The notes under the pieces: generated by a model
The model's database searches: none
The model's input: only the letters and a program-made list of their open reading frames with translations
What the model was told of the DNA's origin: nothing
Assembly: GCA_017429525.1 (NCBI GenBank)
Contig: JAFROT010000034.1
Coordinates: 48,697 to 112,696, forward strand
Length of the DNA stretch: 64,000 nucleotides
DNA from: Bacteroidaceae bacterium
GTDB taxonomy: Bacteria; Bacteroidota; Bacteroidia; Bacteroidales; Bacteroidaceae
Direction of reading: 5' to 3'
Made by a program: the position numbers and the translations under genes
In this document: positions 1 through 64,000 of the stretch, piece after piece
Layout: the number at the start of each line of letters is the position of its first letter
Position numbering within the stretch: the stretch's first letter is position 1

Positions 1-946
1 TGCTTGCTGTGCGTTCAGCAGCCTGGTTGGCCTTGCCGTTGACGCTCGTCAGCGTCAGCGTGAGCGTCTGCTTGCCAGCTTGAGCGGCTGCGGGAATCTT
101 CACCACCACGATGCCCTTGGCGTTGTAGGGGATAGGCTCTGCGGGTGCGGCTGTCATCTCGGCACTCGTCTGCCCATCTGCGGTCAGCGTGTAGCCCACC
201 TCCGTGATCGTTGAGCGTCCGTTGTTGGTCATAGCGATGGCCACCTCAGCCGTGCCGCCCAGCTCCACACCTACGGGGCCTGCGTCTTCAGGCGTCGCCG
301 AGGCAGCGGGTATAGAGGTGTTCTCCACCAGCAGCTGCAGCGCCAGGCGTCCGAAGCTCGACTGCTCGCCCCAGTCCGTGACCGTCTGCGACGAGCGCAG
401 GAAAAGTCCGTTCTTGATGTAGTCGCCCCCCTGCATGATGGTGTAGGCCGCCTTTGTCAGCGTGTAGGTGTAGCCGGCATAGAAGCCGCTGGCGTTCTTG
501 TAGGGTGTTGTCAGGGCGATGTCGTTGGCATCAGCCTCGAGCGTCGAAGCGTCTACGGCTTGCACGTAGTCAGCCGCATCGATGTCGTCGGGCAGCGATG
601 CTGAGAACCACACCTTCACGTCCTTCACGATCGACGGGTCGGCCATGTAGATGCGCATAGCCGAGATCTTCTTGTCGCTCGCCATCGCATGTCCTGCGGG
701 GATGTAGATGGCCATGTCGAACGTCTCGGCGCGTCCCGTTCCGAGCGTGCTGACGTCCTCGTTGCCGGCGAAGTAGCCCCACCAGATCTGGTCGTCGGCG
801 GGTGTAATCTGTGCCTTATGCAGCGTCGTGCTGCGGGCGATGAGGGTAGGAGAGGGCTGCTGCAGGCGTGGAGCCTTCTGCAAACCTTGGGCCATAGCCG
901 CGATGGCCATCGTCAGGGCCACCAATGAAAGTAAAATTTTCTTCAT
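1..946 (-). CDS. Secreted surface protein, N-terminal part (cut by window edge)
   Basis: The frame is open from the ATG at 946 down to base 1 without a stop, so only about 315 N-terminal residues are visible. It begins with a clear Sec signal peptide (MKKILLSLVALTMAIAAMAQ). The next ~190 residues look like an all-beta module (DQIWWGYFAGNEDVSTLGTG, then AETFDMAIYIPAGH). From about residue 215 there is a CARDB-like beta-sandwich (GPVGVELGGTAEVAMAMTNN). This layout resembles Bacteroidetes secreted proteins with a carbohydrate-binding-like N-terminus, such as Omp28-related proteins, but the deciding C-terminus is outside the window. Location (cell surface or periplasm) is inferred from the signal peptide; function is unknown. 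Confidence 0.75.
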   Translation of the reverse strand, partial: MKKILLSLVALTMAIAAMAQGLQKAPRLQQPSPTLIARSTTLHKAQITPADDQIWWGYFAGNEDVSTLGTGRAETFDMAIYIPAGHAMASDKKISAMRIYMADPSIVKDVKVWFSASLPDDIDAADYVQAVDASTLEADANDIALTTPYKNASGFYAGYTYTLTKAAYTIMQGGDYIKNGLFLRSSQTVTDWGEQSSFGRLALQLLVENTSIPAASATPEDAGPVGVELGGTAEVAIAMTNNGRSTITEVGYTLTADGQTSAEMTAAPAEPIPYNAKGIVVVKIPAAAQAGKQTLTLTLTSVNGKANQAAERTAS

Positions 947-1327
947 GAGCGATTAAAGTATTTTGGTAGGATAATGATCTCTTAATTCTAAACTCTTTCT
1001 TGTTCTTTAACGGACATTGCCGAGGAGTTGCCATTTTCATGAATCAATAGCATTCGCCAGTTCTTTCAATGACTTCTCATCTCAGCAACTTGTTGCAAAG
1101 AACGGAATAATAATTGAGATGAGCAAATAATCATGTGAAAATATGGTGGTATGGGGTCCATATAGTTCATTTTAGAGTTCTTTGCTCCTTCTGTTGTGAA
1201 CCTTTGGGAATATTGTTCTCAGTCTTTTGAATCGCTATTTGGGCGTTTCACCTTATTTTTTTAGCTTTTCGCACCCTTTTTTTCCCGTTTCGTCCTCTTT
1301 CCTATTTCGCGTGAGCAAGAAAGGCGT

Positions 1328-1413
1328 TACCTTTGCAGTGATCAAGAACTCCATGGAAACACGCATTTTTCTGCCTCTAAGCGGTGCTTTTGCTTCGGCA
1401 AAAGCGCCGTTTT
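1328..1413 (+). ncRNA. Candidate small RNA: promoter box plus UUCG hairpin terminator
   Basis: A -7 box TACCTTTG lies at 1328-1335, with TTTC 19 nt upstream at 1305-1308. It is followed by a 12-bp stem (1382-1393 with 1398-1409, one G-U pair) closed by a TTCG tetraloop and a run of four T. A transcript starting near 1342 and ending near 1413 would be about 70 nt. It could instead be an attenuator in the leader of the downstream kinase gene. No family was recognised and the T-run is short. Confidence 0.35.
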
Positions 1414-1608
1414 CTGCAAATAAGCATTCACATCTTAGTGTTCAAATTGATGAAAAGAATGGTGACTTTTGCACGATGAATGACGAAATAGACATGATTA
1501 ATAAGGAAAAATGGCCCTTGAACTATGAAAAACTACGAAGAATTATAGAAAAACGGGGAAAAAGGGAAAAATAGTTGTTGTCGGTATGCTCGTTTAAGTA
1601 TTTTTCTT

Positions 1609-1616
1609 TATCTTTG
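1609..1616 (+). promoter_or_regulatory. Bacteroidetes -7 box TATCTTTG for the histidine kinase
   Basis: There is an exact TATCTTTG, but no good TTTG at the expected -33 spacing. The ATG at 1624 lies only 7 nt past the box, so the mRNA would have almost no leader. Confidence 0.55.
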
Positions 1617-1623
1617 CACGCAA

Positions 1624-2409
1624 ATGAGGACAAAACGAATTTTATACGACTTGTTGTTGGTGCTTGGTCTGGCGCTCTTGGCTCAGGTGGTCTACTATGC
1701 GCTTCTGATTGTTTCCGACACGTTCGAGTATTTCTGGGAGGACCTGAAGGCTTGGCCGCGTTGGTTGCTGGTGGACTTCGCATGGTGCTTTCTGGTCGTG
1801 GCGGCTGTTGCTATGCTCTTTTTCTGGCGACGCACAATCTTGGAACATGAGCGCAACAAGTACCACTTACAGGCCTTGGACAACCAGCTGAGTCCTCACT
1901 TCGTCTTTAATAATTTCAGTATTTTGGCAGACCTGATAGAGGTGGACCCTCAGCGAGCTTCTTCGTACCTGATGAACCTGACGAAGGTGTACCGTTACGC
2001 ACTGTCACATCTCGACCACGACACCGTCACGCTTCAGGAAGAACTGGAGTTCATGCAGCGCTATTTGGCCCTGCTGAAGCAGCGCTTCGGCGACAGCATC
2101 GACGTTCGAATCGCAGATGACGTGTCTGCCCACAAAGGCTCCATCCCGCCAGCGGCCCTTCAGATTCTGATAGAAAATGCCATCAAACACAATGAGCACA
2201 CGGAAACTCGCCCCCTCGTTATCAATGTGACGGCCGACGACCACCACGTCTTTGTCAGCAATAACAAGCAACCTATGACAGCTGCCGACTCGGTCCATCT
2301 GGGACAGCAGAACCTCGTGGAGCGCTATCGGCTGTTGACCTGGAAGAAAGTCTCTATAAGCGATACCCCCGACAACTATTGTGTAACGATTCCGCTGATT
2401 ACAACATGA
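1624..2409 (+). CDS. LytS/YehU-type sensor histidine kinase
   Basis: This 261-aa inner-membrane sensor kinase would phosphorylate the response regulator that follows. Two membrane segments are visible (about residues 8-30 and 48-68), with a very short loop between them and no separate sensor domain. The His_kinase (PF06580-type) core starts at NQLSPHFVFNN with the presumed phospho-accepting His92. The N-box of the ATP-binding domain is LQILIENAIKHNE. The stop codon overlaps the regulator's start (ATGA), which suggests translational coupling. The signal it senses cannot be read from the sequence. Family assignment is firm; the start is supported by the TATCTTTG box just upstream. Confidence 0.93.
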   Translation: MRTKRILYDLLLVLGLALLAQVVYYALLIVSDTFEYFWEDLKAWPRWLLVDFAWCFLVVAAVAMLFFWRRTILEHERNKYHLQALDNQLSPHFVFNNFSILADLIEVDPQRASSYLMNLTKVYRYALSHLDHDTVTLQEELEFMQRYLALLKQRFGDSIDVRIADDVSAHKGSIPPAALQILIENAIKHNEHTETRPLVINVTADDHHVFVSNNKQPMTAADSVHLGQQNLVERYRLLTWKKVSISDTPDNYCVTIPLITT

Positions 2410-3164
2410 GAATTCTGATTATCGAAGACGAGCAGAATAGTGCCAACCTCCTACGCCGCATGCTGGGCAGCGAGCATGAGGTGGTGGGCGTATGTGCCAG
2501 TAATGCCGAGGTCAAAGCGTTCTTCGCCGGCGCAGCGCAGTCCGAGGTGGACTTAATCCTCTCAGACATACAACTGGGCGACGGCCTGAGTTTCGAGTCG
2601 TTGTGCACGGTTCCGAGAGACATTCCCCTCGTGTTCACCACCGCCTACGACCATTATGCTGTGCAGGCCTTCCGTTTCAACAGCATCGATTATCTGCTCA
2701 AGCCCATCGACCGAACCGAATTACAGGCTGCGCTGACGAAGGTGGGCGAAGTGCGCCGCTCGTACTCGACGACCGAGACCATCGCTCGGCTTTTGGACTC
2801 AATGAACGGCCAAAGCATCCATTATCGTGAGCGGTTCCTCATCCCGCATCGGGCTGACGAGTATTTGCTTGTGCCCGTAGCAGACGTCAGCCATCTCACC
2901 ATCCGCGACGGCGTCGTCCGCCTCTGCACTCTGCAAGGCGCAACCCATGTCCTGAGCATGTCTCTCGAGGAGGCGGAGCACGAGCTTGACCCTCAGCGAT
3001 TCATGCGCGTCAACCGCCAGTTCATCGTGAATGCCTCTGCCGTCGCCAAACTCTCCACCCATTTCTTGGGCAAGATGCGCATTCATGTGTCTGCCTTCCC
3101 CAACACCGAGATTATCGTTGGCAAGGATAAGGTAGCAGCCGTCAAGCGCTGGTTGGATTCCTAA
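2406..3164 (+). CDS. LytTR-family response regulator
   Basis: This 252-aa cytoplasmic transcription regulator is the partner of the kinase at 1624. Its N-terminal receiver domain (residues 1-120) has the acidic pair at IIEDE, the phospho-acceptor Asp54 (LILSDIQLGD) and the conserved Lys in YLLKPID. The C-terminal LytTR DNA-binding domain (about 150-250) contains RFMRVNRQFIVN. I chose the start at 2406, giving a 4-nt overlap with the kinase stop, over an upstream start at 2379 that would lie inside the kinase and precede the natural receiver start MRILIIEDE. Target genes are unknown. Confidence 0.93.
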   Translation: MRILIIEDEQNSANLLRRMLGSEHEVVGVCASNAEVKAFFAGAAQSEVDLILSDIQLGDGLSFESLCTVPRDIPLVFTTAYDHYAVQAFRFNSIDYLLKPIDRTELQAALTKVGEVRRSYSTTETIARLLDSMNGQSIHYRERFLIPHRADEYLLVPVADVSHLTIRDGVVRLCTLQGATHVLSMSLEEAEHELDPQRFMRVNRQFIVNASAVAKLSTHFLGKMRIHVSAFPNTEIIVGKDKVAAVKRWLDS

Positions 3165-3166
3165 GG

Positions 3167-3538
3167 CTATTTCAGTTCCGCTCGGACGGCGGTCACCATG
3201 TCTTTGTGGTTCTCGTCGGGTTGGGTGAGTTGAGATGTCAGCTCAATCGTACCTGCTTTGTCCGTTGTCGAGAACGACCCCGTGTAAATGATCGTACTGG
3301 CATTGAAAAGCGTGGCTTCGACGCGCACCCTGTACGTTCCTTTCCTCACTGTTTTGCCGGTTTGATCCTTGAAGTCCCATGTGAACGTCTGCCTTCCGCT
3401 TGCCTGCGGAGTGGCCCCTGTGACGGCGTCCAACTGTTGGTCGGTCAGTTCGTTAGCTTTGGCTGCTTTGACCCATGTCGGCACGCAAGCAGGTCGTTTG
3501 ACATAGCCGCGCATGGGCTGTTCGTCTGTCACAGGCAA
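3167..3538 (-). pseudogene. Truncated DUF2271 gene remnant
   Basis: The 123 codons match the C-terminal part of DUF2271 proteins as I remember them: DAVTGATPQASG, then TFTWDFKDQTGK, then GTYRVRVEATLFN and a tail with DENHKDMVTAV. Family members are normally periplasmic, with a signal peptide and an N-terminal beta region. Here both are missing: the frame opens at a TTG, and an in-frame TAA lies two codons further upstream. The sequence beyond is a tandem-repeat region rather than a gene. The likely history is 5' deletion beside the repeat-rich VirE element. It could still be translated as a cytoplasmic fragment, but I regard it as decayed. Confidence 0.55.
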
Positions 3539-3594
3539 CTTTTACGTATGGCCTCTTTTTAAAAGGTGAAGCAGGGCCATCGCCTGTTTACATA

Positions 3595-3726
3595 GCCTTT
3601 GTTGTCTTTACGCAAAGCCTTTATTGTCTCTACTATTCGCTTTTGTTGCCTATATGAAATGCCTTTGTCATCCATATCTAAGCCCTTTGTCATCTATGTG
3701 TGTAGCCCTTTTCGTCTATATATATC
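3595..3726 (+). repeat. 22-bp degenerate tandem repeats, locus A
   Basis: About six units of 21-23 bp each begin GCCTTT or GCTTTT and end in variants of GTCTATATG. They are degenerate relatives of the cleaner 22-bp units at 57410-57497 and, in reverse orientation, at 30598-30740. Confidence 0.6.
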
Positions 3727-3752
3727 CGTTATTCGGTCGCGACCGAATAACG
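3727..3752. repeat. Perfect 26-bp palindrome
   Basis: The half-site CGTTATTCGGTCG is followed directly by its exact reverse complement. A copy with one central mismatch is at 57514-57539. Both sit 190-215 bp before a 105-bp iteron unit. Confidence 0.9.
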
Positions 3753-3776
3753 TTTTCGACTATATGTATCGGCTTC

Positions 3777-3860
3777 TACGACCGTTCCTTCAGGCCTTCA
3801 CGACCGTTCCTTCAGGCTGCAACGACCAGTCCTCTTGGTCGTCACGACCATTTCTTCGTT
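3777..3860 (+). repeat. About 21-bp tandem repeats (ACGACCGTTCCTTC core)
   Basis: Four consecutive units of about 20-22 bp carry ACGACC followed by TTCCTTCAGG-like sequence. The first two are nearly identical and the later two have diverged. No function is apparent. Confidence 0.55.
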
Positions 3861-3940
3861 TTCATCCACCTTTATCGTTGAATATCCTGACGTGGAAAGT
3901 CCCTCGCGCACGCGCGCAGGTAAAACTTTTATAGAGCACC

Positions 3941-4045
3941 TACACTTTAGCACTCTTCGATGCGTAGCCGTCAGATTATCAGCTGTTAAAGGTGCCTCAA
4001 AACGGTGTAGTTTGGGTGTAGTTTAGGGTGCTAAAGTGTAGTTTT
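3941..4045 (+). repeat. 105-bp iteron-like unit, left arm of inverted repeat around virE
   Basis: The outer 17 bp (TACACTTTAGCACTCTT, 3941-3957) are followed by 45 nt of variable sequence and then a 43-bp block (4003-4045). The block is made of 10-11-bp steps, GGTGTAGTTTG, GGTGTAGTTTA, GGGTGCTAAA, GTGTAGTTTT. The 43-bp block is a perfect inverted match to 6490-6532, and the outer 17 bp match 6578-6594 inverted. Confidence 0.95.
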
Positions 4046-4087
4046 GAAGAGAAATCAACTGAAATCACATGAAATCTCATCAAAAAG

Positions 4088-4118
4088 TTGCAAAACCGAA
4101 AAAAATGTTGTATCTTTG
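4088..4118 (+). promoter_or_regulatory. Promoter of virE
   Basis: TTG at 4088-4090 is followed 20 nt later by TATCTTTG at 4111-4118, which is the Bacteroidetes housekeeping promoter form. It lies just inside the left 105-bp unit. The predicted start near 4124 leaves a ~100-nt leader with a small hairpin (4157-4176). Confidence 0.65.
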
Positions 4119-4224
4119 CAACGTTAAAACAGCCCCCTAATCGGAGGCGTTGAGACAATCGCAGAGCGCTGCGATTCCTTGAATCATGCCATCGATTATT
4201 TACTCATTTTTAAACACTTGTTTT

Positions 4225-6432
4225 ATGGTAAAAATTCAACAATCAAAAAACACACCACTGAAAAGCCGCACCTGGAAAGCACCAACAACGGCAAACATGA
4301 TGTTCACGATCGAGAAGCCCTATGGCGCCAACCGCACTTCGCTGCGCGGTATTACGCTCGACGACTTCTTCGCTCTGTTGCACGACGGCCCGCATCGCGA
4401 GGCAGTCGAGACGCTACGCAGCGAGCTGCCCACCTCGCGTGGCCTCACCAGCGAGCACCCCGAGATTTGGCGCGTCGGGCGCATCATCCCCTCGTGCTTC
4501 GTGCGCAACCAGCAAGGCAAGCGTTCGGCACGCATCTTCAACGGCGTCGTCCTGCTCGACATCCAGGACGTCTATTCGCCCGAGGAGGTGGCACGTCTCA
4601 AGCAAGCAGCCTCCTCGCTGCCCACCACCCTCGCCGCCTTCGTCGGTTCCAGCGGCATGAGCCTCAAGGTGCTTGTGCGCTACTGGTCAGCTGATGGAGT
4701 GCTGTCGCGCGAGTGGAGCGAGGTCGAGGCCTTACACGCCGCCGCCTATGAGCAGGCACGCCGTCTCTATGCCGCCGTCCTGGAGCGTACGATTAAAGAA
4801 CCCGCGAAGGTGTCGATGTTCAACAGCTTCCGAATGACCATCGACCCCAATCCCTACTGGGCTCCCGGGGCTGTGCCCCTGAAGGTGGTGGCGGGCGGAC
4901 CTGCACGCCCCACCCCTGTCGAGCCCTCGCAGGTCCCTCCTACCGACAGCCGCCACTATCGCTACTACAGCCAGCGCTTTGACAAAGCCTACTCCGAGGT
5001 GCTGCAGCGATTCCGTCAGGAAGGGCGTGACGCCTCCATCGAGGCCGATGCCTTCATGCAAGCCGTCACACAGCGATGCTTCGAACTGCAGCTGCCCTTG
5101 GCCGAGACACGTATGCGCATCGTCCGTGGCGAACCCGAGGAACGTGCGCGCGAGTGGACCTACTATGTCAACGACTATTACGCCCGTCACGCCTCAACGG
5201 ATGCTGACGATGCCGACGACCCCGTTGGCGCACGCGCCATGGTGCGCATGATCAGTTCGTCCTACGAGCTCTTCCGCAACCCCATCGACGGTGCCACCTA
5301 CTTCAGGCCCCGCACCACCACAGGCCGTTGGCAGCTCCTCGACAAGAGCGCCCAGGCCTCCATTGAGTTCGAGGTCCTGGAGGCCGGCCTGGTCAAGTCC
5401 GTTCGCCTCGTGCGTACCTATCTGCAGAGCGGACACATCCCTATGCGCAACCCCTTGAGCGAGTTCCTCGGCAGCGTGCGCGGGCAGTGGGATGGGCAAG
5501 ACCGCATCACTCAGCTCGCACGTTGCGTCGCTACGGGCAATCCCCTCTGGGAGCGTGCCTTCTACATCTGGTTCCTCGCGATGGTGCAGCAGTGGCTGGG
5601 CCTCCACCCCGAGCACGGCAATGCCGTAGCCCCTCTCCTCTGCGGAGCGCAGGGCACGGGCAAGAGCACCTTCTGTCGCGCACTCCTCCCCGACATGCTT
5701 CGCTGGGGCTACCTCGACCATATCGACCTCACGCGCACCACGCAGCTCATGCGTTTCATGTCGCAGACGTTGCTCATCAATATCGATGAGTTCGACCAGT
5801 ACCGAGGCAATGCCCAGCGCGGGCCGCTCAAGAATCTCTTCCAGCAAGCGGACATTCGCACGACGCGTCCTTGGGGACAACACCTCGAGGTGCGGCCTCG
5901 CCTGGCCTCGTTCATCGCCACCTGCAACCCTACCGAAGTGCTCTTCGACGAGACCGGCACGCGTCGCTTCATCTGCGTGCGTGTCGACGCCCCTATCGTC
6001 TTGCCTGCTTACATCGACTACGAGCAACTCTACGCCCAGGCTGTCGATCAGATCTACGACCGCCGCAACAGCCCCGGCAGCTATGCCGACGACGACCCTA
6101 CGGGCCGATGCTACTTCACCGTCGAAGAGCAAGACGACATCGAGCGCAACAACAGCCATTTCCGCATCTACAGCTATGCCATCGAGCGATTCCGCGATGC
6201 TTTCGAACCGCAGGCCGACCAACGGCGCCGTGGGGCCGACACCGTGGAGCTGTCGTTTGCCGGCATCATCGACTACATCGACCGCCACTCCCAAAACCGC
6301 CTCTCGCGTGAGGAACGACAGCAGTTGCGCGCTCACATCACGCGACTCGTCAACGAGGGACAGCTCGCTCGCCGACGCTCCAACAAAGGTGTTGTCTACC
6401 ATCTTGCGCGCCGTTCTTTGCCCGTCATTTGA
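4225..6432 (+). CDS. VirE-family protein: BT4734-like primase-type N-terminus plus AAA/SF3-like helicase
   Basis: This protein of about 735 aa is typical of Bacteroidetes VirE proteins (PF08800-like N-terminus, PF05272 C-terminus). The N-terminal ~200 residues carry VVLLDIQDVYSPEEVARLK and FVGSSGMSLKVLVRYW, as in BT4734-like primase/polymerase-type domains. The helicase core has Walker A CGAQGTGKST (473-482), Walker B INIDEFDQY (Asp521/Glu522) and the arginine-rich TGTRRFICVRV. The family is probably a DNA replication or priming enzyme; its role in Bacteroidetes is not established. The gene is enclosed by the 105-bp inverted repeats and followed by an HU-like gene, the usual partner. The ATG at 4225 sits in AT-rich sequence and begins a more natural N-terminus; an in-frame ATG at 4186 is possible. 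Confidence 0.88.
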   Translation: MVKIQQSKNTPLKSRTWKAPTTANMMFTIEKPYGANRTSLRGITLDDFFALLHDGPHREAVETLRSELPTSRGLTSEHPEIWRVGRIIPSCFVRNQQGKRSARIFNGVVLLDIQDVYSPEEVARLKQAASSLPTTLAAFVGSSGMSLKVLVRYWSADGVLSREWSEVEALHAAAYEQARRLYAAVLERTIKEPAKVSMFNSFRMTIDPNPYWAPGAVPLKVVAGGPARPTPVEPSQVPPTDSRHYRYYSQRFDKAYSEVLQRFRQEGRDASIEADAFMQAVTQRCFELQLPLAETRMRIVRGEPEERAREWTYYVNDYYARHASTDADDADDPVGARAMVRMISSSYELFRNPIDGATYFRPRTTTGRWQLLDKSAQASIEFEVLEAGLVKSVRLVRTYLQSGHIPMRNPLSEFLGSVRGQWDGQDRITQLARCVATGNPLWERAFYIWFLAMVQQWLGLHPEHGNAVAPLLCGAQGTGKSTFCRALLPDMLRWGYLDHIDLTRTTQLMRFMSQTLLINIDEFDQYRGNAQRGPLKNLFQQADIRTTRPWGQHLEVRPRLASFIATCNPTEVLFDETGTRRFICVRVDAPIVLPAYIDYEQLYAQAVDQIYDRRNSPGSYADDDPTGRCYFTVEEQDDIERNNSHFRIYSYAIERFRDAFEPQADQRRRGADTVELSFAGIIDYIDRHSQNRLSREERQQLRAHITRLVNEGQLARRRSNKGVVYHLARRSLPVI

Positions 6433-6489
6433 ACGACTTTTGCTCATAACAATAGCATTTTGACACCAAAAATCAACAGTTTTCACCCT

Positions 6490-6594
6490 AAAACTACACT
6501 TTAGCACCCTAAACTACACCCAAACTACACCGCTTTTGCGATGCCTAAGCATTTGAGAACCATAGTGATGAATGAAAAAGAGTGCTAAAGTGTA
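6490..6594 (-). repeat. 105-bp iteron-like unit, right arm of inverted repeat around virE
   Basis: This is an inverted copy of 3941-4045. The inner 43 bp (6490-6532) are identical, the 45-nt centre has diverged but kept its length, and the outer 17 bp (6578-6594) are identical. It separates virE from the HU-like gene and is the only sequence that could hold the latter's promoter. Confidence 0.95.
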
Positions 6595-6624
6595 GTTACA
6601 AAACAATTTTTTTCTCACGCGAAT

Positions 6625-7263
6625 ATGTCTAACTTCAGTAAAATCCACTTTTCAGTTGCCAACCACGCCTCCGTCACCGGAGAGCATAACCTTGTACCCC
6701 GTCTGCATGCGGGCAGCCCTGAGAACCTCGCCGAGCGCTACGACGACCTCCCTTGGCAGACGCCTCTCACGAAGGGAACCCTCTATGTGAGTCTCGACGA
6801 GATACGTCGTACCCTTCTGCATCTCATGGCCAACGGTTCCCCCGTGACCATCCCTTTCCTCGGCACCTTCACCCTCACGCTCGGTGGTGACGTCCATATC
6901 GAGAATGGCCACTATCAGGGGCACGACGTCCACGTCGACGGCATCCGCTTCACGCCCGATGCAGACTTCCTACGTGAACTGCGCGCCCTGAGCGTCGACC
7001 AGGATCCCCTGCCACTCACCCCCTACGTTGACGATGAACGCCTCAACGCTGTCCTCGACGGGCTTTTCGGCGACGCAGCCGCCTCGGACACAACCTCATC
7101 TGACGAATCTCGCACCATCACCCATGCCGACCTCTATCGTGCCTTCGACGGAACCCTCTCTCATCACCGTATCTTCGACATCCTCAACCGCCTCGTCGCC
7201 GAGCACCGCCTCACACGCGAAGGCTCCCGCAACCAAACCCGCTATCGCCGCTACACAAGTTAA
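6625..7263 (+). CDS. HU-like DNA-binding protein with C-terminal winged-helix-like tail
   Basis: This 212-aa protein of the Bacteroidetes HU-related family is commonly found next to VirE genes. Residues 1-125 follow the family pattern (GTLYVSLDEIRRTLLHLMAN, then PVTIPFLGTFTLTLGGD, then VDGIRFTPDADFLRELR). The DNA-binding beta arm is not obvious. The last ~50 residues (ITHADLYRAFDGTLSHHRIF, then ILNRLVAEHRL, then RNQTRYRRY) resemble a helix-turn-helix with a basic end. It may bind the iteron-like units that flank virE, but that is inference from position only. It is the last gene before the CRISPR array, in the same direction. Confidence 0.8.
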   Translation: MSNFSKIHFSVANHASVTGEHNLVPRLHAGSPENLAERYDDLPWQTPLTKGTLYVSLDEIRRTLLHLMANGSPVTIPFLGTFTLTLGGDVHIENGHYQGHDVHVDGIRFTPDADFLRELRALSVDQDPLPLTPYVDDERLNAVLDGLFGDAAASDTTSSDESRTITHADLYRAFDGTLSHHRIFDILNRLVAEHRLTREGSRNQTRYRRYTS

Positions 7264-7287
7264 TAAGTATAAAAACTCCCTCCATTT

Positions 7288-7318
7288 TTTGCCACTCTGC
7301 AGAGTTTCCGTATCTTTG
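7288..7318 (+). promoter_or_regulatory. Promoter reading into the CRISPR array
   Basis: TTTG at 7288-7291 is followed exactly 19 nt later by TATCTTTG at 7311-7318, a full consensus. Transcription would start near 7324, about 40 nt before the first (degenerate) repeat, in the sense that gives functional crRNA. Confidence 0.75.
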
Positions 7319-7361
7319 TGCCCAGTTAACAGAGATCTTTGACATTTTAGCTATTATGGAA

Positions 7362-9637
7362 GAAAGATATTGCTTGAAATTCTTCATCTTTGAACCATCA
7401 TAAACACCATAAGTGAGCATATAGCCCTTCACAGCCTTGTTGTGAATTGCTTGAAATTCTTCATCTTTGAACCATCATAAACACCTCTATCGTCCCTTAT
7501 ACCAACAAGCAGGGCGTTGTGAATTGCTTGAAATTCTTCATCTTTGAACCATCATAAACACCTCCTATTTGAATTGCCGAGATGCGGAGCACGTTGTGAA
7601 TTGCTTGAAATTCTTCATCTTTGAACCATCATAAACACCCCTTTGCCCTCGAGAACCCGACAGCCCGACGTTGTGAATTGCTTGAAATTCTTCATCTTTG
7701 AACCATCATAAACACCGCGATTGTGCAGAGTATGATGAACTCATTGGTTGTGAATTGCTTGAAATTCTTCATCTTTGAACCATCATAAACACCTCACCAG
7801 TCGGCTGCTATTGTTGGTGAAGTGTTGTGAATTGCTTGAAATTCTTCATCTTTGAACCATCATAAACACCGCAGTCGGTGATGCGCTTCGCCACCTGTAG
7901 GTTGTGAATTGCTTGAAATTCTTCATCTTTGAACCATCATAAACACCTAACGACATAATGATTACGAAGATGAAGAAGTTGTGAATTGCTTGAAATTCTT
8001 CATCTTTGAACCATCATAAACACCTTGACGCCTAACTTGCCGCCGAGCTGGTCCGTTGTGAATTGCTTGAAATTCTTCATCTTTGAACCATCATAAACAC
8101 CAACGTCGGCTCTTCATTCAGGTGCTTGGTCGTTGTGAATTGCTTGAAATTCTTCATCTTTGAACCATCATAAACACCGGATTGCCCATTTGAGATAATG
8201 GATGGCCCGTTGTGAATTGCTTGAAATTCTTCATCTTTGAACCATCATAAACACCCCTCAAAAAATTAAATGTTATGTTACTTAGTTGTGAATTGCTTGA
8301 AATTCTTCATCTTTGAACCATCATAAACACCGTTCGATCCCCACGAAAACGAATAAAAACTGTTGTGAATTGCTTGAAATTCTTCATCTTTGAACCATCA
8401 TAAACACCTTTCCTCGTAATGGCAACCGAAGTTGAGCATGTTGTGAATTGCTTGAAATTCTTCATCTTTGAACCATCATAAACACCGAATTACACGAATT
8501 TACACGAATTGATAGGTTGTGAATTGCTTGAAATTCTTCATCTTTGAACCATCATAAACACCAACTCAGTCTGCATGGCTCAGCACAGGCCGGTTGTGAA
8601 TTGCTTGAAATTCTTCATCTTTGAACCATCATAAACACCCGTTATCGCAACAGCGATACCGACACATTGTTGTGAATTGCTTGAAATTCTTCATCTTTGA
8701 ACCATCATAAACACCCCAGGCGTGCATCGAGACACCGGGCACAGAGTTGTGAATTGCTTGAAATTCTTCATCTTTGAACCATCATAAACACCGCCGTGCC
8801 AAGAATGCCTACAAATGGACACGTTGTGAATTGCTTGAAATTCTTCATCTTTGAACCATCATAAACACCACGGCTACGCAGACCCTCTCCACAATGCTGT
8901 TGTGAATTGCTTGAAATTCTTCATCTTTGAACCATCATAAACACCCCCCGAACATTGCACCCAAGGCATCCGCACGTTGTGAATTGCTTGAAATTCTTCA
9001 TCTTTGAACCATCATAAACACCGTTCAACCGCGTGTTCTGCAACATCGAACTGTTGTGAATTGCTTGAAATTCTTCATCTTTGAACCATCATAAACACCA
9101 AATTCCTATCTTGTGCAAATATAGCATAAGTTGTGAATTGCTTGAAATTCTTCATCTTTGAACCATCATAAACACCATGACCGCCACCGCAAACGTGGCC
9201 AGTATTGTTGTGAATTGCTTGAAATTCTTCATCTTTGAACCATCATAAACACCAATGAGGTAGGAGTTAACAAGGGGGGTAGTGTTGTGAATTGCTTGAA
9301 ATTCTTCATCTTTGAACCATCATAAACACCAGGACGCGGGAGGCAATTCGACTTACCTCGTTGTGAATTGCTTGAAATTCTTCATCTTTGAACCATCATA
9401 AACACCCCAGTTCGGACTGAGGAATTTTACATGGATGTTGTGAATTGCTTGAAATTCTTCATCTTTGAACCATCATAAACACCCTGACCACAAACAACCC
9501 AAACAATAACCCTGTTGTGAATTGCTTGAAATTCTTCATCTTTGAACCATCATAAACACCGCCTGCAGCGCAGAGCGCAAAGGTTTTAAAGTTGTGAATT
9601 GCTTGAAATTCTTCATCTTTGAACCATCATAAACACC
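7362..9637 (+). CRISPR. Type II-C CRISPR array: 30 repeats of 47 nt, 29 spacers
   Basis: I counted 30 repeats. Repeats 2-30 all read alike by eye (start GTTGTGAATTGCTTG, end ATCATAAACACC). The first (7362-7408) has lost its first nine bases (GAAAGATAT instead of GTTGTGAAT). Spacers are 30 nt except five of 29 and one of 31. The crRNA sense is rightward, because the first ~20 repeat bases pair with the tracrRNA anti-repeat at 15379. Each repeat holds GTTG, 19 nt, CATCTTTG, close to the Bacteroidetes promoter. The degenerate end lies away from cas2, so new spacers are probably added at the right end beside cas2; this is inference. Confidence 0.99.
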
Positions 9638-9760
9638 ACGATGTTGGTAAGATGGTATTAATCAAAGATTTAATGCGAAAATTAAGATTAAAAAAACTGT
9701 TTATGATTGATAGCGGATTTCTACCTTTGTGGTGAAATCCGCTATCGCAAAGATGGTTGT
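9638..9760. promoter_or_regulatory. Probable CRISPR leader and end of the cas operon
   Basis: This is an AT-rich 123-bp gap between the last repeat and the cas2 stop. It contains a perfect 12-bp inverted repeat (GATAGCGGATTT at 9709-9720 with 9735-9746). On the minus strand the stem is followed 12 nt later by seven T (9690-9696), so it may stop cas-operon transcripts before they run antisense through the array. Placing the integration leader here rests on repeat conservation at this end. Confidence 0.5.
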
Positions 9761-10108
9761 TCAGAAGAGTTCAAGTTGCTGGCCAGGTGTTGATGGTGCC
9801 GTCTCTTTCTTTCCATAAAAGAGCTTGATGTCAGCAAATTGTTTGTCAGTTATACCCAATATACCAACATTGCCATATTCGGGAAGTGCAGATTGGACAC
9901 GCTTAATGTGAACGTCCATGTTCTCACGGCTGGCACAATGTCGGATGTAGATGGAGAATTGGAACATCGTGAAGCCGTCGCCCATGATGTCCTTTCGGAA
10001 TTTTGCAGCAGCTTTGCGCTCTTTCTTGGTGTCGGTGGGGAGGTCAAAGAATACGAGAATCCACATTACACGGTACTGGCTGAAACGTGAAGAGTCTGAG
10101 ACAATCAT
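9761..10108 (-). CDS. cas2: CRISPR-associated endonuclease Cas2
   Basis: This 115-aa type II-C Cas2 partners with Cas1 in spacer integration. The ferredoxin-like start MWILVFFDLPTDTKKERKAA carries the conserved Asp of the first strand; FTMFQFSIYIRHCASRENMD and the tail ending QQLELF are typical of Bacteroidetes members. I kept the ATG at 10108 because the residues before MWILVF (SSRFSQYRV) also match the usual family N-terminus. It lies 4 nt after the cas1 stop and is last in the cas9-cas1-cas2 operon. Confidence 0.97.
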   Translation of the reverse strand: MIVSDSSRFSQYRVMWILVFFDLPTDTKKERKAAAKFRKDIMGDGFTMFQFSIYIRHCASRENMDVHIKRVQSALPEYGNVGILGITDKQFADIKLFYGKKETAPSTPGQQLELF

Positions 10109-10112
10109 AACT

Positions 10113-11051
10113 TTATCCTTCCATTTGTGGATAACTCACTTTGCGTAACTCTCCGCTAAAGCACTTGTATAGTGAGGCCGTGGTCTGCGTAGCGGCTATC
10201 AGCAGAGGGCTGCGCTTGCCGTCGATGATGACGTCCAAGACGGGGATGTTCAGAAGTTCGGCCTTCAGCTCTTTGGTGAGCTCTGAATAGTCGGCATACT
10301 TGTGGATGATTTTGATGACGAGCTCATCCACATAAGGACGATAAGGTTCCATAACGTCATCTGCGAGGCAATAGGCGTTGTAGCGATTGTGGTGGTGGAT
10401 TCCTAATGTTGGCAATAATCCACTTCCAACGAGTGCACGTGCGATAACGGCTCGAAGGATGGCATAACCATAGTTCAGGAGGTTGTTGGGCGGTTCGCCG
10501 TCGCGTCCGCGCACGAAGTTGGGAATCTGTGGGAAGAGGTTTCGCCAATAGTAAGCCGCGGCCCTTGCTTCGAGGTTGTCGGCATCGCCGCTGCGCACCT
10601 CATCCACCCATACTTGCATACAACGTGTCTCAGCCTCAGTATGACGACGCAGCACAACCTCCTGGTTGGCTATTTTCTGTCGGATGGTCTGCTGCCAAAG
10701 TTGTTTGCGTAAAGGCAGAGAGGCATCAAGTTGGTCGCGAAAGCGTTCATTTTGGAGCGTGTTGCCATAGAGTGGCAGCATCAATCCCGTGGGCATATTG
10801 CGGCTGTCGCAGGTGATGAGGGCTGCGTTGTTCTCCAGCAGTGCTTCCATGACTCCCGTTGTGATGGTAATGCGTTTGTTGTCGAGAACAACTACGCCAA
10901 TGTCTTCAATCGGGATGGTACGCTCGTTCATACGCTTGAACTCAGGCGTCAAGGTGTCATTATTTTCCACATCTGGAATCTGAATGACTAATTGTTTGTT
11001 GCGCAGGCTAAGGTAAGCCGGATTGGAGAAGCAAAGCGTTTTCTTGATCAT
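10113..11051 (-). CDS. cas1: CRISPR-associated endonuclease Cas1 (type II)
   Basis: This 312-aa integrase subunit has an N-terminal beta domain (KTLCFSNPAYLSLRNKQLVI) and a C-terminal helical domain. The metal-binding region is visible in NNLLNYGYAILRAVIARAL, LGIHHHNRYNAYCLADDVME and PYRPYVDELV. The ATG at 11051 (MIKKTLCFSNP) fits the family better than one ten codons upstream. It lies 56 nt after the cas9 stop and 4 nt before cas2. No truncation is seen. Confidence 0.97.
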   Translation of the reverse strand: MIKKTLCFSNPAYLSLRNKQLVIQIPDVENNDTLTPEFKRMNERTIPIEDIGVVVLDNKRITITTGVMEALLENNAALITCDSRNMPTGLMLPLYGNTLQNERFRDQLDASLPLRKQLWQQTIRQKIANQEVVLRRHTEAETRCMQVWVDEVRSGDADNLEARAAAYYWRNLFPQIPNFVRGRDGEPPNNLLNYGYAILRAVIARALVGSGLLPTLGIHHHNRYNAYCLADDVMEPYRPYVDELVIKIIHKYADYSELTKELKAELLNIPVLDVIIDGKRSPLLIAATQTTASLYKCFSGELRKVSYPQMEG

Positions 11052-11107
11052 AGCATGTTGGAAAAAGTAAAGAGCCTGCAAAAGTATGCAGGCTCAAAAG
11101 ATTATGG

Positions 11108-14100
11108 TTATGATTCTTTAGATGGGAGGATATTACCGAGATGATTGACGCGGACTTTAACGATTCCTTCGAGGGCTTGTAGCGAATTAATTCGTTTAAA
11201 CGATAAACCCTTGAGCTCTTTATTGTCATCCACGGTCGTTTCTAGATGATGTCTAAAGAAATAATCTCTTCCACCTTCTGTCTTTGACATCTTCTGCACC
11301 CTATACAAATGCTTACTAATCTCCGCCTTATTATTCGGATCGAACAAATCAATCGCTTTCGGGTCGAAACCATGTTCAATATCAGGGAAGATGAAGTATT
11401 CGTTCTGTTTCATGGAGAAAAGGAACTTCCAACCTTCAGCAGCATTGTATTCAGTGTCAACTACGGGGATACCAAGTGCCTTGCGCGTAGTTGCTTCCAA
11501 GAATGAAACGGCATCGTCTTGTAAATTACCCTCAGCATCCCGATACACGGCAATATGATGGGTGCTGGCTGTTTGCACAAAATCTACAGGTCGTTTCTTT
11601 CCCTCGCTGTCCGTGATCACTTTCCCGAAGTGGTCTTTGGCTTCATGCAAAGAAATGGCGCTGAGAACTCCACGGATGCGGACACTCTTGATGGTGATGC
11701 CTTTTTCTTTATTCAGGTAGATGGGATTCTCGTCAAGGTTAGCGAATGCTTTCTTTGGGTCACCACCGAACTCGTCGAGGCGTGCTTGCAGAATTCGATG
11801 TACACCCGCGTCGATGACCTTGTCCAGCTTGAGATCTGGAGAAACAGGTTTGCGGATGGGGTAGTAGTCCTCGAAATAGACGAGTTTCACGCGTAATGGT
11901 ACTTGCTCGGCGTGTTGCTCGTTGAGCCAGATGGGATTCTTCTCGGGTGAATTCTTGCCCGTGAATGCTTTCTTGGGGTCGTTGCCGAATTGTGCTAAGC
12001 GGGCAATGACGGCATCGCGATACATCTTCTTGGCAATCAGCGTGGCGCGGTCTGGAGTCATTTTACCATCTACTTTTACCTTTTCCGAGATACGATGCAG
12101 CGTGTGGCCATAGATGGTTTCGTTGTGTAGTTGTCCACGGGGTGTTAGTTGGATTTTCTTATTGGTGCCACCTTTTGTCTTAAACTTGTTGACATTCTGG
12201 GTCATCACCTTGTTCTTGGCTTTGATGGAGATGAGGATGTCTTCGAGTTGGCGCTTAGCTTCTGCCCGGAACACGTCAAGGGGCATTGGAGCGCGGAAAC
12301 GCAATTTGCCATGGCTGTCGCGATAGAGGTATTTCTGCTCAATGCCATAGATGCTGCTGCTTTTATCACTCCGCGCATTGAGGTTGTTGAGGTACTGAAT
12401 GAAGGCAGGATGGGTGAAGGCAATGGTCAGTGCATCCATGGCATGGTGGCGATGGTCGTTTCGTTTGGTCCAATCTTTGATGCGTCGGATCTCACGTCCA
12501 TCCTTGTCTTTATAGGTTTCAGTAAGGCCAAGACGATTATATTTGTCCCAGTTGAGCTCCTGCATGACATCTACGAGTTGCCAGTCTTCGCGCAGGCGGT
12601 CGGTGATACTGCCGATGGTGGGAATGACCTGTGGCACCATGTCCTCCAGAATCTCACGTGCTTTCTTGGCAATGTACTGCGAGTTGCGCAAGTCGCGATC
12701 GATGAAGCCGTCGGGAATGTCGGCTTCGCGCATGAGCAATTTATCGTGCTTGGCTTTGCCGATGATGCCTTGCTTGTAGAGATTGTCAATTTTCGTTTTG
12801 TACTCGGACGCTTTCTCCTCACCCCATTTGCCAAGGATGTAGTCGTAGGCGGTGGCGTTGCTCTTTTCGATATTGATGCCACGTGCTTCCAAAGTCTTAT
12901 TAGAGAAGGAATCATCGAAAAGTCGAGCCTGCGGAATGATGTGCTCTATGTCGAAGTTCTTGCTGAAAAGTTGGTCGCGAGGGATATAAGTGTCAGAGTA
13001 AAGCGTTTTGAAGCCGTTGTCCTTCAGCTCCATATAAAGCTTATATCGAATGATGTCATTGCGGCTGACGTGTTGGATGCCGAACTCTGATTCAAGCTCT
13101 TCACGATATTTCTCATTCATGAGGTTTGCCGCGTTGATGTCTGAAGTTGTTTTTTCGCGTTCCTTGGCACTCTGTTTCAAGTCGCGTGCCAACTCAATTC
13201 GGATTTCATCTGGCTTCCCATATTCTTCAACGACAGCATTGACGACATTGATCATCTGATTGAGAATTTTTTCTACGACGGGATTGCGGAGGGCATTGCG
13301 AGGCAACAGTTCGAGGCGGTCTAAGTAGTTGCGGTTGGCGAGTTCCTCCTTGGTACGTGAGCGTTCGGAGTGGCGATAACCTGCATACTCACATGCTATG
13401 CTATAATCATTACCTGCTTTCATGAACGGCAGAATCTTGCGCATGGCTTTGGCGCTGAGGCTTCCGTAATCCTCTTGGAACGTGACATTTGCCAGCACTT
13501 GAGCATATTCGCGGTCGCAATGACAGAGGCTTTGCAGCTTGGCAATCAATGCATCCGTGCCAGTTTTGGAATTGTCGCCTTCGTAGGAATACAACAGATG
13601 CCAAAGTTGGTAAAGGGGCTGTTGGTCAAAGGCATGGCCCTCAAGTTCTGCATCGAAATGAAGAATGTCTGTGTTAATACCAATAGCCTTGAAGACCAAT
13701 CCTGTCACTTCTTCAATCTCTATAGCCTTCAATTTCTTGATGTCGTACTCTTCGTGTCCGGAGAGTGCGATAATGCTGAAGAAGGCTTGGTAAAGTGCAG
13801 ACAAAGTGCGGTTGCCCTCTACTTCCTTATAGTTGAGGTCATATTTCTTGGCTGCTTTTCCAAAGAGTATGTTAAGTACTTCGCGCTTGGATAGCTTCTC
13901 TTTATATTGTAGTTCGCGCGCGAGCGATTCTTTCTCTTCGAGGTCGAGGAAACGTCTTTTCTCGGTGGCGGAGAAGAGGTCTTCACCTGCATCTTCGAAT
14001 TCTACTTGCAGGTTGTTGAGTACTTGCCAGACCTTAAACTCCTGAAACAGAGGTGAGGACTTGGGGCAAACCTTGAGGCCTACTGTCTTATTACGTGTCT

Positions 14101-15268
14101 TTCCATCTTCTTGGACTTCCACCTGACGGCGCTCAAATGTGCAAATGTCCAGCATCGCCTTTTTGCTCTTGAGAGGTCGCTGATAGAAGATGATCTCATC
14201 GCGAATTTTCTTTTTTAATTCAGGTGTCAGCTCTTTGTGGAAACGAGCCTGAGTATTCCATATCTGCTCAAATTCATCGAGATAATCCTGCCTGTAGAAA
14301 GTCGCGTTCTTCAGGCTGTAATGTGGATTGGCTTCAATTTTTTTTACGATGTATTGCCCAATAGTCTGATGATTGAAATAAAGTTCCTTGGAGCGGTCGC
14401 TGATGGCACCGAGGTAGCCGCTATTATTGTTGATAGCCCCATTGATATCGGCAATGACAAAGGCCAATTCTTCGGGCGTGAGTTGGCGTTGCAAAGCCTC
14501 TGCACGCCATCTATACTGCTGAAGACGGCGGTCGGTGCCTTTGTTGTCGGCTGTATAGATGCCATATTTCCCCAAGAATATCTTGGTCGTATTCGTCTTG
14601 GATTTTCCTTGTAGTTGATGATAGAAATCTTCGGTCAGGATGTCAGCATGGAATGTACGTTGGAAAGCCCAGACAGCATCAAGCTCAGTCACTAAGTCAG
14701 AGCGATAGAAGTCGGGAATATATTTTTTGCCAGCTTGCAGGAGGTCATAGCAGTATTGACCAGGTGTGAGGCATTGGTCATGGAGCTGCTTGGCTATTTC
14801 CATGCCATCGATGAGCGTTCCGTCCTCTGTAGATTGGGCTTTACGGCTGCTCTTGTACCCTCGCTTTTTGTTTATCATCAATAAAATGCGAGCCAGTTCC
14901 TGTAAAGAAACCTCTTGCGTTGCCGCTTTGGCACGGGAATAAAGTGTAGCGAATGTGGTTCGGGGACCATTCTCGGTAAGTATGGTTTCATCTTGGATGA
15001 TTTTAGCAGCTTTCAGAGAAGTTATTAGGTTATCTCTGCGTTGTTTGAAGCGTTGCAGGTTGCGCCGCATACTACGTTTTAGCGTACGGTCAGCATTAGT
15101 CGTTATACTTTTGCCTTTCTCGAAATTTGTCTGCTCGTCAACGGTTAGCGGAACTACTCTAACACCTAAGCGTGTAATAGAAGATAGCTCGTTGTTATTC
15201 TCTGCTTCGTTGACTAATGCCCAACCGATGCTGGTTGTTCCTAAATCTAATCCTAATATACGTTTCAT
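11108..15268 (-). CDS. cas9: CRISPR-associated endonuclease Cas9, type II-C
   Basis: This 1386-aa RNA-guided DNA endonuclease has all catalytic residues. RuvC-I is MKRILGLDLGTTSIGWAL with Asp8, RuvC-II is IRIELARDLK with Glu692, HNH is NFDIEHIIPQ with His776, and RuvC-III is HHAMDALTIAF with His942 and Asp945. An arginine-rich bridge helix (LKRSMRRNLQRFKQRRDN) follows RuvC-I. The C-terminal half repeats a G-[GN]-DPKKAF motif twice, around residues 1100-1170, in the region preceding the PAM-interacting domain. Length and gene order (cas9-cas1-cas2, no csn2 or cas4) fit type II-C of Bacteroidetes. A TATTTTTG box 27 nt upstream on the minus strand is the likely promoter. It should be active. Confidence 0.99.
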   Translation of the reverse strand: MKRILGLDLGTTSIGWALVNEAENNNELSSITRLGVRVVPLTVDEQTNFEKGKSITTNADRTLKRSMRRNLQRFKQRRDNLITSLKAAKIIQDETILTENGPRTTFATLYSRAKAATQEVSLQELARILLMINKKRGYKSSRKAQSTEDGTLIDGMEIAKQLHDQCLTPGQYCYDLLQAGKKYIPDFYRSDLVTELDAVWAFQRTFHADILTEDFYHQLQGKSKTNTTKIFLGKYGIYTADNKGTDRRLQQYRWRAEALQRQLTPEELAFVIADINGAINNNSGYLGAISDRSKELYFNHQTIGQYIVKKIEANPHYSLKNATFYRQDYLDEFEQIWNTQARFHKELTPELKKKIRDEIIFYQRPLKSKKAMLDICTFERRQVEVQEDGKTRNKTVGLKVCPKSSPLFQEFKVWQVLNNLQVEFEDAGEDLFSATEKRRFLDLEEKESLARELQYKEKLSKREVLNILFGKAAKKYDLNYKEVEGNRTLSALYQAFFSIIALSGHEEYDIKKLKAIEIEEVTGLVFKAIGINTDILHFDAELEGHAFDQQPLYQLWHLLYSYEGDNSKTGTDALIAKLQSLCHCDREYAQVLANVTFQEDYGSLSAKAMRKILPFMKAGNDYSIACEYAGYRHSERSRTKEELANRNYLDRLELLPRNALRNPVVEKILNQMINVVNAVVEEYGKPDEIRIELARDLKQSAKEREKTTSDINAANLMNEKYREELESEFGIQHVSRNDIIRYKLYMELKDNGFKTLYSDTYIPRDQLFSKNFDIEHIIPQARLFDDSFSNKTLEARGINIEKSNATAYDYILGKWGEEKASEYKTKIDNLYKQGIIGKAKHDKLLMREADIPDGFIDRDLRNSQYIAKKAREILEDMVPQVIPTIGSITDRLREDWQLVDVMQELNWDKYNRLGLTETYKDKDGREIRRIKDWTKRNDHRHHAMDALTIAFTHPAFIQYLNNLNARSDKSSSIYGIEQKYLYRDSHGKLRFRAPMPLDVFRAEAKRQLEDILISIKAKNKVMTQNVNKFKTKGGTNKKIQLTPRGQLHNETIYGHTLHRISEKVKVDGKMTPDRATLIAKKMYRDAVIARLAQFGNDPKKAFTGKNSPEKNPIWLNEQHAEQVPLRVKLVYFEDYYPIRKPVSPDLKLDKVIDAGVHRILQARLDEFGGDPKKAFANLDENPIYLNKEKGITIKSVRIRGVLSAISLHEAKDHFGKVITDSEGKKRPVDFVQTASTHHIAVYRDAEGNLQDDAVSFLEATTRKALGIPVVDTEYNAAEGWKFLFSMKQNEYFIFPDIEHGFDPKAIDLFDPNNKAEISKHLYRVQKMSKTEGGRDYFFRHHLETTVDDNKELKGLSFKRINSLQALEGIVKVRVNHLGNILPSKES

Positions 15269-15294
15269 AAGGTAAATCAGTTATATTTTGAGGG

Positions 15295-15302
15295 CAAAAA
15301 TA
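15295..15302 (-). promoter_or_regulatory. -7 box of the cas9-cas1-cas2 operon
   Basis: TATTTTTG is read on the minus strand. It would start transcription about 20 nt before the cas9 ATG. No convincing TTTG lies at the -33 position. Confidence 0.5.
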
Positions 15303-15342
15303 GAGAAAAAACTTGTAAGGTGTATAAAAAGCTTTCGAAAAA

Positions 15343-15373
15343 TTTGCCAATTCATCTAAAAAGCCTAACTTTG
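15343..15373 (+). promoter_or_regulatory. tracrRNA promoter
   Basis: TTTG at 15343-15346 and TAACTTTG at 15366-15373 are exactly 19 nt apart, a full Bacteroidetes consensus. The predicted start is right at the anti-repeat. Confidence 0.85.
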
Positions 15374-15378
15374 CCCTC

Positions 15379-15464
15379 GAATTTCAGCAATTCACAATAA
15401 GGATTATTCCGTTGTGAAAACATTCAGGTTCCTGCCCTCGTCCTTTAACGGGGGCTCTTTTTTT
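15379..15464 (+). ncRNA. tracrRNA
   Basis: The first ~19 nt (GAATTTCAGCAATTCACAA) are the reverse complement of the start of the CRISPR repeat except for one missing base, giving a bulged duplex. A stem-loop at 15434-15455 (7 bp with one G-U pair) followed by TCTTTTTTT forms the terminator. The length of about 86 nt and the position upstream of cas9 on the opposite strand fit type II-C loci. A TTGTGAA at 15412-15418 can pair with TTCACAA of the anti-repeat, a possible intramolecular competitor of repeat pairing. Confidence 0.92.
15434..15464 (+). terminator. Intrinsic terminator of tracrRNA
   Basis: GCCCTCG pairs with CGGGGGC across an 8-nt loop, followed by a T-rich run ending at 15463. Confidence 0.85.
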
Positions 15465-15585
15465 GTATGATCTGCAGAGGTAAATGTTTCTTCGCATTTC
15501 TCCGCTTTCATCATTTAGGCTTGATTGCGGAACCTTAGCATATTGGCCGTTATGGTAGACTAAATACTAAAAAAGAATGGATTTA
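15465..15585. other. Intergenic spacer
   Basis: Between the tracrRNA terminator and the next promoter I see no gene, repeat or structured RNA. Confidence 0.6.
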
Positions 15586-15617
15586 TTTGGTGATACAAGA
15601 AAAAACGAGTATATTTG
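15586..15617 (+). promoter_or_regulatory. Promoter of the outer-membrane protein gene at 15663
   Basis: TTTG at 15586-15589, 20 nt, then TATATTTG at 15610-15617. It leaves a leader of about 40 nt. Confidence 0.75.
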
Positions 15618-15662
15618 CCGCAAAATTAATCAATTAACTATTTTCAAAAGACCTATTACCCT

Positions 15663-16430
15663 ATGAAGAAACTTACTTTGATTCTTGTGTGCGCCCTGCT
15701 GGCGACAACCGTTCGTGCTCAGGATGAGGATAAACGGCTCTTCAACCACTTGGCGGCTGGCCTGTCGCTGGGTACAGATGGCATCGGTCTGGACGTGGCG
15801 ATGCCTGCTACGAAGTACCTGGGCATCCGCGCTGGCATCTCGTTCCTGCCGCATGTGAAGTATTCTGATTACGTTGACATCGACTCGGATAGCGAATCAA
15901 TCATCGCTGACGAGGTGAAAGTGGAAGGCAAACTGAACAAAATAGATGGTAAGCTGTTGGTGGATTTCTATCCTACGGAGAAAAGCAATTTCCACATCAC
16001 GGCGGGTGCCTTCATCGGCGGTAGCAAGATGATCAAGGCCTACAATACGACGCCTTTCCTGGCGCGTGAGGACTGGGGTGTGGCAGGTATCAGGCTGGGC
16101 GACTATCGCGTGACTTCGGACGACGAGGGCAATGTGCATGCCGACTTAAGGGTGAACGCTTTCAAGCCTTACTTGGGCATCGGCTTCGGTCGGTCAGTGC
16201 CTCGCAACAAGCGCGTGGGTGTCATGTGCGACCTGGGCGTGCAGTTCTGGGGCAAGCCCGGTCTTTGGACCACAACGAAGAACGACTGGGGCGAGCGCGA
16301 GTACCATAAGCTGGAGAAGAGTGATATGACCTTCGACGACAACGACGATGCCAACAAGGCGTTTGATATCCTGTCGAAAGTCATCGTCTACCCCGTGCTG
16401 AGTATCCGTCTGTGTGGACGCATCTTCTAA
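15663..16430 (+). CDS. Predicted outer-membrane beta-barrel protein
   Basis: This 255-aa protein starts with a signal peptide (MKKLTLILVCALLATTVRAQ). The mature part alternates polar and hydrophobic residues in short strands (LAAGLSLGTDGIGLDVAMP, YLGIRAGISFLPHVKYS, KIDGKLLVDFYPTEKS, FHITAGAFIGGS, FKPYLGIGFGRSV). It ends in strand-like sequence with the final aromatic residue (PVLSIRLCGRIF) expected of barrels folded by the Bam machinery. The size suits an 8-10-strand barrel. Substrate or role is unknown. A lipoprotein gene follows after 52 nt and may be co-transcribed. Confidence 0.75.
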   Translation: MKKLTLILVCALLATTVRAQDEDKRLFNHLAAGLSLGTDGIGLDVAMPATKYLGIRAGISFLPHVKYSDYVDIDSDSESIIADEVKVEGKLNKIDGKLLVDFYPTEKSNFHITAGAFIGGSKMIKAYNTTPFLAREDWGVAGIRLGDYRVTSDDEGNVHADLRVNAFKPYLGIGFGRSVPRNKRVGVMCDLGVQFWGKPGLWTTTKNDWGEREYHKLEKSDMTFDDNDDANKAFDILSKVIVYPVLSIRLCGRIF

Positions 16431-16482
16431 TGAGTGTTTTTCAAGTTAAACCATTCTAAACCATAATCCATTAACAATCATT

Positions 16483-17457
16483 ATGATGAAAAAGTATTTC
16501 TTGTATCTGGCGATGGCTTCGATGGCGCTGACGAGCCTTACGGCTTGTAGCAGCGACAATGATGGCGAGGGGCCTTCAAGCAGCACGTCCACTCTGCCTA
16601 CGCCCAAATATGCTGCTGCTGCGCAGCGTGTTAACTTCAGTCAGCCAATAGCTGCCACCGCGCTGGTAGATGGGGCTGAGTTGCTGCTGAACGGTTTTGA
16701 GCTCTCTGAGGACGGTTTCGTGTTCCTAGAAATCTTGAAACGACAGCCCGATGAGACGACGTCAAGTACGAAAACGGAGGTCATCTATGACAAGGAGGAC
16801 CTCAAGAGCTATGACGGCAGGAATCTGATACTCAAGGACAATAAAGGCGAGATCAATATGCTGGAGCCTACACGCGCTACATCGACGAAGGTCGTGGTGA
16901 GCGTCTACCTGAATATCGTCCTCCCGAATATTGGCGCTGTCACGTTCTCGACAGACGACGAGACGGTGGAGGCTCAGCAGAAGACGGAGCCACAGTCGGG
17001 CAACACGATGCGCTCGAACCTGTGTCGCACATGGAAAGTGCTGGGCACTATCATCGACCTCGAGGGCGACGTGAATGTGTTCAAGGAGTTCAAGGGTGGC
17101 AACCTGAAGGCTCTCTGTGACGAGGCTGTGCGCCAGGGTGCTGACCTCACGGCTGAGGAGCAGGCTCGCTTCAACAAGGTGGTCGAATCCATCACGCTGA
17201 CGAACGCGGGGCTCATCGTGATCGAGTACACTGACGGTACGGTGGATGCCGGTGATTTCCAATGGGCTAACGCGCAGTATGACTCGTTCAAGATTATGTT
17301 GAAAGACGAGGGCATGGGCAATAAGTTCCTGGCGAATAACACGGTTGTTACCAGCGAGTTCCGCGGTAATCGCTGCAACCTGAAGTGCACGACTGACATC
17401 CGTGGCAGCAAGAACTTCAAGGCTGCGATGACGCTGCAACTGCAGGCGCTGAACTGA
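16483..17457 (+). CDS. Hypothetical lipoprotein
   Basis: This 324-aa protein has a lipoprotein signal peptide ending LTSLTAC-SSDND; the acidic residues just after the Cys fit Bacteroidetes surface export but do not prove it. No known domain was recognised. The C-terminal part (NLCRTWKVLGTIIDLEGD, then LTNAGLIVIEYTDGTVDAG) resembles lipocalin-like or calycin-type folds in Bacteroidales lipoproteins that begin with a WK or TWKV strand; this is a weak guess. The next ATG codon also begins a plausible start (MKKYF). A strong terminator follows. Confidence 0.72.
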   Translation: MMKKYFLYLAMASMALTSLTACSSDNDGEGPSSSTSTLPTPKYAAAAQRVNFSQPIAATALVDGAELLLNGFELSEDGFVFLEILKRQPDETTSSTKTEVIYDKEDLKSYDGRNLILKDNKGEINMLEPTRATSTKVVVSVYLNIVLPNIGAVTFSTDDETVEAQQKTEPQSGNTMRSNLCRTWKVLGTIIDLEGDVNVFKEFKGGNLKALCDEAVRQGADLTAEEQARFNKVVESITLTNAGLIVIEYTDGTVDAGDFQWANAQYDSFKIMLKDEGMGNKFLANNTVVTSEFRGNRCNLKCTTDIRGSKNFKAAMTLQLQALN

Positions 17458-17498
17458 ACGCAGGCGTTGCAGAACGTTCAGAGCTTAGGGATAATGTA

Positions 17499-17531
17499 AG
17501 CCCCGCTGACGTTGAGTCGGCGGGGCTTTTT
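17499..17531 (+). terminator. Strong intrinsic terminator
   Basis: A 12-bp stem (AGCCCCGCTGAC with GTCGGCGGGGCT, one G-U pair) with a 5-nt loop is followed by five T. It ends the transcript from 15.6 kb and lies between convergent genes. Confidence 0.9.
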
Positions 17532-17570
17532 GATGTAGATGCTATTGGCGGTTTGATGGGTAATCGCTAC

Positions 17571-18146
17571 TTATTGGCGGAGCTCGTCGACCCACTCAGA
17601 GAGGTCCTCGAAAGTGATGTCGTTGAGGAGCTCGCCGTCGAGGATATTGAGTGTGGGGTAGGAAGCCCTAAGTGCATCTGTAGCGGGCTCGATGGGTGAG
17701 CCTCCTGATGTGGCGAAGGGGATGATGACTTTGCCTTTGAGGTCGGCTGCCTCGATGAAGGTGTTGATGATGCGTGGAGCTACGGCCCACCAGATGGGGA
17801 ATCCGATGAAAAGGGTATCGTAGGCGGCGACGTCGATGGGCAGCTTTGCGGGGTCGAGAGCAGGACGTGAGTCGGCATCGCGCATCTCGACGCTGGAGCG
17901 TGAGAGGCTGTCGCGCCAATTGAGGTCGGCATCGGTATAGGGCGCTTCGGGCTGAATTTCATAGAGTTCGGCATTGGCAGCCTGAGCGAGGAGCTGTGCT
18001 ACGGCCATGGTGGTACCGGTGGCGGAGTAGCAAGCTACGAGTGTGCGGGGTTGGTCGCTTGTAGCGGTATTCTTGGTTGTGGGGTTACAGCTGGCGAAGG
18101 TGAGGGCGAGTGCTGCGAATGTGAGTGTGAAGAGGGAGGTTTTCAT
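17571..18146 (-). CDS. Flavodoxin-like lipoprotein
   Basis: This 191-aa protein has a lipoprotein signal (LTFAALALTFASC) followed by a flavodoxin domain. The phosphate-binding loop for FMN is YSATGTTMAVAQLLA, and FIGFPIWWAVAPRIINTFIE and IIPFATSGGSPI contribute the flavin-side loops. It belongs with flavodoxin_4-type proteins, electron carriers or quinone/FMN reductases, here anchored to a membrane. The start at 18146 was chosen because it gives the lipobox; the frame stays open upstream but encodes low-quality sequence. It stands alone between the terminator and the zeta-like pair. Confidence 0.88.
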   Translation of the reverse strand: MKTSLFTLTFAALALTFASCNPTTKNTATSDQPRTLVACYSATGTTMAVAQLLAQAANAELYEIQPEAPYTDADLNWRDSLSRSSVEMRDADSRPALDPAKLPIDVAAYDTLFIGFPIWWAVAPRIINTFIEAADLKGKVIIPFATSGGSPIEPATDALRASYPTLNILDGELLNDITFEDLSEWVDELRQ

Positions 18147-18225
18147 AAGGTTGAATGGACAATTGAAAATGGACAATGGGGATTTTAAATGGACAATAGG
18201 TAATGACCTCTGTCTGTGGCAGAGG

Positions 18226-18381
18226 TTAGAGTTCTTCGGGCAGGAGCTCGACGACATGTCCCTTGCGGGTGACGACGAGGGTGGTGTGGAAGAGGCGTGA
18301 GCGCTCAACGAGTCGTTGTTGTGCGAGCTGTATGCCTTTGTCTATGCGCTGCTGCATGTCAGCTATTTCTCTGTCACTCAT
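18226..18381 (-). CDS. 51-aa partner overlapping the zeta-like gene
   Basis: This small protein starts MSDREIADMQQRIDKGIQLA and ends GHVVELLPEEL. The first half is a predicted amphipathic helix; the second has strand-like TTLVVTRKGHVVEL. Its ATG lies 8 nt inside the end of the zeta-like kinase gene in another frame, which implies coupled translation. Small acidic-tailed proteins of this kind follow zeta-like kinases in Bacteroidetes and may act as antitoxins, though here the order is toxin first. Function is inferred only from position. Confidence 0.65.
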   Translation of the reverse strand: MSDREIADMQQRIDKGIQLAQQRLVERSRLFHTTLVVTRKGHVVELLPEEL

Positions 18382-18982
18382 GGTCGTCAGGTGTTTGGGT
18401 GTAACGTGTATAGAGGTCGTCGTAGCGCTCCTTGTCAATGATGTTGATGCGCTGGTCGCGCCATCCGAAGGCAATCTTCTCGCCAGGGATGTTGGAGTTG
18501 TCGTAGAGCGTCCAGTAGTCACAAATGGGCGTGTAGAGCTGGAAGAAGTTCTGCAAGCCGGCGTCGTAGCGACGCAAGATGACGTCTGTGGGGATGTTGT
18601 GCCCTCCCTGGCTGACGCGCTTGGCCACACGTGCGATGGCTTGCTCTGGCGATGAGAGGGAGAAGAAGAGAAGGGTGACGAAGTAGCCACGGCGCTGTGC
18701 ACGCTGGATGAGCTTGACGTAGGAGCGCGTGGCGAGGGTGGTCTCGAAGGCGAAGGTCTCACCTTCCTTGAGGAGGTGGATGATGCGATCGATCATGAGT
18801 CGTCCTGCCTGGATGGCCACTCCTTCGGGGTTGAAAGGCGACAATCCCTTTGCGATCTCGTCGGCGTTGACGAATTCGCGGCAGTTGAGCATCTCGGGCA
18901 GGACGGTGAAGGAGGCTGTCGTCTTGCCCGCGCCGTTGCATCCGGCAATGATGTAGAGGTGTAATTTATCTGTCTCTGCCAT
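18374..18982 (-). CDS. Zeta-toxin-like P-loop kinase
   Basis: This 202-aa protein has Walker A AGCNGAGKTTAS (residues 13-24) and the zeta-type FVNADEIAKGLSPFNPE and FAFETTLATRSYVKLIQRA. These are the layout of zeta/PezT kinases, which phosphorylate UDP-N-acetylglucosamine or related sugars. The conserved Asp (in NADEIA) and the Thr/Arg region are present. Family members act as toxins or, for many chromosomal copies, as kinases of unknown substrate. A TATCTTTG box is on the minus strand at 19006-19013. The 51-aa gene downstream overlaps by 8 nt. Confidence 0.85.
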   Translation of the reverse strand: MAETDKLHLYIIAGCNGAGKTTASFTVLPEMLNCREFVNADEIAKGLSPFNPEGVAIQAGRLMIDRIIHLLKEGETFAFETTLATRSYVKLIQRAQRRGYFVTLLFFSLSSPEQAIARVAKRVSQGGHNIPTDVILRRYDAGLQNFFQLYTPICDYWTLYDNSNIPGEKIAFGWRDQRINIIDKERYDDLYTRYTQTPDDHE

Positions 18983-19206
18983 AGCTGTTGAGGTGTTTTA
19001 TGGGGCAAAGATAAGATTTTTGTTGGTTGGGTGATGAAGTATGGCCCTTTTCTTGGAGTTTTTTAACAGTTGGAGGGAGGAAGTGGAGAAGATGAGAACC
19101 TCGCGACGAAATCGCGGGGCACTGCGGCCGTGGGCGAGCAATTTATTCCTCATTCGTCATTCATCATTCATTCTTCTTCCATTTCCTATTCGTCCTTCTT
19201 CTATCA

Positions 19207-19893
19207 TCATTCTTTATTCTTACTGAGGAGGTCGGGACGGAGGCGGCGGGTGCGCTCGAGCGATTGCTGGAGCTCCCATTCCTTGATCTTGGCTTCGTAA
19301 CCGGAGAGTAGAATGTCGGGGACTCGCCAACCGCGATAGTCGGCAGGACGCGTGTAGACGGGAGCCGCGAGGAGGTTATCCTGGAACGAATCGGAGAGTG
19401 CACTCTGCTCGTCGCCGATGACGCCAGGAATGACGCGCACGATGGCATCGGCCATGACGGCGGCTGGGAGCTCGCCCCCCGTGAGGACGTAGTCGCCGAT
19501 GGAGACTTCCTTGGTGATGAAGTGCTCGCGAATGCGGTAGTCGATGCCTTTGTAGTGGCCGCAGAGGATGATGATGTTCTCGGCGAGCGAGAGTTCGTTG
19601 GCCATGGGCTGGGAGAACTGCTCGCCATCGGGGGTGGTGAAGATGACTTCGTCGTAGTGGCGCTCGGCCTGGAGGGCGGTGATGCAGCGGTCGATGGGTT
19701 CGCACTGCATGACCATTCCCGCGAAGCCGCCGAAGGGGTAGTCGTCGATGCGACGATCCTTGCGGACGGCATAGTCGCGCAGGTTGTGGAGGTGAATCTC
19801 GACGAGGCCTTTCTTCTGGGCTCGTCCGATGATGCTCTCTTGGAGGAAACCTTCGATGAGCTGAGGTATGACGGTGATGATGTCGATGCGCAT
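19207..19893 (-). CDS. trmD: tRNA (guanine-N1)-methyltransferase TrmD
   Basis: This 228-aa SPOUT enzyme methylates G37 of tRNAs that read CNN and similar codons, using S-adenosylmethionine, and prevents frameshifting. The sequence shows the trefoil-knot motifs [17 protein letters not shown] and [20 protein letters not shown], and [17 protein letters not shown] near the start. The length is normal. It starts 24 nt after the stop of the SNF2-like gene, so the two may share a transcript. The downstream 120 bp contain only low-complexity ATTCATCATTC-type sequence. Confidence 0.98.
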
Positions 19894-19917
19894 GTGTGTA
19901 GGTTTGTTTGGGGGTGA

Positions 19918-22900
19918 TTACCACTGGTTGGAGAGCATGTCGAGCATGTCCTTGGCCGTGAGTTTGTAGTTCTGGTCGGCACCCTCGAGGATGCTGTCGG
20001 AGAGCGCACGCTTGCTCTCGTGCAGACGCAGAATCTTCTCCTCGATGGTGTGGTGACTGATGAGGTGATAGACGGTGACGGCTTGGGTCTGACCGATGCG
20101 GTAGGCGCGGTCGGTAGCTTGTTGCTCGATGGCAGGGTTCCACCAGGGGTCGAGGTGGATGACGTAGTTGGCCGCCGTCAGGTTGAGTCCTACGCCACCA
20201 GCCTTGAGGCTGATGAGGAAGATGGGGCTCTTGCCCTTCTGGAAGTCGGCAACGATCTGTTCGCGCTGGCGTAGGGTGACGCTACCGTCGAGGTAGAGGA
20301 AGGGCAGGTGGGCCTCCTTGAGGGCACGTGCTACGATCTGCAGGAATGAGGTGAACTGACTGAATACGAGCACGCTGTTGCCGCCGTCGACGATGGTCTG
20401 AGTGAGTTCCATGAAGGCATTGACCTTGCTGGAACCATCGATCCAAGAAGGGTCGGTGAGCTCGGGTGAGCATGCCGTCCGGCGCAGGCGTGTGAGCTCG
20501 GCGAGGGCGTTGATGGTGAGTTGGTCGCCCTCCTCCTTGAAGCGTTGCTCGGCTTCGCGACGAATGACCTCGTAGAACGCCATTTCGTCCTCGGTGAGTT
20601 CGACGTCGATGGTGATCTCGGTCTTGTCGGGCAATTCCTTGGCGACGGCTTGCTTGGTACGGCGAAGCATGAAGGGGGCTACGAGCGTTTGCAGTTGCTG
20701 TTGGCGCTCAGTGTCCTGGAGGGTCTCGATGGGTTGTATGTACTTGAGGTGGAATTGTTCGTAGGTGCCGAGCAATCCGGGGTTAATGAACTGGAAGAGG
20801 TTCCAGAGCTCGCCGAGATGGTTCTGCACGGGCGTACCTGTGAGGATAATGCGATAGTGCGCCTCGAGCCGCATGCAAGCCTGACTGGTCTTGGTGCCGC
20901 GGTTCTTGATGTTATGCGCTTCATCAAGGCAGACGGTTGTCCACTGTTTGGCACTGGTGATCTCTTGAATAGGCCACATAAGCCCGTAGGTGGCGATGAG
21001 CACGTCGCCCGCTCCCGCCTGTTCGACGAGGCTTTGGCGGTTATAGTACTCGCTGATGAGCTGCACATTGAGCGACGGAGCGAAGCGCTGGAGTTCGTTG
21101 CGCCAGTTGGGAACGACGCTGGCAGGTGCTACGACGAGAGCGGGTCCTTCGCTGGCGTGCGAGAGCAGGAAGGCTATCGTCTGGATGGTCTTACCCAGAC
21201 CCATATCATCGGCCAGACAGGCACCGGCACCCCACGCAGACAGGCGCATGAGCCACTCAAAGCCTTCGACCTGATAGGAACGAAGAGTCGCTTGGAGGGT
21301 GTCGGGGATGACGGGCTGCATCTCTTCGGCGCGTTGGATGCGATCCTTGAACTTGAAGAATTCCTCGTCGTGATGGATGTCGATTTCGCCATTGACGAGC
21401 TCGGCCAGGAGTCCCGTCTGAAGCGTAGAAATGGCAGGATGGTTGTTCTCGATGGTTGTGAGTCCCTCGATGGCATCGAGCTGTCGGCGCAAGCGCTGGC
21501 TGAGCCAGAGGTAGTCGCCATTCTGTAATTGAACGTAGCCGCCATGGCTGTTGGCAAGTGCCTGCAGCAGCTCTTGGGCGCTGATGACGGCATTGTCGCT
21601 GAGATGTACGTCGCCCTCAATCTCAAACCATCGACCGCGTTGGGTGAGGGCGATATTCCAGTCGCCCTTCTGCGGAGCGTGCATGCGCAACCGTTCGCCC
21701 TCAGGCCACTCGACGGCACAAATGTCGGTGTGACTGCTGATGAATGCCAAGATGTCAAGCACTTGAGGCGTAGTCAGGTGAGCGCTGAGGTTGTGTGTGA
21801 GCTCGATGTCATGCTCCTGACAGTAGTTGAGCAGGTGGCTGAGGTTGCGTGCTTCGCTCTCCATGTCGCGCTCGATGCGCACGCGCCGCGAGGTCTCGTT
21901 CTGGTCGATGATGACGTGGTCGCCCTGAGCGGGCGGGAGGGCTATCTTGCCGCCAAGCAAGGGGCGGACGAGGATATAGGCGTCGAAGAGCGTCTGTGCC
22001 GACGGGTCGGGCGTGAGACGTACGATGATGGTCGATTGCGGTTCGGTGCTCTCCTCCATCTGATCCTCTTGGATGAGGTCGCTATGGATGTCGGTGGACC
22101 CCACGATGAGGGGCAGCAGGCGTGCGAACTTCTCCTCGGCTTCGGCTGGATAGTCGGTCACGGAAAGGAGGTCTTGCAAGATGGCGCGCTCGCGGTCAGA
22201 CATGGGGTAGTAGATGTAGTGCATGGCGTCGTCGCGATGGTAGACGCTCGTCTGCGAGATCATGTCCTGAAAGGTGACGTTGGATTGTAGGTGGAAGCCC
22301 CCTTCAGGCTTGCGCTCAAGGATGACGTAGGGCTTCTGCTCATCGATGACAACGCGGCGATAGGGCGTCTGTTCGCCCGTATAGACACGATCGGAACCTA
22401 CGAGATGCGGGATGATGACGCCCGCTGTGAGGCGTGATGCACCAAGGAAGCGCACGTCGGCCACGATGGCCTGATCCGTGCGATCCATGAAGGGCTCGAT
22501 GCCTCCGATGAAGCGGTTCCAAGGTAGCTGCTTGCCGCTGCCCCAGCGCCCGTCGCGCAGGCGATTTTGCTCGCGCAACTCTACGCTCTCGCCATCGGGC
22601 AGGATGATGTACATGACGCGGTGTTCGCCTTCGTCGGTGATATCGGAGCGCTGGCTTTCGGTGGCGATGAGGCGGTCGAGCATCACTTCCCAAGGTTCCT
22701 TGGCCTTAGCCAAAGCCGAGACGGGGTGCTTGCCGAAGTTGCCGGCGAGTTGCTTCTTCTCGAACTTGCCCAGAGTGATATAGCGTGCGCCTTCGTGACG
22801 AAGGAAGGCTGAGTTGGGATGGAAGGTCTCGGGCGTGAGTTGCATGCCTGTGAGGTTGGCGCCCAATAGAAGCGACATCTGCTGCTGGAGCACAAACTCT

Positions 22901-23925
22901 CGATCAGCTACGCGTTGCGGATTGATGAGGTCGGAGAGTAGGTCCATGTCGACGCGCTGCAGGGGGCTGGCCAGCGTGTCGGCCAGTAGTGCTGCTGCTC
23001 CTACGCGATGGAGGTTGGTCTCGCGCGCGTGTTCAACAAAAGTTTGCAGGCGCGCGCGTGCGTCATTTTGCTTGGCTGTCCAAAGGGCGATGACCCAGTA
23101 GAAAGCCGCCACGCCGTCGGTGAGGAAAGGTTCGGGCTCTTTGTTCTTGCCAGCCTGTGCGTTCAGGGCTTCGGCAAAAACCTTCAGTGCGAGTTCGCTC
23201 TTGCCTTGCGCCATAGCGTGAATGCCCTTGAGTAGGAAGTCAGGGTAGGTCATGCGGATGCTGGTGGGCGGCGTATATTGTCCCTTGCAAACGAACATGT
23301 AGTAGTTGACAAGCGCCTTCATGCGGCGGATGTCAGGGTCGGTAGCGTCGAATTTACGCAAACTGAGCTGTCGCTGCAGTATGTCCTCGGGGTCGTTGAA
23401 ATCCTCACGCATCCACTTGTAGATGACGGCGCTGATGAACGATGGGAAGTCGACATCGCGAATCATGGGAATCAAGGGCTCGAAGCGACGGTCGTCGGAG
23501 AGTCCAACGAGGAATGGAGGCATGTCGGCCGTGAGGACCATGGGTTGCGGGCGCTTGCCAGTGTGCAGGCGGCGGATGGCTTTCTGCAGCGTGTCGAAGT
23601 TGGAGTAGCGGGTGAGTGGCCATTCATCAAACTCCTCGAGCCATTCAGGGTGCTGGTCGAGCGCGAAGATGAGAATGTCGCCATAGGAGCGCGGACGCAC
23701 CATGGTTTGCTGGGGAGCGAAATGAGTTGCAGGAATGTGGACGACGAAGCCTTCGCGAATGAGTTCCTCGGTCAGGATGGGCAACTCGCCCATCATGCAG
23801 GCGCCATGGACGCTGAGCTGCAGGGCATCATCTTCTTTCAGGTCTTGTCCAATATATGCGTACAGGCACGCCAATTTCTGTGCGGCGGGCTTGAGTGTTT
23901 GCAGATGTTGTCTGTAGAGTTCCAT
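19918..23925 (-). CDS. Large SNF2/Rad54-family helicase
   Basis: This 1335-aa ATP-dependent DNA translocase has a long N-terminal region (~860 residues) without a domain I recognise. The two-lobed SNF2 motor follows: motif I LADDMGLGKTIQTIAFLL (near residue 906), DEAH box VCLDEAHNIKN (near 998), motif III TGTPVQNHLGELW, motif V LISLKAGGVGLNLTAA and motif VI TDRAYRIGQTQAV (near 1272). Related bacterial proteins probably remodel protein-DNA or transcription complexes; the exact role is unknown. I chose the ATG at 23925 because the promoter box on the minus strand (23966-23973) would start transcription after the more distal start. Confidence 0.92.
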   Translation of the reverse strand: MELYRQHLQTLKPAAQKLACLYAYIGQDLKEDDALQLSVHGACMMGELPILTEELIREGFVVHIPATHFAPQQTMVRPRSYGDILIFALDQHPEWLEEFDEWPLTRYSNFDTLQKAIRRLHTGKRPQPMVLTADMPPFLVGLSDDRRFEPLIPMIRDVDFPSFISAVIYKWMREDFNDPEDILQRQLSLRKFDATDPDIRRMKALVNYYMFVCKGQYTPPTSIRMTYPDFLLKGIHAMAQGKSELALKVFAEALNAQAGKNKEPEPFLTDGVAAFYWVIALWTAKQNDARARLQTFVEHARETNLHRVGAAALLADTLASPLQRVDMDLLSDLINPQRVADREFVLQQQMSLLLGANLTGMQLTPETFHPNSAFLRHEGARYITLGKFEKKQLAGNFGKHPVSALAKAKEPWEVMLDRLIATESQRSDITDEGEHRVMYIILPDGESVELREQNRLRDGRWGSGKQLPWNRFIGGIEPFMDRTDQAIVADVRFLGASRLTAGVIIPHLVGSDRVYTGEQTPYRRVVIDEQKPYVILERKPEGGFHLQSNVTFQDMISQTSVYHRDDAMHYIYYPMSDRERAILQDLLSVTDYPAEAEEKFARLLPLIVGSTDIHSDLIQEDQMEESTEPQSTIIVRLTPDPSAQTLFDAYILVRPLLGGKIALPPAQGDHVIIDQNETSRRVRIERDMESEARNLSHLLNYCQEHDIELTHNLSAHLTTPQVLDILAFISSHTDICAVEWPEGERLRMHAPQKGDWNIALTQRGRWFEIEGDVHLSDNAVISAQELLQALANSHGGYVQLQNGDYLWLSQRLRRQLDAIEGLTTIENNHPAISTLQTGLLAELVNGEIDIHHDEEFFKFKDRIQRAEEMQPVIPDTLQATLRSYQVEGFEWLMRLSAWGAGACLADDMGLGKTIQTIAFLLSHASEGPALVVAPASVVPNWRNELQRFAPSLNVQLISEYYNRQSLVEQAGAGDVLIATYGLMWPIQEITSAKQWTTVCLDEAHNIKNRGTKTSQACMRLEAHYRIILTGTPVQNHLGELWNLFQFINPGLLGTYEQFHLKYIQPIETLQDTERQQQLQTLVAPFMLRRTKQAVAKELPDKTEITIDVELTEDEMAFYEVIRREAEQRFKEEGDQLTINALAELTRLRRTACSPELTDPSWIDGSSKVNAFMELTQTIVDGGNSVLVFSQFTSFLQIVARALKEAHLPFLYLDGSVTLRQREQIVADFQKGKSPIFLISLKAGGVGLNLTAANYVIHLDPWWNPAIEQQATDRAYRIGQTQAVTVYHLISHHTIEEKILRLHESKRALSDSILEGADQNYKLTAKDMLDMLSNQW

Positions 23926-23965
23926 GATGAACAGATTAATGATAGGTGTTTTCAGGATTCGGCTG

Positions 23966-23996
23966 CAAAGGTAGATATTTTTTTTAGACAATGCAA
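23966..23996 (-). promoter_or_regulatory. Promoter of the SNF2-like gene
   Basis: On the minus strand, TTG (23994-23996) is followed 20 nt later by TACCTTTG (23966-23973). It places the transcript start near 23960, downstream of the distal start codon. Confidence 0.65.
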
Positions 23997-24049
23997 GCCC
24001 TTTCGGCTCATTTTTTGAACAGAAATGCGATTGTGTCGGAATTTGTTGT

Positions 24050-24057
24050 TATCTTTG
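24050..24057 (+). promoter_or_regulatory. -7 box of ligA
   Basis: An exact TATCTTTG with no consensus -33 element at normal spacing. It leaves a leader of about 40 nt before the ATG at 24102. Confidence 0.55.
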
Positions 24058-24101
24058 TAGCCGAAAAGTTCAATCTGTCCAATAAAAGTTACGATTCACC
24101 T

Positions 24102-26174
24102 ATGATAACAGAGCAAGAACGCATCCTCAGCCTGCGCGCCGAACTGCATCGCCACAATCACAACTATTACGTGTTGAACCAACCTACGATCAGCGACCAG
24201 GAGTTTGACGCGCTCATGCGTGAGCTGCAAGACCTGGAATCCCTTCATCCAGAACTCTTCGATCCCAACTCACCAACCCAGCGTGTTGGCAGCGACCTCT
24301 CACAGGAGTTTGTGCAAGTGGAGCACATCAGACCGATGCTCTCGTTGGCTAATACCTACAACCAGGATGAGGTTCGCGAATTCTATGAGCGTGTGCGTGA
24401 GGGACTTGGCGGTGAACCCTTCGAGATTTGCTGCGAGTTGAAGTTCGATGGACTTAGCATATCGCTGCACTATGAGAGAGGTCGTCTCGTGCGTGCAGTC
24501 ACGCGTGGAGATGGTGTTCGTGGCGATGATGTAACGGCTAATATCCGCACGATTCGTTCCATCCCTTTGGAGTTGTCGGGCGCTGAAGTATCAGCGGCGA
24601 CCGATGATGGTCAGGGCGACTTGTTCGGCAATGATGATCAGAAGGTTTCGTGGCCGAGTGAGTTCGAGATTCGCGGTGAAGTGCTGATGCCATGGGAATC
24701 GTTTGAGGCGCTTAACCGCGAGCGCGAGGCTGCCGAGGAACCTCTATTTGCCAACCCTCGTAACGCTGCCAGCGGAACGCTTAAGAGCAAGCAAACAGCA
24801 GTGGTGGCCAAACGCAAATTGGATGCTTATCTCTACTACCTGCTGGGCGATGAACTGCCCTCTGACGGACACTACGAGAACCTCGAGGCTGCGCGTTCGT
24901 GGGGGTTCAAAGTGAGTCAGCACATGCGCAAAGCTCACACGCTTGACGAGGTGTTTGCGTTCATCGATTATTGGGATACAGAGCGCAAAAATCTGCCAGT
25001 GGCAACAGATGGCATCGTGCTGAAAGTGAATAGTATGCGTCAGCAGCAAACTCTGGGCATGACGGCGAAGAGTCCCCGATGGGCAATTGCCTACAAGTTC
25101 CAGGCAGAGCAAGCTTCGACAGTGCTGCGCGAAGTGACATTCCAAGTTGGACGAACGGGTGCCGTGACCCCAGTGGCGAATATGGACCCGGTGCAACTCT
25201 CAGGCACTGTCGTGCGACGAGCGACGCTCCATAATGCTGATTTCGTGGCTCAACTGGATTTGCACGTTGGCGATCATGTGTTGGTCGAGAAGGGTGGTGA
25301 GATCATCCCCAAGATTGTCTCTGTGGATATGTCGCAGGTCACGACGGAGCGTGGTCCCCGCGTTGAGTTCATTCGTCGCTGTCCAGAGTGTGGAGCCGAA
25401 CTGGTGCGCTATGAGGGCGAAGCTGCCTGGTATTGTCCCAACGAGACTGGCTGTCCGCCACAGATCAAAGGGCGCATCGAGCATTTCGTGAGTAGGCGTG
25501 CCATGAACATCGACACGTTGGGACCCGAGACCATTGAGGATTTCTTCGATCGTGGTCTCATTCATGACTATGCAGACCTTTACGAACTTCAGGTGGATCA
25601 GCTGAGTGGTGCCAATGACTCGCGTATCCGCTCGGCGCGTAAGACCATCAAAGCTATTGAGGACTCACGTCAAGTTCCCTTCGAACGCGTGCTCTTCGCA
25701 CTGGGTATTCGTTTTGTAGGGGAGAGTGTAGCCAAGACACTGGCGCGTAGTTTCAAGAGTGTTGACGCGCTGGCACAGGCATCGCTCGATGATTTCCTGC
25801 AAATCAACAGCATTGGCGCTGCCATCGCCGAGAGCGTAATCCAATGGTTCCGCAATGATGAGAACCGTCATCTCGTGGAGCGTCTGCGCGGCTATGGACT
25901 GCAGTTGCAGCTCTCGGAGGAGACCCTCTCGCAGCAGAGCGATCGCTTGGCTGGCAAGACGGTGGTCATCAGCGGCGTGTTCGCTCATCATTCGCGCGAC
26001 GAGTACAAGGCGCTTATCGAGCAGCACGGAGGCAAGAACACAGGCAGTATCTCGGCAAAGACCAGTTTCATCCTTGCCGGTGAAAACATGGGTCCGGCCA
26101 AACTCGAGAAAGCGCAGAAACTCGGCGTCGCAATTGTCAGCGAGGCCGAGTTCCTGGAGATGATTGGTGAGTAA
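24102..26174 (+). CDS. ligA: NAD-dependent DNA ligase LigA
   Basis: This 690-aa enzyme seals nicks during replication and repair using NAD+. Domains in order: Ia ([20 protein letters not shown]), adenylation domain with the active-site Lys114 in [12 protein letters not shown]-fold, four-Cys zinc finger (CPECGAEL and [10 protein letters not shown]), helix-hairpin-helix repeats and a C-terminal BRCT domain ([20 protein letters not shown]). The length is normal and the enzyme looks complete. The ATG at 24102 begins the canonical N-terminus; upstream in-frame codons precede the promoter. It is divergent from the SNF2-like gene. Confidence 0.99.
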
Positions 26175-26180
26175 GTGCGG

Positions 26181-27854
26181 TCAGACGGGATAGTCCATGT
26201 ACTTGTAGCGCTTGATGCTCTTCTTGGGGGTCTTCTCGAACTCCTCGGGCACCATTCGGATGGCGTAGATGCGAGCATAGGACGGTACGATGTTGTTGAG
26301 CGTCTGCCGGTTCTCCTCCATCTGTGCCTCGAGCATAGCCTCTGAAAGCCCTGCTGCGTGTACCTCCTCAGGGTCGGAGTAGACAAGTCCATAGAGTTTC
26401 TCGTCCTTCTGGATGATGACACATTCGCTGACGAAGGGCAGCGATGAAAGCTTGTCCTCGATTTCCTCGGGGTAGATGTTCTGGCCGTTGGCACCGAGCA
26501 GCATGTTCTTGGATCGTCCCTTGATGAAGATGTTGCCCTCAGCATCCATCACACCGAGGTCGCCTGTGTGATACCAGCCTTCGCGATCGAGCGTGGCAGC
26601 TGTAGCCTCGTCATTCTTGTAGTAGCCGAGCATGACGTTCATACCGCGAGCGAGGATCTCGCCAGGCACGTGTTGCGGATCTCTGCTGTCTATGCGCACT
26701 TCCATGCGGGGAGCAGGCCGTCCGCAGGAACCTTGCTTGAACGATTCCCATGGCGAATAACTGATGATGGGAGCACATTCAGTGGTGCCATAGCCGACGG
26801 TGTAGTTGAAACCAATGTCGTGGAGGACGGCTTCGATATCTTGATTGAATGCGGCCCCGCCCACAATGATTTCGATGAAGTTACCTCCGAATGCAGCCTG
26901 CAGTTTGTGGCGCACTTCGGCGAGCACGCGTTCGCGCAAGATAGGGGTGTGCAAAGCTAACTTGACGATAGGCGTTTGCAGTTTCGGCAGAACAGCCTTG
27001 CGGACAATCTTCTCAATGATGAGGGGCACGGCCACGACGAGACGCGGCTTCAGGTCGGCAAAGGCGCTCAGGAGCACAGCGGGTGAGGGCGTCTTGGCCA
27101 GGAAATAAACGTGTACGCCATGCAGAAATTCATAGATGAACTCGAAGGCCATGCCGTACATATGGGCCATCGGCAGCATTGAGAGCACTTTGTCGCCAGG
27201 TCCCATCTGCGTGCCCAGTACCTCGACGGCGAAAGCGTAGTTGCTCCACAGCGCACGATAGGGAATCATTACGCCTTTGGAGTTGGATGTCGTGCCGCTG
27301 GTGTAGTTGAGCACAGCCAGTTCGTCAGGTTGGTCCTGATAGTAATTGATGTCTTTGGCGCGGAAGTTCATGGGGTACTTCTCGCCGAAGAGCCGGTTGA
27401 GGTTTTCGCGTGCATAGCAAACCTTCTCGGTGCGCCCGAGCAACAACTTGAACTCATCATTGCTGTTGCCGAAGATGCCTTCGAGCTTAGGCATCTGGTC
27501 GGCATTAAGCTTGGGCCATACTTGGTCGCCCACGAAGAGCAGCTTGGCCTCGGAGTGGTTGATGATGTCGTGAATCTGTTCGGGATGGAATTCGTGGAGA
27601 ATAGGCACAGCGACCGCGCCATAGGTGAGCGTGGCAAAAAAGGCGATGCCCCACCGTGAGCTGTTGCGCCCGCAGATGGCTACTTTGTCGCCATGCTTGA
27701 CGCCCGATGCTTCGAGGATGATGTGTAGCTTCTCGATGATGCGTGCAACATCCTTGTATTGAAACGTCTGCACACCATAGTCGCTCAGCCCGTCCTGATT
27801 CCAATATTTCTGGAGGGTTTCTTGTACGCAGAGGTTAAAACTTCTGGGTTCCAT
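26181..27854 (-). CDS. AMP-forming acyl-CoA synthetase, paralogue 1
   Basis: This 557-aa member of the ANL (acyl-CoA synthetase) superfamily activates a carboxylic acid, probably a long-chain fatty acid, to acyl-AMP and then a thioester. Motifs: P-loop NYTSGTTSNSKGVMIP, YGTTECAPIISYSPWE, GWYHTGDLGVMDAEGNIFIK and KNMLLGANGQNIYPEEIE; the C-terminal catalytic Lys is probably in KKSIKRYKYMDYPV. It ends 6 bp from the ligA stop (convergent). It is closely related to the next gene upstream, from which it is separated by 69 bp. Confidence 0.93.
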   Translation of the reverse strand: MEPRSFNLCVQETLQKYWNQDGLSDYGVQTFQYKDVARIIEKLHIILEASGVKHGDKVAICGRNSSRWGIAFFATLTYGAVAVPILHEFHPEQIHDIINHSEAKLLFVGDQVWPKLNADQMPKLEGIFGNSNDEFKLLLGRTEKVCYARENLNRLFGEKYPMNFRAKDINYYQDQPDELAVLNYTSGTTSNSKGVMIPYRALWSNYAFAVEVLGTQMGPGDKVLSMLPMAHMYGMAFEFIYEFLHGVHVYFLAKTPSPAVLLSAFADLKPRLVVAVPLIIEKIVRKAVLPKLQTPIVKLALHTPILRERVLAEVRHKLQAAFGGNFIEIIVGGAAFNQDIEAVLHDIGFNYTVGYGTTECAPIISYSPWESFKQGSCGRPAPRMEVRIDSRDPQHVPGEILARGMNVMLGYYKNDEATAATLDREGWYHTGDLGVMDAEGNIFIKGRSKNMLLGANGQNIYPEEIEDKLSSLPFVSECVIIQKDEKLYGLVYSDPEEVHAAGLSEAMLEAQMEENRQTLNNIVPSYARIYAIRMVPEEFEKTPKKSIKRYKYMDYPV

Positions 27855-27923
27855 AAAAATGATTGTTCTTTGGGACCGTTAATAGTCGTCGTTCTCTATA
27901 TCTACAAAGCTATGGTCTACTCC

Positions 27924-29615
27924 TTAGACTTCGTAATTCATATATTTGTAGCGCTTGATGCTCTTCTTGGGGGTCTTCTCAAATTCCTCGGGCACCATCT
28001 TGAGGGCTGTGAGACGGGCATATACAGGAATGATGGTATTGAGCTCCTGCAGGTTGGCGTCCATCTGACGGTTGAGGGCTTCAGCTGACAGGCCGCCCTT
28101 GCGCACTTCGTCGGGGTCGGAATAGACGAGTCCGTAGAGCTTGTCGCCCTTTTGGATGACGACGCACTCGCTGACGTAGGGCAGCGACGACAGCTTGTCC
28201 TCGATCTCTTCGGGATAGATGTTCTGTCCGTTGGCTCCGAGCAGCATGTTCTTGGAACGGCCTTTGATGAATACATTCCCTTCGGTATCAATGACGCCGA
28301 GGTCGCCTGTGTGGTACCATCCGTCCTTGTCGAGCGTGGCGGCCGTTGCCTCGTCGTTCTTGTAGTAGCCGAGCATGACGTTCATGCCGCGTGCGAGGAT
28401 TTCGCCAGGAACGTGTTGTGGGTCACGGCTGTCGATGCGCACTTCCATGCGTGGAGCTGCCTTACCGCACGAGCCCTGACGGAACTCGTTCCAAGGTGCG
28501 TAGCAGATGATGGGGGCACATTCAGTTGCGCCATAGCCGATGGTGTAGTTGAAGCCAATGCCTTTGAGGAACGTCTCGATGTCCTGATTCATGGCAGCGC
28601 CGCCGACGATGATCTCGAAGAAGTTGTCGCCGAAAGCTTTTTGCATCTTGCGGCGGATGTTCATCTTCACACGGTCGCGCAACAGGGGCGTCATCAGAGC
28701 CAGGCGAATGGCTGGCGCCTTGATCTTCGGGAAGATGGCCTTGCGCACAATCTTCTCGATGAGCAGGGGCACGGCGATGATCACCTTTGGGCGCAGGTCG
28801 GCGAAAGCCTTCAGCATGACTGTAGGCGAAGGCGTCTTACCAAGGAAGGTGACGTGAGCGCCTTTGCACATCTCGTAGAGGAATTCGAAGGCCATACCGT
28901 ACATGTGAGCGGTAGGCAGGATACTGACCACGTTGTCGCCTGCACTGACGTGGTCGTGGTAGACTTGGTTGGCGAATTCTACGTTGCTCCAGAGGGCGCG
29001 GTAGGGCAGCATGACGCCCTTGGAGTTGGATGTCGTCCCGCTGGTGTAGTTGAGCACGGCCAGTTCCTCGGGCATGTCGACGTGGTAGGTGATGTCCTTG
29101 GCGCGGAAGTTCATCGGGTAGCGTTCGCCGAAAAGCCGATTGAGGTTCTCGCGCGCGTACCTTACTTTATCCGTGCGTGCGAGCAGGATTTTGTACTCGT
29201 CGGTGCTGTTGGAGAACACGCCCTCGAGTCCTGGCATCTTCTCGGCATCAATCTTAGGCCATACCTGGTCGCCTGCGAAAAGGAGCTTGGCTCCAGAGTG
29301 GTTGACGAGGTCGTGAATCTGCTCGGGATGGAATTCGTGGAGGATTGGTACGGCTACAGCGCCGTAGGTCAGCGTTGCCAGGAAAGCGATGCCCCATCGC
29401 ACGGAGTTGCGTCCGCAGATGGCCACTTTGTCACCTTTTTGGACACCTGAGGCCTCGAGGATGATGTGGAGTTTCTCGATGATTCGGGCGACGTCTTTGT
29501 ATCGAAATGTCTGGGCGCCATAATCTGATAGCGCGTCCAGGTCCCAATGATCTTGAATGCTCTGTTGGAGCAGCAGATTGAGGCTCGGACACAGTCTATT
29601 CTGTTGATTGCTCAT
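27924..29615 (-). CDS. AMP-forming acyl-CoA synthetase, paralogue 2
   Basis: This 563-aa tandem paralogue of the 26181-27854 gene has the same motifs: NYTSGTTSNSKGVMLP, YGATECAPIICYAPWN, GWYHTGDLGVIDTEGNVFIK, KNMLLGANGQNIYPEEIE. Long stretches are identical between the two copies. The N-terminus differs (MSNQQNRLCPSLNLLLQQ), as does the substrate-side region around residues 230-330, so chain-length preference may differ. It has a consensus promoter at 29683-29714 and may drive both copies. The role is inferred to be activation of exogenous or recycled fatty acids. Confidence 0.93.
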   Translation of the reverse strand: MSNQQNRLCPSLNLLLQQSIQDHWDLDALSDYGAQTFRYKDVARIIEKLHIILEASGVQKGDKVAICGRNSVRWGIAFLATLTYGAVAVPILHEFHPEQIHDLVNHSGAKLLFAGDQVWPKIDAEKMPGLEGVFSNSTDEYKILLARTDKVRYARENLNRLFGERYPMNFRAKDITYHVDMPEELAVLNYTSGTTSNSKGVMLPYRALWSNVEFANQVYHDHVSAGDNVVSILPTAHMYGMAFEFLYEMCKGAHVTFLGKTPSPTVMLKAFADLRPKVIIAVPLLIEKIVRKAIFPKIKAPAIRLALMTPLLRDRVKMNIRRKMQKAFGDNFFEIIVGGAAMNQDIETFLKGIGFNYTIGYGATECAPIICYAPWNEFRQGSCGKAAPRMEVRIDSRDPQHVPGEILARGMNVMLGYYKNDEATAATLDKDGWYHTGDLGVIDTEGNVFIKGRSKNMLLGANGQNIYPEEIEDKLSSLPYVSECVVIQKGDKLYGLVYSDPDEVRKGGLSAEALNRQMDANLQELNTIIPVYARLTALKMVPEEFEKTPKKSIKRYKYMNYEV

Positions 29616-29682
29616 TTGTTATCTTGTGTTAAAAATGTAGTTATCGGGGCGCATTTCTTGCACACTTCCCCATTTCAGTGTG

Positions 29683-29714
29683 CAAAGGTAGCTCGTTTTT
29701 TGCACACTTACAAA
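29683..29714 (-). promoter_or_regulatory. Promoter of the acyl-CoA synthetase pair
   Basis: On the minus strand, TTTG (29711-29714), 20 nt, then TACCTTTG (29683-29690). The leader is about 60 nt. Confidence 0.75.
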
Positions 29715-29724
29715 TAAATTGAGC

Positions 29725-29759
29725 AAAAAAAAGCACCTGCAAGGACATTTGCAAGTGCT
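29725..29759 (-). terminator. Terminator after the yggS-like gene
   Basis: An 11-bp stem with one mismatch (29732-29742 with 29749-29759) is followed on the minus strand by eight T. It ends transcription from the PLP-protein gene. Confidence 0.75.
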
Positions 29760-29871
29760 GGTGGACAGATTGAACAAAGTAGTCGTAAAATCGGTCAATC
29801 AGATGTGGAGAAAAGGTACAATAACGATAGCCATCGGACGAATTTGAAGATTCGGCTGACGTCTTAAGTCG

Positions 29872-30561
29872 TTAGTACTGTCGTTGTCCGAATATTTGCG
29901 TGCCGATGCGGATGAGAGTTGAACCTTCGTCGATGGCGATATGCCAATCGTCGGACATTCCCATCGACAGCTCGTTGAATGCTGATGTAGGATCTGAGGC
30001 GAAGAATCGTTGGTGAGCTTGCTCAAAGAATTGCCGTGCCCGGTGGAAATCATGGCGAATGCGGGCGGTGTCGTCGGTGTTGGTGGCCATAGCCATCGCG
30101 CCAGCCAGTTGGATGCCGCTGAGCTGTTGCCAAGCCCCACTGTCCAGGTAGGCCATTGCCTCGTCGGGCGTGAAGCCGAACTTGGTCTCTTCTTCGGCCA
30201 CATGCAGTTGCAGCAGGCAGCGGATAGTGCGTCCTGCCTTCAGCGCTTGCTTGTTGATCTCGGCCAACAAGTGAGGCGAGTCGACCGCGTGGATGAGTTC
30301 GATGTAAGAGGCGATATACTTCACCTTATTCGTCTGCAAGTGTCCGATGAAATGCCACTCGAGTGGAGTCGCAGCGGTTGCTAGGTCGGCAAGCTCTGCA
30401 TGCTTGCGCTGGATCTCCTGGGCGTGACTCTCGCCGAAGAGGCGTTGTCCGGCAGCGAACGCCTCACGGATGGCATCAGATGGGTGGAACTTGGAGACGG
30501 CTACCAGGCGTACGCCGTCGGGCAGTGCTTCGGTGATGCGGTGAATCTCTTCTGCAATCAT
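29872..30561 (-). CDS. YggS/PLPBP family pyridoxal-phosphate protein
   Basis: This 229-aa cytoplasmic protein maintains pyridoxal-phosphate and amino-acid homeostasis in the bacteria where it has been studied. It has the single alanine-racemase-like barrel with the PLP Lys24 in LVAVSKFHP, plus EWHFIGHLQTNKVKY, and the phosphate-binding ELSMGMSDDWHIAIDEGSTL and IRIGTQIFG. The length is normal. It is read in the same direction as the DUF4494 gene 217 bp upstream, a neighbourhood often seen in Bacteroidales, with a 22-bp repeat array in between. Confidence 0.95.
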   Translation of the reverse strand: MIAEEIHRITEALPDGVRLVAVSKFHPSDAIREAFAAGQRLFGESHAQEIQRKHAELADLATAATPLEWHFIGHLQTNKVKYIASYIELIHAVDSPHLLAEINKQALKAGRTIRCLLQLHVAEEETKFGFTPDEAMAYLDSGAWQQLSGIQLAGAMAMATNTDDTARIRHDFHRARQFFEQAHQRFFASDPTSAFNELSMGMSDDWHIAIDEGSTLIRIGTQIFGQRQY

Positions 30562-30597
30562 TGTGAAACAATAGGATAGAGGCTAAACAATCAAGTG

Positions 30598-30740
30598 GAC
30601 GTGAGCCTTTACACATATAGACGTGAGAGGCTTTACGAATAGACGTGTGAGCCTTCACATATAGACGTGAGAGGCTTCACGAATGGACGTGTGAGCCTTC
30701 ACATATAGACGTGAGAGGCTTCACGAATGGACGTGTGCAG
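30598..30740 (-). repeat. 22-bp tandem repeats, locus C (6.5 units)
   Basis: Units alternate between GACGTGTGAGCCTTCACATA-type and GACGTGAGAGGCTTCACGAA-type, giving a 44-bp higher-order period; the later units are nearly identical. Read on the minus strand they match the family at 57410-57497 (CACGTCCATTCG core). They lie between the DUF4494 and yggS-like genes. Confidence 0.9.
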
Positions 30741-30778
30741 GAGCTCGACGACTGATGGGGGAGGGCAGCAAGCAGGTC

Positions 30779-31231
30779 TTACTTCTCCTCCTCTTTCTTC
30801 ACGTAGTGGAAGACGTCCATGATGGCGGTCTCGGTGATGCTGACGATGACCCAGTCGCCCAGCGTACCTTCCATGCAGCGGTCCAGGTTCTTGACGGCGT
30901 CGCGGAAGTCAGTTGCCTGTACGAGGATGAGCTGGTTCGTGCGTTTCTCCATGCCCGAGGTCTCGTCAAGGGTGATGTAAGCCACCTTAGCCTTGAACCA
31001 GCGGTCGGCTGCCGCATCTTGGCTCTCGAAGAGGTCCGACAGGCGTGCGCGCTTGATATCAGTAACGGTGAATTCGCCGCTGATGTAGGGCGTCATCTCC
31101 TCTATAAAGCGTCGTTCTGCCTCGGTAAAGCTGAGGGCATCGACCATGTAGGTTTCCGTGACTTTCTTCAGGAGTCCTGTTTCCATCGTCTTGTCGAAAC
31201 GGACTTTACATTCAAACCATTCGTTATTCAT
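30779..31231 (-). CDS. DUF4494 protein
   Basis: This 150-aa soluble protein begins MNNEWFECKVRFDKTMETGL and matches DUF4494 proteins, which are widespread in Bacteroidetes and have no known function. It has no signal peptide or membrane segment and an acidic-basic tail (KKEEEK). A TAACTTTG box lies on the minus strand at 31306-31313. It is probably expressed with, or just ahead of, the yggS-like gene. Confidence 0.85.
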   Translation of the reverse strand: MNNEWFECKVRFDKTMETGLLKKVTETYMVDALSFTEAERRFIEEMTPYISGEFTVTDIKRARLSDLFESQDAAADRWFKAKVAYITLDETSGMEKRTNQLILVQATDFRDAVKNLDRCMEGTLGDWVIVSITETAIMDVFHYVKKEEEK

Positions 31232-31408
31232 TTTCTTTTTATTATATTGTCTGTTTTATAAGTTTGGTAACTGCTTTTTGGTGGTGCGTACTGAATTTGC
31301 GGGTGCAAAGTTAAGCAATATTCTTGGAGAAAGGGGCGTTTTATGATGAAAAAAGCGCGGTTCGCAGAATATTTCTTCGTTCGTGCAGGTTGGTGAAGAT
31401 TTGTTTTG

Positions 31409-31416
31409 TATCTTTG
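31409..31416 (+). promoter_or_regulatory. -7 box of the second LytS-type kinase
   Basis: An exact TATCTTTG with no -33 consensus at proper spacing. It starts transcription near 31422, which rules out the in-frame start at 31383 and supports the ATG at 31464. Confidence 0.6.
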
Positions 31417-31463
31417 CACGGCAATTATACAGAATCGTAATCCGGGTAAATTCATTCCTGCTT

Positions 31464-32711
31464 ATGAATCAGAAGCGGTCCTTCACCGAGGAATCCATCT
31501 ATTTGCTGGTATGGCTATTGCTGGCCATATCTCCGCTGTTGGTGTCGTGGCTGCAGGTCGTCGCTGATATTGACAGTGCGATTAATTGGGCTGCCATTTT
31601 CAAGGCTTGGCAGCAGATGATTCCGTTCCTGATTGTCTTTGTGCTTCACAATTGGTTGTTGGCGCCGCTGTTGGTCTATCGTCGTAGGCCTTACCTCTAT
31701 TTCACCTTCACAGGCTTGATTTTCGTTCTCTTTGTCTGCTACGAGTGTGCCAACCGCCCTAAGCATCCGCATCTCCATGGGGGGCCTCGTCATGAGCAGT
31801 TTGAGGGGCATAGTCAGAGGCCGTACGGTGCTCCTCCCCGTGAGGGCGATAAGCGTCAGCATGCAAGGCCCCATCGGAATGAGCATGGTGCTGCACGCGA
31901 GGCTACACCTGAGTTGGATGGAAAAGTCTGGAAGCCGATAAGGCCAGTCACGCAGCCACCTCCCGTCATCGGTCAGCACGATTTCATCTCGGCCATCATC
32001 CTTTTGTTGATCTTGGCCCTCAACCTGAGCGTGAAGTATTATTTCAGGCACAGGGCTGAGGTGCAGCGCTTCGAGTCGCTTGAGAAAGAACGGATACGGC
32101 AACAGTTGGCCTATCTGCGCTATCAGGTGAACCCGCACTTTTTCATGAACACGCTCAATACGATTCACGCGCTCGTCGATGTCGACCCCGAGCGGGCGCA
32201 GTCGTCCATCGTGGTGCTGTCGAGGTTGATGCGCTATGCGCTCTATGAGGGCGACCATGACTTTGTGGCAGTGCAGCGAGAAGTTGATTTCTTGCGCAAT
32301 TATGTCGAACTGATGCGCATTCGTTGTACCGACAATGTCGACATACGGTTCGACGTCAATCTGTCGCAGCCTACAGCGCTGATGCCGCCGCTCTTGTTGG
32401 CCAGTTTTATAGAGAACGCGTTCAAATATGGTATCAGTTCCCAGCGGCCATCCTTCATTCATTCCAGTATCGACACTACCGAGGAGCGCCTGACTTTCAA
32501 TTGCAGCAACAGCAATCATCAACATTCGCTGGACATCGACGAGGAACGTGAAGGCGGTGTCGGTCTGCGCAACGTGCGTCAGCGGCTGGAACTGCTGTTC
32601 CCCAACGACTACCGCCTCGATATCGATGAGGGACGAGACGTTTACAGCTTGCTTTTGCAGATACCCCTTCGCCAAGTTGCCGACCTCGACAAGTTCAAGT
32701 TCGTGCATTAG
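31464..32711 (+). CDS. LytS-type sensor histidine kinase with His-rich periplasmic loop
   Basis: This 415-aa kinase has four predicted membrane segments (about 12-34, 51-71, 78-95, 174-192). Between the third and fourth is a ~75-residue loop, predicted periplasmic, rich in His, Arg and Pro (KHPHLHGGPRHEQFEGH; then RQHARPHRNEHG). The His_kinase core has YQVNPHFFMNTLNTIHAL with His225, and LLLASFIENAFKYG is the ATP-site N-box. The loop could bind metal ions; that is inference. Start chosen after the TATCTTTG box. The LytTR regulator follows after 62 bp. Confidence 0.92.
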   Translation: MNQKRSFTEESIYLLVWLLLAISPLLVSWLQVVADIDSAINWAAIFKAWQQMIPFLIVFVLHNWLLAPLLVYRRRPYLYFTFTGLIFVLFVCYECANRPKHPHLHGGPRHEQFEGHSQRPYGAPPREGDKRQHARPHRNEHGAAREATPELDGKVWKPIRPVTQPPPVIGQHDFISAIILLLILALNLSVKYYFRHRAEVQRFESLEKERIRQQLAYLRYQVNPHFFMNTLNTIHALVDVDPERAQSSIVVLSRLMRYALYEGDHDFVAVQREVDFLRNYVELMRIRCTDNVDIRFDVNLSQPTALMPPLLLASFIENAFKYGISSQRPSFIHSSIDTTEERLTFNCSNSNHQHSLDIDEEREGGVGLRNVRQRLELLFPNDYRLDIDEGRDVYSLLLQIPLRQVADLDKFKFVH

Positions 32712-32773
32712 CGAGCGCCACGCCTCACTCTCAAAAAATAACATCAATACGTCATTCCTTACTATCACTTCCT

Positions 32774-33556
32774 ATGATCCGCGTAATAGCCATCGACGAC
32801 GAACCGCTTGCCCTCAGGCAAATAGTCAATTACATCAATCGTGTGCCGCAGCTGACGTTGGTGGCTGAGTGCCAGAGCGCAGTCGAGGCTGCCGGCGTGC
32901 TCCATCGCGAAGAAATCGATGCCATCTTTTGTGACATCAACATGCCTGACCTCAATGGTATGGAGTTCGTCCGTCTGTTGCAGCGGTCAGACGTTCCTGC
33001 CTCGACTATGCCTTTGGTTGTCTTCACGACGGCCTACTCGGAGTATGCCCTCGATGGCTTTCAGGTGGCCGCTGTCGACTATCTGCTAAAACCTTTTGGT
33101 TTCAACGATTTCCGCCGTGCCGCCGACCGCATCGTCCAGCGCCACGAAGAGCACACAGCCATGAAGACGATTCTCTCGTCCGAGCCGAAGACCGAGAGGG
33201 ATAATGCCCTACCTTCGCGTTCACGCGTGGGTGATACCTTATATATTCGTGCCGACCATCGCACGCATGCCGTTGCGTTTCACGATGTCCGCTACGTACA
33301 GGCCATGGGCGAGTATCTGCGCATTTACGTCGACAGCGCCTCGCGTCCGTTGATGACCCTTTTCTCGATGAAGCGTATGGAGGAGACACTTCCTCCCGAC
33401 CGCTTTATGCGGATTCACCGCTCCTACATCATCAGCCTCGATCGCATCGCGCAGGTGGCACGCGGACGTGTCATTCTCAACGATAGCACCGAACTGCCGA
33501 TAGGAGACAATTATCGAGCCGCCTTCGAGGAATGGTTATCTGCGCGCATGGCGTAG
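32774..33556 (+). CDS. LytTR-family response regulator
   Basis: This 260-aa regulator is partner of the kinase at 31464. The receiver domain has acidic residues IAIDDE, Asp54 in IFCDINMPDLNGMEF, and the Lys in YLLKPFGF. The linker (about 125-155) is charged. The LytTR domain has DRFMRIHRSYIISLDRI. It is distinct in sequence from the regulator at 2406. Target promoters are not evident in the window. Confidence 0.93.
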   Translation: MIRVIAIDDEPLALRQIVNYINRVPQLTLVAECQSAVEAAGVLHREEIDAIFCDINMPDLNGMEFVRLLQRSDVPASTMPLVVFTTAYSEYALDGFQVAAVDYLLKPFGFNDFRRAADRIVQRHEEHTAMKTILSSEPKTERDNALPSRSRVGDTLYIRADHRTHAVAFHDVRYVQAMGEYLRIYVDSASRPLMTLFSMKRMEETLPPDRFMRIHRSYIISLDRIAQVARGRVILNDSTELPIGDNYRAAFEEWLSARMA

Positions 33557-33633
33557 AGAGAAACTATTTTGTCCAACTTCGACATTATTTCCTTTTATTT
33601 CCCTCTTTCTTTTTCACTATTAATTTTTTTCTC

Positions 33634-33641
33634 TATCTTTG
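33634..33641 (+). promoter_or_regulatory. -7 box abutting the 5'-nucleotidase start
   Basis: TATCTTTG ends only 4 nt before the ATG at 33646, so the transcript start would fall on or next to the start codon (leaderless mRNA). Confidence 0.5.
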
Positions 33642-33645
33642 CGCC

Positions 33646-35463
33646 ATGAAACCTGCAAAATATCTGTTTGCAGCCGCTGTGGCTGCTATTGTCGTGATGT
33701 TTTCTGCATGCCAATCCTCTGTCTGTGAGACCGTTCATCTGCGAATCCTTCATACCAGCGATGTCCACGGACATGTGCTCGACTCGTTGCCGCGCATCGC
33801 AGCCTATGCCGAGGTCTGCCGGCGTCAGCTGGGACGTGAAGCCGTTGTCATGACTGATGGTGGCGATGTCCTTCAGGGGCATCCGTGTGCCTACTACTAT
33901 AACTTCATCGACACCGCCTCGGCGCATATCGTGGCAGCCACCATGAACCGCGTTGGCTATGACGTGGCAGCGATTGGCAATCACGACATCGAAGCCGGCC
34001 ATCCCGTCTTCGACCGCTGGGTACGCACCTGCGACTTCCCCGTCCTCGGGGCTAACGTTATCGACCAGCAGACGGGCGAGCCCTATCTTGAGCCTTACTT
34101 CGTCCTTGAGCGCGAGGGTGTGCGCATGGCCATTCTGGGTCTGCTTACGCCTGCCATCCCCAATTGGGTGCCGCAGAACCTGTGGACGGGCTTGCGCTTC
34201 GACGACATGGTCGCGACAGCCCGCAAATGGGTCCCTCTCATTCAACAGCGTGAGCACCCCGACCTCATCGTCGGCCTGTTCCATTCTGGCATTGACGAGA
34301 ACGGTGGCATTCAGACCGACGACTACTGCGAGAACGAATCGCGGCTCGTGGCGCAGCAAGTGCAGGGCTTCGACCTCATCCTCTATGGCCACGACCATCG
34401 CCGACATTCAGAGTACATCCCTACGCCCAGCGGTGATTCCATCCTCTGCATCGGTCCCACGAGCACTGGCGCCTGCCTTTGTCAGGTTGACATCAGCGTG
34501 CAGAAAGACCGATGGGGTAGGGTGGTGAGTCGCGAGCTGAAGGGCAAACTCTTAAATGCTAAGGAGATGGACGATTCCATCGCCAACTTTCTTGCTACTG
34601 CCGACACGTCTGTCGCCGCTGGCTTCCTAACTCCCTTTTCACCCGAGTCTTGGTTCCCTGAGGCACGCGCAGCCGTCGAGGCTTACATGCACGAGGACGT
34701 AGGCACGTTTGCCACCACCGTCCACGAGCGCGATGCGTTCTTCGGGCCTTCGGCTTTCATTGACCTCATCCACGACCTGCAGCTCGAACTCAGTGAGGGC
34801 GCACAGATTTCCTTTGCCGCTCCTCTCTCCTTCGACGCCACGATTAAGGCTGGCATGACTCACGTCACTGACATGTTCGCCCTCTACAAGTATGAGAACT
34901 TTCTCTACACCATGCGCCTGACGGGGCGTGAGATCCGCGATTTCCTCGAGATGAGCTACGACCTCTGGTGCAACACTATGACTTCGCCCGACGATCATAT
35001 CATGCTCATGGACAGTGTCCTTGATGGCGGTAAGCGCCTCGGCTTGAAGAATATGGCCTTCAACTTCGATTCCGCTGCCGGCATTCGTTATACCGTTGAT
35101 GCTTCCAAGCCCGATGGACAGAAGGTGACCATTCTCTCGATGGAGGATGGCACGCCTTTCGACTTCGATAAGGACTACCTCGTCGCCATCAACAGCTACC
35201 GTGGTAATGGCGGTGGTCAGTTGCTGACACAGGGCGCTGGCATACCCTTGGCCCAGCTCCCCAGTCGCATCGTCGCTTCGACCGACCACGACCTGCGCTA
35301 TCACCTCATTGAGATAATCCGCCGCAAGGGGCAGGTCGTCCCTCGCGTGCGCGACAACTGGCGCTTCATCCCCGATGCCTGGGCGCCTGCAGCCATAGCT
35401 CGCGACCGTGCCATCCTCTTCCCCAAAAGAGGTGAAGGCGTGGTTGTGTTGAGCGGAAAGTGA
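33646..35463 (+). CDS. 5'-nucleotidase / metallophosphatase lipoprotein (UshA-like)
   Basis: This 605-aa protein has a lipoprotein signal peptide (VAAIVVMFSAC). The N-terminal metallophosphatase domain carries the two-metal motifs LRILHTSDVHGHV, VMTDGGDVLQGH, AAIGNHDIEAGH, GLFHSGIDENGG and LILYGHDHRRH. The C-terminal 5'-nucleotidase domain binds the nucleotide (ISFAAPLSFDATIKAG, YKYENFLYTMRLTGREIRDF, INSYRGNGGGQLL). It probably hydrolyses nucleotides or 2',3'-cyclic nucleotides at the cell surface or in the periplasm. The ATG at 33646 gives the signal peptide; the frame upstream runs into the preceding regulator gene. Confidence 0.94.
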   Translation: MKPAKYLFAAAVAAIVVMFSACQSSVCETVHLRILHTSDVHGHVLDSLPRIAAYAEVCRRQLGREAVVMTDGGDVLQGHPCAYYYNFIDTASAHIVAATMNRVGYDVAAIGNHDIEAGHPVFDRWVRTCDFPVLGANVIDQQTGEPYLEPYFVLEREGVRMAILGLLTPAIPNWVPQNLWTGLRFDDMVATARKWVPLIQQREHPDLIVGLFHSGIDENGGIQTDDYCENESRLVAQQVQGFDLILYGHDHRRHSEYIPTPSGDSILCIGPTSTGACLCQVDISVQKDRWGRVVSRELKGKLLNAKEMDDSIANFLATADTSVAAGFLTPFSPESWFPEARAAVEAYMHEDVGTFATTVHERDAFFGPSAFIDLIHDLQLELSEGAQISFAAPLSFDATIKAGMTHVTDMFALYKYENFLYTMRLTGREIRDFLEMSYDLWCNTMTSPDDHIMLMDSVLDGGKRLGLKNMAFNFDSAAGIRYTVDASKPDGQKVTILSMEDGTPFDFDKDYLVAINSYRGNGGGQLLTQGAGIPLAQLPSRIVASTDHDLRYHLIEIIRRKGQVVPRVRDNWRFIPDAWAPAAIARDRAILFPKRGEGVVVLSGK

Positions 35464-35503
35464 GATATATGAAGAGTGAACAAGTGAAAAAGAAAATAAG
35501 ACA

Positions 35504-38110
35504 GTGAAGAAAATCTTGCTTTTATGTGCGTTATGGCCCGCGTTTGTCGTGGCGCAGAACGTTACCGATGCGCAGTACGAGGCGGCCAATAACGCTATCG
35601 TGGCTGAGGCTACTTACCGCATCTCAACCTTCCATAATGGTCTGCGGGAGTCCACCACCCGCTACTACCTCACTGACGATGGCCGACTCACTGATGCCAT
35701 CGCCTCGGCAGGTCGCTTCACCTTCCATCGAATTGATGACGGCGACCTCTATCGAGCACCCGGTTGGCAGTTCGACCAGTTCTTCACCAACCCCGATTGC
35801 GCCGGCGGCAGCACCGATGCGATGTACCATTTCGGCTACATCCGTTCCAACATCGACCGCTCCGACCTCCAGCGTGAGAACTGGGAGGGACAGCTCTGGT
35901 ACAAGCAAGGCGACACCTACGCCGTACGTGCTACCAACTCGCCCTACGACTCATGGGGGGCCAATTCGTTCTGGACCGTTGTCTCCGACATGGACGGCGA
36001 TGGCTTGCCCAATGCCGACTATTCGCTGACGCCCCTTTTCACGTGGCGACTCGAGAAGATAGCCGATCCTGCGCCCCCTGTCGACCCATCGGTCAAGCAG
36101 GTGCAGCGTGTCAGCAACCTGCCGCACGTCTACATCGACACGTTCAACGGCCGCGCCATTTCCAGCAAGACCTCCTACGTCTATGCCCGCATGTGGTATG
36201 TCGATGAGAACGACCTGGTCACCTTCTACGACTCCTTGCAGATTCGCGGGCGAGGCAACTCCACATGGGGGTTGGCCAAGAAACCCTACAAACTGAAATT
36301 CCATGAGAAACAGAAGCTCCTGGGCAAGGGCTATGCCAACACGAAGAAGTGGACACTTCTGGCCAACCACGGTGACAAGACCCTCATCCGCAATGCCTTG
36401 ACCAGTCTCATGGGCGAACGCGCAGGCTTGAAATTCAATCCGGCTGCCAAATTCGTCGATCTCACGATCAACAACAATTTCGTGGGCAACTATCAGTTCT
36501 CCGATCAGGTCGATGTGCGGCCTCATCGCGTCAACATCAGCGAGCAGGATTATCCCCTCACCGATGCCTCCGACATCACAGGCGGCTACCTCTTTGAGGC
36601 CGACGGTTCGGGCGACTTCCACACCAGCGAGTATTGGGATAACGAGTCGCAAGCCATGCTGCCGCCCGACGGCTTCTACACCTCACGGGCCAGCGTACCC
36701 ATGCGCATCCACTACCCTGAAGCTGACGAGCTCGACCAGCGTCAAATCGACTTCGCCAAGGACTTCCTGCGGCAGTTCGAGGAGCGCCTCTTTAGCAGCG
36801 ACTTCGACCATCCGACCAAGGGCTATCGCGAGTATGTCGACTCGATGTCGCTGGCCAACTGGTATCTCTGCACTGAGATGAGCGGCAATGTCGACGGCAT
36901 GTACAGCACCTATTTCTACAAGGAGCAACAGGACAACCATATCTTCTGGGGGCCATTGTGGGATTACGATATCGCCTACAACAACGACAACCGCACGCGT
37001 GTGGGGACCAACGACACCGAGCGCCAGCTCATGCGCGATGCCAGCTATGGCAACGTCACCTCGTGGGTACAGCGTATGTGGCAGGACTCGTGGTTCACCA
37101 GCCTCGTCGGACGTCGTTATTCCCAACTCATCGACGAGGGCATGGAGGACTATCTCTACGCCTGCATCGACAGTCTAACCGCTTTGCTCGATGCCTCCCA
37201 GCAGCTCAACTACAAGCGATGGGGCATCGACAACATGACCCTCCGCGAACGCGTCATCTACAGCACCTACGACGAGTATGTAGCCGACCTGCGCACCTAC
37301 ATCAACCGCCACCTTAGTTTCCTCTCCGAGGTCTTCGACCCCTACAAGCCCCAACCAGAGCCAGAGCCCAAGCAGCCCGATTTCCCTGCCGATCCCGCCT
37401 ACTACTATGCTATCAGCAACTCGGGCAGCGGCACCTTCGTGGATGTCGATGGCAGTAGCGATGCGCTCGTCTGCAATGCACGCGTTGAGGAAGCAGAGAG
37501 TCAGCAGTGGCAGATCTTCCCTTTGGCCAATGGCTATCTCTACGTCGTCAACCGCGCCACCGGCTATGCCCTCTGCGACCCCACTGAAGGTGAGCCCACG
37601 GCCACCACCCTCACAGGTACGCAGCTCACCACCGCAGCCCGCCCCGATTCAACCGACGTCCGCCAGCAGTGGGACTTCGTGGCGCAGTCCGATGGGCGCT
37701 ACAACCTCGTCAACCGCTTCTCGCAGCACGCAGCCAACCTCAGTGGCGGAAATCCTGCCGACGGCACCCCCGTGCTCAGCTACACCAGCGACGACCGTAA
37801 TGCCACGTCTGGCAACCGCCTCTGGCGCATCGAGGTCGTAGGCTCCGTGCCTACTGACCCGACGACCGACGTCGAACGCCTCGACGTCGACTACGCCCTC
37901 GCCTTCGACCCGCAGAGCGCCCGCCTCCACTTCGGTGCCGACGACCTCTCAGCCCTCGCTTTCGAAGTCCGCGTCTACGACAGCAACGGCCGTCTGCTAC
38001 GTCGTTTCCGTGCGTCCGAAGGCACCTCGCTGGCAGGGCTGCCCCATGGCCTCTACCTCGTCACCTGGACGTGGCAAGGGCGCCAGCGTACGGTCAAGTT
38101 GACCTACTGA
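35504..38110 (+). CDS. Secreted CotH-kinase family protein with lectin-like domain and T9SS tail
   Basis: This 868-aa protein has a signal peptide (KKILLLCALWPAFVVAQ) from a GTG start at 35504. Residues ~200-600 are a CotH kinase domain: LPHVYIDTFNGRAI, IRGRGNSTWG, KKPYKLKFHEKQKLLG, LLANHGDKTLIRNALT, GNYQFSDQVDVRPHRVN and the metal motif FWGPLWDYDIAYNND. Residues ~630-775 look like a ricin-type trefoil (YYYAISNSGSGTFVDVDG, QQWQIFPLANGYLYVVN). The end (EVRVYDSNGRLLRRFRASEG, TVKLTY) is a type IX secretion sorting domain. CotH proteins phosphorylate proteins in spore coats; the bacterial surface role is unknown. The GTG overlaps the stop of an upstream 12-codon frame. Confidence 0.88.
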   Translation: MKKILLLCALWPAFVVAQNVTDAQYEAANNAIVAEATYRISTFHNGLRESTTRYYLTDDGRLTDAIASAGRFTFHRIDDGDLYRAPGWQFDQFFTNPDCAGGSTDAMYHFGYIRSNIDRSDLQRENWEGQLWYKQGDTYAVRATNSPYDSWGANSFWTVVSDMDGDGLPNADYSLTPLFTWRLEKIADPAPPVDPSVKQVQRVSNLPHVYIDTFNGRAISSKTSYVYARMWYVDENDLVTFYDSLQIRGRGNSTWGLAKKPYKLKFHEKQKLLGKGYANTKKWTLLANHGDKTLIRNALTSLMGERAGLKFNPAAKFVDLTINNNFVGNYQFSDQVDVRPHRVNISEQDYPLTDASDITGGYLFEADGSGDFHTSEYWDNESQAMLPPDGFYTSRASVPMRIHYPEADELDQRQIDFAKDFLRQFEERLFSSDFDHPTKGYREYVDSMSLANWYLCTEMSGNVDGMYSTYFYKEQQDNHIFWGPLWDYDIAYNNDNRTRVGTNDTERQLMRDASYGNVTSWVQRMWQDSWFTSLVGRRYSQLIDEGMEDYLYACIDSLTALLDASQQLNYKRWGIDNMTLRERVIYSTYDEYVADLRTYINRHLSFLSEVFDPYKPQPEPEPKQPDFPADPAYYYAISNSGSGTFVDVDGSSDALVCNARVEEAESQQWQIFPLANGYLYVVNRATGYALCDPTEGEPTATTLTGTQLTTAARPDSTDVRQQWDFVAQSDGRYNLVNRFSQHAANLSGGNPADGTPVLSYTSDDRNATSGNRLWRIEVVGSVPTDPTTDVERLDVDYALAFDPQSARLHFGADDLSALAFEVRVYDSNGRLLRRFRASEGTSLAGLPHGLYLVTWTWQGRQRTVKLTY

Positions 38111-38151
38111 CGCCCCCAAAACCGGCGCCCTCACATCCTTCCATCGTCTTG

Positions 38152-38200
38152 GCAGACTGATATCAACTGACCTTCGGTTGATGTCAGTCTGCTTCTTTTT
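38152..38200 (+). terminator. Intrinsic terminator after the CotH gene
   Basis: A 16-bp stem (38152-38167 with 38177-38192, one G-U pair) with a 9-nt loop is followed by TTCTTTTT. Confidence 0.92.
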
Positions 38201-38423
38201 ATGTCGTCCATCTCCAATATGCAATTATCGGCGTGTTCAGCGGCATTATGCAGTGCGTGCAGTAGGTTCACATTCCTTTTCTATGATTCAACATTTAGGA
38301 AATGTTAAATACGGCCGTTCGTTCTTGCATATTTGGTATATTCTCCTTTCCTTTGCACCGTCGGTATCGTTTAAGACGCCGAATTGACAGCACTATTTCA
38401 TCTCTTAAATCCCTGTTTTCACA
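38201..38423. other. Intergenic spacer
   Basis: This is an AT-rich gap before the small lipoprotein gene. A TTCCTTTG at 38348-38355 is the nearest promoter-like box but deviates from consensus. No gene is seen. Confidence 0.5.
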
Positions 38424-38690
38424 ATGAAACGAAGCAAGCTCATTCAACTCACCATGGCCCTGGCCGTCGCCAGCGTCATCGGCCTCGTCGCCTTCACCTC
38501 CTGCGACACTCCACGGAGCATCGCTTGGAGCTACTATTATTGTGCTGAGGACACCTTGGCAGCAGGCGACCCGTATGCCGCAAGACATTTCCTAAAGAAA
38601 AGCAACAAAAGTGCGGATGCAGCCCTTGCCCATAAGGTGGATTCGTTGGCTGAAGTCATAGAGCGCGCAATCGCAGAAAAAGAGAAATAA
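38424..38690 (+). CDS. Small lipoprotein, unknown function
   Basis: This 88-aa protein has a lipoprotein signal (VIGLVAFTSC-DTPR). The remaining ~60 residues are helical (YYYCAEDTLAAGDPYAARHF, then ADAALAHKVDSLAEVIERAI), like a single tetratricopeptide-type hairpin. It lies 23 bp ahead of the BlaI-like repressor and is probably in the same transcript. No family was recognised. Confidence 0.7.
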   Translation: MKRSKLIQLTMALAVASVIGLVAFTSCDTPRSIAWSYYYCAEDTLAAGDPYAARHFLKKSNKSADAALAHKVDSLAEVIERAIAEKEK

Positions 38691-38713
38691 CAAGCTAAGC
38701 CCTGTGTACAGTT

Positions 38714-39070
38714 ATGATCAAACTCAGTCAAAAGGAAGAAGAAGTGATGGAGCATATCTGGGAGCTGGGCGAATGTACGCCGCGCGATGTGCTCATGCGC
38801 TACCCCGAGCCGCAACCGCTGCTCAATGGCATACAGAATGTGTTCCAGTCGTTGGAACGCAAAGGCTACCTCGACCATCGTCGCGAAGGGCGTGGCTATG
38901 TCTACTGGCCCATTGTGGAGAAGAAGGACTATGGCCGCTCGCGCCTCGGTTCACTCATCGACCGTTTCCTCGATGGTTCCATTAAGGAACTCGTCTCGTT
39001 CTTCGCCAAGGAACAGAAGTTGAGTGCCGAGGAGTTGAGGGAGATTATTGAAGAGATAGAAAAGAAATAA
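38714..39070 (+). CDS. BlaI/MecI-family transcriptional repressor
   Basis: This 118-aa winged-helix repressor (MIKLSQKEEEVMEHIWELGE, NGIQNVFQSLERKGYLDHRR, GRGYVYWPIV) has a C-terminal dimerisation helix bundle (KELVSFFAKEQKLSAEELRE). In the classical system such repressors are inactivated by proteolysis triggered by the BlaR1/MecR1 sensor. Here the BlaR1-like gene follows after 3 nt. No beta-lactamase gene is nearby, so the regulon is probably something else. Confidence 0.95.
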   Translation: MIKLSQKEEEVMEHIWELGECTPRDVLMRYPEPQPLLNGIQNVFQSLERKGYLDHRREGRGYVYWPIVEKKDYGRSRLGSLIDRFLDGSIKELVSFFAKEQKLSAEELREIIEEIEKK

Positions 39071-39073
39071 GAA

Positions 39074-40774
39074 ATGCTATACATCATCAAAGCCAACCTC
39101 ATCCTTGCCCTGTTGTGCCTGTTGTTTCAGGTGCTGATGCATCGCGACACGTTCTTCGGTGTGCGTCGTCTGATGCTGTGGGGCATCTATGCCACCGCCT
39201 TCCTGCTACCCCTGTGTTATCTGCAGGCTTTGCTGACAGCCGACACCGCCGCCAGCGATATGGCCGAAGCTTACGCCAGCTATGTACTGCCCACGCTGAA
39301 TGTCACCGCCATGCGCGTTGCCAGCTTTGGAGTAGAGCAGAACGAACCCGGGTGCGGTATGTGGTTCGTAGGTATGATGGCGCTCTGGGGCCTCATCTAC
39401 CTCATTCCCGTTGTGTGGATGACGGCGAAACTTCTCATGCAGGTGGCATACCTTATATATTTAAGGTGTACGTGCAGCCCTTTGGGAATGACGAATGACG
39501 AATCTCGCTTCGCTCGGAATGACGAATCAGGAAGAATGACGAATGACAAATCTCGCTTCGCTCGAAATGACGAATCAAAGTCACTTTCCAATCCTGAAAG
39601 TAACTCTCATTCGTCATTCGTCACTCGTCATTCGTCATTATTCCGCTTCCCCCGTCCCTGTAGTCCCTTCTCGTTCGGTCCGTGGATTTTCATCCATCCC
39701 GAAGGCATGGACGAACAGACGCTGCGCGAGGTGCTCATCCACGAGCAGGCTCACGTGCGCGGCTGGCACACTCTCGACATCCTCTTTTCCCAGCTCGTCT
39801 GCATCCTCTTCTGGTGGAATCCCGCTGCCTGGGTGATGCGTCGCGAGGTGCGGATGAACCTCGAGTTCATTGCCGATGCAGCCGTCATAGGGCGGCAAGC
39901 GAACAAACGGGAGTACCAATACCGTCTCCTCGGTTTCTCCACTCAGACCAACGTGGCCGCGATTGCCAACAACTTCAACGTCTTGCCCCTCAAACGCAGA
40001 ATTACAATGATGAACCTGCGCCGCACCCGCCGCACAGGGATGATTAGGTACACCCTCTTCGTGCCTGTGGCAGCAGCCTTGTTGTTTGCCTGCAACCTCG
40101 ACTCCCTGGCACGCACCATTGCCGAGACGGTTAAGAAGCCACTCATAATTGTGGATGGACAGCGCGCCAGCGAGGCGGAAATCCAGGCCCTTCCTCCTGA
40201 ACAAATTGATAATATCACCGTGTTCAAAGAAACAAGCGCCCAAGCTGTTTATGGCGACGAAGGCAAAGACGGGGCGGTGGTCATCGAGATGAAGAAAGGC
40301 AGAGAGCAGGCAACAGCCACTGAACAGGTTGACAACACGAAGGCGCAAACCATCCAGCCTACCACCGCTGAAGCCGACAACGAAATCTATGACGAAGCCG
40401 AGCAGAAACCTCGATTCCCCGGTGGCGACGCAGCCTTCAATCAATACATAGCCCACCATGTACGCTATCCGAAGGCGGCTGCCGAGAACGGTGTAGAAGG
40501 AAGCGTCACGGTGCAATTCATCGTAGAACCAGACGGGCGCATCACTAACGTGCATGCCATCAACTCACCTTCGGAAGAGGCTGATGCGAAGGTCTACGCA
40601 TACGGGGCATCGGATAAACAGTCGTCTCAGGATGAAGACGACGAGGGCCATCGTGCCTTGCGTGAAGCGACCGAGGAGCTCTTTCGTGGGATGCCGCCAT
40701 TCGAGCCTGGACTGCAAAACGGAAAGCCTGTCCGCGTGAAGATGACGAACACTGTCAACTACGGCCTAAGATAA
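39074..40774 (+). CDS. BlaR1/MecR1-like M56 metallopeptidase with plug-like and TonB C-terminal domains
   Basis: This 566-aa membrane protein has N-terminal helices (IIKANLILALLCLLFQVL, LMLWGIYATAFLLPLCYL, MWFVGMMALWGLIYLIPVVW). The zinc-peptidase motif HEQAH (residues 223-227) lies in LIHEQAHVRGWHTLDILF. A single helix follows near 325-340, then a receptor-plug-like segment (KPLIIVDGQRASEAEIQALP, YGDEGKDGAVVIEM). The end is a TonB C-terminal-like domain (PRFPGGDAAFNQYIAHHVRY, GSVTVQFIVEPDGRITNVHA). It is expected to signal to the BlaI-like repressor. An in-frame repeat insertion (39484-39639) lies just before the peptidase domain. Confidence 0.9.
   Translation: MLYIIKANLILALLCLLFQVLMHRDTFFGVRRLMLWGIYATAFLLPLCYLQALLTADTAASDMAEAYASYVLPTLNVTAMRVASFGVEQNEPGCGMWFVGMMALWGLIYLIPVVWMTAKLLMQVAYLIYLRCTCSPLGMTNDESRFARNDESGRMTNDKSRFARNDESKSLSNPESNSHSSFVTRHSSLFRFPRPCSPFSFGPWIFIHPEGMDEQTLREVLIHEQAHVRGWHTLDILFSQLVCILFWWNPAAWVMRREVRMNLEFIADAAVIGRQANKREYQYRLLGFSTQTNVAAIANNFNVLPLKRRITMMNLRRTRRTGMIRYTLFVPVAAALLFACNLDSLARTIAETVKKPLIIVDGQRASEAEIQALPPEQIDNITVFKETSAQAVYGDEGKDGAVVIEMKKGREQATATEQVDNTKAQTIQPTTAEADNEIYDEAEQKPRFPGGDAAFNQYIAHHVRYPKAAAENGVEGSVTVQFIVEPDGRITNVHAINSPSEEADAKVYAYGASDKQSSQDEDDEGHRALREATEELFRGMPPFEPGLQNGKPVRVKMTNTVNYGLR
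39484..39639. repeat. In-frame dispersed repeat inside the BlaR1-like gene
   Basis: Two ~50-bp copies of a GAATGACGAAT...CTCGCTTCGCTCG unit are followed by an inverted run of CATTCGTCATT units. The encoded segment is a low-complexity insert (TNDESRFARNDES, twice) that keeps the frame. Similar ATTCGTCATTCATC sequence occurs between genes at 19150-19200. Confidence 0.8.
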
Positions 40775-40893
40775 AATAACACCCACATATTAAAACAGTT
40801 ACGTAATCCATCATAATGGTGGACAGCCCTTGCTATGCCCAATTAAAATGAAAAGTGAAAAATGAAAAGTGAAAAATATAAATTACAGTTGTC
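40775..40893. other. Intergenic with GAAAAGTGAAAAAT repeats
   Basis: Short A-rich direct repeats (AAAATGAAAAGTGAAAAATG-type) lie just before the first GLPGLI gene. The same block recurs before the second (41714-41754), so it was part of the duplicated unit. Confidence 0.7.
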
Positions 40894-41709
40894 ATGCAAA
40901 AGATCTTATTAACTATGATGGCCCTCGCGCTGACGATAGCAACGCAGGCCGCGAAGATTGATTCAACACAGTTTGTTGCCTTCTACAATTACTCCATCCA
41001 GACGCAGGACGAGGAGGAACAGGACGTCACGGACTCGATACGACTGGCACTGCTGGTGGGCACGCGCGCCACGTACTGCACCACCGTTCTTTCCTACAAT
41101 AAGGATGGACGGGCGAGTCAGGAGATGCAGAATGCGTTCATCATGCATCATCAGAATGTGCTGACCGACTTGGAGAAGTCGGAGGTGATTGCCGTCGAAC
41201 CCATCTATCCTCATCGCTACGAAACCCATGATCCGTTGGCCGAGATTGACTGGACGCTGACCGACGACACGCTGACCATCAGCGGACTGCTCTGCCATCG
41301 TGCCACAGGCAAGCTCTACGGCAAACAATGGAAGGCGTGGTACACCGAGGAAATCCCGTCGTCGGCAGGCCCGTGGAAACTGCGCGGACTGCCGGGACTG
41401 ATTGTGAAGGCTGAAGATAGTGAGGGCATCCACTGCTTCACCCTCTATGAGACAAAGAACGAGATGCGCGACATCAACATGATTGGCAATCCTGAGTACC
41501 TGAGGCTGAGCCGCAAGAAGCTGATGGTGTTCAAGAAGAAGACGTTGGGCAATCCCCGCTATGCAAAGGAGCCGACTTACTATGTGCCCAAGGGCGCCGA
41601 TGACGTAGTTGAGGTAAACCTAAACGGTACCATGTACTATGTCGGCATGAATTCCCACATGATGACACCGCAGAAGAGCCACGTGTATCAACCATTAGAA
41701 TTGGAATAA
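40894..41709 (+). CDS. GLPGLI family protein, copy 1
   Basis: This 271-aa protein starts with a signal peptide (MQKILLTMMALALTIATQA) and carries the family signature SSAGPWKLRGLPGLIVKAED. GLPGLI proteins are exported Bacteroidetes proteins of unknown function, often encoded beside TonB-type receptors. It is nearly identical to copy 2 over its first two-thirds and diverges after about residue 190, indicating a recent tandem duplication. It is the first of four consecutive GLPGLI genes leading into a large receptor gene. Confidence 0.93.
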   Translation: MQKILLTMMALALTIATQAAKIDSTQFVAFYNYSIQTQDEEEQDVTDSIRLALLVGTRATYCTTVLSYNKDGRASQEMQNAFIMHHQNVLTDLEKSEVIAVEPIYPHRYETHDPLAEIDWTLTDDTLTISGLLCHRATGKLYGKQWKAWYTEEIPSSAGPWKLRGLPGLIVKAEDSEGIHCFTLYETKNEMRDINMIGNPEYLRLSRKKLMVFKKKTLGNPRYAKEPTYYVPKGADDVVEVNLNGTMYYVGMNSHMMTPQKSHVYQPLELE

Positions 41710-41754
41710 CCCCCAATGAAAAATGAAAAGTGAAAAATATAAATTACAGTTGCC

Positions 41755-42564
41755 ATGCAAAAGATATTACTAACCATGATGGCCCTCGCGCTGACGATAG
41801 CAACGCAAGCCGCGAAGATTGATTCAACACAGTTTGTTGCCTTCTACAATTACTCCATCCAGACGCAGGACGAGGAGGGACAGGACGTCACGGACTCGGT
41901 ACGACTGGCACTGCTGGTGGGCACGCGCGCCACGTACTGCACCACCGTTCTTTCCTACAATAAGGATGGACGGGCGAGTCAGGAGATGCAGAATGTATTC
42001 CTCATGCATCATCAGAATGTGCTGACCGACTTGGAGAAGTCGGAGGTGATTGCCGTCGAACCCATCTATCCTCATCGCTACGAAACCCATGATCCGTTGA
42101 CTGAGATTGACTGGGCATTGACCGACGACACGCTGACCATCAGCGGACTGCCCTGTCATCGTGCCACAGGCAAGCTCTACGGCAAACAGTGGACGGCGTG
42201 GTACACTGAGGAAATGCCCTCGTCGGCTGGCCCGTGGAAACTGCGCGGACTACCGGGGCTGATTGTGAAGGCAGAAGACAGCGAGGGCATTCACTGCTTC
42301 GAACTGTACGGAACAAAAAACGAGGTGAGGGGCATTGGAACTATAGACCATTCCGAATATCAACAGTTGAGCCGCAAAAAGCTGATGGAATTTAAGAAAA
42401 AGACTCTGGGCAATCCACGCTATGCGAAGGAGCCGACCTATTATGTGGCGGAAGAACCAGATGATTTAGGCGAAATAAATGTCAATGGTACTATCTACTA
42501 TGTTGCCAACCACATGTTTGTCCTTCAGAAGAGTCATGTTTACAAACCCCTTGAATTAGAATAA
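41755..42564 (+). CDS. GLPGLI family protein, copy 2
   Basis: This 269-aa protein has the same signal peptide as copy 1 and SSAGPWKLRGLPGLIVKAED. Differences from copy 1 are few until about residue 190 and then frequent, including in the C-terminal segment before the shared ending HVYKPLELE. The upstream 40 bp also duplicate those of copy 1. It ends 5 nt before copy 3. Confidence 0.93.
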   Translation: MQKILLTMMALALTIATQAAKIDSTQFVAFYNYSIQTQDEEGQDVTDSVRLALLVGTRATYCTTVLSYNKDGRASQEMQNVFLMHHQNVLTDLEKSEVIAVEPIYPHRYETHDPLTEIDWALTDDTLTISGLPCHRATGKLYGKQWTAWYTEEMPSSAGPWKLRGLPGLIVKAEDSEGIHCFELYGTKNEVRGIGTIDHSEYQQLSRKKLMEFKKKTLGNPRYAKEPTYYVAEEPDDLGEINVNGTIYYVANHMFVLQKSHVYKPLELE

Positions 42565-42569
42565 CCACA

Positions 42570-43454
42570 ATGCAAAAGATTATAGCAACCATGATGGCCC
42601 TCGCGCTGGCGATAGCGGCGCAGGCACAGCGAGACACGATTGGCGTGTCACGGTTTACGGCGATCTATCGCTATGAGTGTAAGACCACTGATGCTGACGG
42701 ACAGCCGGTGGCGGACTCGATGTACATTGCCGTGCAGACATCGGGCGGCATCACAAAGAGCTTCCCTTACAAAGAGTACGACAGACAGAAAAAGGGCAGT
42801 TCGCGCATTGCCGATGGCTATCTGGCAGCCCAGATGCACATGGCTACCGTCTTCACGAACTACCCCGAAGGCTGCATCACGACACAGGAGATGCTCTATC
42901 CGTATCGCTACATGACAGACGAGCCACTGGAAAAGCAGGACTGGACACTGACGAATAGGCAGGACAGCATTTGCGGCTACGCCTGTCAGTCGGCTACAGC
43001 CAAGTATCATGGCCTGACGTGGAATGTCTTCTTTACAGAGGAAGTGCCAGCCAGCATCGGGCCGTGGAAGCTGGGAGGCTTGCCAGGTCTCATCACGAAG
43101 GCCACCGATGCAAAGGGCATACACACCTTCACGCTTTATGGCTTCCATCAGGAGGAGTCGCCAATCATCTTTACACGTTACGTCATCTGGATTGTCCCTG
43201 ACGGCCGAGGCAAGTTTGCAGCCCAGCGTGTGGACTACCAAGAGATGAAAGCCTCTAAGTTCCTTGCATACAAAAAGAAGGTGCTGGGCAACCCTCGCTA
43301 CGTGAAGAATCCCACTTACTATGCCCCCGACCCCATGAAGGCCTTCGGCTATGTAGAGAATAGTTTTAACTCGTCTGGCGATAATGTACGCAGCGTCGCT
43401 GGGGTAGTCCTCATTTCTAATCCTCATCAGTATCAACCGTTGGAATTAAAATGA
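42570..43454 (+). CDS. GLPGLI family protein, copy 3
   Basis: This 294-aa protein has signal peptide MQKIIATMMALALAIAAQAQ and signature ASIGPWKLGGLPGLITKATD. It is diverged from copies 1 and 2 through most of the mature region but shares the architecture, the KKKVLGNPRYVKNPTYY segment and the ending QYQPLELK. Its stop overlaps the start of copy 4 (ATGA), indicating coupled translation. Confidence 0.92.
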   Translation: MQKIIATMMALALAIAAQAQRDTIGVSRFTAIYRYECKTTDADGQPVADSMYIAVQTSGGITKSFPYKEYDRQKKGSSRIADGYLAAQMHMATVFTNYPEGCITTQEMLYPYRYMTDEPLEKQDWTLTNRQDSICGYACQSATAKYHGLTWNVFFTEEVPASIGPWKLGGLPGLITKATDAKGIHTFTLYGFHQEESPIIFTRYVIWIVPDGRGKFAAQRVDYQEMKASKFLAYKKKVLGNPRYVKNPTYYAPDPMKAFGYVENSFNSSGDNVRSVAGVVLISNPHQYQPLELK

Positions 43455-44287
43455 AAAAGATTATGTTAACCATAATGGCCCTCGCGCTGACGATGGCAGC
43501 GCAGGGGCAAACAGAGACTGTGGACACGGCACAGTTTGTGGCTGTGTATGATTACGAGTGCAGGACGCAGGACGACGAGGGAACTGCCGTCACGGACAGG
43601 ATGCAGGTCGTGGTGCAAGTAGGACGGACGGTGACGAAGTCGATGCCGCGCTCGGCCTATCCTGTGTATGACGACGAATCAAAACCCGATGTGGCAGCAG
43701 GATTCCAAGAGGCTCTGATGCACATGCCGACGGTGTGGACGGGCTACCCTGAGGGGCAGACCACCGTGCGTGAATTTATCTTCCCGCATGACTATGAGGG
43801 CTATGAGCCGACGCCCTACATCGCATGGACACTATCGGAAGATACCATGACGGTGAGTGGTTATCTCTGCCAACAGGCCATAGCGACGTTCTGGGGCGTG
43901 GCGTGGCACGTGTGGTACACTGATGAGATTCCATCGTCGGCAGGGCCGTGGCGGTTGCGTGGTCTGCCGGGGCTGATAGTCAAGGCAGAAAGTGAAGTGC
44001 ACACGTTCTGTCTTGCGAAGCTGCGAATGGAGGCATCACCCATTACAGCCCCAGAGCAAAACCCCGAAGTGCATCGGATGAAGTACGCCAAGCTGCTGAA
44101 GCACAAGAACGCGATCTATGGCAACCGCGAATATGCCAAGAATCCCATGTACTATGTACCCGATCTCAATGGCAGCATCACGGATATGAGCGTCCTTAAT
44201 CACAACGGCCAGCAACTTGTGCTTGCCAATGGCGGCCACCCGCTGCTGACGAAGGCGCATGTGTATCAACCCCTGGAACTGAAGTAA
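43451..44287 (+). CDS. GLPGLI family protein, copy 4
   Basis: This 278-aa protein has signal peptide MKKIMLTIMALALTMAAQGQ and signature SSAGPWRLRGLPGLIVKAES. The ending HVYQPLELK is shared by the set. It is followed 6 nt later by the receptor gene, so the four GLPGLI genes and the receptor form one operon. The role is inferred to be linked to that receptor. Confidence 0.92.
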   Translation: MKKIMLTIMALALTMAAQGQTETVDTAQFVAVYDYECRTQDDEGTAVTDRMQVVVQVGRTVTKSMPRSAYPVYDDESKPDVAAGFQEALMHMPTVWTGYPEGQTTVREFIFPHDYEGYEPTPYIAWTLSEDTMTVSGYLCQQAIATFWGVAWHVWYTDEIPSSAGPWRLRGLPGLIVKAESEVHTFCLAKLRMEASPITAPEQNPEVHRMKYAKLLKHKNAIYGNREYAKNPMYYVPDLNGSITDMSVLNHNGQQLVLANGGHPLLTKAHVYQPLELK

Positions 44288-44293
44288 AGAAGT

Positions 44294-46933
44294 ATGCAAC
44301 GACTCCTATATATATTATATATGATGCTGGCCGTCCATGTGTCGGCTCAGGTAAAGGTAACTGGGCGAGTGATAGACCTGCAGAACAAGCCCGTGAGTGA
44401 CGTTATTGTGAAACTGGTGAGCGGCAGCAAGACGCTGGCGTTCACCAGCAGTAACGCGCAGGGCGAGTATAGTCTGGAGTTGAAAAGTGCGCCAACGGGA
44501 GAAAGGCTACGGGTAGGCGAGCAAAGCTCGGGAATGGTGACGCTGCAGTTCAACCACGTCGGCTATGAGAAGGAGCCGGAACAAGTGACGCTGAAAGATA
44601 AGGTCACGAAGATAGACATGATTCTCACTCCGAAGAGCATCAGTCTGAAGGAGGTGACGGTGAGGGCAGATCCGCTGCGGCAACGTGGCGACACGCTGAG
44701 CCACAACCTCGCGTCGTTCCTCGGCAAGGGCGACGTGACCCTGGAGGACGGGCTGAAGCGGTTGCCAGGCGTGGATGTGGCGAAAAGCGGTGCCATCAGC
44801 TATATGGGTAAGCCCATCTCACAGTTCAACATCGAGGGGCTGGACCTGCTGGGCGGCAAGTATAACCTGGCCACGCGGAACATCCCGGCGGACTACGTGA
44901 CGAACGTAGAGATTGTGCGCAACCACCACAGCCGACGGGTGGAGAAGGACGTGCCGAGCAACGAGGTATCGATGAACATCAAACTGGCCAAGAAGGCGAA
45001 GTTCAAACCATTCGGACAGGAAGAGGCGGGCGTTGGATACATGGAGGACGGGAACGATAGGTTGCAAGCCCTGCTCGGCGTGACGGGCATGATGTTCACC
45101 GACAAGTTCCAGACCATCTGCTCGCTGAAGGGCGGCAACTACAAAGATTTCGCACGGGCCGACATGAGAGATCACTTCGGCGGCTCGGACGTGACGACGC
45201 CAGCCACCAGTCTGTTCGGCGGCTTCGACGGCGGTGCACCTCCACAGGGCGAATACCTCTATCAGCGCAACGGCATGGCGACGCTCAACGGAATCCATAA
45301 GCTCGACTCGGCCACGACGGTGAAGGTGAATGCCGACTACAGCTACCACCGCGCCACGCACGACATCAGCCAGAGCAGCACGTATCTGACTGGCACAGGC
45401 GACTACGTAACCGTGAGCGAACAGACCTCACCGCTCACGAAGGTGCATCTGCCCAAGCTGACGATGAACTACCTGAAGAACGCCGACCGCGTGTATCTCA
45501 GCGAAACGTTCGTTGTAAAGGGGAAGTTTGAGCAGAACGAAGGTGATGTGATGGCTAATCAGCAGTGGGTGGAGCAGCGGAGGAAGACATCTTCGTTTGA
45601 GGTGGGCAACGACCTGTTCTGGATGGGCAGGACGGAGAAGGGCGCACGGCGACACGTCAATGCGTCGGTGGCGTTCAGGCGGACACCGATGCTTAGGCTG
45701 TCATTCATGAACGACGGACAGGGCTACGGCCAGACGGCGCAGTCATCGACGCTCTCAATGAACGTCGGCTCGTCGTTCCAGATTCCCATCGGCAAAACAT
45801 TCCGGCTGAATCTGCCCGTCAGTATTTCAGCAATGCATGACGACCTGGAAACTATCTACTCCCCTCCCTCCACGGGAGGGGGCGGGGGTGGGTCTGTCAA
45901 CGACATTCGCGGCTGGTCGTTCACTCCCAGCCTGAATCCCGGCTTCGAGATACATTCGCGCAACCGCCGCTTCTACCTCAGTGCTGGACTGGGTGCTGCA
46001 CTGAAGGGACTTTATTATAACAAACTCAACTATACCAAGCCCGTGCTCAATCCTTCGATGAGCATCAACTATACCTTCTCGGCCAACAGCAAATTGCAGT
46101 TCTCAACGGGCTACACGACCTCGATAGGCGATATGATGACGCTGCTGACCGAACCGATGCAGGTGGACTACCGCACGGTGCGCACTTCGTCGGGCATCAT
46201 CGGCGAGTCGAACACCTGGAGCACGTCTGGCGAGTGGAAGTGGCAGCTGCCCATGCAGTACTTCACGCTGAGCCTGGTCGCCAGCCACAGCGAGGGCAAG
46301 CGCAATACGCTTTATTCGCAGAGCATCAGCGGCATAGACATCAGCAGCAGTGCCCTGCAACGCGACACCCGCAGCCGCTCCAGCAACTTCTCTGTCAGCA
46401 GCACGAAGAACATCCCGTCGCTCTTCGCCAAACTTGGGGTTGACGCGACCTACGGCTTCGGCGACAGCGAGCAGGCCATCACCTCCTCGGAAGGGGCAAC
46501 GGACATCATCAAGGTGCGCTCCAGCAACTACAACCTCCACGGCAATGCCTCCATTACACCTGTCCAGTGGCTCGAACTGCGCTACGACATTCGCTACGGC
46601 TGGTCACGCTCCCGCTACGCCGAGGAGAGTAACACCATGACCTCCCTCACCCACAGCGGCGCCCTGCACATCTTCCCCATCGCCACCCTCGACCTCGCCG
46701 TCAGCTACGACCATGTGCGCCGCCAGCTCATCGCCGACCAGTACAAGCGCATGTCACTTTTCAACGCCTCGGCCCAGTACAAATGGAAGCGCCTCGTACT
46801 CCGCTTGGAACTCGACAATCTTCTGAACCAGCGCCACTATGCCTATACTGTCTTCGACGGCATCAACACCTACAACTACGACTACGGCCTGTGTGGTCGC
46901 ACCGCCATGCTCCGTGCCACTTTCAAGCTATGA
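44294..46933 (+). CDS. Outer-membrane beta-barrel receptor, CarboxypepD_reg N-terminus (GLPGLI-linked)
   Basis: This 879-aa protein has a signal peptide (LLYILYMMLAVHVSAQ). Residues ~20-110 form a carboxypeptidase-regulatory-like domain (KVTGRVIDLQNKPVSDVIVK). Next is a plug-like domain (LEDGLKRLPGVDVAKSG, FNIEGLDLLGGKYNLATRNI, VEIVRNHHSRRVEKDVPS) and then a long barrel ending YDYGLCGRTAMLRATFKL. It belongs with the outer-membrane beta-barrel family related to TonB-dependent receptors. The substrate is unknown. One palindromic element (45859-45895) encodes a TGGGGGGS stretch around residue 530. A conserved 3' element with a hairpin follows. Confidence 0.88.
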   Translation: MQRLLYILYMMLAVHVSAQVKVTGRVIDLQNKPVSDVIVKLVSGSKTLAFTSSNAQGEYSLELKSAPTGERLRVGEQSSGMVTLQFNHVGYEKEPEQVTLKDKVTKIDMILTPKSISLKEVTVRADPLRQRGDTLSHNLASFLGKGDVTLEDGLKRLPGVDVAKSGAISYMGKPISQFNIEGLDLLGGKYNLATRNIPADYVTNVEIVRNHHSRRVEKDVPSNEVSMNIKLAKKAKFKPFGQEEAGVGYMEDGNDRLQALLGVTGMMFTDKFQTICSLKGGNYKDFARADMRDHFGGSDVTTPATSLFGGFDGGAPPQGEYLYQRNGMATLNGIHKLDSATTVKVNADYSYHRATHDISQSSTYLTGTGDYVTVSEQTSPLTKVHLPKLTMNYLKNADRVYLSETFVVKGKFEQNEGDVMANQQWVEQRRKTSSFEVGNDLFWMGRTEKGARRHVNASVAFRRTPMLRLSFMNDGQGYGQTAQSSTLSMNVGSSFQIPIGKTFRLNLPVSISAMHDDLETIYSPPSTGGGGGGSVNDIRGWSFTPSLNPGFEIHSRNRRFYLSAGLGAALKGLYYNKLNYTKPVLNPSMSINYTFSANSKLQFSTGYTTSIGDMMTLLTEPMQVDYRTVRTSSGIIGESNTWSTSGEWKWQLPMQYFTLSLVASHSEGKRNTLYSQSISGIDISSSALQRDTRSRSSNFSVSSTKNIPSLFAKLGVDATYGFGDSEQAITSSEGATDIIKVRSSNYNLHGNASITPVQWLELRYDIRYGWSRSRYAEESNTMTSLTHSGALHIFPIATLDLAVSYDHVRRQLIADQYKRMSLFNASAQYKWKRLVLRLELDNLLNQRHYAYTVFDGINTYNYDYGLCGRTAMLRATFKL
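45859..45895. repeat. Solo X-type palindromic element, in frame
   Basis: This 37-bp GC-rich palindrome is the same sequence that forms the right end of the 141-bp composites (ends GTCTG-side GGGGGTGGGTCT), with one extra base. It encodes PPSTGGGGGGS. Confidence 0.85.
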
Positions 46934-46945
46934 CACCTCTTGAAA

Positions 46946-47031
46946 ATTACTTGATTTCAATAAAGCAGTTAAAGTCCTATAGGAACATCGGCCTCGCTGC
47001 GTCGGGAGACGTGACGGGGCTATTTTTATGA
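46946..47031 (+). repeat. Conserved 3' element after receptor gene, copy 1
   Basis: The shared sequence ACTTGATTTCAATAAAGCAG is followed by GTCCTATAGG and an imperfect GC hairpin ending in TATTTTT. This copy lacks the TAGTAAACGAG part found in the other two (51595, 57318). It probably acts as terminator or mRNA 3' end. Confidence 0.75.
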
Positions 47032-47103
47032 TATTTTTGAATATTTTGCGTGACATTTTCTTGAAAAAGGGTAATATATAGGTAGAAAGCACGTTCTAAA
47101 GAT

Positions 47104-47691
47104 ATGCAACAGGACATCAGAATCAGCGATGAGCAGCTCGTCGAGCGCATCCGGGAAGGGCGGACAACGGACTTCGCGCTTCTGGTGCATCGCCACGCTC
47201 CCAGTCTGCTTCACTTCGTTGGCCGTATGCTGCCGGTGCAGGAGGAGGCCGAAGAGGTGGTGCAGGATGCTTTGTTGTCGGCTTATCAGCGCTTGGGCGA
47301 CTTCGATGCCAGCCGTGCTCCGTTCACCGTTTGGCTGAGGCGCATCGCCTTCAACACCACGACGCATCGCTTGCGTGTACGTCGACCGCAATTCGTGCCG
47401 ATGGAGGAGCATCACGTCGAGGCAGATCCTACGGAGAGCAACGAACTCGACCGTCTGCTCGCTGATGGGAAGCCTGACCGTACAGAACTGTTGGACAAGG
47501 CGCTGGAACTGTTGTCTGCTGAGGAACGCATGCTCATTCATCTTTTCTACACCGACGAGCGGCCACTGCGTGAGATCTCGTTTATCCTCGATTGTTCGGT
47601 AACGGCGCTCACCAGTCGTCTGCATCGCATCCGCAAGAAACTCTATGTAACCATAAACCGATTGAGCAATGAATACCAACGACGTCCCTAA
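47104..47691 (+). CDS. ECF sigma-70 family sigma factor
   Basis: This 195-aa ECF sigma factor has region 2 at residues ~20-90 (FALLVHRHAPSLLHFVGRML, EEAEEVVQDALLSAYQRLGD, VWLRRIAFNTTTHRLR) and region 4 at ~135-190 (LLSAEERMLIHLFYTDERPL, REISFILDCSVTALTSRLHR). A membrane anti-sigma-like gene overlaps its end by 23 nt and a receptor gene follows, so it likely controls that outer-membrane operon in the manner of FecI-type systems. Confidence 0.93.
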   Translation: MQQDIRISDEQLVERIREGRTTDFALLVHRHAPSLLHFVGRMLPVQEEAEEVVQDALLSAYQRLGDFDASRAPFTVWLRRIAFNTTTHRLRVRRPQFVPMEEHHVEADPTESNELDRLLADGKPDRTELLDKALELLSAEERMLIHLFYTDERPLREISFILDCSVTALTSRLHRIRKKLYVTINRLSNEYQRRP

Positions 47692-48214
47692 AGCACATCC
47701 TTCTCTGCTCGATGCCCTGCGCCGACAGGATGAGAAAGCCCAGCAGATGAAACTCTCCGAGGGATTCGAAGAGCGAGTAATGAGCTCGCTTCCGAAGAAC
47801 CGGTCACCCCGTCTAAGATTAAACCGCATCGCCGCCATCTTCCTTGCCGCCGCCTTCCTTGGCGGCCTCGTATGGGCCATAAGCCCCCTCATACGTCAAA
47901 AGGAAAAGGCACCCCGATCAGCAGAGGTATCCACTCTCCCCTTTGAGGGGGAGCGGGGAGGAGGGCTTCTTTCCTTCTCCAACCTGCCCCTCGACAGCAT
48001 CCTCGCCGTCGTCTCTGCCCACTACGACCGTGCCGTCTGCTTCCGCGATACCGCATTACAGGCCCTGCGCCTGAGCACGACGTGGAACAGCGAGGATTCG
48101 TTGTCCGTATTCCTCGAGACCTTGAATGAGTTCGACGGCCTGCGCCTCACGGACGAGCGCGACACCATCTTTGTGACAGACCCCCTCCCCGCTCCCCCTA
48201 AAGGGGAAGAGTAG
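47669..48214 (+). CDS. Membrane anti-sigma-like protein with STN/DUF4974-like domain
   Basis: This 181-aa protein has a cytoplasmic N-terminus (residues 1-52), one membrane helix (53-72, IAAIFLAAAFLGGLVWAI) and a periplasmic part. The periplasmic domain (FSNLPLDSILAVVSAHYDRA, DSLSVFLETLNEFDGLRL) resembles the STN/DUF4974 domain at the end of Bacteroidetes FecR-like anti-sigma factors. The usual FecR beta domain is absent. A Y-type palindromic element sits just after the membrane helix and a second one supplies the last residues (PLPAPPKGEE) before the stop. It is presumed to restrain the preceding sigma factor. Confidence 0.78.
   Translation: MNTNDVPKAHPSLLDALRRQDEKAQQMKLSEGFEERVMSSLPKNRSPRLRLNRIAAIFLAAAFLGGLVWAISPLIRQKEKAPRSAEVSTLPFEGERGGGLLSFSNLPLDSILAVVSAHYDRAVCFRDTALQALRLSTTWNSEDSLSVFLETLNEFDGLRLTDERDTIFVTDPLPAPPKGEE
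47934..47972. repeat. Solo Y-type palindromic element, in frame
   Basis: CTCTCCCC, then GGGGGAGCGGGGAGGAGGGCTT: this matches the central palindrome of the 141-bp composites. It encodes LPFEGERGGGLL just after the membrane helix of the anti-sigma-like protein. Confidence 0.8.
48179..48211. repeat. Y-type palindromic element at the gene end
   Basis: This is the reverse-oriented Y unit (CCCCGCTCCCCCTAAAGGGG core). It forms the last codons of the anti-sigma-like gene; the TAG stop follows directly at 48212. Confidence 0.75.
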
Positions 48215-48238
48215 TCACCTTTCAAGAATTGTTAACTC

Positions 48239-51200
48239 ATGAAACGACTATACCTCATTATATATGTGTGCGCGGTGACCATATTTTCTTTATCCGCACA
48301 AGCAACAACTCTCCCCCAGGGGGAGCGGGAAGGGGGGCTGTCCCTTGCTACCGTACTTGCCGCCATCCGCGATGCGCAGACGGACTACACCATCCACTTC
48401 ATCCACAACGACCTGGAGCACCTGCGCGTCTCGGCACGCATCAAGGACAAGGATGCACGCAAGGCCGTGAAACAGGCGTGCAAGGGACTCCCCGTGAAGG
48501 TGAAGACGCGTGGCCAGAACATCTTCGTGCAATATAATTCCGAAAAAGACCTGACAGGCAAGACCATTAACCTCGCGGGAGCGGTGGAAGACGGTTTTCT
48601 GGAGCGTCCGCTACCTCATGCCAAGGTCTCTATACTCCGCACCGACAGCAGCGTCGTGGTGGATTCTGCACAAATCGTTGTGTTCTACAAGGGCGACATG
48701 ACCCCGTTCAGGGCACAGTTCAACGCTGATGTGAGTGCTGCCGAAAAGGAATACCTCGTCCGCAGTAGCATGGAGGGCTATGACGACGTTTGGCAGCGCG
48801 TTGCCATCCCCCATCCTCTGCCAGAGCAGGTGGAGGTGCCGACGCTGAAGATGCGCAAGTCATCGGCCAAAACCATGCGCGAACTGACCGTCACGGCCAC
48901 GAAAATCAAGATGTTCTGGCGCGGCGACACGCTCGTCTACGACGCCACCGCCTTCCGCCTGCCCGAAGGCTCTATGCTCGACGACCTCATCCGTCAGCTG
49001 GAAGGCGTGACGATGAACGCCGATGGCGAGATCTTCGTCAACGGGCGCAAGGTCGACGAGCTGCTCCTCGGCTCCCGCTCCTTCTTCGGCGGCAACAAGA
49101 AGGTGCTGCTGGAGAATCTGCCCTACTACACGGTCAAGAACCTGAAGGTCTACGAGAAACAGACCGACAAAAGCATGGCACTGGGCTACGACGTCGAGCC
49201 GCGCCGCTACGTGATGGATGTCAACCTGAAGGATGAATACAGCCAAGGGTATATCGGGAATGTGGAAGCGGCAGGAGGTACACAGGAGCGATGGCTTGCC
49301 CGCGGTTTCCTGCTCGGCTTCACCGATAAGCTACGGTTCACCCTCCTGGCCAACGCGAACAATGTCAACGAAGGGCGTCACATCGGGAAGGACGACCACT
49401 GGACCCCGGCACGGCAGCCGCGTTCGCTCTTGACCACCCGCAGCGTGGCTGGCGAAATCAACTATCAGACCAAAGGTGACGCACTGAAAGAGACCTTCCG
49501 CGCAGAATACACCTCCACGACCGACGAGCAGACGATGCAGCAGCAGCGCGACTACTTCATCAGTGACGCCGCCCTCACCTCTGCCACCTCCTCCTTCAAC
49601 CGCATGGGCAACCGCAAGCTGAACCTCAACAACACGTTCTCGCTATCCAAACCCTTCTTCCTCTACGCCCGGGCTGGTTACAACTATGCCCGCCGCGACG
49701 GCTCCTTCAACTCCGCCTTCGACCAGTGGAGCGACAGCCTCACCGTCTCGCAGCGCACCGTGGGCATCAGCGAGGGCCGCGCATGGGGAGCCAACTTTGA
49801 TGTGCAAGGAGCCTTCAACGTGGGCCAAAACAAGCAGCACCTGGACTACTACTTCAACTTCAGCCACAGCAACGACGAGAGCGAGAGCGCCACCCGCTAC
49901 GCCACACAGGCCGTGGTGCGCCCGACGGTTTTCCCGTCGAGCCAATCTGCCTCCACCACCCACAACTACTCCTCCCTCTTCAACCGCAACACCAGCTTCC
50001 TCAGCAATCTGGGCTACGGTTGGGAGTTAGCCAAGAACCTGAACCTTGGCATCTCTGACTTCTTCTACATCCGCAACCGCCACGACCGCGACTACCTTTA
50101 TCATCCCAGCTCCAGCAGACCCACCCCCGACAGACCCACCCCCGACCCCTCCCGTGAGGGAGGGGAGACCTCCGGCTTGCTGGGAGGACTCGAGCGTAGC
50201 GAGGCTCTCCCCCTCACGGGGGAGCGGGGAGAGGGTCTTGAGCCGGGAGAGGGTCTCCTCCCTTCTCAGATCGATGCCCTTGCAGCCTTCTTCGACCCCT
50301 CCAATTCCTACGACAGCCACGACCTCGACTGGTCCAACAACTTCGGCATCAATCTTTATAGCAACGCCTACTATATCCACCCGCTCGCTCACATGAAGAT
50401 CAGCTACCAGCGGCTTGCGCTGGAGCTGGGCACGCCGCTCAGCCACGAACGCCTGCACTACCAGCGCGGCTCGCTCGACACGCTGGCCCGCCAGACCGTC
50501 TTCCTCCCGAAGGCCACCTTCCGCTTCCGCAACGTCTGGAAGGGCGGACAGCGCAGCATCAATGGCAACATCCGCTTCGAGCAAGAACGCACCCTCCTGC
50601 TCGACCGCATCAACTTCCGCGACGACAGCAAGCCCCTTGTCGTCAAGCTGGGCAATCCCGACCTGAAGCCCAAAGCCATGACGTCCTTAGGATTCAGCTA
50701 TTACGACTCAACCGGACCGAAGAATGCATCCTACAACCTCGCCGGCAACTTCTTCTACCACCACCGCGACATCGCACAGTCCTTCACCTACGACCCCGTC
50801 ACCGGCGTCAGCATCTACCGCCCGATGAATGTCAGCGGAGCCTATCGCGCCCACGCCGAATTCGGCACCGACCGCACTATCGACGAGAAGCGCTACTGGA
50901 CCTGGCACGTCAATACCGGAGCAGATTTCGACCACTCCAAAGACCACGCCCTGCTGGAGAATGCCCTCGAGAGCAGCGTCAACACCGTGAACACCCTCAC
51001 CCTCAACGCCGGGGGCAACATCCGCTATAACCGCAAGACCCTCAACATCCGCGCCGTAGGCTATATCAATTGGCGAAAGAGCAGCAGACCCACCCCCGAC
51101 CCCTCCCGTCAGGGAGGGGAGAAGACCCTCTCCCCGCTCCCCCGTAAGGGGGAGAGCCTCGCTATCGCTCGAAAGCTGCGCGCCAGCCAACTCCCCTCCC

Positions 51201-51592
51201 TCACGGGAGGGGTCGGGGGTGGGTCTGCTGGGTCTTTGTCTGTACTCGACTTCCAATACGGCCTCGAAGCCAGCTATACTACACCCGCTCTCTGCGGCAC
51301 CAAGGTCGGAGGCCTCACCCTCTCTGCCGATGCCACTATGTTCAATCGCCGTGGCTATGGCACGGCCGACCTCAATCGCCACGATTTCGTCATGAACGCA
51401 TCCCTCAGTCAGCCTTTCCTGAAAGGCAAACTCATCCTTCGCCTTGAAGCCTTCGACCTACTGCACCAACTCTCACCCATCGACTATGACGTCAACGCGC
51501 AGGGGCGCACCATCACGTGGTACCGCTCGCTCCCGCACTACGTCATGCTCCATGCCGCCTGGCACTTCAATAAGAATCCCAAGAAGAAATAA
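48239..51592 (+). CDS. Large outer-membrane receptor with STN domain, interrupted by in-frame palindromic elements
   Basis: This 1117-aa protein has a signal peptide (YLIIYVCAVTIFSLSAQA), then a Y-type insert (LPQGEREGG). Next is an STN-like domain (TVLAAIRDAQTDYTIHFIHN, ARKAVKQACKGLPVKVK), a plug-like region (DLIRQLEGVTMNADGEIFVN, KVLLENLPYYTVKNLKVYEK) and a long barrel. STN domains in receptors contact FecR-type anti-sigma factors, so this probably signals through the two preceding genes. Elements at 50117-50264 and 51086-51226 add about 50 residues each of Pro/Gly-rich sequence, presumably in loops. A conserved 3' element follows. Confidence 0.86.
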   Translation: MKRLYLIIYVCAVTIFSLSAQATTLPQGEREGGLSLATVLAAIRDAQTDYTIHFIHNDLEHLRVSARIKDKDARKAVKQACKGLPVKVKTRGQNIFVQYNSEKDLTGKTINLAGAVEDGFLERPLPHAKVSILRTDSSVVVDSAQIVVFYKGDMTPFRAQFNADVSAAEKEYLVRSSMEGYDDVWQRVAIPHPLPEQVEVPTLKMRKSSAKTMRELTVTATKIKMFWRGDTLVYDATAFRLPEGSMLDDLIRQLEGVTMNADGEIFVNGRKVDELLLGSRSFFGGNKKVLLENLPYYTVKNLKVYEKQTDKSMALGYDVEPRRYVMDVNLKDEYSQGYIGNVEAAGGTQERWLARGFLLGFTDKLRFTLLANANNVNEGRHIGKDDHWTPARQPRSLLTTRSVAGEINYQTKGDALKETFRAEYTSTTDEQTMQQQRDYFISDAALTSATSSFNRMGNRKLNLNNTFSLSKPFFLYARAGYNYARRDGSFNSAFDQWSDSLTVSQRTVGISEGRAWGANFDVQGAFNVGQNKQHLDYYFNFSHSNDESESATRYATQAVVRPTVFPSSQSASTTHNYSSLFNRNTSFLSNLGYGWELAKNLNLGISDFFYIRNRHDRDYLYHPSSSRPTPDRPTPDPSREGGETSGLLGGLERSEALPLTGERGEGLEPGEGLLPSQIDALAAFFDPSNSYDSHDLDWSNNFGINLYSNAYYIHPLAHMKISYQRLALELGTPLSHERLHYQRGSLDTLARQTVFLPKATFRFRNVWKGGQRSINGNIRFEQERTLLLDRINFRDDSKPLVVKLGNPDLKPKAMTSLGFSYYDSTGPKNASYNLAGNFFYHHRDIAQSFTYDPVTGVSIYRPMNVSGAYRAHAEFGTDRTIDEKRYWTWHVNTGADFDHSKDHALLENALESSVNTVNTLTLNAGGNIRYNRKTLNIRAVGYINWRKSSRPTPDPSRQGGEKTLSPLPRKGESLAIARKLRASQLPSLTGGVGGGSAGSLSVLDFQYGLEASYTTPALCGTKVGGLTLSADATMFNRRGYGTADLNRHDFVMNASLSQPFLKGKLILRLEAFDLLHQLSPIDYDVNAQGRTITWYRSLPHYVMLHAAWHFNKNPKKK
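48309..48340. repeat. Solo Y-type palindromic element behind the signal peptide
   Basis: CTCTCCCCCAGGGGGAGCGG, then GAAGGGGGGCT: a shortened Y unit in frame, encoding LPQGEREGGL at the start of the mature protein. Confidence 0.75.
50117..50264. repeat. Composite X-Y palindromic element, decayed right end, in frame
   Basis: A 15-bp partial copy of the X end (AGACCCACCCCCGAC, 50117-50131) precedes a complete left X end from 50132. A Y unit follows in the same orientation as at 55808-55948. The right X end is replaced by diverged sequence. It encodes RPTPDRPTPDPSREGGE and EALPLTGERGEGL. Confidence 0.85.
51086..51226. repeat. Composite 141-bp palindromic element, in frame
   Basis: The left end (AGACCCACCCCCGACCCCTC, continuing to 51121) and right end (51191-51226) are inverted copies of about 36 bp. 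The interior is reversed relative to the equally long element at 55808-55948. It encodes RPTPDPSRQGGE to LPSLTGGVGGGS. Confidence 0.92.
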
Positions 51593-51594
51593 AG

Positions 51595-51680
51595 ATTACT
51601 TGATTTCAATAAAGCAGTTAGTAAACGAGAGTCCTATAGGCACAAAGAGCCCCGCCACGTCGTGATGACGCAGCGGGGCA
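51595..51680 (+). repeat. Conserved 3' element after receptor gene, copy 2
   Basis: ACTTGATTTCAATAAAGCAG, then TTAGTAAACGAGAGTCCTAT, then a hairpin with arms GCCCCGC and GCGGGGC. The first ~50 bp are nearly identical to 57318-57364. It likely ends the receptor transcript. Confidence 0.85.
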
Positions 51681-51789
51681 AATATTCATGTATTGTTAAC
51701 AAAGGTTAAAGTTAGTCCATCTCGCGTGATATTTGTCTTCCACAACGTTATATAGTATAGCAGCCACACATAAGCAACGGCGCAGACTA

Positions 51790-52350
51790 ATGGCAACAGA
51801 CGAACAACAACTCATACAGGACATCCTCGGCGGACGCACAGAAGCGTTCGGCACGTTGGTCAGGCGCTACGGTGCTCCGTTGACAAGCTTCGTTGCCTGC
51901 TTCGTGGCCCAACACGACGACGTGGATGAAGTGGTGCAGCAAAGCTTCGTGGCTGCCTTTGAGCATCTCTCTCAGTACGATGCCTGCCGCGCCAGCTTCA
52001 GCACTTGGCTTTGGCGCATTGCACGCCACACCGCCATCAAGCACCTGACGCGTCGACGACCGCTATTCATCGAGGAACAGCAAGGAGCCGTGCAAAGTCT
52101 GACGGACAGCGAGGCCGACGACCTCCTGCGTGAAGCCACGGATGCCCGCATCGCCATACTCCAGCGCGCTACCGACCTGTTGCCACCCGATGACCAACTG
52201 CTGTTGCACCTCTATTATGCAGAGCAACACCAGCTAACAGACATCGCCTACATCTTCGACACAAACGCCAACGCCCTCTCCTCGCGCCTCTACCGCATAC
52301 GCCAACACATCGCCCAACTCATAAAACGTTTTGAACATGAAGCAGAATGA
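51790..52350 (+). CDS. ECF sigma-70 family sigma factor
   Basis: This 186-aa ECF sigma factor has region 2 (FGTLVRRYGAPLTSFVACFV, DDVDEVVQQSFVAAFEHLSQ, STWLWRIARHTAIKHL) and region 4 (DLLPPDDQLLLHLYYAEQHQ, LTDIAYIFDTNANALSSRLY). I chose the ATG at 51790 over a TTG 19 codons upstream. Its end overlaps the next gene by 14 nt. It heads the third receptor operon, parallel in layout to 47104-51592. Confidence 0.92.
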   Translation: MATDEQQLIQDILGGRTEAFGTLVRRYGAPLTSFVACFVAQHDDVDEVVQQSFVAAFEHLSQYDACRASFSTWLWRIARHTAIKHLTRRRPLFIEEQQGAVQSLTDSEADDLLREATDARIAILQRATDLLPPDDQLLLHLYYAEQHQLTDIAYIFDTNANALSSRLYRIRQHIAQLIKRFEHEAE

Positions 52351-53119
52351 CCACATACCTAAAGACAACGCCCTGCGCCAAGCCCTCAGGCTGCGCGCCG
52401 AGCGGTGCATGGCAGAGAACCCCGTGCCTGCAGACCTCGAGGGCCTCGTCATGCAGCGAATCCTGCGGAGCAAGCAGCAGCCAGCCACGCGCCGCCGTAG
52501 CCTGATGCGCTTACTTCCCTGGTCCATAGCTGCAGCACTCCTCGTCGGCTTCACACTGATGAAGGCCCTCTACCAGCTCCCCCATGAAGGGGAGAAGACC
52601 CTCTCCCCGCTCCCCCGTGAAGGAGAGAAGACCCTCTCCCCGCTCCCCCGTGAGGGGGAGAGCCTCGCTACGCTCGAGTCCTCACGGCAAGTTGGAAACT
52701 TCACCTCACATAAGGAAGAAGGGAAAGTCCTCGCTATGATCCCAAGCATGGAAGAAAACAGCCCCATCCCCGGCAGACCCAGCCCAAGCAGCCCCAACAG
52801 ACCCACCCCCAACCCCTCCCATAAGGGAGGGGAGTTCCTATCCCCGGACAGACAAGCGGATATGCAAGTCCCCCCTCGGGGGGATTTAGAGGGGGCTCTC
52901 CCCTCCCTGACGGGAGGGGTCGGGGGTGGGTCTGTCGGGGGTGGGTCTGCAGAAGAAGCTTCTCCCATTCCGCCCGAGAAACAGGCGCTGGCTGATATCT
53001 ATCTGGCTGAAGTAGCCCTGCAGGTGGCCTATCGTAAGCAAGCCGCAGAGGAAGCCGTGCGCGCCTATCAGGCCGGCATCACCGGCGAAGAGACACGACA
53101 ACCGATCATTGCATTTTAA
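52337..53119 (+). CDS. Membrane protein in anti-sigma position, half composed of palindromic elements
   Basis: This 260-aa protein has a cytoplasmic N-terminus (1-58) with LRQALRLRAERCMAENPVPA, like the FecR-type N-terminal helix bundle, then a membrane helix (about 60-76, LLPWSIAAALLVGFTLM). Residues ~80-205 are almost entirely encoded by X and Y palindromic elements (GEKTLSPLPREGEKTLSPLP, RPTPNPSHKGGE, LPSLTGGVGGGSVGGGS). The last ~50 residues form a helical segment (KQALADIYLAEVALQVAYRK). It is presumed to be the anti-sigma partner of 51790-52350. The frame stays open through all elements. Confidence 0.75.
   Translation: MKQNDHIPKDNALRQALRLRAERCMAENPVPADLEGLVMQRILRSKQQPATRRRSLMRLLPWSIAAALLVGFTLMKALYQLPHEGEKTLSPLPREGEKTLSPLPREGESLATLESSRQVGNFTSHKEEGKVLAMIPSMEENSPIPGRPSPSSPNRPTPNPSHKGGEFLSPDRQADMQVPPRGDLEGALPSLTGGVGGGSVGGGSAEEASPIPPEKQALADIYLAEVALQVAYRKQAAEEAVRAYQAGITGEETRQPIIAF
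52574..52690. repeat. Tandem Y-type palindromic elements, in frame
   Basis: A partial unit and two further units in reverse Y orientation share the AAGACCCTCTCCCCGCTCCC core, followed by GAGAGCCTCGCTACGCTCGA. The core is the inverse of the Y segment at 50132-50264. Confidence 0.88.
52799..52948. repeat. Composite X palindromic element (135 bp) plus 15-bp end duplication, in frame
   Basis: X ends at 52799-52834 and about 52898-52933 face each other across an interior unlike Y. A 15-bp copy of the right end (GTCGGGGGTGGGTCT) follows. Both 135 and 15 are multiples of three. Confidence 0.88.
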
Positions 53120-53147
53120 CACGTTAACGAATAAACACCTTTACGCT

Positions 53148-54296
53148 ATGAGAACGATACAGAAAAGCCTATTGGCTATGACCTTGCTGCTCGCAGCTAC
53201 CACCGCTGCCGCCCAGCACATGACTCAGGACATCGAGGATTGGATGAACTCCAACATCAGTCACGTCATCGACGCCAAGATCGAGGTGCAGAAAAGCCTC
53301 GGGCAGGAACGCGACGTGATGACGGAGGGCAGGCCCCTGAAATGGCGCTGCGACACATACACCTTCACGCTGCCCAAGCGGCAGCGCGCCCTGCTCGAAG
53401 AGATGAAGAAGGCTTTGGAGGCCAACGGTCACGACAACCCCAACTGCTACGGCATCAACAGCCTGACGGCCGGACAGGGCGAGCAGAACAAACGCAACCT
53501 GATGATTGGGGATGATATGAATCGTTATGAAACCATCGGCAAGGACTACGACAATTACCTCAACATCAACATCCTCGACGCCGCCGACACCACCAAGACT
53601 CACCGCTACGCCTACGCCCTCGAATGGCGCGAGGCTGCGAAGGGAGCCCTGGACGTACGCTACATCGTCACCTACGCAAAGATCCCTTCAGCCACGACGT
53701 CCATCTCAGTGCTTGACCTGGGCAGGGCGCGCGTCATCCCGCACAAGAGAATAACGGCCAAAGGCCCCTTCCGCTTTCAATGGCAAGGCCGCGACTATCC
53801 CATTGAGAAGATGGACAGCATCTTCCGCCACGAAAGGCTGAATAGCGAACAAGAGTATGAACGGCTGGACAGCATCTTCCGCAAAAGCAAAGCAGAGGCT
53901 GACCGCATACGCAAAGCCTTTGTAAAAGGCAATTCTATCGTCGCCTGGTCCGACACCCTCGACCACGATACCGACCCCGTGACCGACGTCACCCTGCGCC
54001 TGCAGGAGGGGCAAGACATCACGGCTGACGACCTGCTCTGCAACGACAACATCCTCCTCATCTTCTCGCAGCTGAAGCAGCAGTACCTGGCTGGGCAGAA
54101 CCGCGAGTTCAACGCCATAAGCATCTACAACCTCTGCCGGAAGGCCAACATCTACGGTTTCTTCAACGACAAGACGTCCAAAGAAGAGCTGGAGCAGCTG
54201 AAGCGCGAGGTCACCGAGCTGATCGCTAAAGCCAAAGAGACCTCTGAGAAGGCCTATCTCAGCCTGGCCCTCTCACAACTCATGAAAATCAAATAA
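53148..54296 (+). CDS. Secreted protein of unknown function in the third receptor operon
   Basis: This 382-aa protein has a signal peptide (LLAMTLLLAATTAAAQ) from the ATG at 53148; the frame opens 13 codons earlier inside the preceding gene. The mature part has an alpha/beta region (YTFTLPKRQRALLEEMKKAL, LNINILDAADTTKTHRYAYA, ALDVRYIVTYAKI) and a charged helical C-terminus (EELEQLKREVTELIAKAKET). I recognise no domain. It lies between the anti-sigma-like gene and the receptor and is probably exported to the periplasm. Confidence 0.75.
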   Translation: MRTIQKSLLAMTLLLAATTAAAQHMTQDIEDWMNSNISHVIDAKIEVQKSLGQERDVMTEGRPLKWRCDTYTFTLPKRQRALLEEMKKALEANGHDNPNCYGINSLTAGQGEQNKRNLMIGDDMNRYETIGKDYDNYLNINILDAADTTKTHRYAYALEWREAAKGALDVRYIVTYAKIPSATTSISVLDLGRARVIPHKRITAKGPFRFQWQGRDYPIEKMDSIFRHERLNSEQEYERLDSIFRKSKAEADRIRKAFVKGNSIVAWSDTLDHDTDPVTDVTLRLQEGQDITADDLLCNDNILLIFSQLKQQYLAGQNREFNAISIYNLCRKANIYGFFNDKTSKEELEQLKREVTELIAKAKETSEKAYLSLALSQLMKIK

Positions 54297-54337
54297 CGAC
54301 GCCCTCCCGCAATAAGCGCCGCATGGTATGCGTTATA

Positions 54338-54401
54338 TTAATGTGTTAATGCGTTAAAGCGTTAATATGTTAATCCGTTAATCTGTTAATCTGTTAATCT
54401 G
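54338..54401 (+). repeat. 8-bp tandem repeat (8 units) running up to the receptor start codon
   Basis: Eight units of TTAAnnnG (TTAATGTG, TTAATGCG, TTAAAGCG, TTAATATG, TTAATCCG and three identical TTAATCTG) are followed by CTAACATG, whose last three bases are the receptor ATG. A change in unit number would alter spacing between promoter and start codon. Confidence 0.92.
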
Positions 54402-54406
54402 CTAAC

Positions 54407-57319
54407 ATGTCCCATCTCCCTCGCTCCCTGTTCCTGCTGCTCTGCGTCCTCCTTCTTGCAGTCCTGCCCCTGCGTGCCGACATCCTCAAGGGGCGCATCG
54501 TGGATGCCGAGACAAAGGAGCCGCTGCCCGAAGCTTCGCTGAAACTGGCACAGACCATCGACTACAACGGCCGGACGGCAACAATGGTCATGCACAGCAC
54601 GGCCGACTCCCTGGGCTGCTTCCACCTCAATCTGCGCGGACGCGGCATGCTGGAAGCGTCGATGCTGGGCTACTACTCCAAGACGAAGACCGTGCTGGGC
54701 TTCTCCGAAGACAGGAAAGACACCGTGGACGTGGGCGATATCGAGCTGAAGCCTTCCGAGACGCTGATGAAGATGCTCGAGGTGAAAGGGCGTGCACGAC
54801 GTTTCACCGTACGCGGCGACACCATCGTTTTCAACCCCGAAGCCTTCCACCTGCAGGAAGGAGCGCGCCTCGACGAGCTCATCCGCCAGCTGCCCGGCGT
54901 GGAGGTGGCCGAGGACGGCACGATGACGTGGAACGGCAAACCCATACGCATCACCATGGACGGCGAGAGCCTCTTCGGCGGCGACGACATCGTCAGCCAA
55001 CTGCCGGCAGAGGCCGTGGAGAGCATCAAGGCCTACAACAAGGCGTCGAAGTTCAGCGAGCGCACAGGCAAGGACGACGGCGGCGAGGACATGGTGCTGG
55101 ACCTCACCATCAAGCCCGGCTTCCTCGACCGCTGGTATGGCGACGCCACCGCCGAGTATCAGACGCCCAAGCACTACGATGCCGAACTCAGCATGAACCG
55201 CCTCTCGAAGACCGACCCCGCCATGTTCTTCGTCGATGCCAACAACGTGGACAAGCAGCATCACCGCTCCATGAACGGAGGATGGAGCAGCTGGAGCAAC
55301 GGCTACGGGCAGGGGCAGAGCGCGGCCGGCGGCTACCAGCACAACTGGAACCGCGAGGAAGGCAAGCAGAAGCTGAGCAACCACTACAGCGTCAGCGGAG
55401 GCCTCTCGCACTTCGACCGCTGGAACAACACGCGCATCGAGACGGAGAACTTCCTCGAAGAAGCCGACGTGAAGCGCACCTACACCGAGAAGTACAACCG
55501 CAACCACGACCTCAGCCCCAACCTCAGCACCTATTTCATCTGGGACCCTGACACGCTGAACACCTTCCACTTCGAAGCCAATGCCGACTTCTCACGCAAA
55601 CGCTCCAACGGCCACACCGACACCGAGCAGGAAGGGCTGCTGCGACAGCTCACGCGCCGCAACGGCGAAGGCCACGAAGTACGCTTCAGTAGTGAAGGCA
55701 CCTGGTACCACTTCATGAAGGGCGATGCCGAACTCGGCGCCAGCTACAAGATCAGCTACACCAACAGCGAGGACGAGCAATGGACGGAAAGGGAAATAAG
55801 ACCTGAAAGACCCACCCTCGACCCCTCCCGTGAGGGAGGGGAGTTGGCTGGCGCGCAGCTTTCGAGCGATAGCGAGGCTCTCCCTCTCAAGGGGGAGCGG
55901 GGAGAGGGGCTTCTCCCCTCCCTGACGGGAGGGGGCGGGGGTGGGTCTTTCACCCAATACTCCCGCACCCCCTCCACCGCCTTCTCCCTCAGCGCTGAAG
56001 GCCACTACAAGCAATGGCTCGCGAAGCGGTGGCTCTTGGGCACCACCTACGAGTTCAGCTACAAGCGCAACCGCAGCCGTCAGCACTTCGAGACCGACGG
56101 CACGGCCGACGCCGCCAACAGCTATCGCGACCACAACAACCTCCTCAGCCACGGCCTCAACCTTAGCTCAACCGTCGACCTCAGTCCCGTGAAGATCATG
56201 CCGAGCCTCAAAGCCTACTGGCAACGCGAGCATCAGGACTACCAGCGCGGACAGCTCGATACTACAGCCACACGCCGCCGGCTGCTGCTTACGCCCTCGG
56301 TGCGCATGACGTGGAAGATGGCCAAGACCATCGGCTTGGAGCTTAACTACAGCCACGCCACCACGCAGCCCTCGCTCATCAGCACCCTGGCCTACCGCGA
56401 CCTGACCGACCCGCTCTACATCACCGAGGGCAACCCACGCCTGCGCGACACCCACACCCACAACGCACGCCTGAACTTCAACACCGTGCTGGCTCGCCAG
56501 CAGCTCTCGCTCAGCTTCAGCGCCGACTACAAACAGAGCGACCGCGAGACGCGCACTGCCCTCACCTACCAACCCACTACGGGCATATACACCAGCCGCC
56601 CCGAGAACGTGCGAGGCACGCAGGCATGGACCTTCCGCCTGAACTACGACCAAGGCCTGGGCGAAATCGTCCGCCTGCAGAACGACCTGAGCCTCACGAC
56701 CGAGCAGAGCTACGCCCTCCTCACACAGATCTTAGCCTCAACTCCAGCCGTCCCGTCTCTTCAGCTGCCATTCTATGGCAGCCCTCCTCCTGCAAGCGAT
56801 GGCTCTGTCATCGCATCTCCCCTCCCCCTCGACGGAGGCGGGGATGGGTCTTCCTCCCTCAACCGCCGCCGCCAGCTCCGCCTCACCGAGCGCCTCACCG
56901 TCTCTGCCGACTGGAGCTGGCTGAAGCTCTCCGCCTTCGGCGAGCTCTCGCCCAACCGCCTGCGCTTCTCTGTCTCGGACGAGCAAAACACCACCCTCTG
57001 GCAGAACCGTTTCGGCCTGCGCGGCGAAGCCACCTGGCGTCAGTTCGTCTTCGAAAGCTCACTGACCGAACAGATGTACGACGGCTACACCATAGCGAGC
57101 ATGAACCGCAACCTCCTCGTCTGGGACGCCTCCGCCACCTGGAAGTTCCTCAAGAACAAGGCGCGCCTCAAGCTGGAGCTGAACGACATCCTCAACGCCA
57201 AGGACGGCAAGTACATCAGCCAGAGTGCCTACCAGCAGACCGTCACCCGCCGCGACTTCCGCCACCACTACATCAGCCTCAGCTTCACCTACCACCTCGA
57301 TGCAAAGACGAAAGAGTGA
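54407..57319 (+). CDS. Outer-membrane beta-barrel receptor, CarboxypepD_reg N-terminus, with in-frame palindromic elements
   Basis: This 970-aa protein has a signal peptide (LFLLLCVLLLAVLPLRA). Next are a regulatory-like domain (LKGRIVDAETKEPLPEASLK), a plug-like region (LDELIRQLPGVEVAEDGTMT, RITMDGESLFGGDDIVSQLP, KAYNKASKFSERTGKDDGGE) and a barrel ending YISLSFTYHLDAKTKE. It is related to the receptors at 44294 and 48239 but lacks the STN domain of the latter. A 141-bp composite element (55808-55948) inserts 47 residues and a solo X element (56817-56851) about 12. Expression may depend on the 8-bp tandem repeats before the ATG. The substrate is unknown. Confidence 0.87.
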   Translation: MSHLPRSLFLLLCVLLLAVLPLRADILKGRIVDAETKEPLPEASLKLAQTIDYNGRTATMVMHSTADSLGCFHLNLRGRGMLEASMLGYYSKTKTVLGFSEDRKDTVDVGDIELKPSETLMKMLEVKGRARRFTVRGDTIVFNPEAFHLQEGARLDELIRQLPGVEVAEDGTMTWNGKPIRITMDGESLFGGDDIVSQLPAEAVESIKAYNKASKFSERTGKDDGGEDMVLDLTIKPGFLDRWYGDATAEYQTPKHYDAELSMNRLSKTDPAMFFVDANNVDKQHHRSMNGGWSSWSNGYGQGQSAAGGYQHNWNREEGKQKLSNHYSVSGGLSHFDRWNNTRIETENFLEEADVKRTYTEKYNRNHDLSPNLSTYFIWDPDTLNTFHFEANADFSRKRSNGHTDTEQEGLLRQLTRRNGEGHEVRFSSEGTWYHFMKGDAELGASYKISYTNSEDEQWTEREIRPERPTLDPSREGGELAGAQLSSDSEALPLKGERGEGLLPSLTGGGGGGSFTQYSRTPSTAFSLSAEGHYKQWLAKRWLLGTTYEFSYKRNRSRQHFETDGTADAANSYRDHNNLLSHGLNLSSTVDLSPVKIMPSLKAYWQREHQDYQRGQLDTTATRRRLLLTPSVRMTWKMAKTIGLELNYSHATTQPSLISTLAYRDLTDPLYITEGNPRLRDTHTHNARLNFNTVLARQQLSLSFSADYKQSDRETRTALTYQPTTGIYTSRPENVRGTQAWTFRLNYDQGLGEIVRLQNDLSLTTEQSYALLTQILASTPAVPSLQLPFYGSPPPASDGSVIASPLPLDGGGDGSSSLNRRRQLRLTERLTVSADWSWLKLSAFGELSPNRLRFSVSDEQNTTLWQNRFGLRGEATWRQFVFESSLTEQMYDGYTIASMNRNLLVWDASATWKFLKNKARLKLELNDILNAKDGKYISQSAYQQTVTRRDFRHHYISLSFTYHLDAKTKE
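55808..55948. repeat. Composite 141-bp palindromic element, in frame, opposite internal orientation
   Basis: It has the same ends as 51086-51226 (starts AGACCCACCCTCGACCCCTC) and exactly the same length, but the Y core and its flank are reversed. It encodes RPTLDPSREGGE to LPSLTGGGGGGS. Confidence 0.92.
56817..56851. repeat. Solo X-type palindromic element, diverged
   Basis: 35 bp starting CTCCCCTCCCCCTCGACGGA and ending GGATGGGTCT. It encodes SPLPLDGGGDGS within the barrel region. Confidence 0.75.
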
Positions 57320-57405
57320 TTGCTTGATTTCAATAAAGCAGTTAGTAAACGAGAGTCCTATAGGCATATTAGCCCCGCTACATCGTGATGATGCAGCGGG
57401 GCTTT
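57318..57405 (+). repeat. Conserved 3' element and terminator after receptor gene, copy 3
   Basis: GCTTGATTTCAATAAAGCAG, then TTAGTAAACGAGAGTCCTAT, then a hairpin (AGCCCCGCTACAT with ATGCAGCGGGGCT) and TTTT. Nearly identical to copy 2 at 51595. Confidence 0.9.
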
Positions 57406-57409
57406 TAAT

Positions 57410-57497
57410 CACGTCCATTCGCATTGCCTTTCACGTCCATTCGCGTCGCCTTTCGCGTCTATTCGCGAAGGGCCTCACGTCTGTTCGCATAGCCATG
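57410..57497 (+). repeat. 22-bp tandem repeats, locus B (4 units)
   Basis: Four units of exactly 22 bp with a CACGTCCATTCGCGTCGCCT-like consensus. Same family as 30598-30740 (reverse) and the degenerate array at 3595-3726. Confidence 0.85.
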
Positions 57498-57513
57498 AGC
57501 GACTATACGTGTT

Positions 57514-57539
57514 CGTTATTCGGTCGTGACCGAATAACG
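57514..57539. repeat. 26-bp palindrome, second copy
   Basis: Half-site CGTTATTCGGTCG with its reverse complement, one central mismatch. Identical outer 12 bases on each side to 3727-3752. Confidence 0.9.
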
Positions 57540-57705
57540 AAGTTCTCTATATCCATTGATGAATTCTGCCAGTCGACTTGCGCTTCATGACCGGGGCATT
57601 CCCCTCTGTTGTCCCGTCGACCAGCCTCCATACTTCAGTCAACGCATTCTCGTCTTCTATATCTCTATACGCGCGTGCGCGCACGTAAAAAGTTTCGCGA
57701 GCACC

Positions 57706-57810
57706 TACACTTTAGCACTCTTCTACACTTATTTAAATGATTATCAAATAAATAACTACTTCGAAAACGGTGCAGTTTAGGTGCAATTTAGGGTGTAAGA
57801 GTGTAGCTTG
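57706..57810 (+). repeat. 105-bp iteron-like unit, solo copy
   Basis: The outer TACACTTTAGCACTCTT (57706-57722) is identical to the virE arms. Then 45 nt of unrelated sequence, then a diverged 43-bp block (GGTGCAGTTTA, GGTGCAATTTA, GGGTGTAAGA, GTGTAGCTT). Spacing and total length equal those of the two virE copies. Confidence 0.9.
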
Positions 57811-57881
57811 ATAACGAAAACGATAACGAAAACGATAACGAAAACGATAACGTTAACGATAACGGTAACGATAACGATAAC
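57810..57881 (+). repeat. 12-bp tandem repeat (6 units of GATAACGNNAAC type)
   Basis: Three GATAACGAAAAC units are followed by GATAACGTTAAC, GATAACGGTAAC and GATAACGATAAC. It abuts the 105-bp unit; nothing is encoded. Confidence 0.9.
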
Positions 57882-57981
57882 GAAAGCTACTTGTCAACTA
57901 GAATCCGCTTGTCCGCTCTAATTCTGCTTGCTTCGCTCTGCGAAAAGCTTGTTGTCTGCGTAAAAGCTATCGGAATAAGGC

Positions 57982-58884
57982 TCAGTACTTGATGTTGAGT
58001 TCTCTCAGTATGTCGGAGATCTGCTCCATGGTGGTGAGTCGCGTGGGCACGAGGGGCAGGCGCAGCTGGTTCTCAATCATGCCCATGGCATGAAGCATGG
58101 CTTTGACGCCTGCGGGATTGCCGTCTACGAAAAGTAGTTTAAACAACTCGGCAAACTGATGGTGGATGTGGAGGGCAGGCTCGTAGTCGCCACGAAGAGC
58201 CAGGCGCACCATCCGTGAGAACTCGCGGGGCAGGGCGTTGCCGATAACGGAGATGACGCCTACGGCGCCGAGCGTGATGAGTGGGAAAGTGATGCCGTCG
58301 TCGCCCGAGATGACATCGAAGCCGCTGGGCTTGTGCTTGATGATGTCGTCCATTTGGGTGATATTGCCGCTGGCCTCCTTGATGGCTACGATATTGTCGA
58401 AGTCGCGCGCCAGGCGCAGCGTCGTCTCGGCCGTCATGTTGACCCCCGTGCGCCCGGGAACGTTATAGAGGACTACGGGCACGGGCGAGGCCTGTGCGAT
58501 GGCGCGGAAGTGCTGGTAGAGGCCTTCCTGCGAGGGCTTGTTGTACATCGGGCAGACAGAGAGCACGCCGTCGATGCCCGTCCAGTCGGTCTGCTCGAGT
58601 TCGGCGACGATGGCTGCCGTGCAGTTGCCTCCGCAGCCCATCAAGAGGGGCACGCGCCCGCCTACGCGCTCTACGAGCAGGCGCTTCAGGTAATGCTTCT
58701 CGTCGGCCGTCAGCGTGGGCGTCTCGGCCGTTGTTCCCATGATGCAAAGGAAATCGGCTCCGCTGCCGATCTGGTATTCTACGAGGCGTATGAGGGCCTC
58801 CTCGTCGATGGAGCCGTCGGCGCGGAAGGGCGTTATGAGTGCTACGCCCATCCCATGGAACTTATTTTGTGCTTTTTGTGCCAT
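57982..58884 (-). CDS. dapA: 4-hydroxy-tetrahydrodipicolinate synthase
   Basis: This 300-aa enzyme condenses pyruvate with aspartate semialdehyde in lysine and diaminopimelate synthesis. The TIM-barrel sequence shows the pyruvate-binding IMGTTAETPTLTADE (Thr51, Thr52), Tyr140 in VVLYNVPGRTGVNM and the Schiff-base Lys169 in IVAIKEASGNI. The length is normal. I chose the ATG at 58884 (MAQKAQNKFHGMG); the longer open frame upstream overlaps the deaminase gene in another frame. It lies 20 nt after the deaminase stop. Confidence 0.97.
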   Translation of the reverse strand: MAQKAQNKFHGMGVALITPFRADGSIDEEALIRLVEYQIGSGADFLCIMGTTAETPTLTADEKHYLKRLLVERVGGRVPLLMGCGGNCTAAIVAELEQTDWTGIDGVLSVCPMYNKPSQEGLYQHFRAIAQASPVPVVLYNVPGRTGVNMTAETTLRLARDFDNIVAIKEASGNITQMDDIIKHKPSGFDVISGDDGITFPLITLGAVGVISVIGNALPREFSRMVRLALRGDYEPALHIHHQFAELFKLLFVDGNPAGVKAMLHAMGMIENQLRLPLVPTRLTTMEQISDILRELNIKY

Positions 58885-58904
58885 TGGTGTATGTCGTGTC
58901 AGTG

Positions 58905-59372
58905 TTAGTATTCTACTTTGTCGGCTTTCTGGCGCCAGGCCTCGAAAGCGGCGAGGGCTTCGTCGGGCAGGAGGGCCGTCATCTGCTTCTCTCGCTCCTC
59001 GACGGGAACAGCCAGTTCGCGGTAGATGAAGGCGTCGTCGAAGTTGATGGCGGCCGCGTCGTGCTGGTTGGCACCGTAATAGATGCGGTCGAGGTGAGCC
59101 CAGTAGATAGCTCCCAGGCACATAGGGCACGGCTCGCATGAGGTATAGATCTCGCAGCCCGTGAGGTCGAAGGTCTGCAGCTGGCTGCAGGCTGTCCGTA
59201 TGGCCGACACTTCGGCGTGGGCCGTGGGGTCGTAGTTGGCGGTGACGCGGTTTACGCCTTCGGCAACGATCTCGCCGTCGCGGGCTATGACGGCTCCGAA
59301 GGGGCCGCCGCCGTTGGCTACATTCTCTACTGCGAGCGCGATGGCCCGGCGCATGAGTTCTTCTTTTGTCAT
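58905..59372 (-). CDS. Nucleoside/guanine deaminase family protein
   Basis: This 155-aa zinc-dependent cytidine-deaminase-fold enzyme has zinc ligands at His52 in PTAHAEVSAIR (with catalytic Glu54) and Cys82/Cys85 in SCEPCPMCLGAIYWA. The C-terminal DDAFIYRELAVPVEERE and overall pattern fit guanine deaminase (GuaD-like) better than the tRNA adenosine deaminase TadA, but the substrate cannot be settled by eye. It is probably transcribed with dapA. Confidence 0.93.
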   Translation of the reverse strand: MTKEELMRRAIALAVENVANGGGPFGAVIARDGEIVAEGVNRVTANYDPTAHAEVSAIRTACSQLQTFDLTGCEIYTSCEPCPMCLGAIYWAHLDRIYYGANQHDAAAINFDDAFIYRELAVPVEEREKQMTALLPDEALAAFEAWRQKADKVEY

Positions 59373-59464
59373 TTGGGGAAGTTAAAGGGGGGATTTAACG
59401 GGGAGCCCTTCACGAAGCAAAGCGAGCAAAGGTCGGGCGAAAGAAGGGAGCCTCTTTCTTCTGG

Positions 59465-59938
59465 CTAAGCTTCCTTCTTGAAGAAGTAGACGAAGGTGGC
59501 TACGCCCTCGAGGGCTGTCTTACCCGTCTCCTTGATTTCGATCTTGAAACGGATGCTCATGCGGATGGCGCCGCGCAGGTTGGCCAGCGACTCCATGAAG
59601 GTGGTCATGCGCACGCTCTGGCCTGAGAGCACAGGTTGGCCGAATTTCATCTTATCCATTCCGTAGTTGACCAGTCGCTCGAGGTTGTTGACCTTGATGA
59701 TCTGGTCCCAGAGGTAGGGGAGGAGGGAGAGCGTCAGGTAGCCATGGGCGATGGTCTGCCCGAAGGGACTTTCGGCCTTGCAGCGCTGCTCGTCGACGTG
59801 GATCCACTGGTGGTCCAGCGTGGCATCGGCGAACATGTTGATGCGATCTTGGTTGACGTCGACGTAGTCAGATGTTCCGATTTCCTTGCCGAGGAGTTTC
59901 TCGAAATCCTCGTAGCTATTGATGATGACTTGGCTCAT
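59465..59938 (-). CDS. MaoC-like (R)-hydratase / dehydratase
   Basis: This 157-aa hot-dog-fold protein has the hydratase motif FADATLDHQWIHVDEQRCKA, followed by SPFGQTIAHGYLTLSLLPYL, with the conserved Asp/His pair. Such enzymes hydrate trans-2-enoyl-CoA to (R)-3-hydroxyacyl-CoA. The ATG at 59938 follows a TACTTTTG box on the minus strand (59966-59973); an upstream extension would precede that promoter. It stands alone between the deaminase and the kdsA transcript. Confidence 0.92.
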   Translation of the reverse strand: MSQVIINSYEDFEKLLGKEIGTSDYVDVNQDRINMFADATLDHQWIHVDEQRCKAESPFGQTIAHGYLTLSLLPYLWDQIIKVNNLERLVNYGMDKMKFGQPVLSGQSVRMTTFMESLANLRGAIRMSIRFKIEIKETGKTALEGVATFVYFFKKEA

Positions 59939-60025
59939 GATGTAAAGTATTTCTTGAATTCGGCTGCAAAAGTACTGCTTTTTGTCCAATTCTGCGGCAT
60001 CTTTGCCGCTTTTTTGCACGAAAAC

Positions 60026-60056
60026 TTGTGAGAGCGACCAAAATCGCTTACTTTTG
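60026..60056 (+). promoter_or_regulatory. Promoter of the kdsA-kdsD transcript
   Basis: TTG at 60026-60028, 20 nt, TACTTTTG at 60049-60056. It is rightward and is the only consensus-like promoter before kdsA. Confidence 0.6.
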
Positions 60057-60300
60057 CAGCCCAAATGGAGTGCTGATGCACTACTTTCAGTGTCAAAATA
60101 GGAACTGCTCGATGATTTTATGATTTGCTCGAATTCCTAAAAGGTCAAGCGTTCCTTTTTCACAAGTGTGTAGCGTCGCTTTGCGCCGAGCGGGGCCGAG
60201 CGCTCGCCGAAGGCGATACTAAACAAGGGATTGCGCTTTGCGCGAGAACATCATCTAATAACAAAATCTGACAAAGATGTTTTGACGAGGAAAGTCAATC

Positions 60301-60370
60301 AACTTGTCAACTGAAACCAACTTGTCAACTAAAACAAAATTGTCAACTGAAACCAAATTGTCAACAAAAG
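60301..60370 (+). repeat. 18-bp tandem repeats just upstream of kdsA (about 4 units)
   Basis: Units of AACTTGTCAACTGAAACC and close variants. Because 18 is divisible by three the frame stays open into kdsA (LSTETNLSTKTKLSTETK), but there is no ATG for this extension. The last unit ends 8 nt before the ATG. Confidence 0.9.
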
Positions 60371-60378
60371 CACCATAT

Positions 60379-61134
60379 ATGAAGCCTCTATTCATTGCAG
60401 GTCCCTGCGTCATCGAGGATGCCGACGTGCTGGACGTCGTAGCGCGCGAGCTCGTGCGCCTGCAGCGCACCTATCAGCTGAACCTCTTTTTCAAGGCCTC
60501 GTTCGACAAGGCCAATCGCACCAGCCTCACCTCCTATCGCGGCCCGGGGCTGGAGCGCGGGCTGCAGATGCTGGCTGACGTCAAGACCAAGTACGGCCTG
60601 CGCCTGCTCACCGACATCCATGAGGCCTATCAGGCAGCCCCTGCGGCCGAGGTGGTCGACGTCCTGCAGATTCCGGCCTTCCTGTGTCGCCAGACCGACC
60701 TGCTGGTGGCGGCTGCGCGTACGGGCAAGACCGTCAACATCAAGAAGGCGCAATTCCTCTCGGGCGCTGATATGCAGTACCCCGTCGAGAAGGCGCGCGA
60801 GAGCGGTGCCACCGAGGTATGGCTGACTGAGCGTGGCAATTGCTTCGGCTACAACAACCTGGTCGTCGACTTCCGGAATATCCCCGACATGCTGCGATGG
60901 ACGCCGCGCGTCGTCATGGACTGCACCCATAGTGTGCAGCGTCCGGGGGCCGCAGGCGGCAAGACGGGCGGCAACCGCGAGTTCGTCCCCGCCATGGCTC
61001 TGGCGGCAAAAGCCTTCGGCGCCAACGGCTACTTCTTCGAGACGCACCCCGACCCCGACCACGCCCTCAGCGACGGGCCCAACATGCTTGCGCTGTCCGA
61101 CCTCGAGCGCGTCGTCAGTTCGCTGCTCGCTTAG
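60379..61134 (+). CDS. kdsA: 3-deoxy-8-phosphooctulonate (Kdo-8-P) synthase
   Basis: This 251-aa enzyme condenses arabinose-5-phosphate with phosphoenolpyruvate to give Kdo-8-phosphate for LPS inner core. Motifs: LFIAGPCVIED, FFKASFDKANRTSLTSYRGP, LTDIHEAYQ, IPAFLCRQTDLLVAAARTGK, NIKKAQFLSG, VVMDCTHSVQRPGA and YFFETHPDPDHALSDGPNML. It is slightly shorter than the usual 260-280 aa but complete. The ATG at 60379 matches the conserved start. kdsD follows after 40 nt and supplies its substrate. Confidence 0.98.
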   Translation: MKPLFIAGPCVIEDADVLDVVARELVRLQRTYQLNLFFKASFDKANRTSLTSYRGPGLERGLQMLADVKTKYGLRLLTDIHEAYQAAPAAEVVDVLQIPAFLCRQTDLLVAAARTGKTVNIKKAQFLSGADMQYPVEKARESGATEVWLTERGNCFGYNNLVVDFRNIPDMLRWTPRVVMDCTHSVQRPGAAGGKTGGNREFVPAMALAAKAFGANGYFFETHPDPDHALSDGPNMLALSDLERVVSSLLA

Positions 61135-61174
61135 ACTCTACATGCTAAACCCTAAATCCCTCTCAATTCCATAA

Positions 61175-62134
61175 ATGTCATCTTCTATCAACGTTCGCGA
61201 AATAGCCGCCCAATGCCTGCGTGACGAGGCCGCTGCCATCACCCAGCTCATCCCTCAGCTCGACGAGTCTTTCGAGCGCGCCGTCGACCTCCTGTTCGGT
61301 TGTCGCGGCAAGGTCATCGTCACGGGGGTGGGCAAGAGCGGTCACGTAGGAGCCAAGATAGCGGCCACGCTTTCCTCAACAGGCACTCCCGCCTTCTATC
61401 TGAATCCCCTCGACGCCTTCCATGGCGACTTGGGCGCAATAACGGCCGACGACGTCGTGGTGGCCTTCTCCAACAGCGGGCAGACCGACGAGCTGCTGCG
61501 CATCGTCCCCTTCCTCCACGAGCACCACATCCCCCTCGTCGGCATCTCGGGCAATGCCGATTCGCTGCTGGCGCGCCACAGCACCTACCATATCCTGCTT
61601 CACGTCTCTCACGAGGCCTGTCCCCTCAACCTCGCTCCCACCAGCAGCACTACCGTCCAGCTTGCCTTCGGCGATGCCCTGGCCATTGCGCTGATGGAGC
61701 TCCGCCATTTCGGAGCGCGCGATTTCGCCCAGTACCATCCCGGAGGTTCGCTTGGCAAGCGCCTGCTCTCGACGGCGCGCGACGTCATGCGTACCGACGA
61801 CCTGCCCACCGTCTCGCCGCAGCTCACGCTCGCCGAGGCTATCCTCGTCGTCAGCCGTGGCATGATGGGCATGGCCGTAGCCATGGAGGGCGACCGCATA
61901 GCCGGCATTATCACCGACGGCGACGTTCGTAGGGCCATGGAACGCATGCACCAGGATTTTTATAATGTTCGCGTGGCCGACGTCATGACGCGCCAACCCA
62001 AGTGCGTCACGGAGTCCACTAAGCTCACAGCCATACAGACTATCTTGCACGAGAACAACATTCACGCCGTGCTGGTCACCGACCACGACCACCACCTCCT
62101 TGGCGTCGTAGAATCACTCAGCTGCATGATTTGA
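61175..62134 (+). CDS. kdsD: Arabinose-5-phosphate isomerase (KpsF/GutQ family)
   Basis: This 319-aa enzyme converts ribulose-5-phosphate to arabinose-5-phosphate, the first committed step of Kdo synthesis. The N-terminal SIS domain (~40-180) has VIVTGVGKSGHVGAKIAATL, FHGDLGAITADDVVVAFSNS and PTSSTTVQLAFGDALAIAL. Two CBS domains follow (DVMRTDDLPTVSPQLTLAEA and DVMTRQPKCVTESTKLTAI). The pairing with kdsA makes the assignment firm. The next gene starts 17 nt downstream. Confidence 0.97.
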   Translation: MSSSINVREIAAQCLRDEAAAITQLIPQLDESFERAVDLLFGCRGKVIVTGVGKSGHVGAKIAATLSSTGTPAFYLNPLDAFHGDLGAITADDVVVAFSNSGQTDELLRIVPFLHEHHIPLVGISGNADSLLARHSTYHILLHVSHEACPLNLAPTSSTTVQLAFGDALAIALMELRHFGARDFAQYHPGGSLGKRLLSTARDVMRTDDLPTVSPQLTLAEAILVVSRGMMGMAVAMEGDRIAGIITDGDVRRAMERMHQDFYNVRVADVMTRQPKCVTESTKLTAIQTILHENNIHAVLVTDHDHHLLGVVESLSCMI

Positions 62135-62151
62135 AGATAGCATAAAAACGC

Positions 62152-63549
62152 ATGAATCCGTTGATTTGCAAGATTATCCTTCTTCTCGTTGTCCTCGCGC
62201 TGCCTGTGAGCCTGCTGGCCGTAGAGATCGAAGATGCAACCATCGGGCACAGCTCATTGCCCGGAATGACTGACGACCTCACCGCCGACCAGGCCGTGCG
62301 CCATGCCTTCGAGCAGCAGCTCGACATAGAATTCACAGACAACAATAGCGTCGTCCTGCTTCATACGGGGCGCGACAAGTTCAAAGCCATGTTCGCCGCC
62401 ATACGCGGCGCCCGGCACTATGTCCATCTGGAATACTTCAACTTCCGCAACGATTCCATCGGCCGCGCCCTTTTCATGCTCCTGGAGCAGAAAGCGGCAG
62501 AGGGCGTCGAGGTGAGAGCCCTGTTCGACAGCTTCGGCAACAGCAGCAACGATTCGCCGCTAAAGCGCGAGCATATGGAAGCCGTCCGCAGCAAGGGCGT
62601 CAAGATAGAGGAATTCGACCCTATTCGGTTCCCGTGGATTAATCACGCCTACCATCGCGACCACCGCAAGATCGTCGTCATCGACGGCCAAGTCTGTTTC
62701 ACAGGCGGCATGAACGTGGCCGACTACTACATCAATGGGCGTCCCGAGTACGGCGAGTGGCGCGACATGCATATGCAACTCACTGGCGATGCCGTAGCGC
62801 AGTACGAACGTATCTTCGCCCGCATGTGGTGGCAGCAGACTGGCGAGATCATTCTCAGCGACGGCCTGTCGCCCCTCGACGATCCGAAGGCAGACGTGAA
62901 TGACGATCCCGCTCGCGTCAACCCTCACGCTGTCTCAGTTCGCTCCGCTGCGCCGGAGGGCATCCCCGTCCTCCCCGACCTCACGCCGACAGCGGGCCGT
63001 AAGGTCGTAGGCGTCGTCGACCGCCGTCCGCGTGAGACCCCTAAGAGCATGCGTCGGGCCTATGTCATCGCTCTCGATGCCGCCCGCGAGCACATCCAGA
63101 TCGTCAACCCTTATCCCGTCAACGTCAAGAGCGTCCGTCGTGCCATGCGTCGTGCCCTCAAGCGGGGCGTTCGCCTTGAGATCATGGTATCGGCCAAAAG
63201 CGACGTCCCCATCACCCCCGATGTCGTGGGACTTGAGATGAAGAAACTGGCCAGCCGTGGCGCCGAGGTCTACTACAACCAGACGGGCTTCCACCACTCC
63301 AAGGTCATGATGATTGACGGCCGTCTCTGCACCGTAGGCAGCACCAACCTCGATGCGCGCTCGTTCCTCTTCGACTACGAGGTCAACAGCTTCATTCTCG
63401 ATCAGTCGACCACCCGTCAGCTGCAGGACATCTTCGAGCAGGACAAGCAGCACTGCACCCGCTTCCATGCCGCCGACTATCGCCGCCAGTTCAACCTCGG
63501 CCATCGCATCACCGCACGCTTCTTCTCCCTCTTCCGCGGCTTCTTCTGA
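62152..63549 (+). CDS. Phospholipase D-type cardiolipin synthase
   Basis: This 465-aa protein has an N-terminal hydrophobic segment (IILLLVVLALPVSLLA), signal peptide or anchor, and two HKD catalytic motifs: NHAYHRDHRKIVVIDG and FHHSKVMMIDGRLCTVGSTN. The rest follows cardiolipin synthases (VHLEYFNFRNDSIGRALFML, CFTGGMNVADYYINGR, TNLDARSFLFDYEVNSFI). It likely makes cardiolipin from phosphatidylglycerol at the inner membrane; other phosphatidyl-transfer reactions are possible. The usual second N-terminal membrane helix is missing. It is probably in the kdsA-kdsD transcript. Confidence 0.93.
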   Translation: MNPLICKIILLLVVLALPVSLLAVEIEDATIGHSSLPGMTDDLTADQAVRHAFEQQLDIEFTDNNSVVLLHTGRDKFKAMFAAIRGARHYVHLEYFNFRNDSIGRALFMLLEQKAAEGVEVRALFDSFGNSSNDSPLKREHMEAVRSKGVKIEEFDPIRFPWINHAYHRDHRKIVVIDGQVCFTGGMNVADYYINGRPEYGEWRDMHMQLTGDAVAQYERIFARMWWQQTGEIILSDGLSPLDDPKADVNDDPARVNPHAVSVRSAAPEGIPVLPDLTPTAGRKVVGVVDRRPRETPKSMRRAYVIALDAAREHIQIVNPYPVNVKSVRRAMRRALKRGVRLEIMVSAKSDVPITPDVVGLEMKKLASRGAEVYYNQTGFHHSKVMMIDGRLCTVGSTNLDARSFLFDYEVNSFILDQSTTRQLQDIFEQDKQHCTRFHAADYRRQFNLGHRITARFFSLFRGFF

Positions 63550-63583
63550 TGCAGATGAAGGGCATAAACTCATTTGAGGTCAT

Positions 63584-63658
63584 AAGGTTGTAAGGTTTTA
63601 AGGTCATAAGGTTTTAGCCTCACGACCTCATAACCTTACAACCTTTTATCTTTTTTTT
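63584..63658 (+). terminator. Inverted-repeat terminator after the cardiolipin synthase gene
   Basis: AAGGTTGTAAGGTT (63584-63597) pairs with AACCTTACAACCTT (63632-63645), followed shortly by eight T. The loop contains further CATAAGG/CCTTA repeats. Confidence 0.75.
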
Positions 63659-64000
63659 AGAGCAATAACATCGTAGATGACCCGCAAACCCCGTAGGGGT
63701 GTTAGAATTTAGGCAGGGGCGAATAAGGCCTTTAGAGGATTGCCCTTGGGCCATCCGTGCCTGATGAGGGGAGCCAGAACTCCTCTGGCGACGGAGGGGG
63801 AGCAAAGCGGGCGCTCGACCTTTGGTCGCTTCGACACATCGAAGAACCCCTGCTCCATGACAGCCAAAAACATGAGCACTGTAGGGTGGTCGCGAGGTCA
63901 AGACTGAGTGTCTTGGCCAAAGCGGACTTCACAGTGCTCGACAAATGCGAGACGGTTTATCCTAGTCGAAGCAGTTGGCGTTAAGCACGTGAGGATAGGA
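63659..64000. other. Non-coding end of the window
   Basis: I see no convincing gene. GC-rich segments such as CCCCGTAGGGGTG (63690-63702) and GGAGGGGGAGCAAAGCGGGC look like dispersed intergenic repeats. Short open frames on both strands lack any recognisable feature. Confidence 0.5.

Follow-up and report, generated by a model that had tools for sequence, protein, structure and literature searches.

A dispersed family of short REP-like palindromes, partly located in frame within protein genes of a Bacteroidaceae bacterium

Two 141-bp units located in two receptor-type genes of a Bacteroidaceae bacterium turned out to be members of a family of 36-bp REP-like hairpins (AGACCCACCCCCRACCCCTCCCGTSAGGGAGGGGAG) spread across the genome; the basic unit is the hairpin itself, single or doubled in inverted orientation. 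This family is dispersed, variably present among orthologues, and inserted in frame in unrelated genes, including those of core enzymes. The 141-bp units are probably copies of a selfish REPIN-like mobile palindrome that is tolerated in protein loops and may be moved by RAYT-type transposases. Such an element would consist of two inverted 36-bp REP-like hairpins around a short variable core. The features found in the window, as the analysed 64,000-nt stretch of contig JAFROT010000034.1 is called here, are collected in Table 1.

Table 1 Repeat copies and host genes in the window
Feature	Position	Strand	Remarks
REP-like inverted doublet, 141 bp	51086..51226	+	In frame, first receptor-type gene; peptide RPTPDPSRQGGE...LPSLTGGVGGGS
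Left 36-bp REP unit	51086..51121	+	Tail AGACCCACCCCCGA and hairpin CCCCTCCC-GTCA-GGGAGGGG
Right 36-bp REP unit, inverted	51191..51226	-	
Second 141-bp doublet	55808..55948	-	Opposite internal orientation; in frame, second receptor gene
135-bp doublet, different interior	52799..52933	+	In frame, anti-sigma-factor-like gene; common to G111
Interior-module copies (CCCTCTCCCCGCTCCCCCGTGAGGGGGAGAGCCTCGCTA) without full REP ends	52596..52677	+	Match C30:101292-101373
Partial/rearranged copy	50118..50250	+	Single REP (50132-50167) and interior module; first receptor-type gene
Single REP unit	45860..45895	-	In frame, third gene, outer-membrane type; common to G120 and G069, absent in G099 and G137
Host gene, 1117 aa, receptor-type as named in the initial annotation	48239..51592	+	No Pfam or NCBIfam match at E 0.01; six orthologues aligned
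Sigma-70 family factor	51733-52350		Adjoins the anti-sigma-factor-like gene
Anti-sigma-factor-like host gene	52331..53119	+	NCBIfam antisigma, 24.7 bits, far under the cut-off of 100
OMP_b-brl_3 outer-membrane beta-barrel host gene, 970 aa	54407..57319	+	70.1 bits, cut-off 27; 12 orthologues aligned
Host gene, 879 aa	44294..46933	+	Carboxypeptidase-regulatory-like and OMP_b-brl_3 matches, all below cut-off

The observation made in the initial annotation, i.e., two small non-autonomous repeats of equal length with inverted ends of about 36 bp and a mutually reversed interior, translated in the same register and free of stops, was confirmed for both units. Each is exactly 141 bp long, and their ends pair at 35/36 positions in 51086-51226 and at 33/36 in 55808-55948. 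After reverse-complementing one unit, 135/141 positions match, against 99/141 in direct comparison, and the interior is therefore reversed between them. In both genes the reading frame enters at AGA CCC (Arg-Pro) and leaves at GGG TCT (Gly-Ser), and no stop occurs in this register in either orientation, the two strands being read as RPTPDPSREGGE and LPSLTGGVGGGS. As a single strand, 51086-51226 was predicted to fold with -57.5 kcal/mol (z = -8.4; 0/200 shuffles equally stable), and the left 36-bp hairpin alone with -10.2 kcal/mol (z -2.1).

The family proved wider than the initial annotation had claimed: a 21-mer pattern with up to three mismatches gave a minimum of 71 REP units, grouped in 55 clusters of the genome (the reversed control gave 0), and three further copies lie in the window. 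More diverged copies detected by BLAST (e.g., C31:42224-42377) lie outside this count. For comparison, 62 Bacteroidales and 49 sphingomonad loci on named contigs were kept of 117 after removal of six loci from other phyla; for two of the sphingomonad loci, the label says no more than ‘uncultured bacterium Sph-’. The own-genome set excludes L065, which overlaps the window, and L060, whose one REP lies in L061, and clusters too close to a contig end were removed (0 own, 3 Bacteroidales, 5 sphingomonad). The family was present in 93/121 genomes of the genus (up to three mismatches) and in 36/201 family-level genomes (up to two mismatches).

Converging (><) pairs were found in 12/55 own clusters and in 28/79 clusters of other Bacteroidales. 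Of the 42 inverted pairs (11 from the own genome and 31 from loci of other Bacteroidales; a few are nested), 29 start exactly with AGACCC and end exactly with GGGTCT. Pairs were between 102 and 219 bp long (110 bp in L044); divisibility by three, which had been ascribed to the element, is not supported as its property, the frame being kept by the allele as a whole. By the 21-mer pattern, 41/55 own clusters are single units; some of these “single” clusters (e.g., C51, C42, and C37) have a diverged partner seen by BLAST. High copy number of a short palindrome (71 matches against 0 in the reversed control) and its doubling into a larger hairpin (the >< pairs, and the z-score of the 141-mer) are both features of REPs and REPINs. 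At the same time, neither GT[AG]G nor CGTC was seen at the hairpin foot, either in the consensus or, by reading, in the 36-bp unit, where the foot bases are CCGA and AG. A known structured RNA was rejected as an identity, the Rfam scan of the window having given 0 matches at the gathering score.

Inside genes, the clusters were in frame in 23/55 cases in the own genome and in 29 of the 76 scorable clusters of other Bacteroidales; one coding flank was found for 11 and 10 clusters, and 21 and 37, respectively, were not in one frame. These 23 own clusters were obtained with the looser scheme; with stricter margins, the same frame was found on both sides in 21/55, two of which contain stops (L042 and L064), leaving 19. 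Random positions in the same loci were in frame in 59.5% of cases against the observed 23/55, and genes are therefore mildly avoided rather than preferred. Enrichment of the elements in genes was accordingly dropped, and the description of the units as “adapted to living inside genes” stands only insofar as many clusters do lie there in frame.

The register running from AGA to TCT, which is stop-free on both strands in the two 141-bp units, is also the commonest in genes: it was found in 20/23 own loci (expected 11.2, z 4.1) and in 19/29 loci of other Bacteroidales (expected 11.3, z 3.4), related copies in both sets not being independent. Among the in-frame hosts are UvrA, CTP synthase, and threonine synthase, the last with two inserts. 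Four hosts were compared with solved homologues. In three of them, near-adjacent residues flank the insert (CTP synthase 128/131, UvrA 604/607, and threonine synthase 328/329); in the fourth, H+-PPase, the stretch encoded by the element takes the place of a similarly long loop instead of being added. Palindromic inserts that keep the frame of numerous unrelated protein genes are a feature of the Rickettsia palindromic elements (RPE), which were reportedly described by Ogata et al. in 2000 and 2002, and the present family shares this feature.

Alignment of orthologues, as proposed in the initial annotation, revealed relatives with 92-99% identical flanks at the two 141-bp sites in which the element is missing or a different sequence stands in its place. 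At 51086, the doublet is missing in G111 and G099, where another 61-64 bp are found instead; at 55808, G111, G139, and G002 carry the short allele CGACGGACCCAGCAGGTCT. The latter contains end-like letters and may thus be a remnant of loss rather than the pre-insertion state. Neither finding that would have spoken against the initial annotation, the same segment with protein-like variation in all orthologues or boundaries unshared between copies, was obtained: the alleles differ, and the boundaries are common to the copies. In all, 41/56 flank comparisons (19/27 and 22/29) could be aligned on both sides, no alignment being obtained in 8/27 and 7/29; the length difference was a multiple of three in all 41, which cover eight sites, and non-zero in 38. 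Separately, the G002 orthologue of the first receptor-type gene has 73% DNA similarity over 108 bp to the second receptor.

The element was found inverted in place at one site, L044, where the core of the relative matches 38/38 when inverted, between flanks matching 235/250 and 227/250; an independent insertion in the opposite orientation could also have produced this arrangement. At L048, the other shared site, the orientation is the same. Here, G000 and G111 carry different elements between identical outer boundaries, and at both L044 and L048 the palindromic family found at a single codon position varies with the species, several families being involved. At 50118, the G111 copy has an interior of the 55808 type, and another loop is present in G099 and G098.

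RAYT-like proteins are encoded in the genome. One of them, P0001, scored 40.7 bits with REP_Tyr_transpos (NCBIfam cut-off 80) and 21-23 bits with Y1_Tnp (cut-off 23); DHLH and YLRDNP were read in it as candidates for the HUH and catalytic Tyr motifs, and the W[QE] motif was absent by eye. The median copy number of the repeat was 13 in RAYT-positive genomes against 1.5 in RAYT-negative ones (Mann-Whitney p 1.2e-6), which is a correlation only, because the genomes are incomplete and related; ten or more copies were present in 7/42 RAYT-negative genomes and none in 12/79 RAYT-positive ones. This co-occurrence makes RAYT-type mobilisation plausible. No AGACCC REP was found inside the RAYT gene at any of the 50 RAYT loci examined, and the only related repeat in their flanks (about 1.5 kb) lies 1.2 kb away. 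The nearest REP units are 1.7 and 2.5 kb from the C5 RAYT gene, whose flanking by cognate REPs had been considered as proof of the association; it was dropped as such, given that 0/50 RAYT genes hold the repeat. In 10/19 RAYT loci examined, the gene does contain in-frame palindromes, which are from different families (GCTGCGGCA..., in part with a GTAG foot).

Taken as a REPIN-like element, the family would spread as single-stranded hairpin DNA moved by the RAYT-type HUH/Y1 transposases encoded in the genome, which is the weakest step of the proposed route. New copies would land or recombine at many places, and those surviving in genes would be the stop-free ones that preserve the frame and lie within a protein loop able to tolerate them, being read there as soluble loops rich in Pro and Gly. 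As its inverted ends would permit the unit to flip in place, the register open both ways may have been favoured. A stronger reading, in which these palindromes form a gene-adapted class with a register open on both strands, flip inside essential genes, exchange hydrophilic loop peptides without loss of the host protein, and compete as families for loops, is conceivable but rather unlikely.

The shared boundary of the inverted ends and the pair size of the doublets would also suit a MITE, i.e., a non-autonomous element derived from a classical DDE insertion sequence, whose transposase would cut and paste it by its terminal inverted repeats of 36 bp. However, such an element should leave a target-site duplication, and no direct duplication was detected at any of the 42 pairs for k = 3 to 7 (for k = 2, there were 5 against 3.3 expected); each end is, moreover, itself a hairpin, and in most own clusters the 21-mer finds one unit only, though some have the diverged BLAST partner mentioned above. 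A MITE origin is considered quite improbable. In the same comparison, mutually reverse-complementary flanks were slightly more frequent than expected (6 against 1.2 at k = 4), perhaps because the tail is repeated in tandem.

Spread mainly by recombination or template switching (gene conversion or hairpin-primed slippage) at loops already occupied by palindromes, without any dedicated transposase, would account for the exchange of elements at L048, the families sharing one codon position there and at L044, the inversion at the latter, and the different interior of the 50118 copy in G111. It is nevertheless an improbable main route, since about 55 sharp-ended clusters in unrelated places, together with species free of copies at the same sites, require some way to new sites. 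Ordinary receptor loops that are palindromic by chance, for which only the in-frame translation in both receptors speaks, can practically be dismissed: the same DNA lies in unrelated genes and outside genes, both strands are used, and closely related orthologues are free of the insert.

Several known systems come close to the family. In Di Nocera et al. 2013 (PMC3733652), REPs and REP dimers of the GTAG and CGTC families are described in frame in other bacteria; like the present units, they are high-copy palindromes of 20-40 nt, many form inverted dimers, and some lie in frame in unrelated proteins, uvrA included. In contrast, no GTAG or CGTC foot was seen in the AGACCC units, most REPs are described there as intergenic (here 23/55 clusters are in frame), and the present hosts are rumen Prevotella relatives, ‘Prevotella’ being absent from its main text. 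PMC6006769 describes in-frame REPs within RAYT genes of a subclass (2.4) abundant in Bacteroidetes. That system resembles ours in its inverted REP doublets, in the HUH/Y1 core of its RAYT genes, and in the palindromes lying in frame within these genes, whereas its proteins average 194 aa (282-504 codons in the 24 stop-to-stop frames listed here), P0001 has no visible W[QE] motif, and the palindromes in RAYT genes belong here to families other than AGACCC. RPE, as cited in PMC10969869 and PMC3733652, resemble the present elements in their palindromic nature and size (about 100-150 bp), in their in-frame position within unrelated genes, and in forming several families; here, by contrast, the unit is a 36-bp hairpin doublet with an invertible core and one register open both ways.

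The statement that no such element had been described for Bacteroidetes does not hold for RAYT genes, given the subclass in PMC6006769; for Prevotella genes, no description of in-frame palindromes was found in the literature covered (subscription papers for the most part, as well as Porphyromonas MITE and structured-RNA studies, lay outside it). In the papers covered, in-frame palindromes are reported chiefly for Rickettsia and for some further species, most of which are proteobacterial. The present family extends this habit to a gut Prevotella relative, with inserts readable as protein in either direction, and the open register together with in-place inversion offers a concrete hypothesis for the coding compatibility of such elements. 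As the elements are numerous in a rumen Bacteroidales genus (139 genomes) and located in core enzymes, with close relatives lacking them, the question of whether they are carried along neutrally or supply raw material for new protein loops becomes testable. Annotators should expect the loops RPTPDPSREGGE and LPSLTGGVGGGS in predicted proteins.

Additionally, the sphingomonad repeats, which match the exact 21-mer pattern GACCCACCCCCRACCCCTCCC, are likely a separate family: they occur mostly as divergent pairs (<> in 37/56 clusters) of about 111 bp, and only 4/51 scorable clusters are in frame against 53% of random positions.

The two 141-bp units in the receptor-type genes are indeed equal in length and, as the initial annotation had claimed, reversed in their interiors, since they match at 99 of 141 positions directly versus 135 of 141 when one is reverse-complemented. 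Their ends are inverted repeats of 36 bp (Table), and the host frame enters both units at AGA (Arg) and exits at TCT (Ser), hereafter the AGA register. The 51086 unit has a folding energy of -57.5 kcal/mol as single-stranded DNA (z -8.4; none of 200 shuffles equally stable), and each 36-bp end forms its own hairpin, with weaker significance (z -2.1 and -1.7).

BLAST of the 141-mer against its own genome resulted in 115 matches, chiefly to the ends. At up to three mismatches, the 21-mer GACCCACCCCCGACCCCTCCC occurs 71 times in this genome (reversed control, 0), forming 55 clusters: 41 single units, 10 inverted (><) pairs and 4 of other make-up; these counts come from 21-mer matching, and BLAST shows further diverged, uncounted copies as well as a more diverged partner for some of the "single" clusters. 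The family is present in 93 of 121 sampled genus genomes and, at up to two mismatches, in 36 of 201 genomes (9 of 30 genera) of the bacterial family. The 141-mer gave BLAST matches in 25 of 61 genomes (its own counted), every one within the genus, and in 0 of 24 genomes from other families of the same order. Many named matches were ruminant Prevotella or Prevotellaceae MAGs. Only one of the named records was taken to come from a cultured member of the group (Xylanibacter brevis ATCC 19188); it carries its copy directly after TAG, and no frame of more than 150 codons spans this copy.

In-frame location was scored with a codon model from long ORFs of the same loci, requiring both cluster flanks to lie in one stop-free frame. 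This was obtained for 23 of 55 clusters in the source genome, 29 of 76 scorable clusters in 62 loci from other Bacteroidales, and 4 of 51 scorable clusters in 49 sphingomonad loci sharing the 21-mer. Random positions in the same loci passed more often (59.5%, 56.4% and 53.3%, respectively). Exclusion from genes is therefore no more than mild for the Bacteroidales repeats and strong for the sphingomonad ones. A Pfam scan of 20 host ORFs outside the window, three of which (loci L039, L043 and L073) are not among the 23 in-frame loci, gave a family above cut-off in 18, L044 and L063 being without one. The hosts include UvrA, CTP synthase, an AIR-synthase-like protein, H+-PPase, threonine synthase, CbiC/tetrapyrrole methylase, RsmF methyltransferase, an electron transfer flavoprotein, HATPase histidine-kinase-type proteins, glycoside hydrolase family 2 proteins and, with a variant repeat, DnaG primase. 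Four of them were compared with solved chains (Table). By eye, the element in the kinase-type proteins of L039 and L048 apparently occupies the same ATPase-domain loop, after NLVKNAVEAGARRI / NIVKNSVESIG.

Locations of the units, neighbouring repeats and inserts (window positions unless a locus or protein chain is named)
Feature	Position	Description
141-bp unit, first receptor gene	51086-51226	ends paired 35/36
141-bp unit, second receptor gene	55808-55948	ends paired 33/36
Tandem units	57810-57885	GATAACG/GAAAACG-like, downstream of second receptor gene
Other repeat, L044	4082-4180	~98 bp, different sequence, many near-identical copies across genus
Block, L049	3681-3973	matches two places on one contig of relative G139
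CTP synthase insert	between chain residues 128 and 131	
UvrA insert	between chain residues 604 and 607	
Threonine synthase insert	between chain residues 328 and 329	
Threonine synthase, second insert	after chain residue 120	11 residues
H+-PPase		element-coded stretch substitutes for loop of similar length

Orthologues in related genomes do not all carry the same segment. At the 55808 site, G111, G139 and G002 have 19-21 bp versus 145-147 in the source genome, with flanks 95-98% identical; end-like letters are kept in the short allele, which leaves loss and gain equally possible. At the 51086 site, G111 and G099 have a different 61-64 bp between flanks 92-99% identical. The 55808 loop of G015 holds a different REP-like doublet, and the 51086 loop of G017 a single REP of the AGACCC-type family, both in frame. 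Different palindromic families, or none, occupy the same codon position, depending on the species, in L044 (a receptor-like protein) and L048; these include a CAAGCCCCTTCCC...GAAGGGGGCTT-type palindrome of 101 bp in G002 and G066 and, in G002, G065 and G100, an AT-rich family of the form GTGAAAAGTGAA...TTCACTTTTCAC. Flank comparison was attempted in 56 cases at eight sites, and both sides could be aligned in 41; in every one of these 41 the length difference from the source genome (38 non-zero) is a multiple of three, but because alleles recur among related species, they do not amount to 41 independent events. The two matches of the L049 block suggest paralogous blocks in a palindrome-rich region.

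When only registers stop-free within each unit are counted as possible, the AGA register is over-represented in the source genome (20 of 23 observed, 11.2 expected, z 4.1; exceptions, UvrA in L041, the L048 kinase and L063) and in other Bacteroidales (19 of 29, 11.3 expected, z 3.4). It is stop-free on both strands of the 36-bp unit in all three variants tested, while the other two registers are stop-blocked in some. Among nine doublets, it is open both ways in five (51086, 55808, L044, L048 and L049), in line with the earlier reading of the two receptor units, and not in four (52799, L039, L059 and L034); the L042 doublet, outside the nine, is not in one frame and is interrupted by stops whichever strand is read. 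At the L044 site of G071, the element is inverted in place (core, 20/42 direct versus 38/38 inverted; flanks, 235/250 and 227/250 identical to the source genome); at the L048 site, the orientation is the same in both species. If units flip in place, as this one case suggests, they may be retained only where the register is open on both strands, which would explain the AGA bias.

Candidates for mobilisation are the RAYT-like HUH/Y1 proteins that the source genome encodes: 11 stretches of it match one of them, P0001, which also has matches in 79 of the 121 genus genomes; the NCBIfam model of REP-associated tyrosine transposases (RAYTs) gives 40.7 bits, under its cut-off of 80. RAYT-positive genomes have a median of 13 repeat copies versus 1.5 in RAYT-negative ones (p 1.2e-6), although 7 of 42 negative genomes have at least 10 copies and 12 of 79 positive genomes have none. 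No direct target duplication was found in 42 inverted pairs (k = 3 to 7), and RAYT-type movement therefore fits better than a classical MITE, short of proof. The AGACCC-type REP lies inside the RAYT gene in none of 50 RAYT loci examined. Other GC-rich hairpins lie in the RAYT open frame, as in RAYT subclass 2.4 (PMC6006769), in 10 of 19 loci (L293, L294, L298, L299, L300, L301, L305, L306, L307 and L309), a count without a chance control; several of them separate the HuH part from the Y part. These hairpins, for example ACTGCGGCAATGCCGCAGT-CTAC with a GTAG-type foot on the opposite strand, vary between paralogues, and the linkers are hypervariable and of low complexity.

The initial annotation knew of no such element in Bacteroidetes. 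REPs and REP dimers lying in frame within genes have been published for several other species, with uvrA as one host, and Rickettsia RPE-4 and RPE-6 are REPs (PMC3733652); in-frame REPs are also published in RAYT genes of a subclass abundant in Bacteroidetes (PMC6006769). For palindromes inside Prevotella genes, no description was found in a literature search mostly short of full texts. By analogy, the 36-bp/doublet element works like a REPIN and, within its hosts, like an RPE. The GTAG and CGTC REP superfamilies are defined by a foot that, by eye, the 36-bp unit lacks, so it was assigned to neither. Sphingomonas genomes carry divergent (<>) pairs of ~111 bp with the same 21-mer, almost all extragenic (e.g., loci L139, L150 and L188), and either convergence or an origin shared with the Bacteroidales repeat could account for them.
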